Shown: piece by piece, positions 1 through 44,280 of the stretch
Position numbering within the stretch: the stretch's first letter is position 1
Layout: the number at the start of each line of letters is the position of its first letter
NCBI GenBank assembly: GCA_004298115.1
Contig: SCRJ01000024.1
Coordinates: 1-44,280 of the forward strand
DNA length: 44,280 nucleotides
Direction: 5' to 3'
Source: Acidobacteriota bacterium
GTDB lineage: Bacteria; Acidobacteriota; Thermoanaerobaculia; Thermoanaerobaculales; Thermoanaerobaculaceae
Notes under the pieces: generated by a model
The model's input: the letters and a program-made list of their open reading frames with translations, nothing else
The model's database searches: none
What the model was told of the DNA's origin: nothing
Program-made: the position numbers and the translations under genes

Positions 1-2112
<2,112 letters not shown>

Positions 2113-2212
2113 GCCGCTCCTCTCGACGCTCCGGCCTCATCGGCGCCGCATCGGGCCGCCGGCTGCATCGCGCGCGGAGGACTGTGGTCGCAAGCAAGTT
2201 GTCTTCCGTAAA

Positions 2213-2225
2213 CGGGCTTTGCCCG
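2213..2225 (-). terminator. Possible weak terminator after the M28 peptidase gene
   Basis: Reading the minus strand, a 5-bp GC stem (CGGGC/GCCCG) with an AAA loop lies about 40 nt after the M28 stop and is followed by TTT. The stem is short and the T-run minimal, so this is only a candidate. Confidence 0.3.
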
Positions 2226-2265
2226 CCGGTATTCCCGGGAGTCGGGGCGGACCCTCCCCGGTCGC

Positions 2266-4599
2266 TCAGCGGTTGCGGACGTAGCGCGCGAGGTTCCGCC
2301 AGAAGGGCAGGTTGACCGGGGAGATGTCGGCGCTGGTCGTGAGCATGGCGAGGTCGGCCACCACGAGCACCTCCCCGCCGGCGGCGTTCGGCCGGACCAG
2401 CGCAACGGCGGACTGCGTGCCGGCGCGGGCGAGGACTTGACCCGAGCGGACCGCGAACGGCACGCCGTTGCCGGCCGCCAGCGCCAGCCCGGCCACGCCG
2501 GAGAGCAGCGGGCTCGACCCCTGCGAAATGGCGCCGGCCCCGGGGAGGCTGCCGGCGAGCCAGGTGACACCGAACCGGCTCGCGACCGCGTTGCCGGCGG
2601 CCCAGTCCTCGTTGGCCTCCCAGCGCTGCGCCCCGTACTTCAGGCGGCTCCCGCTGTTGGTTAGGATGAGGAACCCGCCGTCCGCCACGTAGCCGTCGAG
2701 GGCGGCAACCTCGGCGTCGGTCCACCGTTCCTCGTAGTCCGCAGCGCCCCCCGCGGCGCTCGGGTAGTCGTGGACGGGCAGCGCAATCACCACGGCGGCG
2801 TCCCGCAGATCCTCGGAGGTGACGGGGGTGCCGTACGGGATCGTGTCGACGTCGACGCCCTCCTTGGCGAGTGCCATGCCGAACTCGACCATCGCGGACG
2901 GGCCCATCTGCGGCGCCTCGGTGTGGCTGGCGACGAACACGGCCCGGCGGTTCGGGGTTGGAGTCAGGCGGAGCGCCGGGCGGTCCCGGCCGGTCGCCAG
3001 GGCCGCGGTGAGGACCACGCGCGTCATATCGTCGAGGACGGGCGCGACGTCGCGCACGAGCGCCGACGTGTCGTAGGGATCGTGGAGGTGGCCGCCGTAA
3101 TGGACTTCGGTCGCATCGTCGGGGTCGAGGTAGATGAGGTTGGCGTTCGGAACGTCGAAGCCGAGGAGGTTCGTGTTGTCCGAACTGAAGCCGGCGTAGT
3201 CGAAGGGGCCTGGCCAGAGGCCGTGGAGCGAGGCTGCCTGGCGCAGGTAGGACGGCCAGAGAAGCCGCGGGTCGCCGAGAACCGCGCTCGACCAGGCCTC
3301 CAGGGTGAGGTCGGAGGAGAGGCCGTCGAGCGGGCGCCGCAGGCAGTCCATCTGCAACATCGCCAGCGCGCGGTCGAGCAGTTCCTGGTGCGTCGCCGCG
3401 AAGTTGGCCGAGCCGAAGAGTCCGCGCTCGTGGCTGCCGAACCAGGCGAGGTAGACGTCGACCGGCGGCGTCTGGTGCGCCTCGTCCAGCACCCGGGCGG
3501 CCTCGAGGAGCGCCACCGCGCCTCCGCCGTCGTCCATCGCGCCCGGGGAGTTGGCCGAGTCGAGATGCGCGCCGAGGATCACGGCGGCCGAGGAGTCACG
3601 GCCGGGGATGCGGGCGATGAGGTTCTGCGACGCGCCCGGCGCGACGACGTCCGCGTCCCAGCGCAACCGCGCCGACCGGACGCCCGCGAGATCGTTCCAC
3701 GACGCGATGCCGGCGCGCGCGAGATCCTCCAGCCGGGCGATCAAGACCGGTCGCGCCGGTACGCCGCTGACGAGCGTGAAGGCGCCGAGGTCGCCCGCAA
3801 AGCTGCCGTGGCTCACACCCTGCGCGTTCGAGAAGCTCGTGATCGTGACGACGGCGGCGGGTCCGAGAGCGAGCAAGCGGGCCGCGCGCGCGGTCGCCTC
3901 GCTGGTGCCCAGAAGCGCGCGGTCGACGAGCGCGTAGTCGAGGAGCACGACCCGCCCCTGCGCGGTCGCGGCGGTGAGAGAGGCGAGCTGGCCGGCCGAC
4001 CTCACCAACAGCGCCGGGCCCTCCGCCTCGACGGGGTCGCGGTCCAGATCGCCGGGAACCCCGTCGGAATCGAACCGCAGGGCGCCGGCGAGGTCGTCGC
4101 GGTGGCCCTGCGGGACGTGGGCCGGCACCTCGCGCTCCTGACCGTCGGTCGCGAGCGTGAGGAAGAGACGGGCCTCCCAGACCTCGCCGGCGAGGTAGAT
4201 GCGGAAGCGCTGCCGCTCGACCTCGAGCCCGCCGGTCGCGAGGAACGCGAGCGTGCCGAGGCGCGCGGCCACGAAGTCGAAGGCCTCCGCCTCGCCGCGG
4301 CTGCCGGAGGTGCGGAAGAGGGCGTCCGCGCCGATCGCCGTGAGCTCGTCCAAGGTCCCGAGCAACCGGGCGCGCGAGATCAGGCTGAAGGGATCGCGCT
4401 GCAAGTGGGCCCGGACCCGGGCCGCCGGTGCGAGTCCGGCAGCTTCCTCCGGGTCGCCCGGGAGTGCCACGGCCACGCCGGCGGTCGACTCCTCGCTGGA
4501 GGGCGGCGGCGGGGCCGCGGCGCTCCCTTCCACGAACGCAAACGCGACGAGGGAGAGGGCCGCAAGGACCGTGGACCGGCCGCCGAGGATCTCGCGCAT
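2266..4599 (-). CDS. Secreted M28-family metallopeptidase with C-terminal glutamine-amidotransferase-like domain
   Basis: 777-residue exported peptidase-like protein. An N-terminal signal sequence (about residues 1-28, ending near SAAA) is followed by a PA-like inserted region and an M28 di-zinc aminopeptidase domain. Visible ligand motifs are H345 in GAHLDS, D356 in GAMDDGGG, E391 in GSHERGLFGS, D418 in LQMDCL and H504/H506 in GGHLHDP. The residue before E391, normally the catalytic Glu of the EE pair, is His390. The last 240 residues (starting near RAVFVASHTEAP) look like a class I glutamine-amidotransferase/ThuA-type fold and lack an obvious catalytic triad. ATG 4599 is preceded by GGGAAG. 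The gene is co-directional with the M24 peptidase gene, but a group II intron lies between them. Substrates are unknown; activity is uncertain because of the His substitution. Confidence 0.88.
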   Translation of the reverse strand: MREILGGRSTVLAALSLVAFAFVEGSAAAPPPPSSEESTAGVAVALPGDPEEAAGLAPAARVRAHLQRDPFSLISRARLLGTLDELTAIGADALFRTSGSRGEAEAFDFVAARLGTLAFLATGGLEVERQRFRIYLAGEVWEARLFLTLATDGQEREVPAHVPQGHRDDLAGALRFDSDGVPGDLDRDPVEAEGPALLVRSAGQLASLTAATAQGRVVLLDYALVDRALLGTSEATARAARLLALGPAAVVTITSFSNAQGVSHGSFAGDLGAFTLVSGVPARPVLIARLEDLARAGIASWNDLAGVRSARLRWDADVVAPGASQNLIARIPGRDSSAAVILGAHLDSANSPGAMDDGGGAVALLEAARVLDEAHQTPPVDVYLAWFGSHERGLFGSANFAATHQELLDRALAMLQMDCLRRPLDGLSSDLTLEAWSSAVLGDPRLLWPSYLRQAASLHGLWPGPFDYAGFSSDNTNLLGFDVPNANLIYLDPDDATEVHYGGHLHDPYDTSALVRDVAPVLDDMTRVVLTAALATGRDRPALRLTPTPNRRAVFVASHTEAPQMGPSAMVEFGMALAKEGVDVDTIPYGTPVTSEDLRDAAVVIALPVHDYPSAAGGAADYEERWTDAEVAALDGYVADGGFLILTNSGSRLKYGAQRWEANEDWAAGNAVASRFGVTWLAGSLPGAGAISQGSSPLLSGVAGLALAAGNGVPFAVRSGQVLARAGTQSAVALVRPNAAGGEVLVVADLAMLTTSADISPVNLPFWRNLARYVRNR

Positions 4600-5288
4600 G
4601 GATGTCTTCCCTGGCTGATCGTACGCGCCGGATACTTCGTCGGTTCTGTCCCACCGCCGTCAGGCCGAAAACGTAACAATGAGGTACCTGGTGTGCGCCA
4701 GGCAAAGCCTGGAGAAGGGGGAAGAGATGACATAGGAGGAACAGTCACTCGGAAACCTTCTTGAGGAGCCCTGCGGGTCAAAGCCCGTCCGGCAAGGGTG
4801 GCCGCCAGCCGGGAGCGAGTCTTGCGCCGTGAGGGTAACCGAAGCGGTGAAGCGTAGACAGCGAGTGTGCAGGCCGTGTGAGCGAGCCCCGAAATCGCAT
4901 TTGTCGCGGGAGCTGACGCCGTACCAGGAGCGGAAGGCAACACCGAGGCGTTGAACGGGCCTGACGCCGAGGTCCCGCCGGGGTCTGAGGGGAGCAGGGC
5001 ATGCACGCATGGGGGTTCCCCAGGAACCTGGGAGGTCCTGCCGCCTCCGTTGCAGCACCCAGTCATGGAGAGCTGGGTCAATAAAGCTCCTGCTCTGTCC
5101 GGGGGCGTCCGCCCGGGCCGATGGCGAAGACAGGACGCAGGCGGTACCGGCGAGCGAGGCAACGAGTCCGCTGGGACGGGTGGCAGGAAGTCGGAGCGTC
5201 TCACCGTACCGAGGACGCGGGGGAATCCGCCCCAGGAGACCCCGCCGAGGGAGAGGGACGCCGGGACATGGGGCTGCTGGAGGGCACG

Positions 5289-6638
5289 ATGGACGGGACA
5301 CCGAGCCCGGAAGACATCTCACCGGGAATCCAGCGGATCGCGGAGCTGGCGAGGAGTGCGCCAGGGCTGGCCTTCACCACCCTGGCCCACCACATCGACA
5401 CCAGCCTTCTCACCACAGCCTTCGAGCGCACGCGCAAGGACGCCGCCGTCGGCGTCGATGGACAGACGGCGGCCGAGTACGGCCGGGATCTTGAGGCAAA
5501 CCTCCGAGTTTTGGAGGAGCGTTTCAAGACCGGTGAATACGAAGCGCCGCCGGTGCGGCGGGTGCACATCCCGAAAGGGAATGGGCGCTCAACGCGGCCG
5601 ATTGGGGTACCGACGTTTGAGGACAAGGTCCTCCAGCGGGCCGTCGTCATGGTCCTGGAGCCGATCTTCGAGCAGGATTTCCTGCCCTGCTCGTATGGCT
5701 TCCGGCCAGGCCGCTCGGCGCATCAGGCGCTCGATGCACTCTGGAAGGGGCTGATGAAGATGCACGGGGGCTGGGTGCTCGAGGTGGACATCAAGAGTTT
5801 CTTCGACACGCTTGACCATGGTCACCTCCGGAGCTTCCTCGACCGACGGGTGCGCGACGGTGTGATCCGGCGAATGATCGACAAGTGGCTGAAGGCGGGC
5901 GTCATGGACGAAGGGAGCCTCACCTACCCGGAAGCCGGGACGCCCCAGGGAGGGGTGATCTCGCCGCTGCTGGCGAACCTCTACCTCCATGAGGTGTTGG
6001 ACACGTGGTTTGAGGGGGAGGTCAAGCCGCGCCTGCGTGGGGCGGCGTTCCTCATCCGGTATGCCGATGACGCTGTGATCGCGTTTGCTCAGGAGAGCGA
6101 TGCACGGAAGGTCTTCGAGGTCCTGCCGAAGCGGTTTGCGCGGTACGGTCTGCGCCTGCATCCAGAGAAGACGCGGCTGGTGCCGTTCGGCCAGCCGAAG
6201 GGAAAGCCCACGGACCAGCGCCCCACGGGCGGTCAAGGTCCGGGGTCGTTCGACCTGCTGGGCTTCACCCACTTCTGGAAGGTCTCCCGGAAAGGGAGCT
6301 GGGTGATCGCCCGCAAGACGGCCAAGAGTCGTTTTGCGCGGGCCGTGAAGACGATCACGCAGTGGTGCAAGACCTACCGGCATCTGCCGGTCGAGGACCA
6401 GCACAAGGCCCTCGTGCGAAAGCTCAAAGGGCACTTCGCGTACTACGGGATCACCGGCAACGGGCGGTCGCTGGCAGCCTTTCGCCACCAGGTGATGCGT
6501 ACCTGGTGCACATGGCTGCGTCGGCGCTCGCAGAAGGCGCACCTTTCGTGGGATCGGTTCAACCGGCTTCTCAAACGCTACCCACTGCCTCCAGCACGTG
6601 TCGTGCATTCGGTCTACCGTCATGCAGCGAATCCATGA
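5289..6638 (+). CDS. ltrA: Group II intron-encoded reverse transcriptase/maturase
   Basis: About 449 residues, the usual length for an intron-encoded protein without an endonuclease domain. It assists splicing of its host intron and copies it into DNA targets. The reverse transcriptase blocks are clear: GVDG near the start, [48 protein letters not shown], and the catalytic RYADD with YADD around residue 258. A thumb/maturase region follows ([23 protein letters not shown]). No HNH endonuclease motif follows. ATG 5289 is preferred because GGAGGGC precedes it at good spacing; an in-frame ATG at 5121 would add 56 Arg-rich residues overlapping intron RNA structure. The stop at 6638 lies only 7 nt before domain V. 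Confidence 0.93.
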
Positions 6639-6645
6639 TCCCGAA

Positions 6646-6719
6646 GAGCCGGATGCGGGAAATCTGCACGTCCGGATCTGTGGGGGGCCGGGGAGGGCAA
6701 CCTCCCCGGTCTACCCGAC
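6646..6719 (+). ncRNA. Group II intron domains V and VI
   Basis: Domain V is 34 nt (6646-6679). It begins GAGCCGGATGCGG, has a GAAA tetraloop and closes with TGCACGTCCGGATCT, keeping the AGC catalytic triad. Domain VI follows as a GC-rich stem capped by GCAA with an unpaired A near 6713 as the likely branch point, 6-7 nt before the 3' splice site. Confidence 0.88.
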
Positions 6720-6725
6720 ACCGGG

Positions 6726-7925
6726 TTATTTCACGATCCACAGCTCCGTCTGCGGTGGGGCGAGGAAGCGCGCACCGTCGGGGGTCACGACGACGTCCTC
6801 CTCGATGCCCACGGCCCCGAAGCCCGGCACGTTCAGCGAGGGCTCGAGGGTGAAGACCTGGTCTTCGGCGACCGGCATGAACGGGGTGTTGCGATAGCGC
6901 GCCCACGCCGGTCCCAGGAGAGCGCCGCCGTCGTGAACGTGGCGGCCCACCTGGTGGCCGAGGGCGTGCGGGTACTCGGGGAACCCCGCGGTGGTGACCA
7001 TGCTGCGCGCGACGGCATCCACGTCCACGCCCTTGACGCCGGGGCGGAGGGACTTGCGGCACGCCTCGTTGGCGTCCGCGATGACGGCGAAGCCTCGCTT
7101 CGCGGCCTCGGGGGCCGTCTCCTCACCCGGCTTCGCCACGTACCAGGTGCGCTGCATGTCGGAGGCGTAGCCGCGAACGAACACCCCCATGTCCACGTGC
7201 ACCAGATCTCCGGGCCGGAGGTCGTTGTCCGTGGCGTCGCCGTGGCCCATCCCCGCGCCGCGGTCGCCCGCGAAGACGAGGGTCTGGAAGCTGGGCTGGA
7301 GGCCCGAAGCGGCCATGCGTTCCCCGATGAACTCGTAGACCTGCTTCTCGGTGCGGCCCGGTTGGAGGAAGGCGTGGATCTCGGCGAAGAGGTCCACGGT
7401 GTGGTTGACCGCCTCCTGGATGGCCGCCAGCTCGAGAGGGCTCTTCTGTGTGATGAGCGGCACGATGATGGGCTCCGCGGAGACGATCTCGACCCCGGGG
7501 ACGGCCTCCTTGAGCATCGATTCCAGCTGGAGGTAGCGCCCGTGGGGGATGCCGTCGGCGCTCGGGTCGTTCAGGGAGAAGTTCACCGCGACCTTGCGCG
7601 GCCTCGAGACGCCCAGATACTCCATGAACGGCACCCTGAAGTCCTGGACGAACGTGGTGACCTCCCGGAACAGGCCGGACTCCTCGAACACCTGCTGGTC
7701 CAGCCGGCCGCAGATGGCCGAGGGCTTGCCGGCCGGGGTGACGAGGACGACGCTCTCCCAGGTGAAGTTCCCGGGCGAGATGTAGGCGAAGGCGCGCTCG
7801 GCGCCCGCGCTCGTCTCCTGGACGTAGGTGATCCAGAGATCGACGCCCAGCTCTCGGACTTTCACGGCCGCCTGCGCGTGCTTCTCGGCGATGATCTCGT
7901 TCGATGCCAGACCGCTCCCTCCCAT
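6726..7925 (-). CDS. M24-family metallopeptidase (Xaa-Pro aminopeptidase/creatinase fold)
   Basis: 399 residues with the two-domain layout of Xaa-Pro peptidases: a creatinase-type N-terminal domain (about 10-165) and a pita-bread catalytic domain. All five metal ligands of the family are visible: Asp in VHVDMGV, Asp in GYASDMQRTW, His in HALGHQVG, Glu in FTLEPSLNV and Glu in GIEEDVVV. It probably removes N-terminal residues next to proline in the cytoplasm; no signal peptide is seen. ATG 7925 follows GGAAGGAG at about 8 nt. Its 3' end lies 6 nt from the group II intron, and without the intron the M28 start would be only about 100 nt downstream, so the two peptidases may once have formed a unit. 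An intact enzyme is likely; the substrate is not known. Confidence 0.93.
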   Translation of the reverse strand: MGGSGLASNEIIAEKHAQAAVKVRELGVDLWITYVQETSAGAERAFAYISPGNFTWESVVLVTPAGKPSAICGRLDQQVFEESGLFREVTTFVQDFRVPFMEYLGVSRPRKVAVNFSLNDPSADGIPHGRYLQLESMLKEAVPGVEIVSAEPIIVPLITQKSPLELAAIQEAVNHTVDLFAEIHAFLQPGRTEKQVYEFIGERMAASGLQPSFQTLVFAGDRGAGMGHGDATDNDLRPGDLVHVDMGVFVRGYASDMQRTWYVAKPGEETAPEAAKRGFAVIADANEACRKSLRPGVKGVDVDAVARSMVTTAGFPEYPHALGHQVGRHVHDGGALLGPAWARYRNTPFMPVAEDQVFTLEPSLNVPGFGAVGIEEDVVVTPDGARFLAPPQTELWIVK

Positions 7926-7947
7926 GGCTGCGCTCCTTCCTTGCGGA

Positions 7948-7965
7948 GCCCGCCCGGAGGCGGGC
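7948..7965 (-). promoter_or_regulatory. 5'-UTR stem-loop of the M24 gene
   Basis: On the minus strand a perfect 7-bp stem (GCCCGCC/GGCGGGC, loop TCCG) lies between a candidate -10 box TAGACT (7977-7982) and the ribosome binding site, so it would begin about 5 nt into the transcript. It could protect the 5' end or be incidental. Confidence 0.35.
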
Positions 7966-8077
7966 CGACCGCGATCAGTCTAGCAGCGGCGAGGCCGTCG
8001 GCAGGCGACCGGCGGTCGCAGGAATGCGCTCGCGGCGGCTGCGGTTGCGATTCGACGTCGCGCGGGGGAACGTACTC

Positions 8078-8620
8078 TTGACGGCTCACATCGCTCTGCT
8101 CCGGGGCATCAACGTCGGCGGCCGGAAGAAGGTCGCCATGGGCGACCTGCGCGCCCTGCTCCGGGACCTCGGCCTCGCCGACCCCCACACCCTGCTGCAG
8201 AGCGGCAACCTCGTGTTTCGCGACGACGGGCGCGACGGCGCACACCTGGAGGAGCTGCTGCAGCGGGAGGCCGGCCGGCGCCTGGGCCTCGATACCGAGA
8301 CTTTCGTGCGGAGCGCGCGGGAGTGGCGGGCGATCATCGCCGGCAACCCGTTCCGCGCCGAGGCGTCGCGCGACCCCGGCCATCTCCTCGTCCTGCTCCT
8401 CAAGGCCGCGCCTGACGCCGCGAAGGCCGCAGCGTTGCGAGCAGCGATCACGGGGCCGGAACAGGTCGATGTGCGGGGACGCCACGCCTACGCCGTGTAC
8501 CCGCGCGGGATCGGACGTTCCCGCCTGACGAACGCGCTCGTCGAGAGGACGCTCGGTACGAGGGCAACCGGGCGCAACTGGAACACGGTTCTCGAGCTCG
8601 CCGCGCTCGCCGGCGGGTGA
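8078..8620 (+). CDS. DUF1697 family protein
   Basis: 180 residues matching DUF1697 over their whole length. The signature start ALLRGINVGGRKKVAMGDLR is followed by LLQSGNLVF and a C-terminal NWNTVLELA. Family members are small cytosolic proteins with no established function. The start is taken as TTG 8078, giving the usual N-terminus directly before HIALLRGINVGG, with GGGGGAA 8-9 nt upstream; a start further upstream would add Arg-rich, non-family sequence. It is transcribed divergently from the M24 peptidase gene. Family confidence is high; the start codon is moderately certain. Confidence 0.85.
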   Translation: MTAHIALLRGINVGGRKKVAMGDLRALLRDLGLADPHTLLQSGNLVFRDDGRDGAHLEELLQREAGRRLGLDTETFVRSAREWRAIIAGNPFRAEASRDPGHLLVLLLKAAPDAAKAAALRAAITGPEQVDVRGRHAYAVYPRGIGRSRLTNALVERTLGTRATGRNWNTVLELAALAGG

Positions 8621-8683
8621 GGCCGTCCGCAGCCGGTCCGACCCGAAGGGGCGCGGCGCTGCCGGCCGGCCGGTTCCGGCCGC

Positions 8684-9235
8684 CTACGCGCTCCCCGGCT
8701 TCGCCTTCTTCAGCCGCGAGATGACGAGAAGCAGCCTCACGATCGCGTACGCGAAGACCGTCATCAGCGGGACGTAGACGACGAGGACGGCAGGCTCGCG
8801 GCTCAGGATCGAACCCTTGGAGGCCAGGTTCGCCGACGTCATCGTCACCAGCATCCCCAGCATCATCACCGCGAGCGCGATCGCCCGCCTGTACATGGCG
8901 ATACGCGATTGCGGATCGGTGTAGATGTCCGGCGCCCGTCCGTCCGCCGGCGCCTTGCGGAAGTACTGCCACATCCCGCGGGTTCCCACGTGCTCCCACC
9001 CCGCGTCCTTGAAGAGCGTGAAGTACTCCTGGCGATCACCCCGGTTCGGGGGGCCGAAGTCCAATCGGTAGGTGACCTCGGCGGGTGTCGCCTTCGCGAA
9101 GGTATAGCCGAAACACCGCACCGCCGTCAGGTGCCAGCCCGACCGCTCCTGTTCCGCGAGCCACAGGCCCTCCTTCACATCGTTCCAGGCCCAGAGCATC
9201 CGGACCACCGTCCTCGTCGTCTTCTCGCCGCTCAC
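8684..9235 (-). CDS. DUF2812 domain membrane protein, partner of PadR regulator
   Basis: 183 residues. The N-terminal 120 residues match DUF2812 (FGYTFAKATPAEVTYRLDF, then LFKDAGWEHVGTRGMWQYFRK). Two membrane segments follow (about residues 118-137 and 147-168, ending near LLLVISRLKK). GTG 9235 overlaps the stop of the upstream padR-like gene as GTGA and has GGAGG just before it inside that gene, so the two are translationally coupled. DUF2812 proteins are commonly encoded next to PadR regulators, which points to a regulator-plus-membrane-protein module. A role as a membrane-associated response protein is a guess. Confidence 0.85.
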   Translation of the reverse strand: MSGEKTTRTVVRMLWAWNDVKEGLWLAEQERSGWHLTAVRCFGYTFAKATPAEVTYRLDFGPPNRGDRQEYFTLFKDAGWEHVGTRGMWQYFRKAPADGRAPDIYTDPQSRIAMYRRAIALAVMMLGMLVTMTSANLASKGSILSREPAVLVVYVPLMTVFAYAIVRLLLVISRLKKAKPGSA

Positions 9236-9585
9236 CGTGCACCTCCGAGTCGTTTCGACACGTCCGAAGCCAGCCGGGAGAGGGAGGCGAGCCGCTCCCC
9301 CTCGAGGACCAGCACCTTTTCGCCCAGCGGGGTCAGCGCGTAGACCTTCCGCCGCTCGTCCCCCGCGCCCGTCTCTCCGCTCCGCCTGATGAGCTTCTGC
9401 CGCAGGAGGTTCGTAAGGGCGCCGTAGAGCGTCCCCGGGCCCAGTCTCACCCTCCCGCCGCTGACCGCTTCCACGTCCTGCATGATCCCGTACCCGTGCC
9501 GGGGCTCGGTCAAGGACGCCAGGATGAGGTACGTCGCCTCGCTCAGCGGCAGGAACTTCCGGGCGCCTCGCTCCACGTCTCTCAC
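9232..9585 (-). CDS. PadR-family transcriptional regulator
   Basis: 117 residues, typical of the compact PadR winged-helix repressors. It shows LSEATYLILASLTEPRHGYGI, then GRVRLGPGTLYGALTNLL as the recognition helix region, RRKVYALTPLGEKVL as the wing, and a short C-terminal dimerisation helix. GTG 9585 is chosen because AAGGGG precedes it by 5 nt. An alternative GTG at 9678 would put the coding region across the promoter and operator. It is the first gene of a two-gene unit with the DUF2812 protein. The promoter contains a perfect inverted repeat over its -10 box, so it very likely represses its own transcription. The inducer is unknown. Confidence 0.93.
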   Translation of the reverse strand: MRDVERGARKFLPLSEATYLILASLTEPRHGYGIMQDVEAVSGGRVRLGPGTLYGALTNLLRQKLIRRSGETGAGDERRKVYALTPLGEKVLVLEGERLASLSRLASDVSKRLGGAR

Positions 9586-9627
9586 CTCTGCCCCTTCTAG
9601 CTCGTGCTCCGTTATACCGTCGACCGT

Positions 9628-9672
9628 TATATCGACTGACGATATAGTAAGCGAGGCGGACGCCGGTGTCAA
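9628..9672 (-). promoter_or_regulatory. Promoter and palindromic operator of the PadR/DUF2812 unit
   Basis: On the minus strand TTGACA (9667-9672), a 17-nt spacer and TACTAT (9644-9649) form a near-consensus housekeeping promoter. An inverted repeat TATATCG-N5-CGATATA (9628-9646) overlaps the -10 and the expected start point. A further GTTATA element lies downstream at about 9611-9616. This is the expected layout for autorepression by PadR. Confidence 0.8.
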
Positions 9673-9887
9673 GCGCACCGACAGGCGAGGCGGATGCCGG
9701 TATCCCGCGTCGCCTCCGGGGCGACGCCGCAGGCGGCGTCCGACCGGCCACGGAGGCCGGGGGAGAAGGCGGGCGATGCCAACCGACGAGGGGTGCGTTC
9801 GGGGCCGGGCCGGCTCGCGGCGAGCCCGGGCGTCACGCGCGGGCCCGGCGATCGTCCGGGCCCGCGATCACGCTCGCGTGTTGCCGC
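9673..9887. other. Non-coding gap
   Basis: GC-rich sequence between the PadR promoter and the stop of the next minus-strand gene. I see no gene, RNA or convincing repeat here. Confidence 0.5.
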
Positions 9888-10517
9888 TCAGGGTCCCTTC
9901 TCCACGTACTGGAGCTCGGTGACGGCCGAGTTGTTGTTGCTGTCCGAGTCTTCGCTCGCGGTGAAGAAGCCGCAGCTGGGGTAGTCCCGGTTCAGCCTGA
10001 ACACCAGCTGCTTCTCCGCCAGGCGCTCGCCCGGTGCCAGCATGACCTTGACGCCGGGGGTCACCCAGCGAACGAAGCCGGGGATGGTCATGGAGACGGT
10101 GTGAGCCAGGCACTGCCCGACCTTGACCTTGGCGCCGATGCTCTGATGGCCCAGGAAGACGAGGTTCGCTTCCTGCGCGTAGGTCCTCGGCGGGTGGCGG
10201 GTGTACGCCATGGCCTCGCTGTCCACGGCAGCCGCCGGCGGCACGACGTAGTCGCGATTGCCTTTGTTGCACACGCTGCCGTGCATCGTCAGGGTGCCGA
10301 CCCCGGCGGCGGCGGTCTTGGCGATCACGAGCTTGACGGCGAGATCCGGACGGAACAGATTCGGGTTGACCTGGATCGGCGTCTTGACGACCAACGGCGG
10401 CTTGCCGCCGGGCGCGACCCCGTCGCCGGCCCACGCCGGCGCCCCGGCCACCGCCACCGCGATCACGACGAAACCGAGCCCGTGGACCAGGGCTCCTCTC
10501 CCCATCGCATTGCCCAT
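9888..10517 (-). CDS. Secreted protein of unknown function
   Basis: 209 residues. A signal peptide (about residues 1-29, ending PAWA) is followed by a mature domain of about 180 residues rich in beta-prone stretches (LAVKLVIAK, GTLTMHGSVCNKG, KVMLAPGERL). It has three cysteines, including C in SVCNKG and in YPSCGFF near the C-terminus. ATG 10517 follows GGAGGACGAGG. The pattern of short beta strands plus NKG resembles CARDB-like extracellular modules, but I cannot assign a family. It has its own promoter about 140 nt upstream. Confidence 0.75.
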   Translation of the reverse strand: MGNAMGRGALVHGLGFVVIAVAVAGAPAWAGDGVAPGGKPPLVVKTPIQVNPNLFRPDLAVKLVIAKTAAAGVGTLTMHGSVCNKGNRDYVVPPAAAVDSEAMAYTRHPPRTYAQEANLVFLGHQSIGAKVKVGQCLAHTVSMTIPGFVRWVTPGVKVMLAPGERLAEKQLVFRLNRDYPSCGFFTASEDSDSNNNSAVTELQYVEKGP

Positions 10518-10651
10518 CCTCGTCCTCCATTCGGTTGCCACGTGCCCCTGCGTCGCGCCCCGGCGCTCCGTCGCGATCCCGTCGCCGGCCGGTCGGCCGG
10601 CGGCCGCACGCGTGGCGCGAGATCGGGTGGAATTCCGGGCCAATTGAGACA

Positions 10652-10681
10652 AGCATAGGGCCGCAAGGAGAGAGTCGTCAA
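10652..10681 (-). promoter_or_regulatory. Promoter of the secreted protein gene (9888-10517)
   Basis: Minus-strand TTGACG (10676-10681), an 18-nt spacer and TATGCT (10652-10657). This gives a 5' UTR of about 130 nt before ATG 10517. Confidence 0.6.
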
Positions 10682-10758
10682 GGCGGCGGGCCTGGCCGCG
10701 TCGCGGCATCGCCGCAGGGCGTCGTGCATGGAGATGCGCCTGCCGGCGGGCCGCAGGC

Positions 10759-11145
10759 TCAGCCGATCTGCGCGCCGCGCGCCGCGAGCAGCTCGCGCAG
10801 CACCGAGCGGTGGCAGCGAGACTCGTCGGCGCAGTAGCAGCCGACGGAGAAGTCCGCCGTGTGCGAGAGCGCGGCGAGCAGGTCGAGGGTGCGGCTCGCC
10901 TCGGGCTTCGCCATCTCGGCGCGGAACTTCCTCGCGAACGCCGCCCACTCCCGCTCGGTCCGCGCCCCCTGCCCCAGCTTCATCGTTTCGGCGCTCGGCG
11001 CGAGGTTCGGGTACCGGACGTCGTACCAGTCATCAAGGGCGAAGCGCGCCGCCGGCACGCCGCGCGGCGGGCGGCGCACGGTGCCGACGCGGAGGCCCTC
11101 GCCGGCGGCGCGGGGCGTCCCGAGGCGAACGATGCGGACTGTCAT
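10759..11145 (-). CDS. DUF488 family protein
   Basis: 128 residues matching DUF488 (YeaO-like): YDVRYPNLAPS near the middle, the WAAFARKFRAEM segment, and the conserved end VGCYCADESRCHRSVLRELL with two Cys and a His. Family members are small cytosolic proteins of unknown biochemical role. ATG 11145 has GGAGGGG immediately upstream at slightly short spacing. It is the last of several small minus-strand genes, with no evident operon partner. Confidence 0.85.
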   Translation of the reverse strand: MTVRIVRLGTPRAAGEGLRVGTVRRPPRGVPAARFALDDWYDVRYPNLAPSAETMKLGQGARTEREWAAFARKFRAEMAKPEASRTLDLLAALSHTADFSVGCYCADESRCHRSVLRELLAARGAQIG

Positions 11146-11299
11146 GGCCCCTCCATGATGACCCGGTCCGATCCTGCCGACGAACCGGGCGCAGTCGATG
11201 GCTCGACGCTCCCGCCCGACCCGCCCGACGATCGTCGGCACCTCCAGAGGCGGCGCCGGTGGGCGGATGCGGCGCCGGGCCGGCGCGCGCGAGCGCCCG

Positions 11300-11581
11300 T
11301 CAACCCGCTTTGCGGGGCGTATTGACCCTCCGCGGACCGCGGGCGCTGGTCGCGGCGCGCTTCCAGGGCTGGCTCGCCGCGCGCGGCGGCGGGGTGGAGC
11401 GCGGGGAAGGGGAGGACTCCTCCTCGGCCGGGGGGGGCTGTGGCGCGGCGCTCGCCAGCTCCGCCCGCGACGCCCGCTCGGACTCTTCGTCCTTGGCGAG
11501 ACAGCAGTGCTTGTACTTCTTGCCGGAGCCGCAATGGCACGGCTCGTTGCGCCCCGGGTGTCCTGGATGTTCCTCGGCCAT
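11300..11581 (-). CDS. SEC-C zinc-motif small protein
   Basis: 93 residues. The N-terminus carries a complete SEC-C zinc knuckle (RNEPCHCGSGKKYKHCC, residues 11-27), as at the C-terminus of SecA. The rest is low-complexity Pro/Ser/Ala/Arg sequence. Free-standing SEC-C proteins are common and are thought to bind Zn and perhaps ribosomes or SecB-like partners; the function here is not known. ATG 11581 follows AGGGAGCG. The last codons form a short CCCGC/GCGGG hairpin at the gene end. Confidence 0.85.
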   Translation of the reverse strand: MAEEHPGHPGRNEPCHCGSGKKYKHCCLAKDEESERASRAELASAAPQPPPAEEESSPSPRSTPPPRAASQPWKRAATSARGPRRVNTPRKAG

Positions 11582-11764
11582 CGCTCGCTCCCTTCGATTT
11601 CCACATTAGCACGGCGCCGTCGCGCGGCGGATCGGGTGGGGCGCGCCTGGGCTCTCGGCGCCCTCGCGGCGCGCCGGCTCGACGCGCCGGCCGTCGGACT
11701 CGCAGGCGACCGCGGGCGATGCGGTGTCGCCTCCGATGAGCGGCACCGGACCGGACGCGTTCGC

Positions 11765-12298
11765 TCAGTCGGGCGGGGCGACGGTCCTCTCGCTCGCGAT
11801 GATCCCCTTCACCTGCGGGAAGACGGCGTTGGGGATCGGCACCGAAAGGTCGTACTGCACGATGGTCCACGTCGCGCCGTCGCGAAGGAGCACACCGCTG
11901 CCGCGGGCCGGGCCGAGGTTGGGTGTCGCCAGCTCCTCGTCGAACCAGGCGACCGACCCGTCGGGGGCGACGCTCACGGTGCGGCTGACCGGGCGGAAGC
12001 TCCACGCCTTGCCCTTGACGAAGTAGGGGTGCGCGTAGGCGCGAAACTGCGCCTTGGTCCAGCGCTCGGTCGGGTCCGTCCCGAGGAAGACCGCGCCCTC
12101 GCTCATGTGCCCGAAGTAGCGCTCCTCGTCGGCCGCGGCCGCGGCGGCGTGCCAGTCGTCGATGACGGTGGCGACCGCGCGTTCTCTCGACCGCGCCTGG
12201 TCCGCCGTGTGTGCCGCGAGGGCCGCGGCCGCGCCGGCCAGGACCGCGACGGCGAGGACCGACCCCGATCTCGACATCGCTGCCGTCATGCTGCGCAC
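11765..12298 (-). CDS. Exported SnoaL-like (NTF2-fold) protein
   Basis: 177 residues. A signal peptide (about residues 1-30, ALAAHT) is followed by an NTF2/SnoaL-like domain of about 130 residues: VIDDWHAAAAAADEERYFGHM, AVFLGTDPTERW, FRAYAHPYF, VAWFDEEL, GSGVLLRDGATWTIVQYDL. This is the DUF4440/SnoaL-3 pattern; such proteins are periplasmic ligand binders or enzymes of unknown specificity. GTG 12298 is chosen because GGAGGAG lies 6-8 nt before it; the nearby ATGs (12289, 12277) are too far from any ribosome binding site. Confidence 0.82.
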   Translation of the reverse strand: MRSMTAAMSRSGSVLAVAVLAGAAAALAAHTADQARSRERAVATVIDDWHAAAAAADEERYFGHMSEGAVFLGTDPTERWTKAQFRAYAHPYFVKGKAWSFRPVSRTVSVAPDGSVAWFDEELATPNLGPARGSGVLLRDGATWTIVQYDLSVPIPNAVFPQVKGIIASERTVAPPD

Positions 12299-12328
12299 TT
12301 GGATCTCCTCCTTGTTCCACGCCCATGG

Positions 12329-12354
12329 AGTATAGCGTTGGGGTCGCGCGACCC
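12329..12354 (-). promoter_or_regulatory. Promoter -10 and palindrome upstream of the SnoaL-like gene
   Basis: Minus-strand TATACT (12329-12334) is a good -10 box, 31 nt before GTG 12298. In the -35 zone there is no TTGACA but there is a perfect 14-bp palindrome GGGTCGCGCGACCC (12341-12354), which could be an activator or repressor site. Confidence 0.5.
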
Positions 12355-12403
12355 GCCTGGGCCACGTCGATGCCGATCGAGCGCGGTGCGCGCCCCGCGG
12401 CCG

Positions 12404-12901
12404 GGCTACCGGGTCGCGGAGGGCCCGACCGTGCTCGCGCGCGGCGTTGCCAGCACGGGTCCGATCGGAAAGGCGTACTGGGGGATGGGCACGGTCGTCG
12501 AGCAGACGCTTGCGGTCAACGTCGAAGGGAAGGGGATCGTCCTGATCTCCGGCTGCGGCCACCAGTCCTTGGAGCGGATGCTCGAGCGGGCGCGGGCGAT
12601 CTTCGACGCTCCGGTGTACGGCGTCATCGGCGGGTTGCACTACCCGGCCACCGGCTTCAGGGACGCGCCCGGCTACGTCGCCGCCCTGATCCGGTTGTCG
12701 TCCACGGGAGAGCAGCCCTGGCACGGCCCGTTCGGCAAGTCCGACATCCGCCGGGCGATCGCGACGCTTGCAGCGGCGGGCCCCGGCCTCGTGTCGCTCT
12801 CCCCCCACGACAGCAGGGACTGGACCATCGCCGAGTTCGCGCGCGCCTTCGGCCGGCGGTACCGGGAACTCCTGGTGGGCCGCGAGATCGTCGTGGACTA
12901 G
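12404..12901 (+). pseudogene. 5'-truncated metallo-beta-lactamase-fold hydrolase remnant
   Basis: The frame encodes only the C-terminal half of an MBL-fold protein of the methylfuran-phosphate-synthase-like type: GPTVLARGVASTG, TLAVNVEGKGIVLISGCGHQSLERML, APVYGVIGGLHYP, SLSPHDSRDW and the end ELLVGREIVVD. The N-terminal part that should carry HxHxDH is absent. The upstream sequence in this frame has no family-like residues, no good ATG and no ribosome binding site. Loss of the 5' half next to the SnoaL-like gene is the simplest reading. A short protein from GTG 12431 cannot be excluded but would lack most metal ligands. Confidence 0.72.
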
Positions 12902-13044
12902 CGCGCGCCGCCGCCGACTCCGGGCGGCTGGATACGAGCGATGGATCCAGAGAGATGCCGGGTCGTCCTCCGATCCCCGTCGCATCGCAGCGGAATTCGG
13001 GGGCGCCTCGAACCGTTGCACCCGTCGATTCCGGGAGGACCACG

Positions 13045-14016
13045 ATGCGACACGGCAAGGAGGGTTTTGTGATGCTGGCCGTCGTCCTGACCGGCGCGAC
13101 CGTATCTGCGATCAAGATCACCGGCCTTACCCCGGCCACGGTGAAGGTGAAGGTCGGGCAGCCGGTCGTCTTCACGCTCACCGCGACCGGAGTTCCCGCC
13201 CAGGGCCCCTCTTCGTGCTTCTTCGCGCTGACGCCCGGTGACGGCTCGACCCTCGTCGGCCCGGAGGCGATGACCTCGGGCTTCACGTCGGCAGGCGCGA
13301 CGTTGGAGGCGTTCAGCTACAAGAATCCCGGCACCTTCGCGGTTCACGTCACCCCGCGGGCGGCGGCCTACGGCTCGCAGAACCCTCTCCTGACGGACGC
13401 CGACGAAAGCTTCGTCCAGAAGGGCGTGACGCCCTGCGACGGCGCGGCGACGGCGACGGTGACCGTGTGGGATCCGTACACGGCGCCGGGGCGGGTCGGC
13501 ACCAAGAACCTGTCGCCCGTATTCGCGGGCAAGGCGGGCGCGAAGCTTCCCGGCCCGGGACCGGTCGAGATGACGGCCGTTCACCCGGGCGCCGCCGTCG
13601 CGCTCAACCCGCAACCGCTGCCACCGGGCGCGCACACGGACGCGCTGCGGATGGGAGGGGGGGCAAGCGTGCCCAACGGCGCCACGCGTCTTGCTTCGGT
13701 GCCGTACGTCCGCGCGGCAGGAGTGTTGCCGGCATCCGCGCCCGAGGGCGAACCCGTCCAGCTCGCCGTCACGGCCGATCAGGGGTGCGACGCCGTGCTC
13801 ATCGCCTGGGGAGACGGCAGCACGCAGGATCAGTCGCTCGATCCGCACCGTCCCGGCGCCGCGCGCCCGATCCAACACGTGTACCGCAAGCCGGGCATGG
13901 AGATGGTGAAGGTCGCCGGCGAGCACGGCTGCTACGGGCAGGCGACCGCGTCGGTGTCGGTCACGGTGCCGATGCGCCGGCCGATGGGGAACGCCGCGCC
14001 GCTCGTTCACCGCTGA
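13045..14016 (+). CDS. Secreted PKD/Ig-like repeat protein with NPQPLPP motif
   Basis: 323 residues. A short signal-like N-terminus (VMLAVVLTGATVSA) is followed by a first beta-sandwich module of PKD/Ig type (ITGLTPATVKVKVGQPVVFTLTATG to about residue 145). A Pro/Gly-rich linker contains ALNPQPLPPG (near residue 190), and a second PKD-like module follows (AEGEPVQLAVTADQGCDAVLIAWGDGST, then HVYRKPGMEMVKVAG). WGDGS and HVY are typical PKD signatures. Such domains mediate binding or spacing at the cell surface. ATG 13045 has GGGAGG 7 nt upstream. It is monocistronic, with no assignable ligand. Confidence 0.8.
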   Translation: MRHGKEGFVMLAVVLTGATVSAIKITGLTPATVKVKVGQPVVFTLTATGVPAQGPSSCFFALTPGDGSTLVGPEAMTSGFTSAGATLEAFSYKNPGTFAVHVTPRAAAYGSQNPLLTDADESFVQKGVTPCDGAATATVTVWDPYTAPGRVGTKNLSPVFAGKAGAKLPGPGPVEMTAVHPGAAVALNPQPLPPGAHTDALRMGGGASVPNGATRLASVPYVRAAGVLPASAPEGEPVQLAVTADQGCDAVLIAWGDGSTQDQSLDPHRPGAARPIQHVYRKPGMEMVKVAGEHGCYGQATASVSVTVPMRRPMGNAAPLVHR

Positions 14017-14160
14017 GCGCGCGCACGGTGCCGAAACCCGCCGGGCGCCCCGCCCGACCTCTGGTATGGCGGCCATCGCCACGTGCAGCCGCCGCGTCTG
14101 CGAGAACGTGCGGCGATCGCGCCGGGACCTGAGGCAACGGCCGTGGTACAAGGGCACGGT

Positions 14161-15687
14161 ATGGCGCCCCAGGGACGTTCCCGCGACCGACTGTTCGTCG
14201 CCACAGTCGCCTATCTGTTGGCGCCGAACCTCATCTTCCTGGCGGGCTGGCTCGCGCCTGCGTGGGGCCTCGCGACGACCGTCCTCTTCCTCGCGTGCTG
14301 TGCCGACCTCTGGCGGCGGGCGACGACGCGCACGCGTCCGCTGACCCCGAGCGAGTGGGCGTTCGCGGGGCCGTTTGCGCTCGTCGCGACCGTCGTCGCC
14401 GGCATCGGCAACCTGAACCTGCAGGTCGTGGACTACGTGAAGCACAACCTGGTCTTTCACGACCTCGCCGTCTACCCATGGCCGGTGGTCTACCCGAACG
14501 CGGGCGCAGGGGGGGCGCTCCTCTGCTATTACACCGCCTACTACCTCCCGGCGAGCCTCGTCGGGAAGGCGGCCGGCCTTGCCTGGACCGAGCCGGCGTC
14601 GTTGCTCTGGGGCCTCGCCGGCGTCGCCCTCGCGTTCGCCTGGATCGTGCGCCTCGGGCGACCCGCGGGCAGGGCCGTCCTCGCGATCTTCTTGTTCGTG
14701 GACGGGTTCGCCTGGGCGCCTGGCCTGTATGCGGTCGCCCGGAGGGTCGCGGGGCTGGCTGGCGGCGCCCGTGGCGGGTGGTGGGACACGGGCGGCTTCA
14801 CCGAGAACCTCGCCCGCTTCGGGACGCCCCCGGCACGCCTGCTGTTCGAGTCCGAGCCCGCTCACCTCCTGTGGGTGCCGCAGCACACCATCGCGGCCTG
14901 GCTCGTCACGGCGTGCGTCCTGCGGACGCTGGACGAGGGCGAGCCTCCCCGCCATCTCGGGCTCATCGCCGCCGCCGCCCTGCTGTGGTCGCCGTTCGTC
15001 GCCGTCGGCCTGGCGCCGTTCCTCGTCATGGCGTTTCTCCGGGACCGCCGTGGCGCCCTCGCGTGGCCAAGCGTTCTCGGCGGGCTCGCCCTCGCCGTCC
15101 CGGTCGGCCTCTACTTTCTCGGGCACTCGAGCTACCAGAACCTCGGCCTGCTTCCGACCCGGTTCTCCGGTCCCGTGGACTGGCTCCGGTATCTCCTCTT
15201 CCTCGTCGGCTCGGTCGGCGTTCTCGCCCTGGCCGTCGCCCTCGTCCGCCGGCGTTTCGGCGTCCCGGCGAGCCGGGAGTGGTGGACGTTCACGGCCGCC
15301 GCCGGATGGCTGGTGACCACGACCTTGGTCGTGATGGGGTATCAGGACGACTGGGTGATGCGGGTCAGCATGCCCGCGCTCATGGTCTTCCGGTTGACGG
15401 TCGCCCGCCTCGCGGTCGAGCTGTGGCGCCGCCGCGGCGCGCTCGGCCCCAGGCTGGCGTTCGCCGCGGTGGTGCTCCTGAGCGCCGAACGGCCGATCAA
15501 GACCTCCTTGCTGGCGGCCCTCGGCCGGCTCCCGACCCAGGTGAACGACACGACCGTCGCCACGGCGACGCGCGGCGCGCCGACGCTCGGCGACCTGCGC
15601 GGCGCCGACGGGTGGGCGTACGGCGCCCAGTACCTCGGCCCGAGGACGAGCTGGTTCGCCCGCCACGTGTCGAGAGGGGGGCCGTGA
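14161..15687 (+). CDS. Multi-pass membrane protein, possibly GT-C glycosyltransferase-like
   Basis: 508 residues with about ten to twelve hydrophobic segments spread along the protein (e.g. LFVATVAYLLAPNLIFLAGWL, WAFAGPFALVATVVAGIG, FVAVGLAPFLVMAFL, LLFLVGSVGVLALAVALV). A larger loop sits between residues about 75 and 120 (NLQVVDYVKHNLVFHDLAVYPW). This is reminiscent of polytopic GT-C or DUF2079-like proteins, but I see no decisive motif. ATG 14161 is chosen because the hydrophobic part begins soon after; an in-frame start at 14083 would add 26 hydrophilic residues. No strong ribosome binding site is visible. The function is unknown. Confidence 0.78.
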   Translation: MAPQGRSRDRLFVATVAYLLAPNLIFLAGWLAPAWGLATTVLFLACCADLWRRATTRTRPLTPSEWAFAGPFALVATVVAGIGNLNLQVVDYVKHNLVFHDLAVYPWPVVYPNAGAGGALLCYYTAYYLPASLVGKAAGLAWTEPASLLWGLAGVALAFAWIVRLGRPAGRAVLAIFLFVDGFAWAPGLYAVARRVAGLAGGARGGWWDTGGFTENLARFGTPPARLLFESEPAHLLWVPQHTIAAWLVTACVLRTLDEGEPPRHLGLIAAAALLWSPFVAVGLAPFLVMAFLRDRRGALAWPSVLGGLALAVPVGLYFLGHSSYQNLGLLPTRFSGPVDWLRYLLFLVGSVGVLALAVALVRRRFGVPASREWWTFTAAAGWLVTTTLVVMGYQDDWVMRVSMPALMVFRLTVARLAVELWRRRGALGPRLAFAAVVLLSAERPIKTSLLAALGRLPTQVNDTTVATATRGAPTLGDLRGADGWAYGAQYLGPRTSWFARHVSRGGP

Positions 15688-15863
15688 GGCGCGTTCCGGC
15701 CGTCTCGCCGTCTCTTGCGTGCGCTCCCGCCCGCGGAACCTCTCCGTCGTGGGCGGGACGGCCTCGGCCGGGGGTTCGTCACCGCCGGGCCCGGGTGCGG
15801 GTGGCGCGGGATGAAACGAGGCCGCGGTGTGTACCATGAGGCCTGATGGCGAACGGAGGGTCC

Positions 15864-16814
15864 ATGTCCAAGCGTGACCTTGTCCTCGGCCTCCTGGGCG
15901 GCGCCGCGCCGCCCGCGTACGTCCCCGCCGCCTTCTTCCTGCACTTCGACCCGTCGTGCCACTTCGGCCAGGCGGCGGTGGCCAGGCACCTCGAGTTCTT
16001 CAGCGCGACCGGAATGGACCTCGTCAAGATCCAGTACGAGCGCGTGTTCCCGGTCTTGCCGGAGGTGCGAACCCCGTCAGACTGGAGAACGATGCCGCTG
16101 TACGGGGAGGCGTTCTTCGCGCCGCAGCTCGAGGCCGTCGCGGGTATCGTCAGGGCCGTCAAGCGCGATGCGGTGGTGGTCGTCACCCTTTACTCGCCGT
16201 TCATGTGCGCCACCCACGCCATCGGCGAGGCGCGGGTGTTGCGGCACCTGCACGACGACCCCGAACCGGTCCGCGCCGGGATGGGGATCATCGCCGAGAG
16301 CCTCGTGGCGTTCGTCCGAGCGTGCGTCCGCCTCGGCGTCGACGGGTTCTACCACTCGACGCAAGGCGGCGAGACTCACAGGCTGGCGGACGCCGCCCTG
16401 TTCGACACGTTCGTGCGTCCCTACGATCTCGCGGTGATGCGGGAGGCGGAACGCTCCTGCGTCTTCAACATCCTCCACATCTGCGACTACGTCGGCTCCT
16501 ACGACGACGTGCGACGCTTTCAGGGGTATCCGGGCCACGTCGTCAGCTGCCCGCTCGAGGTCGGCGGTCGCCCGCTGGCGCTCGCCGAGGCGCACCGCCT
16601 CTTCGACCGCCCCGTCATGGGCGGCCTCGACCGCCACGGCGTCATCGCCACGGGCACCGGGGCCCAGATCCGGGCCGAGGTCGAGGCGGTGCTGGAGACG
16701 GCGCCGGCGCGGTTCATTCTCGGCGCCGACTGCACGGTTCCCGGCGAGACCCCGTGGGAGAACCTCCGCGTCGCGATCGACGCGGCGCACGCCAGGCGCC
16801 GGCCGGGCGCCTGA
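15864..16814 (+). CDS. Uroporphyrinogen decarboxylase (URO-D) family protein
   Basis: 316 residues with the URO-D/methyltransferase TIM-barrel pattern: VPAAFFLHFDPS near the N-terminus, ATGMDLVKIQYE, GVDGFYHSTQGG, FVRPYDLAVM, FNILHICDYVGSY, GHVVSCPLEVGG, VMGGLDRHGVIATG, and the end RFILGADCTVPGETPWENLRVAID. The His/Cys-containing C-terminal motifs fit the methyltransferase-like branch (MtaA/CmuA-like) better than true HemE. No corrinoid protein is nearby, so the substrate is unknown. ATG 15864 is preceded by GGAGGG. An in-frame ATG at 15846 lies 8 nt after a TACCAT box and might be used on a leaderless mRNA. Confidence 0.87.
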   Translation: MSKRDLVLGLLGGAAPPAYVPAAFFLHFDPSCHFGQAAVARHLEFFSATGMDLVKIQYERVFPVLPEVRTPSDWRTMPLYGEAFFAPQLEAVAGIVRAVKRDAVVVVTLYSPFMCATHAIGEARVLRHLHDDPEPVRAGMGIIAESLVAFVRACVRLGVDGFYHSTQGGETHRLADAALFDTFVRPYDLAVMREAERSCVFNILHICDYVGSYDDVRRFQGYPGHVVSCPLEVGGRPLALAEAHRLFDRPVMGGLDRHGVIATGTGAQIRAEVEAVLETAPARFILGADCTVPGETPWENLRVAIDAAHARRRPGA

Positions 16815-16847
16815 GGCGGCCGCGTCGCGCCGCGGCCTGGGTCGGCG

Positions 16848-17120
16848 TCAGTGTTGCAACGGCGCCTGCGGCGTGGCCGGGCAGCTCGCCTCGACCCACG
16901 TGCCCTTCATGGAGATCTGGTTGGTCAGGTAGGGCTCGGCTTCTCCCGCCTGGTACATCTTGAGCTTCCCCGAGGCCGTGAAATCCTGGCGGTCGACCAG
17001 GTGAAAGGTGCCCTTGCCGGGTCCGTCAACGCCCTCGGGGGCCGCTCGCTGGCCCCGTGCGCAAAACGGCTGGTGCGGCGCCAGGGCCCGGGCGGGGGGG
17101 TGCGCTCGCGGGCGGGCGAC
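16848..17120 (-). pseudogene. C-terminal remnant of a DUF3617-like secreted protein
   Basis: About 90 codons are open from just after the MFS stop to TGA 16848-16850, in the same frame as the MFS gene, without any ATG, GTG or TTG that could start them. The last 60 residues look like real protein (GKGTFHLVDRQDFTASG, QISMKGTWVEASCP) and resemble the C-terminus of DUF3617-type periplasmic proteins. The first part is Pro/Arg-rich noise. It is best read as a dead 3' tail whose 5' part was deleted. Confidence 0.55.
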
Positions 17121-18317
17121 TCAACTCCGCATTTCGACGCCGCGCGCCTCGACGCCGAACCCGACCAGGAGCGCGATCAGCACGGCGGCGGTGCCCGCCA
17201 CGGACGCGAGCGCCCAGCTGTAGTTGTGGTGCATGTGCGCGCCGAGGCTGGCCTGCAGGGTGGCGTTGGAGGAGGCGAGGAAGTTGCCGAGCTGATAGAC
17301 GAAGCCTGGGAAGGTCGCGCGGATCTGCGGCGGCGAAAGCTCGTTGAGGTGCGCCGGAACGACGCCCCACGCGCCCTGGACGCACATCTGCATCAGGAAC
17401 GCGCCGACGGCGAGCCAGACGGGCGCGGTGGCGAACGCCCACAGCGGCAGCAGGGGGAGCGTGAGGAGAGCGGCGAGCACGATCGCGGCGCGGCGGCCGA
17501 TCCGCTGCGAGAGCGCGCCGAAGGCGACACCGCCGACGATCGCGCCGGCGCTGTAGATGAGCGCGATCGTGGTGATGGTGGCGTGCGAGAAACGGTGCTG
17601 CACGCCGAGGAATGCGCTGGGATAGAGGTCCTGGGTGCCGTGGCTGAGGAAGTTGAAGGCGGTCATCATCACCACGGCCCAGATCAGGAGGCCGAGGTGG
17701 TTGCGGAGCACCGGAGCGACGCCGGGCCGAGGCGCGGCGCGGCGGGCGAGCCAGTCGGGGCTTTCGGGAACGGAGCGGCGGATGTAGAGGACGAGGACGG
17801 CGGAGAGGCCGCCGATCATGAACATGCCGCGCCAGCCGACGATCGGATCGAAGAGGCCGAACGCGGCCGTCGCAAGGAAGAAGCCGCTCGGGTAGCCGGC
17901 CTGGAGCAGGCCGGAAACCCAGCCGCGCCAGCGCTGCGGCACGGTTTCCATGGCGAGCGAGGCGCCGATGCCCCACTCTCCGCCCATGGCGACGCCGAAT
18001 AGCGTGCGCAGGACCATGAACGCGAGCAGGGTCGGCGCGAAGCCCGAGAGGAACTCGAGCCCGGCGAAGCAGGCCACGTTGGCGACCAGCACCGGCCGGC
18101 GGCCGAAGCGATCGGCGAGGCGGCCGAAGAGGACGGCGCCGACTGGACGCATCGCGAGCGTGAGCGTGATCGCGAGCGTGAGGGTGGTGAGGGAGGTGTC
18201 GAAGGTCCTGGCGACGTCGGCAAGGACGAAGATCAGGATGAAGAAGTCGAACGCGTCGAGCGTCCAACCGAGGTACGCGGCGATCACGACGTTACGGGCG
18301 CGCGTTGCTGCGGCCAT
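17121..18317 (-). CDS. MFS transporter (organic acid/proton symporter type)
   Basis: 398 residues with twelve predicted membrane helices. TM1 contains GWTLDAFDFFIL, the acidic pattern typical of the aromatic acid/lactate symporter branches of MFS. The loop 2-3 motif GRLADRFGRRPVL and the half-repeat GALSQRIGRRAAI are both present. TM4/5 carries RTLFGVAMGGEWGIGASLAMETVP, as in SHS/AAHS carriers. It probably takes up a carboxylate with protons across the inner membrane. ATG 18317 has GGAGG rather far upstream (14 nt), so a slightly later start is possible. The gene stands alone. Confidence 0.9.
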   Translation of the reverse strand: MAAATRARNVVIAAYLGWTLDAFDFFILIFVLADVARTFDTSLTTLTLAITLTLAMRPVGAVLFGRLADRFGRRPVLVANVACFAGLEFLSGFAPTLLAFMVLRTLFGVAMGGEWGIGASLAMETVPQRWRGWVSGLLQAGYPSGFFLATAAFGLFDPIVGWRGMFMIGGLSAVLVLYIRRSVPESPDWLARRAAPRPGVAPVLRNHLGLLIWAVVMMTAFNFLSHGTQDLYPSAFLGVQHRFSHATITTIALIYSAGAIVGGVAFGALSQRIGRRAAIVLAALLTLPLLPLWAFATAPVWLAVGAFLMQMCVQGAWGVVPAHLNELSPPQIRATFPGFVYQLGNFLASSNATLQASLGAHMHHNYSWALASVAGTAAVLIALLVGFGVEARGVEMRS

Positions 18318-18402
18318 CGGATGCGCATTATCCTCCAGCCGAGCGCCGCCGGGGGCGGGCGCCGCGCCCGCGGCGGCCGGTTCGACGGGGCGTCGAGGGC
18401 TG

Positions 18403-18894
18403 CTACTTTGGGGCCGCCATCTTCTTCGCGAACTCCTCGCCGGCCCGCTGCATCTCCTCCCTGGTCAGGTCCTGCACGCGGCTGGCAATCGTCCAGTCGT
18501 AGCCGAAGGGATCGGTGACCACGCCGCACCGGTCTCCCCAGAACATGTCCTCGAGCGGCATCTTCACCTTGGCGCCGGCGTCCACCGCCCGCCTGAACGC
18601 GGCATCGCAGTCGGGCACGTACAGCCAGAGGCGGGCCGGCGAAGGACGGCCCGGACCGGGAGCCGGCCCTGTCATCGCCTCCATCTCGTCGTTCATGAAC
18701 AGCACCGAGTCGCCGATCTTGAGGGCGGCGTGCCAGACGGTCTTGCCGTCCGGCGCCATGTGCCGGTCGAGCTCCTCGGCGCCGAGCGCGCGCGTGTAGA
18801 AATCGATCGCCTTGACGCACCCCGCGATCGTCATGCTGGGCGTGACGGTGTGCATTCCAGCTGGAACCGGCTTCACGGTACTCTTCCTCGGCAT
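18403..18894 (-). CDS. VOC-superfamily (PhnB/glyoxalase-like) protein
   Basis: 163 residues with the PhnB-like vicinal-oxygen-chelate fold: HTVTPSMTIAGCVKAIDFYTRALGAEE, WHAALKIGDSVLFMNDE, LWLYVPDCDAAFRRAVDAGAKV and FWGDRCGVVTDPFGYDWTIA. The GDRxGxVxDPFGxxW motif is diagnostic of the group. Substrate and metal are not evident. ATG 18894 has AGGAGG at ideal spacing. A further in-frame start at 18936 lacks one. The gene lies 85 bp upstream of the MFS gene on the same strand, so co-transcription is possible. Confidence 0.9.
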   Translation of the reverse strand: MPRKSTVKPVPAGMHTVTPSMTIAGCVKAIDFYTRALGAEELDRHMAPDGKTVWHAALKIGDSVLFMNDEMEAMTGPAPGPGRPSPARLWLYVPDCDAAFRRAVDAGAKVKMPLEDMFWGDRCGVVTDPFGYDWTIASRVQDLTREEMQRAGEEFAKKMAAPK

Positions 18895-19140
18895 CGTGCC
18901 CTCCTTTGGCTCGAGGCTCGGAACCCTCGCTCCCATTCAAGCCGACACCGCGCCCGGTCCATTCCCGTGCCGGTGCCGGCGGCCGCGAGTCCGGTGCCCT
19001 GGATCGCCCCCGTGTCGCCCGCGGCCGCGCCGTCGGGCTCAGCCGTGAGGCGATGGGCCGGCGACGGAGACCGGCCGAGCGGTGGCCGGGCCCGGCGTCT
19101 CCGCGGTTTGGCGCCGTCGGGGTAAGATGGCGCGCCTCGC

Positions 19141-20478
19141 ATGACGACTCTGGCCCGCAAGCTCCGCGCCTTCGACTACTTCGCACTCGGCTTCGGCAGC
19201 ATGATCGGCGCCGGGTGGCTGGTGGTGATGGACGACTGGCTCGGGCGCGGCGGCCCGGTGGGGGCGATGGTCGCGTTCGCGCTCGGCGGTGTGCTGTTGC
19301 TGCCGATCGGCTACGTCTACGGCCGGCTGGTGATCGCCATCCCCGACGCAGGCAGCGAGATCGCGTACACCGGGCGGGTGTTCCCGCGCGCCGTGAGCTT
19401 CGGCACGGGATGGATGATGACGCTGGCGTACCTCGTGGTCTGCCCGTGGGAAGCGATCGCGATCGGGCGGCTCGCTGGGTACGTCCTGCCCGCGATGAAC
19501 ACCCGCCCCCTGTACTCCGTGGCGGGGCAGCCGGTGTACCTCCCGCACCTCGTGCTGGGCCTCGCGCTGACCGCGGTTCTGACGCTGGTGAACGTGCGCG
19601 GCGTGCGACTTTCCGCCAGCGTGCAGTCGTGGGCGACGGCCGCCGTGCTGGTGTTGTTCGTGGTTTTCGCCGCGTTCGGCGCGGCGCGCGGGTCGGCCGC
19701 CAACTTCTCGCCGCCGTTCGCCGCCGGCGGGGCGCTGGTGTCGATCCTGCTGGTCCTGCAGATCGTGCCGTATTTCATGACCGGCTTCGAATCGATCCCC
19801 AAGTGCGTGGAGGAGGCGAGCCCCGGGGCGGGGGCGAAGAGTCTGTTCCGCGCCATCCTCGTCGCGCTGGGGGTGGGGACGCTGTTCTACGTCGCGGTGA
19901 TCGCCGTGGTGGCGTTCGTCTCGCCGTGGCAGGCGCTGCTCGGGGAGAGGTTCGCGACCGCGGTGGCGTTCGAGCGCGCGTTCCACGCGGGTTGGATCGT
20001 GGACCTCATCCTGACGACCGCCGTGATCTCGCTGCTCAAGGTGTTCAACGGGAACTTCATCGCCGCCAGCCGGCTGCTCTTTGCGATGGGGCGCGGCGGG
20101 TTGATCGACGAGCGCGCGGGGCGGGTGCACGCCGACTACCGGACGCCGTGGAACGCGGTGCTGTTCGTGGGTCTGGCGACGGCGGCGGGCGTGTTCCTCG
20201 GCGGCGCGGTGCTGGTGCCGATCGCCGAGGTCGGATCGCTGGCCGCGGTGATTGGGTGGCTCGCGAGCTGCGCCGCGTATCTCGTCGTCGCCGAGAACAG
20301 GAAGAGACGCGCGGTCGCGGGGATCGGGGTGCTGGTGACGCTCGCGCTGCTCGTGCTCAAGCTCCTGCCGACCGTACCCGGGCACTTCACGCGGTGGGAG
20401 TGGGTCGCGCTGGCTGCGTGGGCGGCGCTCGGGTTGGCGCTGCGCCTGTCGGGCCGACGGAGGCGGACCGAAGGATAG
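19141..20478 (+). CDS. APC-superfamily amino acid permease
   Basis: 445 residues with about twelve membrane helices. The N-terminal motif GFGSMIGAGWLVVMDDW (TM1) is the substrate-binding GSxxG-type kink of APC permeases; FMTGFESIPKCVEEA (TM6 region) and NGNFIAASRLLFAMGRGG (TM8) are also typical. It likely imports amino acids or amines with protons. ATG 19141 has no ribosome binding site. A TAAGAT box (19123-19128) ends 12 nt before it, so the leader would be about 6 nt or less. Confidence 0.9.
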   Translation: MTTLARKLRAFDYFALGFGSMIGAGWLVVMDDWLGRGGPVGAMVAFALGGVLLLPIGYVYGRLVIAIPDAGSEIAYTGRVFPRAVSFGTGWMMTLAYLVVCPWEAIAIGRLAGYVLPAMNTRPLYSVAGQPVYLPHLVLGLALTAVLTLVNVRGVRLSASVQSWATAAVLVLFVVFAAFGAARGSAANFSPPFAAGGALVSILLVLQIVPYFMTGFESIPKCVEEASPGAGAKSLFRAILVALGVGTLFYVAVIAVVAFVSPWQALLGERFATAVAFERAFHAGWIVDLILTTAVISLLKVFNGNFIAASRLLFAMGRGGLIDERAGRVHADYRTPWNAVLFVGLATAAGVFLGGAVLVPIAEVGSLAAVIGWLASCAAYLVVAENRKRRAVAGIGVLVTLALLVLKLLPTVPGHFTRWEWVALAAWAALGLALRLSGRRRRTEG

Positions 20479-20624
20479 AGACGCCGGATCGGGCACGTGT
20501 TCCCTGACACGCCCTCCTGACGGGCGGCGCAGCAGTCCCCATCCCAACAACGCAAGTCCGGCCCGAGATCCCTGATGCCGACCCGATCAGGTGCCTGGTA
20601 CCGAGCCCGTGTGGGCCTTGACGG

Positions 20625-22856
20625 CTACGCTCGGACGACCCTGTCCCGGCCCTCTTGCTTCGCCCGGTACATGGCCGCATCGGCGGCCCCCAGCAGCGCA
20701 TCCGGTCTCGCGCCATGGAGGGGAAAGGACGCGACCCCCACCGACACGGTGACGGGGCCGAGCGTCTCGCCGGCGTACGAAACCCGCACCGTCCTCAACT
20801 CCTCGGCCAGTTGGCCGGCGCGCTTCATCGCGTTGTCCAATGAGCACTCGGGGAGGATGATGACGAACTCCTCCCCCCCGTAGCGGCAAGCGACGTCGGC
20901 GCCGCGCATTCGCTGTTTGAGGAAGGCGGCGAGCGCGACGAGGACGGCGTCCCCGGCCGCATGGCCATGGAGGTCGTTGAACGTCTTGAAGCGATCGATG
21001 TCGAGCATCACCACGCCGATCGGTTCCTGCCTCCGTGCCGCCCGGGAAATCTCCTTCTGGAAGCTCTCTTCCATGTAGCGGCGGTTGAACAGCCCGGTCA
21101 AAGGGTCGCGAATGGACTGGACGCTGAGCTTTTCCCGGAGCCTGATGTTCGAGACGGACAGGGATAGCAGCTCGGACAACTCGAGCGCGACGTCCTTCAC
21201 GCCTCCGACCCAGTCCCGCACGTCGTCCGGACCCTCGGCCGAGTGTTTTCGGACATGCAGCAAGCCCAGGACCTCGCTCTTCGCCATCAGCGGCAGGCAG
21301 GCGTAGGCCGCACCAGGAGAGTGCCGCAGATGCCTGCAGATGAGCCCGCTCTGCATGTCATCCACGACGTACAACCCGCCGCGCGTCAAGCCCCAGCAGG
21401 CGTCCGGCGGGAAGACGCTGTCCTCGGCGTTGCCGGGCAGCCCTCCCCACGTGCCGGCGGCTTCCAGGTCCGTCGAGGACGGGCTCAGCAGGAACAGGGC
21501 GCCGGCCGTACCGGGGAAGAGGTGCTTCATCGACTGCGTGATGATCGGGGGGATCTCGTCGATCGTCGAACAGGACAGAAGGAAGCTCGCCATCGCTCGC
21601 AGATTCTCGTCCTGGACGCCCAGCTTCTCGAGCCGGGACACCACGCCGGCCAACGTGTCGTTGGCTTCCTGGAGGGCTTCCTCCGCCCGTTTCCTCTCGC
21701 TGGTGTCCCTGACGATCCCCAGCGCCCCCCACCGGCCTCTCAGGCTGATCGCCGAGAGCGAGAGCTCAACGGGGAAGTCGGTGCCGTCCTTTCTCAACCC
21801 GTGCAGTTCGGTGGTCTTTCCGACGGCGGCGCCCCTGCCCGTTCTCTGGAACTCTTCGAAGTGAGCGGCATGAGCCTGGCGGTACCGAAGGGGTGCGATC
21901 AGCTCATGCAGGTTCCTGCCCATGGCTTCATCTCTCGAGTAGCCGAACATCCTCTCGCTCGCCTCATTCCACGAGGTGATGTTGCCGTCGTTGTCGATCA
22001 CGATGATTCCGTCCAGAGCGGAGGCGACCCCGGTTCGGAATTGCTCCTCGCTCTCCCGGAGGGAGGCTTCCACCTTCCGCCGCTCCTCGAGCTCGTTGGT
22101 CAAGTCAACGTTGGCGCGGGTGAGAGTCGTCGTTCGATCCGCAACCCTCTCCTCCAGATTCCTGTTCAACGCCCGCAACTCCTCCTCCGCCCGTTGGATT
22201 CGACGGAAGTTGGCCTGCAGCGACCTGGTCCCTTGCACCGTGCTGACAAGCAAGATCAAGAGAACAGCGAGGAAGGCGCAGGCGCCGACGACCGTTTGCC
22301 GCTGAAAGGAGGCCAACGCCCTGGTCGCATGTTCCTCCAGCTCGGCGTTGATCGTCTCGATTCCCTTCCGGTAGACGTCCTTTTGGCTGCGGTAGGCCGT
22401 TCCGGCGAGGAGGTCGCCGGCCTCCTGGCGGTGCCCTTGACGAACCAGGAGAAACGCCCGTTGTTCCATCTCGACGAGTCTGGTGTTGGCGCTGTCCACG
22501 AACGCGGTCGCCTCGCCACCGAGAGCCTCGGATGTGAGCTCGTTGGCTCGCTTCAGCGCGGCGCTCAGCTTCTTCCCGAAGGCGAGATAGCGCTCTTCCC
22601 ACCGTAGATCGCCGGTGGCGGCCGCCATCGTGGCGGACATGGTCAGGGCCTCATCGTAGTAGACGAGTTCGGCACTGAGCCCCTGAACCGCCGTCAGGCG
22701 GGTCTGCAGCGACCGAAACCGCGAGTAGCGATTCCAGAGGAACCCGCCGAACACGATCAACAAGGCCATGGCGAGCACGAGGGAGAGTGGAAGCAAGGTC
22801 GACGGGGAGAACCGCCTGCCGTGGAATGGCGCCGAGTCGACTGAGGCGTTGTTCAT
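20625..22856 (-). CDS. Membrane PAS-GAF diguanylate cyclase
   Basis: 743 residues; makes cyclic di-GMP in response to an envelope or cytosolic signal. TM1 is about residues 19-42, a helical periplasmic sensor region covers 43-187, and TM2 is 188-208. A coiled coil follows (RAEEELRALNRNLEERV), then PAS (about 265-385, IIVIDNDGNITSWNEASERMFGYS), GAF (about 410-550) and GGDEF (about 575-743). The active-site signature is GGEEF (about 659-663). RGAD five residues before it is a complete RxxD inhibitory site, so product feedback is expected. DPLTGLFNRRYMEE starts the GGDEF domain. ATG 22856 and a TAGAAT promoter box upstream support the start. No partner phosphodiesterase is nearby. Confidence 0.93.
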   Translation of the reverse strand: MNNASVDSAPFHGRRFSPSTLLPLSLVLAMALLIVFGGFLWNRYSRFRSLQTRLTAVQGLSAELVYYDEALTMSATMAAATGDLRWEERYLAFGKKLSAALKRANELTSEALGGEATAFVDSANTRLVEMEQRAFLLVRQGHRQEAGDLLAGTAYRSQKDVYRKGIETINAELEEHATRALASFQRQTVVGACAFLAVLLILLVSTVQGTRSLQANFRRIQRAEEELRALNRNLEERVADRTTTLTRANVDLTNELEERRKVEASLRESEEQFRTGVASALDGIIVIDNDGNITSWNEASERMFGYSRDEAMGRNLHELIAPLRYRQAHAAHFEEFQRTGRGAAVGKTTELHGLRKDGTDFPVELSLSAISLRGRWGALGIVRDTSERKRAEEALQEANDTLAGVVSRLEKLGVQDENLRAMASFLLSCSTIDEIPPIITQSMKHLFPGTAGALFLLSPSSTDLEAAGTWGGLPGNAEDSVFPPDACWGLTRGGLYVVDDMQSGLICRHLRHSPGAAYACLPLMAKSEVLGLLHVRKHSAEGPDDVRDWVGGVKDVALELSELLSLSVSNIRLREKLSVQSIRDPLTGLFNRRYMEESFQKEISRAARRQEPIGVVMLDIDRFKTFNDLHGHAAGDAVLVALAAFLKQRMRGADVACRYGGEEFVIILPECSLDNAMKRAGQLAEELRTVRVSYAGETLGPVTVSVGVASFPLHGARPDALLGAADAAMYRAKQEGRDRVVRA

Positions 22857-23194
22857 GGTCCCTGGAAACGGACGGGATGAGGACGCGTGCCGGCACGTTG
22901 TGTTCGCATTGGTTCCCTCATTCTAACCCGGTGCGAGGAGAGACAAGGTCTCCGCGGGGCCGGCGCCGCCGCCTCGCGGACCTCACCAACGATCTCGCCT
23001 CGGAGGCGGTCGAGCGGGCCCAACCGCCGCGGGGCACGGGCGCGTGCCCGAGGTGCCCGCCAGGACGAAGCGCAATGGATGCGGAGCGACGCCACGCCCT
23101 GAGCGATCGGCCGATCGCCGGGGGTGGCGTCCGCGAGTCCCTCGGGGATCAGGCGCCTCAGGTCACCCGCGGGGGAGTGCGAAACGAGGTCCGG
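22857..23194. other. Intergenic gap with the diguanylate cyclase promoter
   Basis: Near the cyclase gene the minus strand carries CTTGTC (22942-22947), a 16-nt spacer and TAGAAT (22920-22925), a plausible promoter with a 5' UTR of about 55 nt. The remaining 250 nt are GC-rich and show no gene, RNA or repeat that I can support. Confidence 0.5.
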
Positions 23195-23668
23195 CTAATG
23201 GCGCCACACGATCGCCGGGTTGGGCGCCGGGGACGTCGTCACTGGGATCTGCACTTTGCTCCCGTAGCTAAAGGCGACGGTCTCGGTCGCGCCGCCGTTC
23301 CGACACGACGAGATGACGACGTCGTGGAATTCGTACTTCAAGGTACCCATCGAGAGGGTGACTGTGAGGATGTGCCGGCCCGTCGCGCACGCCTGCATGA
23401 GTTTTGGCGAGGACTTGTCGAGGCGCTTGACAATCGTGAACGAGTTGAGCGGGGTCCGGATCGAGCGGGCGGCGCGCGCCCCGACCGTCGGCCGGGAGAC
23501 GCCCCATGTGACGCTCAAAAACTGGATCTCGCTCCTGTGGTCCGCTTGGGTGCTTTCGCCGTCGATTCCGTCGATCTTGAGGAACAATCCTCCGGCGGCG
23601 GGCGCCGTTCCCGCGCCGACGAGCCCCGCAGCCAGAACGGCCACCGCCAAACCTGCGACACGCTTCAT
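23195..23668 (-). CDS. Signal-peptide-bearing Hcp-like protein
   Basis: 157 residues. A signal peptide (about 1-25, ending APAAG) precedes a domain that matches the Hcp/VgrG-tube-like family (PF05638 type): LFLKIDGIDGESTQADHRSEIQFLS, then FTIVKRLDKSSPKLMQACATG, ILTVTLSM and KYEFHDVVISSC. True type VI secretion Hcp has no signal peptide, and no T6SS genes are in view. This is therefore probably one of the exported orphan Hcp-like proteins of unknown role. ATG 23668 follows GGGGAGG. It is divergent from the ankyrin protein gene. Confidence 0.85.
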   Translation of the reverse strand: MKRVAGLAVAVLAAGLVGAGTAPAAGGLFLKIDGIDGESTQADHRSEIQFLSVTWGVSRPTVGARAARSIRTPLNSFTIVKRLDKSSPKLMQACATGRHILTVTLSMGTLKYEFHDVVISSCRNGGATETVAFSYGSKVQIPVTTSPAPNPAIVWRH

Positions 23669-23767
23669 GACGACCTCCCCGGCCCGAATGGGGCCTGATT
23701 CCGATCGCGGTCCCGGGAGGTCACGAACCCCCCCGGCGGTCGCCTCCGCCACTCACGCACGAAGTGT

Positions 23768-23784
23768 TTCTCGTATCGCGAGAA
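23768..23784. promoter_or_regulatory. Inverted repeat between divergent Hcp-like and ankyrin genes
   Basis: TTCTCG-N5-CGAGAA, a perfect 6-bp inverted repeat roughly midway between the two divergent starts (23668 and 23945). It is a candidate operator. No clear promoter hexamers could be fixed around it. Confidence 0.35.
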
Positions 23785-23944
23785 TCAGGATCCGAGAAGG
23801 CCTATTCCCGGCGGCGTGCGCGGCGCCTCGGGTCCCGGCGTGGCGGCGGGCTCGCCGGAACGATGCCGATCCGGCGCCGGAGGCTTGCGATCGCGGTGGG
23901 ACGGCTGGTAGAGTGCGCGCCACTTCACGAACCTCGGGGGGAGC

Positions 23945-24814
23945 ATGAAGACGATCGTTACAGGCACGCTCAACGTCACTGTCGTCGCGATCGCCGGCGC
24001 GCTGGTCGCCGGCGCCGCACTCGCCGTCGAGGTGGGGCATGCGAGCGGCACCGCGACGGTGGACGGCACGGCCGCGACGATGGCGTTTGCCGTCGCGACC
24101 ACCAAGGAAAACCTCTTCGACGAGTCCAAGCGGGACACGGTCGTCGTCATCACCGATCGCCCGCTGGGCGACACCGCGGCCGACGACGAGATCGGCCTGT
24201 CGCTGCGCGCCAGGCGCGGCGAGCTGTTCGTGCTCGCGCTCCGCCTCGATGGGACGAAGCTCGTCAACGTGGAGGTCAGCCACGCGGGCCTGGGCGGTGT
24301 CACCGTCCTCCCGGGAGTCTGGTTCGAGTACAGGCCGGCCAGGGCCGCGGCCGGGGCGGTCGCGGGCTCGCTCCGACTCGCGAAGCGCGACGACGACGGC
24401 CACTCGTACGCGTGCGCGGTGGAGTTCGCGGCCGGCCCCGCGGCCGCACCGCGTCGGGCCGAAGCCGAGGAGGCGCCGGCTGAGGTCCAACCCACGCCGA
24501 CGCTTCCGCCCGCCACGACAAGCACGCTCGATCAGAAGTCGTTCACCCCCCTCCTCGTCCAGGCGATGATGGACAAGGACGAGGAGCAGGCCGTCAAGCT
24601 CGTCAAACTCGGTGCCGACCCGAACGGCCGCGACCAGTACGGCACGCCGGTGCTCAACTGGGCCGTGATGATGTGCCAGCCGCGTGTGGTCAAGGCCCTC
24701 GTGGACGCCAGGGCCAGCCTCACGTACGAGCGCGCCCCGGGCTTGACCGTGCTCAAGGAGGCGGGGGCCTGCCCGGAGGCGGCCAAGATCCTGCGCGCCG
24801 CCGGAGCCCGCTGA
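23945..24814 (+). CDS. Exported protein with C-terminal ankyrin repeats
   Basis: 289 residues. A signal peptide (about 1-28, GAALAVE) leads into a beta-rich domain (about 30-155, ATVDGTAATMAFAVATTKENLF, VVVITDRPLG, NVEVSHAGLGGVTVLPGVWFEY). A Pro/Thr-rich linker follows (PTPTLPPATT), then about two ankyrin repeats (residues 198-289: FTPLLVQAMMDKDEEQAVKLVKLGADPNGRDQYGTPVLNWAV, then VVKALVDARASL). The repeats suggest protein binding in the periplasm. The N-terminal domain is not recognised. ATG 23945 follows GGGGGGAG. A strong separate promoter precedes the next gene, so the two are probably not one operon. Confidence 0.82.
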   Translation: MKTIVTGTLNVTVVAIAGALVAGAALAVEVGHASGTATVDGTAATMAFAVATTKENLFDESKRDTVVVITDRPLGDTAADDEIGLSLRARRGELFVLALRLDGTKLVNVEVSHAGLGGVTVLPGVWFEYRPARAAAGAVAGSLRLAKRDDDGHSYACAVEFAAGPAAAPRRAEAEEAPAEVQPTPTLPPATTSTLDQKSFTPLLVQAMMDKDEEQAVKLVKLGADPNGRDQYGTPVLNWAVMMCQPRVVKALVDARASLTYERAPGLTVLKEAGACPEAAKILRAAGAR

Positions 24815-24863
24815 GCGCGCCTGAGGCGCCCATCCCAGGCGAGGACGCCGGCCGGGGACTCTG

Positions 24864-24891
24864 TTGACACGCCCCGCGCCGCCGCTATCCT
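24864..24891 (+). promoter_or_regulatory. Promoter of the uORF-kinase transcript
   Basis: TTGACA (24864-24869), a 16-nt spacer and TATCCT (24886-24891). The ATG of the short upstream frame at 24899 lies 7 nt after the -10 box, so transcription should start at or within 1-2 nt of that ATG. Confidence 0.75.
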
Positions 24892-24898
24892 TGAGCGG

Positions 24899-24994
24899 AT
24901 GCCCTGGAGAGTCCAACCCCTCGGTCCGCGGGTGATGTCCGTCGTCCAGTCGCCGGCGGGCCCGGCTCCCGAACGGAACCGCGCGTCGGCGTGA
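24899..24994 (+). CDS. Candidate leaderless 31-codon upstream ORF overlapping the kinase start
   Basis: ATG 24899 opens a 31-residue frame (starts MPWRVQPLG, ends RNRASA) whose TGA (24992-24994) overlaps the GTG start of the kinase as GTGA. It has no ribosome binding site and would be the first codon of the mRNA. The kinase GTG also lacks one, so ribosomes finishing this frame could restart at the kinase. No family is recognisable; it may act only as a translational leader. Confidence 0.5.
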   Translation: MPWRVQPLGPRVMSVVQSPAGPAPERNRASA

Positions 24995-27552
24995 AGACCG
25001 GCGACCGGATCGGGCGCTTCGAGGTTCTCGGCGTGCTCGGAGCCGGCGGCATGGGGAGTCTCTGGCGAGCGCGCGACCCGAAGCTCGGGCGGGAAGTGGC
25101 GATCAAGCTGGTCGCCGAGCGTTTCTCGGACAGCCGCGAGCACCAGCTGCGTTTCGAGCAGGAGGCACGGGCGGCTTCCGCCCTCAACCACCCGAACATC
25201 ATCACGATCTACGACGTCGGCGAGCACGACGGGTTCCCATATATCGCGATGGAGCTGATCGAGGGACAGAACCTCCGGGACTTCGTCGCCGAACGGCCGC
25301 GGTCGATGCGGCGTCTCGTCGAGGTCGCCTGCCAGGTCGCCGACGGGCTCGCCGCCGCCCACGAGCAGGGGATCGTGCACCGCGACCTGAAGCCCGAGAA
25401 CGTCATGGTGACGCGCCGCGGGTTCGTGAAGATCCTCGACTTCGGCCTCGCCAAGCTGATGCCGTCCCGGGTCAGCTTCGACGAGACGACGGCCGAGTAC
25501 CAGCTCGCCACACAGGCCGGGATGGTCGTCGGCACGATCGGCTACATGTCTCCGGAGCAGGCACGGGGGTTGACGGTCGATTCCCGCTCCGACCAGTTCT
25601 CGTTCGGGACGATGCTGTTCGAGATGCTTGCAGGCCAGCGGCCGTTCGCCGGGGGCACGAACCTGGACACCCTGAGCGCGATCCTCGAGCGACAGCCGGA
25701 TGATCTCGTACGGCTGGACCCCAAGATACCGAGGGCGCTCGCGGACGTCGTCCAGCGTTGTCTCGCCAAGGACCCCGATGACCGGTTCGCCTCGACGCGC
25801 GAGCTCGCGCAGGCGCTCGCGCTGATCCGCGACACGATGACCGACCTGGGGACGGCGACGCCCGCGGCGGCCCGGCCGCGGCGGCGCATCGGACGGACCC
25901 GCGCGCTCGCGCTGCTCGCGGCCGCGGCCGCCGTGCTGGCGGTCGCCTGGTTCTGGCTCGGCCGCAGCCGGCCGGCCGGCGTCGGCCCGAGCGGCGCCGC
26001 GCGGCGGGTCGCCGTGCTGCCGTTCCGTGACCTGACCGGCACGCCGAAAGGGAACCTCATCGGCGAGGGCTTCGCGGAGACCGTGAGCGCTCGTCTCGGC
26101 TCGGACCGCGAGGTCGCGGTCCTCCCGGCGGCGGCGATCGACGAGACGAGCGACGATCTCGGCGCCGTGGTCCGCCGTACCGGGGCCCAGGCCGTCGTGC
26201 GCGGCTCGCTGCAGTTCGAGGGGGACCTGGTTCGCGCCACGTTCGCGGTCATCGAGGCGGACGGGGTGCAGCTCGCGGCGGGCAGGGTCGAAGGCTCCAC
26301 GGCGGGGCTGCTCGACCTCGAGGACGAGGTAGCGCGGCGCGCGGCGGCCGCGCTGGGCCTCTCGCCGGCCGCGACTCCCACGCGCGACGTGACGTCCGAA
26401 GTGTCGGCCGACCGCTTCCTCGAGGCGCTCGGGTACCTTCGGCGCTACGAAGACGAGGCGTCGGTGGACGCGGCCATCAAGATCCTGGAGGAGCTGGGCG
26501 GTTCGGCCCGGGTCCAGGCGGCGCTGGCGCGCGCCTACCTCGCCAAACGCTCCCTCACCGGGGACCGCGTGTGGGCGGAGCGCGCCATCGCCGCGGGGCG
26601 GCGAGCCGCCGCGCTCGATCCGGCGCTCGGGTCCGTGCGCGAGACCCGCGGCCGCATCGAGCTGCTGCTCGACCAACCGGCCAAGGCGGCCGCCGAGTTC
26701 CGGCTGGCGCTCGCGGCCGAACCGAACTCGGTCGAGGCCCAGCTCGGACTGGCCTCCGCCCTGGAGCGGCAGGGCCTCGCGCCCGAGGCCGAGGCGGCGT
26801 ATCGCCGGGCGATCGAGATCCAGCCGGCCTGGTGGTCGACCTACAGCCATCTGGGCGTCTTCCAGCTGCGGCGGGGTTCCTTCGCCGCGGCGCTCGAGAG
26901 CTTCCGGGCCGCGGTGCGTCTCTCGCCCGAGAACACGCGCGCGATCGGCAACCTGGGCATCGTGTACCAGCAGCTCGGTCGCTACGACGAGGCGATCACG
27001 GAGTATCGGCGCTCAATCGCGATCCGTCCCACCGCGTCCGCGCTCTCGAACCTCGGGACCTCTCTCTTCTTCCTCGCCCGCTACGACGAGGCGGCCAAGG
27101 CGTACGAGCGTGCCACCTCCCTGCAGCCCAAGAACGCCGTGCTCTGGCTCAACCTCGGCGACGCCCTGCGGTTGAGCGGCCGCGGCGGCGAGCGCACCGG
27201 CGCCGCGTACCGGCGCGCGATCGATCTGCTCCAGGCCGACCTCGCGCTGACGCCGCGCGACCCCGACCTGCGGACCAGCCTGGCGCTCGCACTGGCGTGG
27301 ACCGGGCAACGGGCCGCCGCCTTGAAGCAGGCCGCCGCCGCGCTCGCGCTCGACCCCGAGGGTCCCGACACGCTCTACCACGTCGCCCTCGTCCGGCTGG
27401 CCGGCGGGGACGTCGATTCCGCGCTCGATCTGTTCGCCCGCTCGATCGCGCGCGGCTACCCGGTGGCCGAGATGGACCACGACCCCGAGCTGGCGAGATT
27501 GAAACTGGATCACCGGTATGCGAAGATGAGGGCGAGCCAAGCGGCCCAATAG
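24991..27552 (+). CDS. Membrane Ser/Thr protein kinase with TolB-like and TPR domains
   Basis: 853 residues. A PknB-type kinase domain covers residues 8-275: glycine loop LGAGGMG (16-22), catalytic Lys39 in VAIKL, HRDLKPEN with Asp132, DFGLAK with Asp150, and GTIGYMSPEQARG in the P+1 loop. One membrane helix lies at about 305-325. A TolB/FlgO-like beta domain follows (RRVAVLPFRDLTGTPKGNLIGEGFAETVSARLG, about 335-430), then about eight TPRs to the end. It probably phosphorylates cytosolic targets; the part after the helix, including the TPRs, would face the periplasm. GTG 24991 is needed for the full glycine loop; it lacks a ribosome binding site and overlaps the upstream ORF stop. Confidence 0.93.
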   Translation: MKTGDRIGRFEVLGVLGAGGMGSLWRARDPKLGREVAIKLVAERFSDSREHQLRFEQEARAASALNHPNIITIYDVGEHDGFPYIAMELIEGQNLRDFVAERPRSMRRLVEVACQVADGLAAAHEQGIVHRDLKPENVMVTRRGFVKILDFGLAKLMPSRVSFDETTAEYQLATQAGMVVGTIGYMSPEQARGLTVDSRSDQFSFGTMLFEMLAGQRPFAGGTNLDTLSAILERQPDDLVRLDPKIPRALADVVQRCLAKDPDDRFASTRELAQALALIRDTMTDLGTATPAAARPRRRIGRTRALALLAAAAAVLAVAWFWLGRSRPAGVGPSGAARRVAVLPFRDLTGTPKGNLIGEGFAETVSARLGSDREVAVLPAAAIDETSDDLGAVVRRTGAQAVVRGSLQFEGDLVRATFAVIEADGVQLAAGRVEGSTAGLLDLEDEVARRAAAALGLSPAATPTRDVTSEVSADRFLEALGYLRRYEDEASVDAAIKILEELGGSARVQAALARAYLAKRSLTGDRVWAERAIAAGRRAAALDPALGSVRETRGRIELLLDQPAKAAAEFRLALAAEPNSVEAQLGLASALERQGLAPEAEAAYRRAIEIQPAWWSTYSHLGVFQLRRGSFAAALESFRAAVRLSPENTRAIGNLGIVYQQLGRYDEAITEYRRSIAIRPTASALSNLGTSLFFLARYDEAAKAYERATSLQPKNAVLWLNLGDALRLSGRGGERTGAAYRRAIDLLQADLALTPRDPDLRTSLALALAWTGQRAAALKQAAAALALDPEGPDTLYHVALVRLAGGDVDSALDLFARSIARGYPVAEMDHDPELARLKLDHRYAKMRASQAAQ

Positions 27553-27587
27553 AAGGCTCCGCGGAGCAATCCGCCATGGAGGCACAC

Positions 27588-28040
27588 ATGTCACGATCCA
27601 CGGTCGTCCTCGGCATGACGACGTTGGCGCTTCTGGTCGGGTGGGGAAGCGCGGCGGCCCAGGTCACGCCACCGCCTCCGACGGCGACGCCCACGCCCAC
27701 GCCCACGCCCACGCCCCAGATCCCCTGCCAGGTCGAGCTCGGCAAGCAGGCCGATGTGAGCGTGGACGGGAGCGCGGCAGCCGATCCGGACTGCATCACG
27801 GTCAAGAGAAACAAGACGACGATCGTCTGGACCGGGAGCGCGGACGTCAAGACCCTGCGCATCAGCTTCAAGAACCCGGCGACCAAGCACCCGCCGGAGG
27901 ACCCGGTGTGCGCCGGTGCGCAGTGCGTCTCCGACAAGCTGAAGCTCAACAAGTTGGGAGAGTTCGCCTACGGCATCGTCGTCGTGCGCCAGGACGGGAC
28001 GACGGCGACGGCCGACCCGAAGGTGATCATCCAACCGTAG
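27588..28040 (+). CDS. Small exported protein with Thr-Pro repeat linker
   Basis: 150 residues. A signal peptide (about 1-26, WGSAAAQ) is followed by a (Thr-Pro)5 linker, then a domain of about 105 residues with four Cys. It contains CQVELGKQADVSVDG, ITVKRNKTTIVWTGSADVKTLRISF, DPVCAGAQCVSDK and GEFAYGIVVV. The fold looks like a beta sandwich (cupredoxin/Ig-like), but I recognise no family. ATG 27588 has GGAGG 5 nt upstream. It begins 35 nt after the kinase gene stop on the same strand, so it is probably co-transcribed and could be a periplasmic partner of the kinase sensor part. Confidence 0.8.
   Translation: MSRSTVVLGMTTLALLVGWGSAAAQVTPPPPTATPTPTPTPTPQIPCQVELGKQADVSVDGSAAADPDCITVKRNKTTIVWTGSADVKTLRISFKNPATKHPPEDPVCAGAQCVSDKLKLNKLGEFAYGIVVVRQDGTTATADPKVIIQP
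27687..27716 (+). repeat. Five tandem ACGCCC hexamers (Thr-Pro linker)
   Basis: Five exact copies of ACGCCC encode alternating Thr-Pro. Gain or loss of a unit keeps the frame, so the linker length can vary without breaking the protein. Confidence 0.9.
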
Positions 28041-28297
28041 CTCCGGCCCCGGCGCCGTGGCGACGCGTCAGCGGCAGCGGACGTGCACAGGCCCGCCGGC
28101 GGGGCCGCGGCCGGCTCGACCCAGGGCGTGAGGACGGGGGGCTTGGAGAAGTTCCGCGCCCGGCAGCAGAGTCCCGTCGAGTTCCTTACACCGGGAGCGG
28201 GCAGCGGTGAGTGGCGTCCCCCGGGGGCGCGGCCGCCAAGACCAGGCGGCAAACCGGCGCGCTCGAGGGCTCGTACTCGAAGCAGGGAGGGTGATCG

Positions 28298-28627
28298 ATG
28301 GTCAGCCGGATCTGGCACGGATGGACGACGCCCGCAAACGCGAACGCCTACGAGAAGCTGCTCCGGGAGGAGATCTTCGTCGGGATTTCCAACCGGAACA
28401 TCGGCGGTTTCCGGAGCATCCAGCTCTTGCGCCGCGAGGTCGGCGGCGAGGTCGAGTTCGTCACGATCATGCTCTTCGACTCGCTGGACGGCGTCCGCGA
28501 GTTCGCGGGCGCGGACTACGAGGCCTGCGTCGTCCCGGACAAGGCGAGGACCGTGCTCTCCCGCTTCGACCAGCGCTCCCAGCATTACGAGCTTCTGGTC
28601 GAGCGCCACGCGACCGCCCGCGTCTGA
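28298..28627 (+). CDS. Antibiotic-biosynthesis-monooxygenase-like (ABM) protein
   Basis: 109 residues, a single ferredoxin-like ABM domain: RIWHGWTTPANANAYEKLL, GFRSIQLLRREVGGEVEFVTIMLFDSLDGVREFAG and VLSRFDQRSQHYELL. The family includes small dimeric oxygenases and many uncharacterised proteins; no cofactor site can be read. ATG 28298 follows GGGAGGGTGATCG. A solitary gene; the catalytic function is not assured. Confidence 0.85.
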   Translation: MVSRIWHGWTTPANANAYEKLLREEIFVGISNRNIGGFRSIQLLRREVGGEVEFVTIMLFDSLDGVREFAGADYEACVVPDKARTVLSRFDQRSQHYELLVERHATARV

Positions 28628-28639
28628 TCGCGGTCTCCC

Positions 28640-28755
28640 CGCTCGAGGAGCGGATATCGTCGATACGCGTGGACGCGACGCCGGTCCGTGGCACCGGTAC
28701 GATCGCCGACTCCGGCCTCAAGTACCTGAGCACCCACGTGTACCGGCGGGGATAG
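28640..28755 (+). pseudogene. Possible C-terminal tail of a cysteine-synthase-like gene
   Basis: The frame ending at TAG 28753 gives GTIADSGLKYLSTHVYRRG. The DSGLKYLST pattern is that of the C-terminal end of PLP-dependent cysteine synthases. Nothing upstream in this frame matches, and the ABM stop lies just before. It is read as a dead 3' remnant; the match is short. Confidence 0.4.
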
Positions 28756-28786
28756 GTCGCCGCCGCGGCGATCCCGTTCCCGGCGG

Positions 28787-29188
28787 TCAGTGCGACGCGA
28801 AGTCGACGGTCGTGCCGGCCGGCAGCTTGTGGATCCGCATGACCTGATAACCGGCGGGCGCCTTCCAGGTGATGGCGAAGGTGAACTCCACCGGATCACC
28901 GGGCGCGATCCCCGCGAGCGAGACGCCGTCGGCCACCGGGAACGGCATCGTCATCGACCGCATGCCGACGACCTTGCCGTGCTCGTCGCGGAAGCCGGGG
29001 ATCGGCGCGTGGCGGATGTAGAGGTCGCGGTCCGGGCCTTCGGCCTGGGGCAGCTTCTCGACGACGCCGCGCACCGTGTAGACGTCGGCCACGGACACGG
29101 GCACCTTTCGGCCGCAGCCGCCGGACGCCGCCAAAACGGCGACGGCGAGCGCGCCCGCGATCGCCACGCTGGCGAACCTCCGTCTCAT
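28787..29188 (-). CDS. CusF-like periplasmic copper-binding protein
   Basis: 133 residues. A signal sequence (about 1-25) ends ASGGC, possibly a non-canonical lipobox. A small beta barrel of the CusF/copper-binding type follows: YTVRGVVEKLP, LYIRHAPIPGF, GKVVGMRSMTMPFPVADG, IAPGDPVEFTFAITWK and YQVMRIHKL. The MRSMTMPF segment holds the Met/Trp-type copper ligands of the family. It is likely a periplasmic Cu(I) or small-metal binder. ATG 29188 is followed directly by MRRRFASVAIAG. No copper efflux genes adjoin it. Confidence 0.85.
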   Translation of the reverse strand: MRRRFASVAIAGALAVAVLAASGGCGRKVPVSVADVYTVRGVVEKLPQAEGPDRDLYIRHAPIPGFRDEHGKVVGMRSMTMPFPVADGVSLAGIAPGDPVEFTFAITWKAPAGYQVMRIHKLPAGTTVDFASH

Positions 29189-29312
29189 CGTGTCACCCTC
29201 CCGCCTCGCACCGGACGGTAAACGGCGCGCGCGCGGTCGTCAAGCGACGTCGCAGCCGCCCGCGCCGGCCGCGACTCCGCCCCGCGGGGAGGTTACCCCC
29301 GACGGGGAGCCG

Positions 29313-30389
29313 TCACTCCTTGCCTCCCTTCCAGCGCCGCAGGCGCGCGACCTCGTCGGAGAGCTGGCCCCAGAGCCGCCCGGACTGCCGGCGCAGCCTC
29401 TCGTCGTGGCGTCTCTCGTAGGCCCGGGCCTCGCGTTCGAGCGCGCGGAAATGCTCGAGACGCTCCGCGGCGATGGCTCCGGACTCGACGGCTTCCCTGA
29501 CCGCGCACCCCGGTTCGGCGTCGTGCCGGCAGTCGCGGAAGCGGCATCGCGCGGCGAGAGCTGCGATTTCCCCGAACACGGCCTCGAGGCCCTCGTCGTC
29601 CACGAGCTGCAGCTCACGCATGCCCGGGGTGTCGAGCAGGAGGCCGCCGCCGGGCAGCAGGACGAGCTGTCGGTGCGTCGTGACATGGCACCCGCGGCCG
29701 TCACGCGCGCGGACCTCGCCCGTCGCCATCCGCTCCTCACCGAGCAGCGCGTTGACGAGGGTCGACTTGCCGGCGCCGGAGGAGCCGACGAGGGCGACCG
29801 TCACGCCGGTGTGGATGACCGATCGCAGCGCTTCGACGCCGTCGGAGCGCAGGGCGCTGGTCACGTGGATCGGCACGCCGGGGCACCGGCCGGCGACCTG
29901 CGCCGCGCGTGCCGAGGGCTCCTCGCAGAGGTCGGCCTTGCTGAGGACCACGGCCGGTTGGGCGCCGCTCGCCCAGATGCGGGCGACGTACCGCTCGATC
30001 CTATGAACGTTGAAGTCCGCGTCGAGGCCGCAGACCGCGAACACCAGGTCCACGTTGGCCGCGACGACCTGGGTGCGCGCCTGCCGGCCGGCGGCCCCGC
30101 GCGTGAAGACGGTGCGCCTCGCCAGGACGCGGTCGATGACGGCGGTGCGATCGGGCGCCGGCGGGCCGTCGAGGACCACCCAGTCGCCGACGCCGGCCGG
30201 ACCGGCGTCCTCCAGTTCGCGGCGAAGCCGTCCGGCGAGGTGTGCCGGGCCCGGTCCGGTCGCCGACCAGACCTCGAAGGCGCCGCGGTGCTCCGCGGCG
30301 ATCCGGGCCGGGGTGGCCGGGCGGTCCGGCACGCACTGGAGCTGGTGTTCGAAGAACGGGCCGAAGCCCAGAGCCGATAGCTCGTACAC
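29313..30389 (-). CDS. rsgA: Ribosome small-subunit-dependent GTPase A
   Basis: 358 residues; a circularly permuted GTPase that matures the 30S ribosomal subunit. An OB-like N-terminal domain (about 1-100) precedes the motifs in permuted order: G4 VVLSKADL, G1 GSSGAGKST, G3 DTPGM. The C-terminal zinc knuckle is present (CRFRDCRHDAEPGC: Cys, Cys, His, Cys). GTG 30389 is chosen because GGAGG lies 8 nt upstream; an in-frame ATG at 30404 overlaps that site. The start is moderately certain, the identity high. It is longer than E. coli RsgA in its tail by about 20 charged residues. Confidence 0.95.
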   Translation of the reverse strand: MYELSALGFGPFFEHQLQCVPDRPATPARIAAEHRGAFEVWSATGPGPAHLAGRLRRELEDAGPAGVGDWVVLDGPPAPDRTAVIDRVLARRTVFTRGAAGRQARTQVVAANVDLVFAVCGLDADFNVHRIERYVARIWASGAQPAVVLSKADLCEEPSARAAQVAGRCPGVPIHVTSALRSDGVEALRSVIHTGVTVALVGSSGAGKSTLVNALLGEERMATGEVRARDGRGCHVTTHRQLVLLPGGGLLLDTPGMRELQLVDDEGLEAVFGEIAALAARCRFRDCRHDAEPGCAVREAVESGAIAAERLEHFRALEREARAYERRHDERLRRQSGRLWGQLSDEVARLRRWKGGKE

Positions 30390-30660
30390 GGCGGAATCCT
30401 CCATGTGGGCGGCCGGGCAGGCCCGCACACGCGCACGTGTCCCTCGCCGCGGCAGCCGGCGGGGCGCACTGGGACGAATCTGCTTGAGATGACCGGGAAC
30501 GCCGTGGCCGTCAACGCCTACGGCGCGCTCGCAACCTCACGCAAGATCCCCATGGAGAACTGTGGCGTTCATCAACCCTCTCGTGGGGCTGTTGCCCCGT
30601 GTACGCCGGGAGGATACCACCTTCGTCGCCGGCGCCCGTCGCGCCGTTCCGCGGCGTTTC

Positions 30661-30669
30661 TGCGATACT
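30661..30669 (+). promoter_or_regulatory. Extended -10 box directly before a small Cys-rich ORF
   Basis: TGC-GATACT, an extended -10 element, ends 7 nt before ATG 30677, so the mRNA would begin at the start codon. No ribosome binding site is present. Confidence 0.5.
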
Positions 30670-30676
30670 CCGCGGC

Positions 30677-30907
30677 ATGGGACTGCTGCGGCCGAAGCAC
30701 GAGCGCAACGCGGTGCGGCGTCAGACGCGCATCGCCACGGTGGTGACGTGCCCGTACAACGGGCATCAGGTGGGGTGGTGTCTGGGCCTGTGCGCGCCGG
30801 TGGCCGGGATCGGCCACTGCGGGCGGCCGGCGGCGCACGCGATGATGGGGCGCACGCAGCTCGCCATCGCCGCGCAGATGGCGCTCCCGCCCGCCGCGGC
30901 GAAGTGA
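30677..30907 (+). CDS. Small Cys/His-rich protein of unknown function
   Basis: 76 residues. It begins MGLLRPKHERNAV and has four Cys and two His in the pattern CPYNGHQVGWCLGLCAP, then GIGHCGRPAAHAM, followed by a short helix. This could bind a metal ion. It has no signal peptide. An extended -10 box lies 7 nt upstream and no ribosome binding site is seen, which fits a leaderless mRNA. I know of no family. It could be a chance frame, but the ordered Cys/His spacing and a promoter placed exactly at the ATG favour a gene. Confidence 0.6.
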   Translation: MGLLRPKHERNAVRRQTRIATVVTCPYNGHQVGWCLGLCAPVAGIGHCGRPAAHAMMGRTQLAIAAQMALPPAAAK

Positions 30908-30916
30908 CGGCGGCGC

Positions 30917-32047
30917 CTAGCCGGCGGGCTTCGGCGGCGGCGCCGGCATCGCGAACTTCGCGTCGTCGACCGGGACGTTCTGCTCGGTGCTGTCCACCTG
31001 AATCGTGAAGCGGCCGCCGGGGCGCGCCAGGGTCCAGCGAAACGCCACCTTGACGCCGTCGACGTCGCGGTAGTCGGCGTAGTCGATCCGCGTCGGGAGG
31101 TACCCGAGGGCGGTGTCGGCGTAGCGCTCCTCGCGCAGCAGCAGTCCGGTCTGCGCGTCGAAGTAGAGCTTGAGCGGCGGCTGGCCTTCGTTGCGGGCGA
31201 CCAGGAGGACGGCGTCGCGGCCATCGATCGTCTCGGACGGCCGCACGGCAAGCGCCGTGAAGAGCTGCTTCACGTGCAGCGGGAAGCGGAGGTCCGCGTC
31301 GAGCCTCGCCGCCTCCGTCTCGGCGGCGCTCATCGGTTGCGGACCCTCGCGGCCGGTGAGCCAGCCCCGGCTGCCGTCGAACGCGGTGATCATCTCGCCG
31401 CGCGGCGTCTGCATCACCGAGAGGCGCTTGTCCGGCGCCTTCGCGAACACCTCGATCGGCATCTCCCGGCCGCCGAAACCGAGCAGCCGCCCCCTCTGGA
31501 CGCGGCTGGTGACCTTCTCGAGCGCCTCCGCACCGACCGCCTGCGCGTACTTCGCGAGAACCTGGTCGGGGGAGGGAAGCGCCGGGGCGGCGGGGCCCTC
31601 GGCGGCGGGCTTCGCCTCCTCGGCGGTGATCGCCGGGATCGCCACCGGCTTCGCGGCGCCGCGGTGGCACGTGAAGCAGGTGACGTCGCGGTCGCCGTCG
31701 AAGTTGTCCTTGTCGATCGCGGCCACCATCCGGATCATCGTGCGCGCCGCCTGCTTGGGCTTGCGGTCGTCCTTCTCGAACGCGCCCTGAACGTGGCAGT
31801 AGTTGCACTCGACGCCGAGCGACGCCGAGATGAACTGCATCGTCGGAATCAGCTGATCCGCGGGGATGTCCTTGAGGACGCGCACGTTCTTGAAGGCCTC
31901 GCCGGCGGTCTTCGGCGCCGCCGCGGGCGCCGCGCCGGGGCCGTTCTGGCTCGGCGGCGTCTGGGCGCCGGCCAGCAGCGCCGTACCGGCGACGACCGTC
32001 GCCGCCAGCGCCACGCCGAGTCTTGTCTCACGCACTTGTCCGCTCAT
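30917..32047 (-). CDS. Reaction-centre-type cytochrome c subunit family protein
   Basis: 376 residues, exported. A signal peptide (about 1-28) precedes a cytochrome domain of the photosynthetic reaction-centre subunit type with two haem sites, CNYCHV (near residue 81) and CFTCHRG (near 124), rather than four. NVRVLKDIPADQLIPTMQFISASLGVECNYCH is characteristic of the family. A long C-terminal domain without haem follows (about 160-376), beta-rich and lipoprotein-carrier-like (LYFDAQTGLLLREER). Such proteins are frequent in non-phototrophic Acidobacteriota; a periplasmic electron-transfer role is likely. ATG 32047 has GGAGG 7 nt upstream. Confidence 0.9.
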   Translation of the reverse strand: MSGQVRETRLGVALAATVVAGTALLAGAQTPPSQNGPGAAPAAAPKTAGEAFKNVRVLKDIPADQLIPTMQFISASLGVECNYCHVQGAFEKDDRKPKQAARTMIRMVAAIDKDNFDGDRDVTCFTCHRGAAKPVAIPAITAEEAKPAAEGPAAPALPSPDQVLAKYAQAVGAEALEKVTSRVQRGRLLGFGGREMPIEVFAKAPDKRLSVMQTPRGEMITAFDGSRGWLTGREGPQPMSAAETEAARLDADLRFPLHVKQLFTALAVRPSETIDGRDAVLLVARNEGQPPLKLYFDAQTGLLLREERYADTALGYLPTRIDYADYRDVDGVKVAFRWTLARPGGRFTIQVDSTEQNVPVDDAKFAMPAPPPKPAG

Positions 32048-32293
32048 CTCGCACCCTCCGCCGAACCGGCCGATGTCCCCGATAACGGCCAAGGCCGCGT
32101 CCCATTCCAGGGCCCGAGGGCCCGACCTCGGTGACCTGCGGCATGCCGGTGCCCGGCGGCGATCCGGGAATGCTGCGCGTGGCGGATCCGGGCACCCCGC
32201 TCCGTGAGTGCCGCCGGTTCGAAGGCGAGCGCAACGGCAGGTGGGGCTCGGAGATCCAACGCGAGTCCGCGCGCCGGCGGTAGGGAGCGCCTG

Positions 32294-32908
32294 TCACCAC
32301 GCGTCGACGTGAAGACGGGCGTCGAGGTCCTCGCGCTCGGCCTGGGCCGGCGGGGTCTTGGGGAAGCCGAAGGGGATCACGGCGGCGATCTCGTAGCCGG
32401 CCGGGATCCGAAGCGCCTCCTTGAGCCCGGTGGCGTCGTACGGGGTGTAGGTGCAACCGAACAGCCCCTGGTCGGCGAGCGCGAGCATCACGTTCTCGAT
32501 GCACATCCACGCCGACGCGAGCGGGTTGAGCTCGAACAGGGTGCGGCACTCGGCGAGCGGCTTGAGCTTGTAGCAGACGACGAGCAGCTCCGGAGCCGCG
32601 AGCATCATCGCCTGCTGCACCGGCAGCGAGCGGCGGTAGACCGCCTTGAGCTCCTCGTCCTCGAAGCGGGCGACGAAGCGCTCGATCTCGGCCGGGTCCG
32701 TCATGTCGCGCGCCTTGAGCGCCGCGACCACCGCCCGGCGGCGCTTGTCGCCGTCGCGCAGGAGGACGAACTGCCAGCTCTTGAGGTGGGCGTTGCAGGG
32801 CGCGCACAGGCCCGCCTCCAGGGCCCGCCGCACCGCCTCCTCGGGGACGGCCCGCGCGTCGAACTCCCGCGTCGTCCGCCTCGACCTGACGACCTCGTCA
32901 AACTCCAC
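32294..32908 (-). CDS. Nitroreductase family protein
   Basis: 204 residues of the FMN-dependent nitroreductase fold: VVRSRRTTREFDARAVPEEAVRRALEAGLCAPCNAHLKSWQFVLLRD (FMN phosphate site with RRTTR), ENVMLALADQGLFGCTYTPYD and an IPFGFPKTPP C-terminus. It presumably reduces nitro or related groups with NAD(P)H in the cytoplasm; the substrate is unknown. GTG 32908 is preceded by GGGAGG. It stands alone on the minus strand. Confidence 0.9.
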   Translation of the reverse strand: MEFDEVVRSRRTTREFDARAVPEEAVRRALEAGLCAPCNAHLKSWQFVLLRDGDKRRRAVVAALKARDMTDPAEIERFVARFEDEELKAVYRRSLPVQQAMMLAAPELLVVCYKLKPLAECRTLFELNPLASAWMCIENVMLALADQGLFGCTYTPYDATGLKEALRIPAGYEIAAVIPFGFPKTPPAQAEREDLDARLHVDAW

Positions 32909-33300
32909 GGTCCGCCTCCCGTCGTGCCGCGCCTCGGACCCGAGTCGGGCGACCCGTCACCTTCCGCGGGGCCGCGCCGGCCCTCACTCCGTCAGTTCCC
33001 GGTACGTGATCCGGCGCTCCCGGGTTGCCGGTCCGCCCCGCGTCGCGGGCACGCTTCGACTTGCCGGAAGGCGCAATGACTCCATTCAGGTACCTCTGAC
33101 AGCGAGACCTCTTCCCGGCAGCGCCTGGCGCCGGCGAGCCTGCACTCCTTGAGAGGTGCCTGGACCGGCTTGCCGAAGACGCCCTCGCAGGCCCTTCGGT
33201 TTCCCGACGGAGCAGCTGTACCGTGCCGCCGGGCGCGTCGAATGAGCGTCCGAGGTGGAGACCCGTTCAGGTCCCGGCGCGGCGCCGACATACCGCGCCA
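32909..33300. other. Gap of about 390 bp holding a V4R-like gene tail
   Basis: No intact gene. On the minus strand, 33097-33195 reads RACEGVFGKPVQAPLKECRL followed by AGARRCREEV. That resembles the C-terminal Cys-x7-Cys end of V4R domains. No start or ribosome binding site supports a full gene. The rest of the gap shows nothing I can support. Confidence 0.45.
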
Positions 33301-33957
33301 CTACCCGAAATACGAGCGGACCTCCTGTGCCAGCTGCAGGAGGTCGCGGGCGGTTCCCGGGTCGATCAGCCGGCCGGTGTGGACGAGCATCGCGTCGCCC
33401 TCCGCCTCGACGTGCGCGACCCTGGTCGCCCGTTGTACGAACTGCGATCGCACGCCCTGGGTGAACGCCGCGCGGACCGCCGCCTCGTCGGGGCCGACGA
33501 CGCGGTAGGTCTTGGAGAAGGCGGGGTCGTCGTCGAACCCGACCTCACGGATCCCGAAGAGCGGGCCGAGGCGGTGCGAGATCGGGTCCTCGGGGGCGAG
33601 CTCGAAGCGGGGAAGCGCGAGCTTGGCGTCGCGGAGAATGCAGACCGTCGCGCGGTGCTGCTGCTGGCTCTTCCCGCCGCCGGTCACGTAGACGTAGTCG
33701 GCGATCCAGACCTCCGGGCCCCAGGCGGAGCCGCGGACGAGGTTGCGGACGCGCCGGTCGCGGCCCTTTTGGAAGAGGGGGAGGGAACCGAACCGGTCGA
33801 GCAGTTCGGGGCCGTCGGCGACCGCGAGCCCAAGTTCGACGGCGGCCGCGGCCCAGCGCTCGCGCCGCCGCTTCCACCACGCCCGCTCCGCGAGCCAGAT
33901 GGCCGCCACGCCGGCCGCGACGCCGATCACGATGAGAGCGATCACGACGGGTTTCAT
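33301..33957 (-). CDS. Membrane-anchored protein of unknown function
   Basis: 218 residues. One N-terminal helix (about 3-23, VVIALIVIGVAAGVAAIWLAE) followed by RAWWKRRRERW places the rest in the cytoplasm. The soluble part (about 40-218) contains LFQKGRDRRVRNLVRGSAWGPEVWIADYVYVTGGGKSQQQHRATVCIL and PRFELAPEDPISHRLG, a beta-rich pattern like DUF3137-type proteins. I cannot assign a function. ATG 33957 has GGAGG close by. Confidence 0.75.
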   Translation of the reverse strand: MKPVVIALIVIGVAAGVAAIWLAERAWWKRRRERWAAAAVELGLAVADGPELLDRFGSLPLFQKGRDRRVRNLVRGSAWGPEVWIADYVYVTGGGKSQQQHRATVCILRDAKLALPRFELAPEDPISHRLGPLFGIREVGFDDDPAFSKTYRVVGPDEAAVRAAFTQGVRSQFVQRATRVAHVEAEGDAMLVHTGRLIDPGTARDLLQLAQEVRSYFG

Positions 33958-34197
33958 CGAGCCTCCGGGGCCTCGCCGGCGGACCTCCCGGCCACGCCGC
34001 TGGGTGTGGTCGCCATCCTACCTCGCCCGCGTCCGGGCCGCCGGCGAGGCGGCGGAGTGTGAACGACGGGCCAGGCGCCGACCAGGCTCGAGCACCCGGG
34101 TGAGAGGCCGCGGCACGGTGCCGACTCCGGTACCCATCCTCCCAGCGATCCGGCGGGGCCCGAGCGGGCTTCAGCGTCGAGGCGCGAAAGGGTTAGG

Positions 34198-34611
<414 letters not shown>

Positions 34612-34824
34612 CTTTCACCCCCTCGCGGCCGATGGGCCGGCCGCGCCCGCCGGCGGCCGGTACCGCCTCGGGCCGCCGCCGCCCGCGTCGCGTCGAGGCG
34701 GTCGCGAGTCCGTGGGGTGGCGGGCCGGACTCGATCCGGAAACGACCTGCCCCTGGGCTGGAGACGCAACGAGCTCCCCGCCGCGAGGCCCGCACGGCCG
34801 TCGTCAGCGACGCCGTCGAGCGGC

Positions 34825-34848
34825 GCGTCCCGATACGGAGCGGGACGC
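34825..34848 (-). terminator. Hairpin after the DUF1579 gene
   Basis: On the minus strand a perfect 8-bp stem (GCGTCCCG/CGGGACGC, 8-nt loop) starts about 22 nt after the DUF1579 stop. No T-run follows, so it may be a terminator or only an RNA-stabilising hairpin. Confidence 0.45.
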
Positions 34849-34870
34849 GGGCCGGCGAACGGCGCTCGCG

Positions 34871-35455
34871 CTAGTGCTTCATCATGTGATGGGCCGCCGG
34901 AGCGGCCGCGGTGCACGTCTCATGGCCGAGCGGCGTCCACGTCCCGTTCAGCTGCAGCTCCCACGCGTGCTCCAGCGTCTCGGCGCCCTTCTTCGTGAAG
35001 GTGTCGCGGCTGGCGAACGTCTTGCCGTCCATCGAGCCTTCCCCGGTCCAGACCATCGTGTCGCCGTTCCACCCGGGCGAGGTCTCCTGCGACCAACCGC
35101 CCCCGTTGTCCACCCACAGCATCACGAACTGCTTCTTGCCGGGGTCAAACGTCATGTGGAACATCCCTTCCATCGGCCTCGGAGTCGCCGCCGTCTTGGT
35201 CTCCACGACCATGCCCGACACCCAGAAGCCGCCGAGGGCGCCGTGAGTGTGGACCTTCGAGGCGGTGGCGTGCGCGGAGCCGAAGGGCGAGGCGTCGGCC
35301 TGCCCGGTGCACGCGAAGCTGCCCTCGAACGGCTTCAGCTGGGCCATCTCCGCCGCGGGGTGGGGAACCGTGGGCGCCTGCTCCGCGGCGCCCGCCGCGA
35401 CGCCGGCGGCGAGGACCGCAGCCGCTCCCACCGCGAGGAACCGTGTGCTGTTCAT
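34871..35455 (-). CDS. Exported DUF1579 protein
   Basis: 194 residues. A signal peptide (about 1-24) is followed by a DUF1579 domain: LKPFEGSFACTGQADASPFG, GFWVSGMVVET, HMTFDPGKKQFVMLWVDNGGGW, WTGEGSMDGKTFASRDTFTKKG and AWELQLNGTW. The tail ends HHMMKH, rich in His and Met. DUF1579 proteins are periplasmic beta-barrel-like proteins of unknown role. ATG 35455 has AAGGAG upstream. It has a near-consensus promoter with an unusually AT-rich leader. Confidence 0.87.
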   Translation of the reverse strand: MNSTRFLAVGAAAVLAAGVAAGAAEQAPTVPHPAAEMAQLKPFEGSFACTGQADASPFGSAHATASKVHTHGALGGFWVSGMVVETKTAATPRPMEGMFHMTFDPGKKQFVMLWVDNGGGWSQETSPGWNGDTMVWTGEGSMDGKTFASRDTFTKKGAETLEHAWELQLNGTWTPLGHETCTAAAPAAHHMMKH

Positions 35456-35516
35456 ACTCTCTCCTTTCCGAAGGGTGAAGGTACACAGAGAATTAGTTGC
35501 AGTATCATTAGCAGGG

Positions 35517-35544
35517 ATCATAGCTGACGGGTGGCGACTGTCAA
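35517..35544 (-). promoter_or_regulatory. Strong promoter of the DUF1579 gene
   Basis: Minus-strand TTGACA (35539-35544), 16-nt spacer, TATGAT (35517-35522). The transcribed leader (about 35475-35510) is much richer in A and T than its surroundings and contains GCAACTAATTCTC, which recalls half of a Fur-type site, though the symmetry is poor. Confidence 0.75.
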
Positions 35545-35592
35545 GCTCCCGGCGCCCAACGCCCGAGCGAGCCACGGCGCGCGGCGCCGCCG

Positions 35593-36648
35593 TCAGGGCG
35601 CGGCAGCCGGCTGGAACGCGCCCGCGGGGAGCACCGGCAGGGTGACGAAGTCGGCGGGGAGCGTGCCGGTGAGGCTGTCGAGAAACGCGACGATCTGCGT
35701 CACCTGCGCCTCCGTCAAGGCCTTGCCGAGCTGGACGCGCGCCATCACCCGCACCGCTTCCGGCAGCGTGGCCACCGAGCCGTCGTGGAAGTAGGGCGGC
35801 GTCATCGCCACGTTGCGCAGGCTCGGCACCTTGAAGACGTAGAGGTCGGCGCTCCGGTTGGTGACGTCGAACCGGCCCTTGTCGATCGCGGCGCTCTTCG
35901 TCGCCTTCCAGTACTCCTCGGCCACGCCGAACTTCTCGAACTCGCGGCCCCCGACCCCGACGCCGTCGTGGCAGTCGGCGCACCCGACCTGCATGAACGC
36001 CGCCAGCCCGGCCTTCGCCTCGGAGGAGAGCGCGGCCTCGTCGCCGCCGAGGTAGGCGTCGAACGGCGACGGGGTCAGCAGCGTCCGCTCGTACGCGCCG
36101 ATCGCCCGGCCCCAGTTCCGGGCGGTCACCGGGTCCGCCTCGCCCGGGAAGGCGCGGGCGAACCACCGGGTGTACTCCGGGATCGCCGCCAGGCGGGTCA
36201 TGGCCTCGCGATCGTTCGCGTTGCCGAAGCTGGGCGGTCCGACCAGGGCCTGGGTCGCCTGGTCCTCGACGGACGTCCGGTCCCCGCGCCAGTGCTCGAC
36301 GAACTGCAGCGCGGCGTTGAGGACGGTCGGGGCGTTGCGCGGGTTCTCGCGGCCGTGCACGCCGATCGGCTTGGCCAGACCGTCGGTGCCGTAGAGCGTG
36401 GGCTGGTGGCAGCGGGCGCAGCTCACGGTCCCGTCGGCCGAGACGCGCGGCTCGAAGTAGAGCAGCCTCCCCAACGCGACCTTTTCGGGGGTGATCGGGT
36501 TGGCCGGCGATGCGGCGACCGCCGGCAACGGTTTGAACGCCGCGAGCGCCTGCGCCCGCGGGTCCGGCGTCGCGGCCGGGGCGGCGAGCACGGACCAGAC
36601 GACCAACGCCGCCATTGCCACCACAGCGACGACGAGGCGAACTCTCAT
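35593..36648 (-). CDS. Di-haem cytochrome c peroxidase
   Basis: 351 residues of the bacterial CCP/MauG family: a periplasmic enzyme that reduces hydrogen peroxide with electrons from small cytochromes. A signal peptide (about 1-27) is followed by the first haem site CARCHQ (near 77), NPRNAPTVLNAALQ, the second haem site CADCHDG (near 223) and YFHDGSVATLPEAVR, including the conserved KVPSLRNVAMTPPYFHDG distal region. ATG 36648 has GGGAGG 5-6 nt upstream. A TATGAT -10 box (36781-36786) suggests a UTR of about 125 nt. It lies next to the DUF1579 gene in the same orientation. Confidence 0.93.
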   Translation of the reverse strand: MRVRLVVAVVAMAALVVWSVLAAPAATPDPRAQALAAFKPLPAVAASPANPITPEKVALGRLLYFEPRVSADGTVSCARCHQPTLYGTDGLAKPIGVHGRENPRNAPTVLNAALQFVEHWRGDRTSVEDQATQALVGPPSFGNANDREAMTRLAAIPEYTRWFARAFPGEADPVTARNWGRAIGAYERTLLTPSPFDAYLGGDEAALSSEAKAGLAAFMQVGCADCHDGVGVGGREFEKFGVAEEYWKATKSAAIDKGRFDVTNRSADLYVFKVPSLRNVAMTPPYFHDGSVATLPEAVRVMARVQLGKALTEAQVTQIVAFLDSLTGTLPADFVTLPVLPAGAFQPAAAP

Positions 36649-36847
36649 GTCGACCTCCCACGCCACACCGGTTCGGGCGACTCGACGCGGCACCTCCGAG
36701 GATCTGTGCCCGGCCTCCGATCGAACGGCCTGGCGCCGACGTCCATTCCTGCGCCGGCGCAGCGGCCGCCTCCGCGGCCGATCATACCCGCGTGAGCATC
36801 TCGATCTCCGCAGCGAGACCCGGGCGTCGCTCCGGGGCGATGCGCGG

Positions 36848-37780
36848 CTACGCCGGGTCCGGCGGCGGCGGCTGCTGCTCCGGGAGGATTGCGAAGCCCG
36901 CGTCGAACTGCGCCAGGAACTCCAGGGAGAAGGCGCGGTAGGTGACGAGGAACGGCAACAGGATCACCGTCCCGACGTAGGGGAGCGCGACCAGGAGCAG
37001 GCCGACGCAGCAGGTCAGCAGACCGGCGACGACGACTCCCACCCCGAGCGCGACGGCCAGCCCGAGCAGGAAGAGCCCGTACAGGAGAAAGCTCCCGAGA
37101 TGGGCCTCGATCCGCGGCAGGAGGCGGCGCCACGCCTCGACGGCGCCCACTCCGTCCTTGTACATCACCGGCACGACGAAGCCGTCGAGGAAGACGGAGA
37201 CGTAGGCGCACGCGACGCCCAAAACGAGTCCGGCGAGGGCGGCCAACGCCGTAATCGTGGCGGCGCGAACGTCGCCGAACCCGAACCCGGAGAACCCGCC
37301 TGCGCTCACCACGGCCAGCGTCCCCACGACCGCCACCGTGAAGATGCAGGCGATCACGAAGCCGAGCCGCCAGAAGAACAGGGAGTCGCCGCGCTGGGCG
37401 AAGCGCCGCCACGGCTCGACGATCCTGGCGCGCCCGTGGACCACGTTGTCGAGGAAGATGAACTTGCCCCGCGACGAGATCCACAGCAGCAGGAGGACGA
37501 TCACCGCGAGCACGGCGGCGCCGACGATGATCAGCGCGAGCCAGTTCGGGTGCGCCCGCAGGTGTTCCCAGGCGCCGCGCAGGGCCTGCCGGACGTGGAG
37601 CGACGGCACACGGTCGCGACTCGGGTTGAATCGGAACCCCCCGCCGCCGCCGCCGGCCAGCCCCGCCAGCCACGCCGAGAAGCCGATCACCAACCACGTG
37701 CCGAGGTTGAACGGCCTGAAGAGGATCCCCTTCATCCGCGCCCAGGCCCGCCGGAGCGGGGCCACGTAGTAGACGTTCAT
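36848..37780 (-). CDS. Polytopic membrane protein (DUF7544-like)
   Basis: 310 residues with about six hydrophobic segments (LVIGFSAWLAGLAGGG, LALIIVGAAVLAVIVLLLLWI, FVIACIFTVAVVGTLAVVSAG, ITALAALAGLVLGVACAYVSVFLDGFVVPVMY, FLLYGLFLLGLAVALGVGVVVAGLL, LPYVGTVILLPFLVTYRAFSLEFL). PFNLGTWLVIGFSAWLA near the N-terminus and the Pro-rich tail (PEQQPPPPDP) fit DUF7544-type proteins. The function is unknown. ATG 37780 has GGAGGG just upstream; a TATGCT box at 37808-37813 is a probable -10. Confidence 0.8.
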   Translation of the reverse strand: MNVYYVAPLRRAWARMKGILFRPFNLGTWLVIGFSAWLAGLAGGGGGGFRFNPSRDRVPSLHVRQALRGAWEHLRAHPNWLALIIVGAAVLAVIVLLLLWISSRGKFIFLDNVVHGRARIVEPWRRFAQRGDSLFFWRLGFVIACIFTVAVVGTLAVVSAGGFSGFGFGDVRAATITALAALAGLVLGVACAYVSVFLDGFVVPVMYKDGVGAVEAWRRLLPRIEAHLGSFLLYGLFLLGLAVALGVGVVVAGLLTCCVGLLLVALPYVGTVILLPFLVTYRAFSLEFLAQFDAGFAILPEQQPPPPDPA

Positions 37781-38039
37781 CGTCCCTCCGCCCTGATCGT
37801 CGCTCCAGCATACGTCCCTTCTCCCGGTGCGGTTCACGACCGGAGCCCGCGCGTGCGGCCGCGATTGCACCTCCCACCCGATCGTGCCGCGCCTGACGCA
37901 TGCGACGCTCGATCTCGCGAACCGGCAGCCGGTCGGCAGTCGACCACGCCCGGGCGATGCTGCCGGGACAACGGCGACGACCGTTCGCCGCCAACCGAGA
38001 GGCCGGCCCGCTCGCTCAATCAGGCCCCGAACTGGTCGC

Positions 38040-38070
38040 TTGTACGCGGCCGCCGGCGGCGTGACACAAT
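38040..38070 (+). promoter_or_regulatory. Promoter abutting the SUMF1-TPR gene start
   Basis: TTGTAC (38040-38045), a 19-nt spacer and CACAAT (38065-38070) ending 6 nt before ATG 38077. This predicts a leaderless mRNA. The spacer is longer than optimal. Confidence 0.45.
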
Positions 38071-38076
38071 GCGCGG

Positions 38077-39822
38077 ATGCGGACCCCGTGTTTTTCGGCG
38101 CGCATCGCGGTAGTGACGGCGGTCGCGGTCCTGTGTGCCGGAGCGGCGCTCGGCTTCGGCCGGATCACGGCGCGAAACGGCGACGTGGTGACGCTGTCCG
38201 TCGGTTCGCGCGACGGCGTCGAGGCCGGGATGAGCGGCGATGTCGTCAAGGTGGTGGAGGCCGGAGGGCAGGCGCAACCGACCGTGATCGCCTCGTTCGT
38301 CGTCACCGAGGTCGGCGAACGGTCGAGCCGGGCTCGCCTGGAGAGGATCCAGGCCGGCTTCGACGGCGATCCGATGCTGGGCCTTCCGGTCGCATTCGAC
38401 AGGCCCCTGAAGAAGCCGGAGGCCGCGGGGCCGGCGGCGCAGGCAACGCCGCCTCCGTCGACTCAGCAGGCGCCGGCCCCGACCGCGTCCGCCGCGCCGC
38501 CCCCGGCAACGCAGGGAACGCCACCCGCCAACCTCACCCCACAACTTTCGGGCGATCCGGTCCAGCTGCTGAACCAGGCCGGCGCCGCCTGGGACCGGCA
38601 GGAGTGGGAACGGGCGGCCGAGCTGTACGAGGCCCTGCTCCGGGTGATGCCGGACGACCCGATGGCGGTCAAGCGGGCCGCGGCGGCGCGGGCGAAGGTC
38701 CAGGCCGCGCAGGCGGCGCTCGCGCAGGAGCGCACGAACCTCCCCGTCTACCGCGAGAAGGCGAAGGCGTTCCTCGACGCCGGCAACTGGAACGCCGCCG
38801 TCGAGTGGCTGCAGAGGATCGCCGCCGCTGACCCGAACGACGCCTACCTGGCCTCGGTGGTGGAGGGCCGGCGGCACGACGCCGAGCGGGCGCTCGCCGA
38901 GGGACGCTTCGACGACGCGGTCAGGGAGTGCCAGGCGGCGCTCGCGGTCTCGGCTCCGCCTTCGCCGGCGATCAAGGCGCTGCTGGGGCAGGCGCGCGCC
39001 GGGCAGGTGAAGCGCTGGCTCGCCGAGGGCGACGGCGACCTGGCGCGGGGCGACGTCCCCGCCGCGCGGGCGGCGTGGGACCGGGTCGCGGCCGTCGATC
39101 CGCACAACGCGGGGCTCGACGAGAGGCTGACGAAGCTCGACTGGGTGAGGATCCCGGCCGGGACATTCGAGATGGGCTGCGTCCCCGCGGACGTCGAGTG
39201 CGCCGCCAACGAGAAACCGCGCCACGCGGTCACGATCGACACGCCGTTCCTGATGATGATCAGGCCCGTGACCGTCGCGCAGTACCGCCGGTTCGTGCAA
39301 TCCACCGGGCGCGCGGCGGCGCCGGCGCCGGCGTTCGCGCAGGGCGACGATCACCCGGTGGTCGGCGTCGATTGGAACGACGCCGTGGCGTACTGCTCGT
39401 GGGCCGGCGGCCGCCTGCCGACGGAAGCCGAGTGGGAGTACGCGGCCCGGGGCGGCCAGGACGGGCTGAAGTACCCGTGGGGCAATTCGATCAGCCACGA
39501 GAACGCGAACTTCAAGGGAACGGGCGGCCGCGACCAGTGGAAGTACACGTCGCCCGTCGGCTCGTTCGACGCGAACGGGTTCGGCCTGTTCGACATGGCC
39601 GGGAACGTGTGGGAGTGGTGCGCCGACCCGTACGGCGAGACGTACTACGCGAGCTCGCCGTCGGTCGACCCGCAGGGGCCCCCGTCCGGGAGCTCGCGGG
39701 TGTTGCGCGGGGGATCGTGGGACTTCGACCCGAAGAGCCTGCGCGCCTCCTTCCGAGGCTGGATCCTGCCGTGGGGCGGGTGCGACAGCGGCGGCTTCCG
39801 TTGCGTCCGTCCGGCCCCCTGA
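38077..39822 (+). CDS. Exported TPR protein with SUMF1 (formylglycine-generating-enzyme-like) domain
   Basis: 581 residues. A signal peptide (about 1-26, GAALGF) precedes a small beta domain (about 27-110, ITARNGDVVTLSVGSRDGVEAGM, as in FlgT/YcfL-like extracytoplasmic modules). A Pro/Ala-rich linker follows (about 112-155), then three to four TPRs (160-340) and a SUMF1 domain (350-581). The SUMF1 motifs are clear: VRIPAGTFEMG, HAVTIDTPFLMMIRPVTVAQYRRFV, HPVVGVDWNDAVAYCSWAGGRLPTEAEWEYAARGG, NVWEWCADPYG and GFRCVRP. Most such proteins do not make formylglycine, so enzyme activity is not assumed. ATG 38077 has no ribosome binding site. Confidence 0.92.
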   Translation: MRTPCFSARIAVVTAVAVLCAGAALGFGRITARNGDVVTLSVGSRDGVEAGMSGDVVKVVEAGGQAQPTVIASFVVTEVGERSSRARLERIQAGFDGDPMLGLPVAFDRPLKKPEAAGPAAQATPPPSTQQAPAPTASAAPPPATQGTPPANLTPQLSGDPVQLLNQAGAAWDRQEWERAAELYEALLRVMPDDPMAVKRAAAARAKVQAAQAALAQERTNLPVYREKAKAFLDAGNWNAAVEWLQRIAAADPNDAYLASVVEGRRHDAERALAEGRFDDAVRECQAALAVSAPPSPAIKALLGQARAGQVKRWLAEGDGDLARGDVPAARAAWDRVAAVDPHNAGLDERLTKLDWVRIPAGTFEMGCVPADVECAANEKPRHAVTIDTPFLMMIRPVTVAQYRRFVQSTGRAAAPAPAFAQGDDHPVVGVDWNDAVAYCSWAGGRLPTEAEWEYAARGGQDGLKYPWGNSISHENANFKGTGGRDQWKYTSPVGSFDANGFGLFDMAGNVWEWCADPYGETYYASSPSVDPQGPPSGSSRVLRGGSWDFDPKSLRASFRGWILPWGGCDSGGFRCVRPAP

Positions 39823-39890
39823 CGCGGCCGCCCGGTTTCCCGCCCGGCCGGGGCCGTCGTCCCTCGTGAACCTCCGCCCGGCCGGGACCG

Positions 39891-39896
39891 TATGAT
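39891..39896 (+). promoter_or_regulatory. -10 box of the tricorn protease gene
   Basis: TATGAT lies 58 nt before ATG 39955. No good -35 hexamer can be seen at 16-18 nt, so it may need an activator or another sigma factor. Confidence 0.4.
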
Positions 39897-39954
39897 CGGG
39901 CGGATCGACAGCGTGACCCGCGCAAACCCGACAGAACTGGAGACAGGAGGGAAC

Positions 39955-42900
39955 ATGAGTTCTCGAGCCCGTGGTGTGCTCGCAATTACCGGTCTTTTGC
40001 TGGCGGCGGCCTGGTGTGCGGCCGGCACCGAGTCGCGCGCCTACCTTCGCTACCCTGACATCAACGGCACGCGCATCGTCTTCGCCGCCGAGGACGACCT
40101 CTGGGTCGTCGGCGACGCCGGGGGCATCGCGCGCCGCCTGACGTCCCACCCGGGCACGGAGTACTTCCCGCGCTTCTCGCCGGACGGGAAGTGGATCGCC
40201 TTCACCGGGGAGTACGACGGCAACCAGGACGTCTTCGTGGTACCGGCCGAGGGCGGCGAGCCCAAGCGGCTCACCTGGTACCCGGGCCCGGACCAGGTGG
40301 TCGGCTGGACGCCGGACAGCACCAGGGTCCTGTTCCGCAGCCACGCCGAGAACCCGGAGGCGTGGGAGCTCTTCGCCGTCCGCCTCGACGGTTCCGACCC
40401 CGAGAAGCTCCCGGTCGGCTGGGCCGCGCGGATCGACATCGACCCGGTCTCCGGGATGTGGGCGTTCAACCGCGTGACCTCGGAGGGGCGCACCTGGAAG
40501 CGCTACCGCGGGGGCATGGCGACCGACATCTGGGTCGGTCGCCCGGACAGGGCCGACTTCAAGAAGGTGAGCCCGTTCACGTGCCCGCAGGAGTTCCCCA
40601 TGTGGCACGCGGGCAGGATCTACTTCCTGTGCGACGAGGGCGGCACCGCCAACATCTGGTCGATGAAGCCGGACGGCTCGGACCCCAGACGGCACACCGA
40701 CTTCAAGGAGTGGGACGCGCGCTGGCCGGCGATGAGCCGGGACGGCAGGATCGCCTTCACCCTGGGGGCCGACATCGAGATCTTCAACGCCGCCGACGAC
40801 TCGGTCCGCAAGGTGGACGTCGAGGTCCCGAGCGACCGCGTGCTCACCCGGGAGCGCTTCCCCGAGGCGGCCCGCACGCTGACCGAGTTCGAGATCGCCC
40901 CCAAGGGCGACCGGATCGCGGTCGTGACGCGGGGCGAGATCTTCACCATCCCCGTCAAGGACGGGCCGACGATGCCGGTCACGCACGGCTCCGCCGCGCG
41001 GGAGAGGGGCGTCGGTTTCTCGCCGGACGGTTCGCGCCTCGTGTACGTCACCGATGCCCCGGGCGAGGAGGAGATCCGAACCCTCGACTCCTGGGGGCGC
41101 GGGGCGCCCAAGGTGGTCGAGCCGGCCGGCACCAGCGGCTATCACTTCGCGCCGGCGTGGTCGCCGGACGGAAAGCTCATCGCCTACGCCGACCAGACGC
41201 ACTCGCTGTACGTCGTACCGGCCGAGGGCGGCGCCGCGAAGCTCGTGGACCACAGCGGCCAGTCGGCGATCCTCGACTACACCTGGAGTCCGGACGGACG
41301 GTGGCTCGCCTACTCGCGGGCGGCCCGCACCGACTACTCGAGCGTCTGCATCTACGATTCCCGGGACGCGAAGGTGCACGTCGTCAGCGGCGAGTTCACG
41401 AACGACTTCTCTCCCGCGTGGGATCCCGAGGGACGCTACCTGTACTTCCTGTCGAGCCGGGCCACCAACCCCGTGCTCGCCTCCAACGACTCCAACGTGA
41501 TCGAGACGAAGAACGTCCAGCCGTTCATGGTCCTGCTGCGCAGGGACGTCCCCAACCCGTTCGCCGCCACGAAAGGCCTTCCCGAGGAGCCCAAGAAGGC
41601 CGACACGGCGAAGCCCGACGAGAAGAGCGGCAAAACCGGCACGGCCGGCAAGGCCGAGGAGAAGGACGCGGCGACCAAGCCGGTCGCGATCGACTTCGAC
41701 GGCCTCGCCCAGCGCTACGTCGCCCTGCCCGACGTCGAGCGCGGGCAGTACGCGGACATCGCGGCGACGGCGAAGTTCGTCTATTTCCTGTCGAACCCGA
41801 TCAAGGGCATGGACGAGCAGCCGGCGTTGTTCGAGGATGGCCAACCGGACGCCACCCTCTACAGCTACGACCTCGACAAGAAGAAGCTGAAGCCGTTCGC
41901 GGAGGGCGTGTCGGGCTTCGTGATCGCCCGCAAGGCCGACAAGCTCGCGGTGATGAAGAAGCGCGGGGAGATCTTCGTCTTCGACGCCGGGGCGGCCGCT
42001 GCCGATCCCGGCGAGGCCAAGGTCTCGCTGTCGGGCGTCGTCGTCGAGCTCGACCCGCGTGAGGAGTGGGCGCAGATCTTCCACGAGGCGTGGCGTCAGG
42101 AACGCGACTTCTACTGGGATCCGGGGATGGGAGGCCTCGACTGGAAGGCGATCGGCGCCCATTACGCCACGCTGCTTCCCCGGCTCGCGGACCGCAACGA
42201 CCTCAGCGATCTCATCGGCGAGATGATCGGCGAGCTCAACACCTCGCACACGTACGTGTTCGGCGGCGACCCCGGGGTCCACGTGCCCCGCATCTCGACG
42301 GGGCTTCTCGGCGTCGACGTCAAGCGCGAGGGCGACGCGTACAGGATCGTCCGCATCTACCGGGGCGATCCCGCCGACAACGTGCGCTCGCCGCTCGACG
42401 AGCCCGGTGTGAACGTCTCCGAGGGCGATTACGTCCTGGCCGTCAACCACCGCCCGTTCGCCGCGGACAAGCCGTTCATCGCGGCGTTCGAGGACCTTGC
42501 CGGGAAGGACGTCGTCCTCACCGTCAACGCGAAAGCGGCCGCCGCAGGGGCCCGTGACGTCGTGGTCAAGCCCCTGGGAAGCGACGCCGAGCTGCGCTAC
42601 GCGGACTGGGTGCGGGGGAACCGGGCGTACGTGTCGGCGAAGACCGGCGGGAAGATCGGCTACATCCACCTCACCGACATGATGGGCGCAGGGATGACCG
42701 AGTTCGACACCTGGTATTACCCCCAGCTCGACAAGCAGGGGTTGGTGATCGACGTCCGCTGGAACCACGGCGGTTTCGTCTCGGAGATCATCCTCGAGAG
42801 GCTGCGCCGGAAGCTGGACGCGTTCGGGCTGGCGCGCGGAGGCAACCGATCGACGTACCCGTTCCGAACCCTCAACGGCCCGTTCGTCGTCGTGACCAAC

Positions 42901-43281
42901 CAGTTCGCCGGTTCCGACGGCGACATCTTTCCGGCGGCGGTCCAGATCGAGAGGCTGGCGCCCGTGATCGGCATGCGCTCGTGGGGCGGGGTGATCGGCA
43001 TCTACGGCATCCGCCCCCTCGTGGACATGGGACTTCTCACCGAGCCGGAAGGGTCGTGGAACGACCCGCGACGCGGTTGGACGATCGAGAACCACGGCGT
43101 CGACCCGGACATCGTCGTGGAGAACCTCCCGCAGGACGTCGCGAAGGGCAAGGACGCCCAGCTCGACCGCGCCATCGCCGAGGTGACGAGGCTCTCTCAG
43201 GCGCACCCGCCGCTCGAGCCGAAGCTCGACCCGATCCGCAATCGGAGCCGGGCGGCGTTCGCCAAGGAGCTGAGTCACTGA
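39955..43281 (+). CDS. Exported tricorn protease homologue (S41 family)
   Basis: 1108 residues; a large serine protease that degrades oligopeptides. A signal peptide (about 1-25) is followed by two beta-propellers with repeated FSPDGKWIAF/WSPDGRWLAY blades (30-340 and 345-680). A Lys/Glu/Ala-rich linker (about 545-575) interrupts the second. A C1 helical part, a PDZ domain (about 775-870) and the S41 catalytic domain complete it. The tricorn tetrad is readable: Ser764-His765 in NTSHTYVFGG, nucleophile Ser987 in FAGSDGD, and Glu1045 in WTIENHGVDPD. ATG 39955 follows AGGAGG. Unlike archaeal tricorn it should act in the periplasm. A strong hairpin terminates the gene. Confidence 0.94.
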   Translation: MSSRARGVLAITGLLLAAAWCAAGTESRAYLRYPDINGTRIVFAAEDDLWVVGDAGGIARRLTSHPGTEYFPRFSPDGKWIAFTGEYDGNQDVFVVPAEGGEPKRLTWYPGPDQVVGWTPDSTRVLFRSHAENPEAWELFAVRLDGSDPEKLPVGWAARIDIDPVSGMWAFNRVTSEGRTWKRYRGGMATDIWVGRPDRADFKKVSPFTCPQEFPMWHAGRIYFLCDEGGTANIWSMKPDGSDPRRHTDFKEWDARWPAMSRDGRIAFTLGADIEIFNAADDSVRKVDVEVPSDRVLTRERFPEAARTLTEFEIAPKGDRIAVVTRGEIFTIPVKDGPTMPVTHGSAARERGVGFSPDGSRLVYVTDAPGEEEIRTLDSWGRGAPKVVEPAGTSGYHFAPAWSPDGKLIAYADQTHSLYVVPAEGGAAKLVDHSGQSAILDYTWSPDGRWLAYSRAARTDYSSVCIYDSRDAKVHVVSGEFTNDFSPAWDPEGRYLYFLSSRATNPVLASNDSNVIETKNVQPFMVLLRRDVPNPFAATKGLPEEPKKADTAKPDEKSGKTGTAGKAEEKDAATKPVAIDFDGLAQRYVALPDVERGQYADIAATAKFVYFLSNPIKGMDEQPALFEDGQPDATLYSYDLDKKKLKPFAEGVSGFVIARKADKLAVMKKRGEIFVFDAGAAAADPGEAKVSLSGVVVELDPREEWAQIFHEAWRQERDFYWDPGMGGLDWKAIGAHYATLLPRLADRNDLSDLIGEMIGELNTSHTYVFGGDPGVHVPRISTGLLGVDVKREGDAYRIVRIYRGDPADNVRSPLDEPGVNVSEGDYVLAVNHRPFAADKPFIAAFEDLAGKDVVLTVNAKAAAAGARDVVVKPLGSDAELRYADWVRGNRAYVSAKTGGKIGYIHLTDMMGAGMTEFDTWYYPQLDKQGLVIDVRWNHGGFVSEIILERLRRKLDAFGLARGGNRSTYPFRTLNGPFVVVTNQFAGSDGDIFPAAVQIERLAPVIGMRSWGGVIGIYGIRPLVDMGLLTEPEGSWNDPRRGWTIENHGVDPDIVVENLPQDVAKGKDAQLDRAIAEVTRLSQAHPPLEPKLDPIRNRSRAAFAKELSH

Positions 43282-43300
43282 AGCCCGGCAGAGTGATGCC

Positions 43301-43337
43301 GGGGGGTGCAGGCGGCGACTGGCCGCCTGCACCCCCC
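43301..43337 (+). terminator. 16-bp hairpin terminator of the tricorn gene
   Basis: A perfect 16-bp GC-rich stem (43301-43316 with 43322-43337) and a 5-nt loop, beginning 19 nt after the stop. No T-run follows, but the stem is very stable. Confidence 0.75.
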
Positions 43338-43490
43338 TCGCGTGACGGGGGCGCACCGGGACCGGGAATCGGCGTTTCACCCTTCTCACTTCGTGAGGGT
43401 GCCTCACGTGATCGTGTGCGGTGTCGTCGCGGCGTCCCCGAGCACCAGGAGGAGGTCAGACGCGTTGTGTGCACAAAGGAGGGATCACCG

Positions 43491-44280
43491 ATGATCGCCA
43501 CACGCCGTCGTCAGTCAGGCCAACTCAGGCCGCCCGCGCACGCGGCGGCCGCCGCCCCAGCCACAACCGTTCGGGCGCGCGCCCGCTGCGCCACACTGCT
43601 GACGCTGATCGCGTCGGGCGCGACGTGGGCCGCGGCGCAGCCGGCGACGCTGCCGCTTCCGGTCGTCGCGGGGACGATCGAGTCCGCGAAGGTGGGGGAG
43701 GCGCGCCCGTTCTGGGTCTCGTTGCCGGACGGATACGGCGCGACCGGCGAGCCCTACGCCGTGCTCTACATGCTGGACGGCGAGTTCAACTTCAACTCCG
43801 GCGCGATCGGCGGCCTGCGCTGGGCCGCCTCGCTCGGCGAGATCCCGGAGTTCATCGTCGTCGGGATCCCGAACACCGACCGCGCCAAGGACATGTTCCA
43901 GGAGGAGGTGACGTTCTCCGACGGCAGCAAGGCGGGCGGGCGCGCCGACCGGTTCCTGGAGTTCATCCAGACCGAGTTGATCCCGTACGTCGACCGGACG
44001 TACCGCACGCAGCCGTACCGGGTGCTCTACGGCACCTCGAACACCGGGTTCACCGCGGTGTACGCGCTGCTCCACCGGCCGGAGCTGGCTTCGTCGTACG
44101 TCGCCGCCAGCGCGACGCTCCGGCTGCCCGGCTTCCTCGCGGAGCGCGACGAGCGGATCCGGACGTTCGCCGGCGGCCGGCGGCGGCTCGTCCTCGTCAT
44201 GGGCGAGCAGGACCTGCCGACCGTCCTCGTCGAGAACGGCGCCCTCAAGGAGAAGGTGGAGATGCTGGCCCCGGCGGGCC
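43491..44280 (+). CDS. Exported esterase-like alpha/beta hydrolase (C-terminus cut by window edge)
   Basis: 263 residues are visible and the frame is open at the right edge. A long Arg-rich N-terminus leads to a hydrophobic signal (CATLLTLIASGATWAAAQ, about 38-55). The body matches the esterase D/feruloyl-esterase-like family (PF00756 type): RPFWVSLPDGYGATGEPYAVLYMLDGEFNF, EFIVVGIPNTDRAKDM, FIQTELIPYVDRTYRTQPYRVLYG. The nucleophile elbow reads GTSNTG with Ser183, a variant of GxSxGG. ASSYVAASATL follows as in the family. ATG 43491 has GGAGG 8 nt upstream. It probably hydrolyses an ester or peptidyl substrate in the periplasm. The His of the triad is outside the window. Confidence 0.88.
   Translation, partial: MIATRRRQSGQLRPPAHAAAAAPATTVRARARCATLLTLIASGATWAAAQPATLPLPVVAGTIESAKVGEARPFWVSLPDGYGATGEPYAVLYMLDGEFNFNSGAIGGLRWAASLGEIPEFIVVGIPNTDRAKDMFQEEVTFSDGSKAGGRADRFLEFIQTELIPYVDRTYRTQPYRVLYGTSNTGFTAVYALLHRPELASSYVAASATLRLPGFLAERDERIRTFAGGRRRLVLVMGEQDLPTVLVENGALKEKVEMLAPAG

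Follow-up and report, generated by a model that had tools for sequence, protein, structure and literature searches.

How ribosomes reach a gene that has no recognisable binding site for them is the question raised by a receptor-type Ser/Thr kinase gene in a 44,280-nt stretch of Acidobacteriota DNA (contig SCRJ01000024.1), analysed as a whole and referred to here as the window. The deduced product matched the kinase domain (PF00069, E=1.5e-49) and contained the HRDLKPEN and DFG motifs, which places it among the PknB-type kinases; approximately 25 kinase-domain matches were found in the draft genome of the source organism. The GTG at 24991 is the only ATG, GTG or TTG codon usable as a start in the kinase frame, there being an upstream stop codon at -99 and no start in between. 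An unannotated N-terminal extension of the kinase was rejected, as neither an in-frame start codon nor coding potential was present upstream of the GTG. A co-directional gene for a 289-aa protein lies 177 nt upstream of the kinase gene, and no terminator-like site was seen between the two.

Features of the kinase locus (positions in the window; G003 and G005 are the two close orthologues)
Feature	Position	Strand	Remarks
Sigma-70-like promoter, TTGACA-N16-TATCCT	24864..24891	+	Kept exactly in the G003 orthologue, lost in G005
Predicted transcription start, at the ATG or one base before	24898..24899	+	Placed by its distance of 6-7 nt from the -10 box and by the leaderless peak seen at 6-8 nt across the genome
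31-codon upstream ORF (uORF), predicted leaderless, GTGA-coupled to the kinase	24899..24994	+	31-codon frame in both orthologues
GTGA stop/start overlap, proposed restart site	24991..24994	+	GTGA in G003, ATGA in G005
PknB-type Ser/Thr kinase, 853 aa	24991..27552	+	One hydrophobic segment (approximately residues 303-323), TPR region

Upstream of the kinase, a TTGACA box (24864-24869), a 16-nt spacer and TATCCT (24886-24891) are followed after 7 nt by an ATG (24899-24901), which opens a frame of 31 codons (MPWRVQPLGPRVMSVVQSPAGPAPERNRASA) whose TGA (24992-24994) overlaps the kinase GTG (24991-24993). On re-reading, the coordinates that an earlier sequence-only reading had given for this arrangement all proved exact, and its statement that neither start has a ribosome binding site was borne out, with no SD-like tetramer found upstream of the uORF ATG or the kinase GTG. 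The promoter is the sole match to a sigma-70-like consensus between 24000 and 26000, where shuffled sequences gave an expectation of 0.0 +/- 0.2. The GTGA overlap alone is no rarity, since approximately 21% of shuffles of the kinase leader contain an ATG frame that ends close to the start; the unusual point is not the overlap by itself but its combination with an ATG at the predicted transcript start. The kinase leader matched no Rfam family, the sole Rfam match in the window being a group II intron elsewhere (4780-6719, plus strand; RF02005 and RF00029), which flanks a 505-aa ORF (5121-6638) that presumably encodes the reverse transcriptase of the intron.

In a 2011 survey, TANNNT approximately 12 bp upstream of the start was the signature of leaderless genes, and 13% of genes were estimated to be leaderless in three Acidobacteria (PMC3160421). 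We found that TTGACA-N15-18-TANNNT occurred 89 times in the kinase's own genome as against 4 times for the reversed pattern, indicating that this genome does contain genuine promoters of such a type. Within a 1.44-Mb sample of the same genome, with expectations taken from 37 control offsets, 90 coding-like genes began at an ATG 6-8 nt past TANNNT, compared with 23.6 expected (p 2e-25), and offsets of 6, 7 and 8 nt contributed 38, 30 and 22 starts, respectively, against approximately 8 per offset. In nine genomes of the genus taken together, an ATG followed 84 TTGACA promoters at 6-8 nt, versus 29 at 14-16 nt. The sharp peak of gene starts at 6-8 nt, which is the signature of the 2011 survey, and the promoter counts make it very likely that leaderless initiation is available in the source organism. 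The distance from the end of the -10 box to the uORF ATG, 7 nt, lies inside this peak, and a 5'-terminal start is predicted at the locus. SD motifs were barely more frequent than in the control (97 versus 78 of 457, in a crude set of starts), suggesting that a missing SD is ordinary here and that the kinase GTG might initiate unaided, a point against the coupled reading.

Short frames starting 6-8 nt past TANNNT numbered 36 in the 1.44-Mb sample (20.4 expected), and 13 were joined through an RTGA or TTGA overlap to a coding-like gene, versus 2.8 expected (4.6-fold, p 9e-6); the coupled share of short frames was 13/36 at these offsets as against 35/252 in the controls (Fisher p 0.002). Genus-wide, 8 of 30 short frames were coupled and 0 of 10 in the control, a difference that is not significant alone. 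A 0.4-Mb sample of a relative, G001, was enriched in leaderless genes and had no excess of coupled frames (2 versus 1.4), so that the generality of the coupled class across the genus is unproven. The targets of the coupled frames in the own genome include an EAL/GGDEF/GAF protein, a thioredoxin-like protein, a CAP-domain protein, a DUF1579 protein and others, and this variety suggests that the class is general and not peculiar to the kinase. The earlier suggestion of an unusual control point for a Ser/Thr kinase finds no support, and the same layout precedes EAL/GGDEF, thioredoxin-like and DUF1579 genes in the genome. When the sequences were read by eye, an SD-like stretch was present within the short frame in approximately 9 of the 13 coupled cases and absent for the kinase. 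The window itself contains a second leaderless-type short ORF (35508-35452, minus strand; TTGACA-16-TATGAT-8-ATG, 18 codons), which overlaps, as ATGA, the start of a gene for a 194-aa DUF1579 protein (34871-35455) and provides it with a good SD (GGAAAGGAG).

Two close orthologues of the kinase were found, in G003 and G005, with protein identities of 86% and 84%; a scan of the genome contigs and a family-wide search with the TPR half yielded no further close ones. In G003, the ATG, the exact 31-codon length and the GTGA are all kept, the promoter block is 89% identical with an unrelated flank upstream of it, and a GGAG is located approximately 13-16 nt upstream of the kinase GTG. A recognisable promoter consensus is absent from G005, in which the frame from ATG to ATGA again has 31 codons and an additional in-frame ATG is present four codons upstream. 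The comparison of homologous loci proposed earlier was thus favourable in part, with the frame and overlap retained in both orthologues and the promoter retained in G003 but lost in G005. Between the own and G003 uORFs, 22, 20 and 27 of 30 sites were identical at codon positions 1, 2 and 3, respectively, so that third positions were spared; overall identity (77%) was below that at kinase third positions (approximately 80%), and coding potential was negative in all three species, suggesting that the layout has been kept and not the peptide. Few residues are common to the three peptides, and a functional uORF peptide was rejected, since neither a coding signature nor a purifying pattern was present. 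A neutral simulation gave a probability of approximately 0.05, given no indels, that the ATG and open frame would survive in both orthologues; with two orthologues only, this conservation is modest when taken alone. The freedom of the diverged uORFs from indels is suggestive and forms no part of the tests.

These data may be best explained, with a probability that we place at roughly 0.6, by a leaderless start on a disposable 31-codon frame followed by termination-reinitiation at the kinase GTG. Transcription from the promoter would begin at or next to ATG 24899 and give a leaderless mRNA; ribosomes would initiate on the 5'-terminal AUG, translate 31 codons whose peptide sequence is not under selection, stop at the UGA and re-initiate on the overlapping GUG, making kinase output dependent on leader translation. 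The short frame would then be a device for delivering ribosomes to an SD-less kinase gene, and neither a sensor nor the source of a functional peptide. The layout exceeds chance. Leaderless loading at ATG 24899 with a restart at the kinase, as the sequence-only reading had it, is the best-supported account, drawing on what the DNA itself provides (the anatomy, the genome-wide leaderless signal and RTGA class, and a layout conserved without its peptide), with the transcript start, translation and coupling remaining predictions.

The data could also be read, with distinctly lower probability, as an untranslated 93-nt leader, in which the ATG and its frame are by-products of high GC content and of the A after GTG, and the SD-less GTG starts the kinase independently. 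The frequency of such frames in shuffled leaders, the lack of selection on the uORF peptide and the apparent commonness of SD-less starts in the source genome are all consistent with this; however, the ATG falls in the 6-8 nt leaderless interval, in which coupled short frames exceed expectation 4.6-fold, and the ATG, length and overlap are kept in both orthologues. It is quite unlikely that the short frame is a relic of a 5'-terminal ATG that formerly began an N-terminal extension in the kinase frame, until a frameshift cut it off from the kinase and expression was restored through overlap coupling. Both conditions occur among FeoB-like genes, with a leaderless ATG in the gene's own frame in L118 and an 11-codon ATGA-coupled frame in L128, from another species, and the changes between the own and G003 sequences (3, 8 and 10 at kinase-frame positions 1, 2 and 3) hint at the kinase frame; but this positional pattern is not significant, no coding signature was present in the kinase frame ahead of the GTG, and neither orthologue has an in-frame extension from a leaderless ATG. 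Such a relic is in any case a story of origin, compatible with leaderless initiation and reinitiation at the present locus.

The sequence-only reading had further suggested that the locus may be sensitive to codon or ribosome state, and a regulatory leader, in which stalling or slow uORF codons set kinase expression by attenuation or by antibiotic or codon sensing, would be its full form. Regulatory-type leaderless leader peptides seem to exist in the genus, for example a Trp-rich 19-aa leader before aroDE, but no conserved regulatory codons or nascent-chain stall motif were found in the uORFs of the three species, and neither an attenuator nor a terminator was found between the uORF leader and the kinase. 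A regulatory RNA fold was likewise rejected, the folding z-scores of the leader in the three species (+0.76, -0.65 and +0.02) not going beyond shuffles. With no codon run either, the uORF has neither the conserved codons nor the alternative structures or terminator of a transcription attenuator or stalling leader peptide; the suggested sensitivity gains nothing from these results, and we consider such a leader very unlikely. Programmed -1 frameshifting joining the uORF to the kinase is highly improbable: the two frames do overlap, one base apart, but reading of the sequence revealed no obvious slippery run and the kinase frame upstream of the GTG is not coding-like.

The leader before aroDE is a 19-codon leaderless leader peptide ending W.WPVRR (WPWSMGR in one variant), present in five genomes of the genus (L205:138-297, own genome, C94; L100, L200, L214 and L227). 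An aroD-aroE fusion gene (DHquinase_I + Shikimate_dh_N) follows after approximately 97-99 nt, with strong hairpins in the interval (fold z -2.7 and -2.2), and on its sequence the leader resembles an attenuator of the shikimate pathway that is leaderless and responds to Trp.

Short frames ending at a kinase start were also observed in a second family, the SHY-type kinases of the genus (start V-I-G..(V/I)SHY), most members of which have a TTGACA 107-119 nt before the GTG, together with ATG-initiated frames, 15-24 codons in length, whose ends fall between 6 nt upstream of the GTG and 4 nt inside it. In L023 and L029, for example, both frames have 24 codons, the promoters being 91% and the uORFs 57% identical. 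A leader of approximately 11 nt is predicted for these uORFs, which are thus not strictly leaderless. The SHY-family frames are supporting evidence for the uORF reading but no independent proof, because with GTGA starts roughly one shuffle in four is expected to contain an overlap frame. Among 57 kinases, uORF overlap as such occurred in 16 versus 9.3 in shuffles, a weak excess in a phylogenetically non-independent set. It seems unlikely that Ser/Thr receptor kinase families of the genus have in common a rule of expression through disposable uORFs that end at the start codon, by which kinase levels would, as a group, follow the capacity for leaderless (70S) initiation, for example under stress.

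A comparable architecture has been described in mycobacteria, in which leaderless small ORFs coupled by RTGA are over-represented (p<0.0003) and their peptides diverge between species while leaderless initiation and coupling are maintained (Shell et al. 2015, PMC4633059). The mycobacterial and acidobacterial cases have in common a TGA overlapping the next RTG (GTGA at 24991-24994 here) and over-representation, and a layout kept as the peptide diverges may be a further shared feature. Over-representation was found in the own genome (13 versus 2.8) and did not reach significance in the G001 sample, which was smaller; of the two orthologues, G003 retains the full layout with a diverged peptide and G005 the frame only, its promoter consensus being absent. 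The mycobacterial cases were established by RNA-seq and ribosome profiling, whereas ours comes from sequence alone, belongs to the phylum Acidobacteriota and has a TPR-type Ser/Thr kinase as its target. In E. coli, 5'-uAUG ORFs on SD-led mRNAs can either increase or decrease expression of the downstream gene (PMC4965119, PLoS One 2016); they share with the kinase uORF an AUG at the mRNA 5' end (predicted here) that opens an out-of-frame short ORF, but their downstream genes have an SD and the kinase does not. Termination-reinitiation at ATGA overlaps (PMC6728339, Nat Commun 2019) similarly involves a 4-nt stop/start overlap that lets a terminating ribosome restart, although the usual partners are two real genes and the upstream partner here would be a disposable frame. 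Ribosome delivery is named as a likely function of short uORFs in a 2025 review (PMC12548453). A literature search of partial coverage revealed no description of coupled leaderless ORFs from Acidobacteriota, for which translation data are scarce. On the best reading of its sequence, the kinase uORF would represent the coupled leaderless small-ORF architecture known from mycobacteria, here in a soil acidobacterium, suggesting that leaderless initiation with RTGA reinitiation, best shown in mycobacteria, may be a routine ribosome supply to SD-less genes in Acidobacteriota. Gene finders would miss such short frames and may mis-assign the starts of the genes behind them.

Promoters were also seen before other short frames. 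At L209, L197 and L211, where no gene was identified, a conserved TTGACA promoter is followed by ATGCAGCAT...GTTTGTTTGAAAATACCTTGCGGGAGGTGA, encoding a peptide MQH...VCLKIPCGR in two genomes, with the frame broken in the third; the L209 element had no Rfam match, and the three sites are possibly a leader peptide or small RNA. Promoters at L204/L293, L123 and L225 have TTCGCA..ATGACGAA at the start site, a TTCG/CGAA inverted repeat that may be a regulator site, and open short MT(K/N)(S/R) frames preceding thioredoxin-like and CcdA-like genes.
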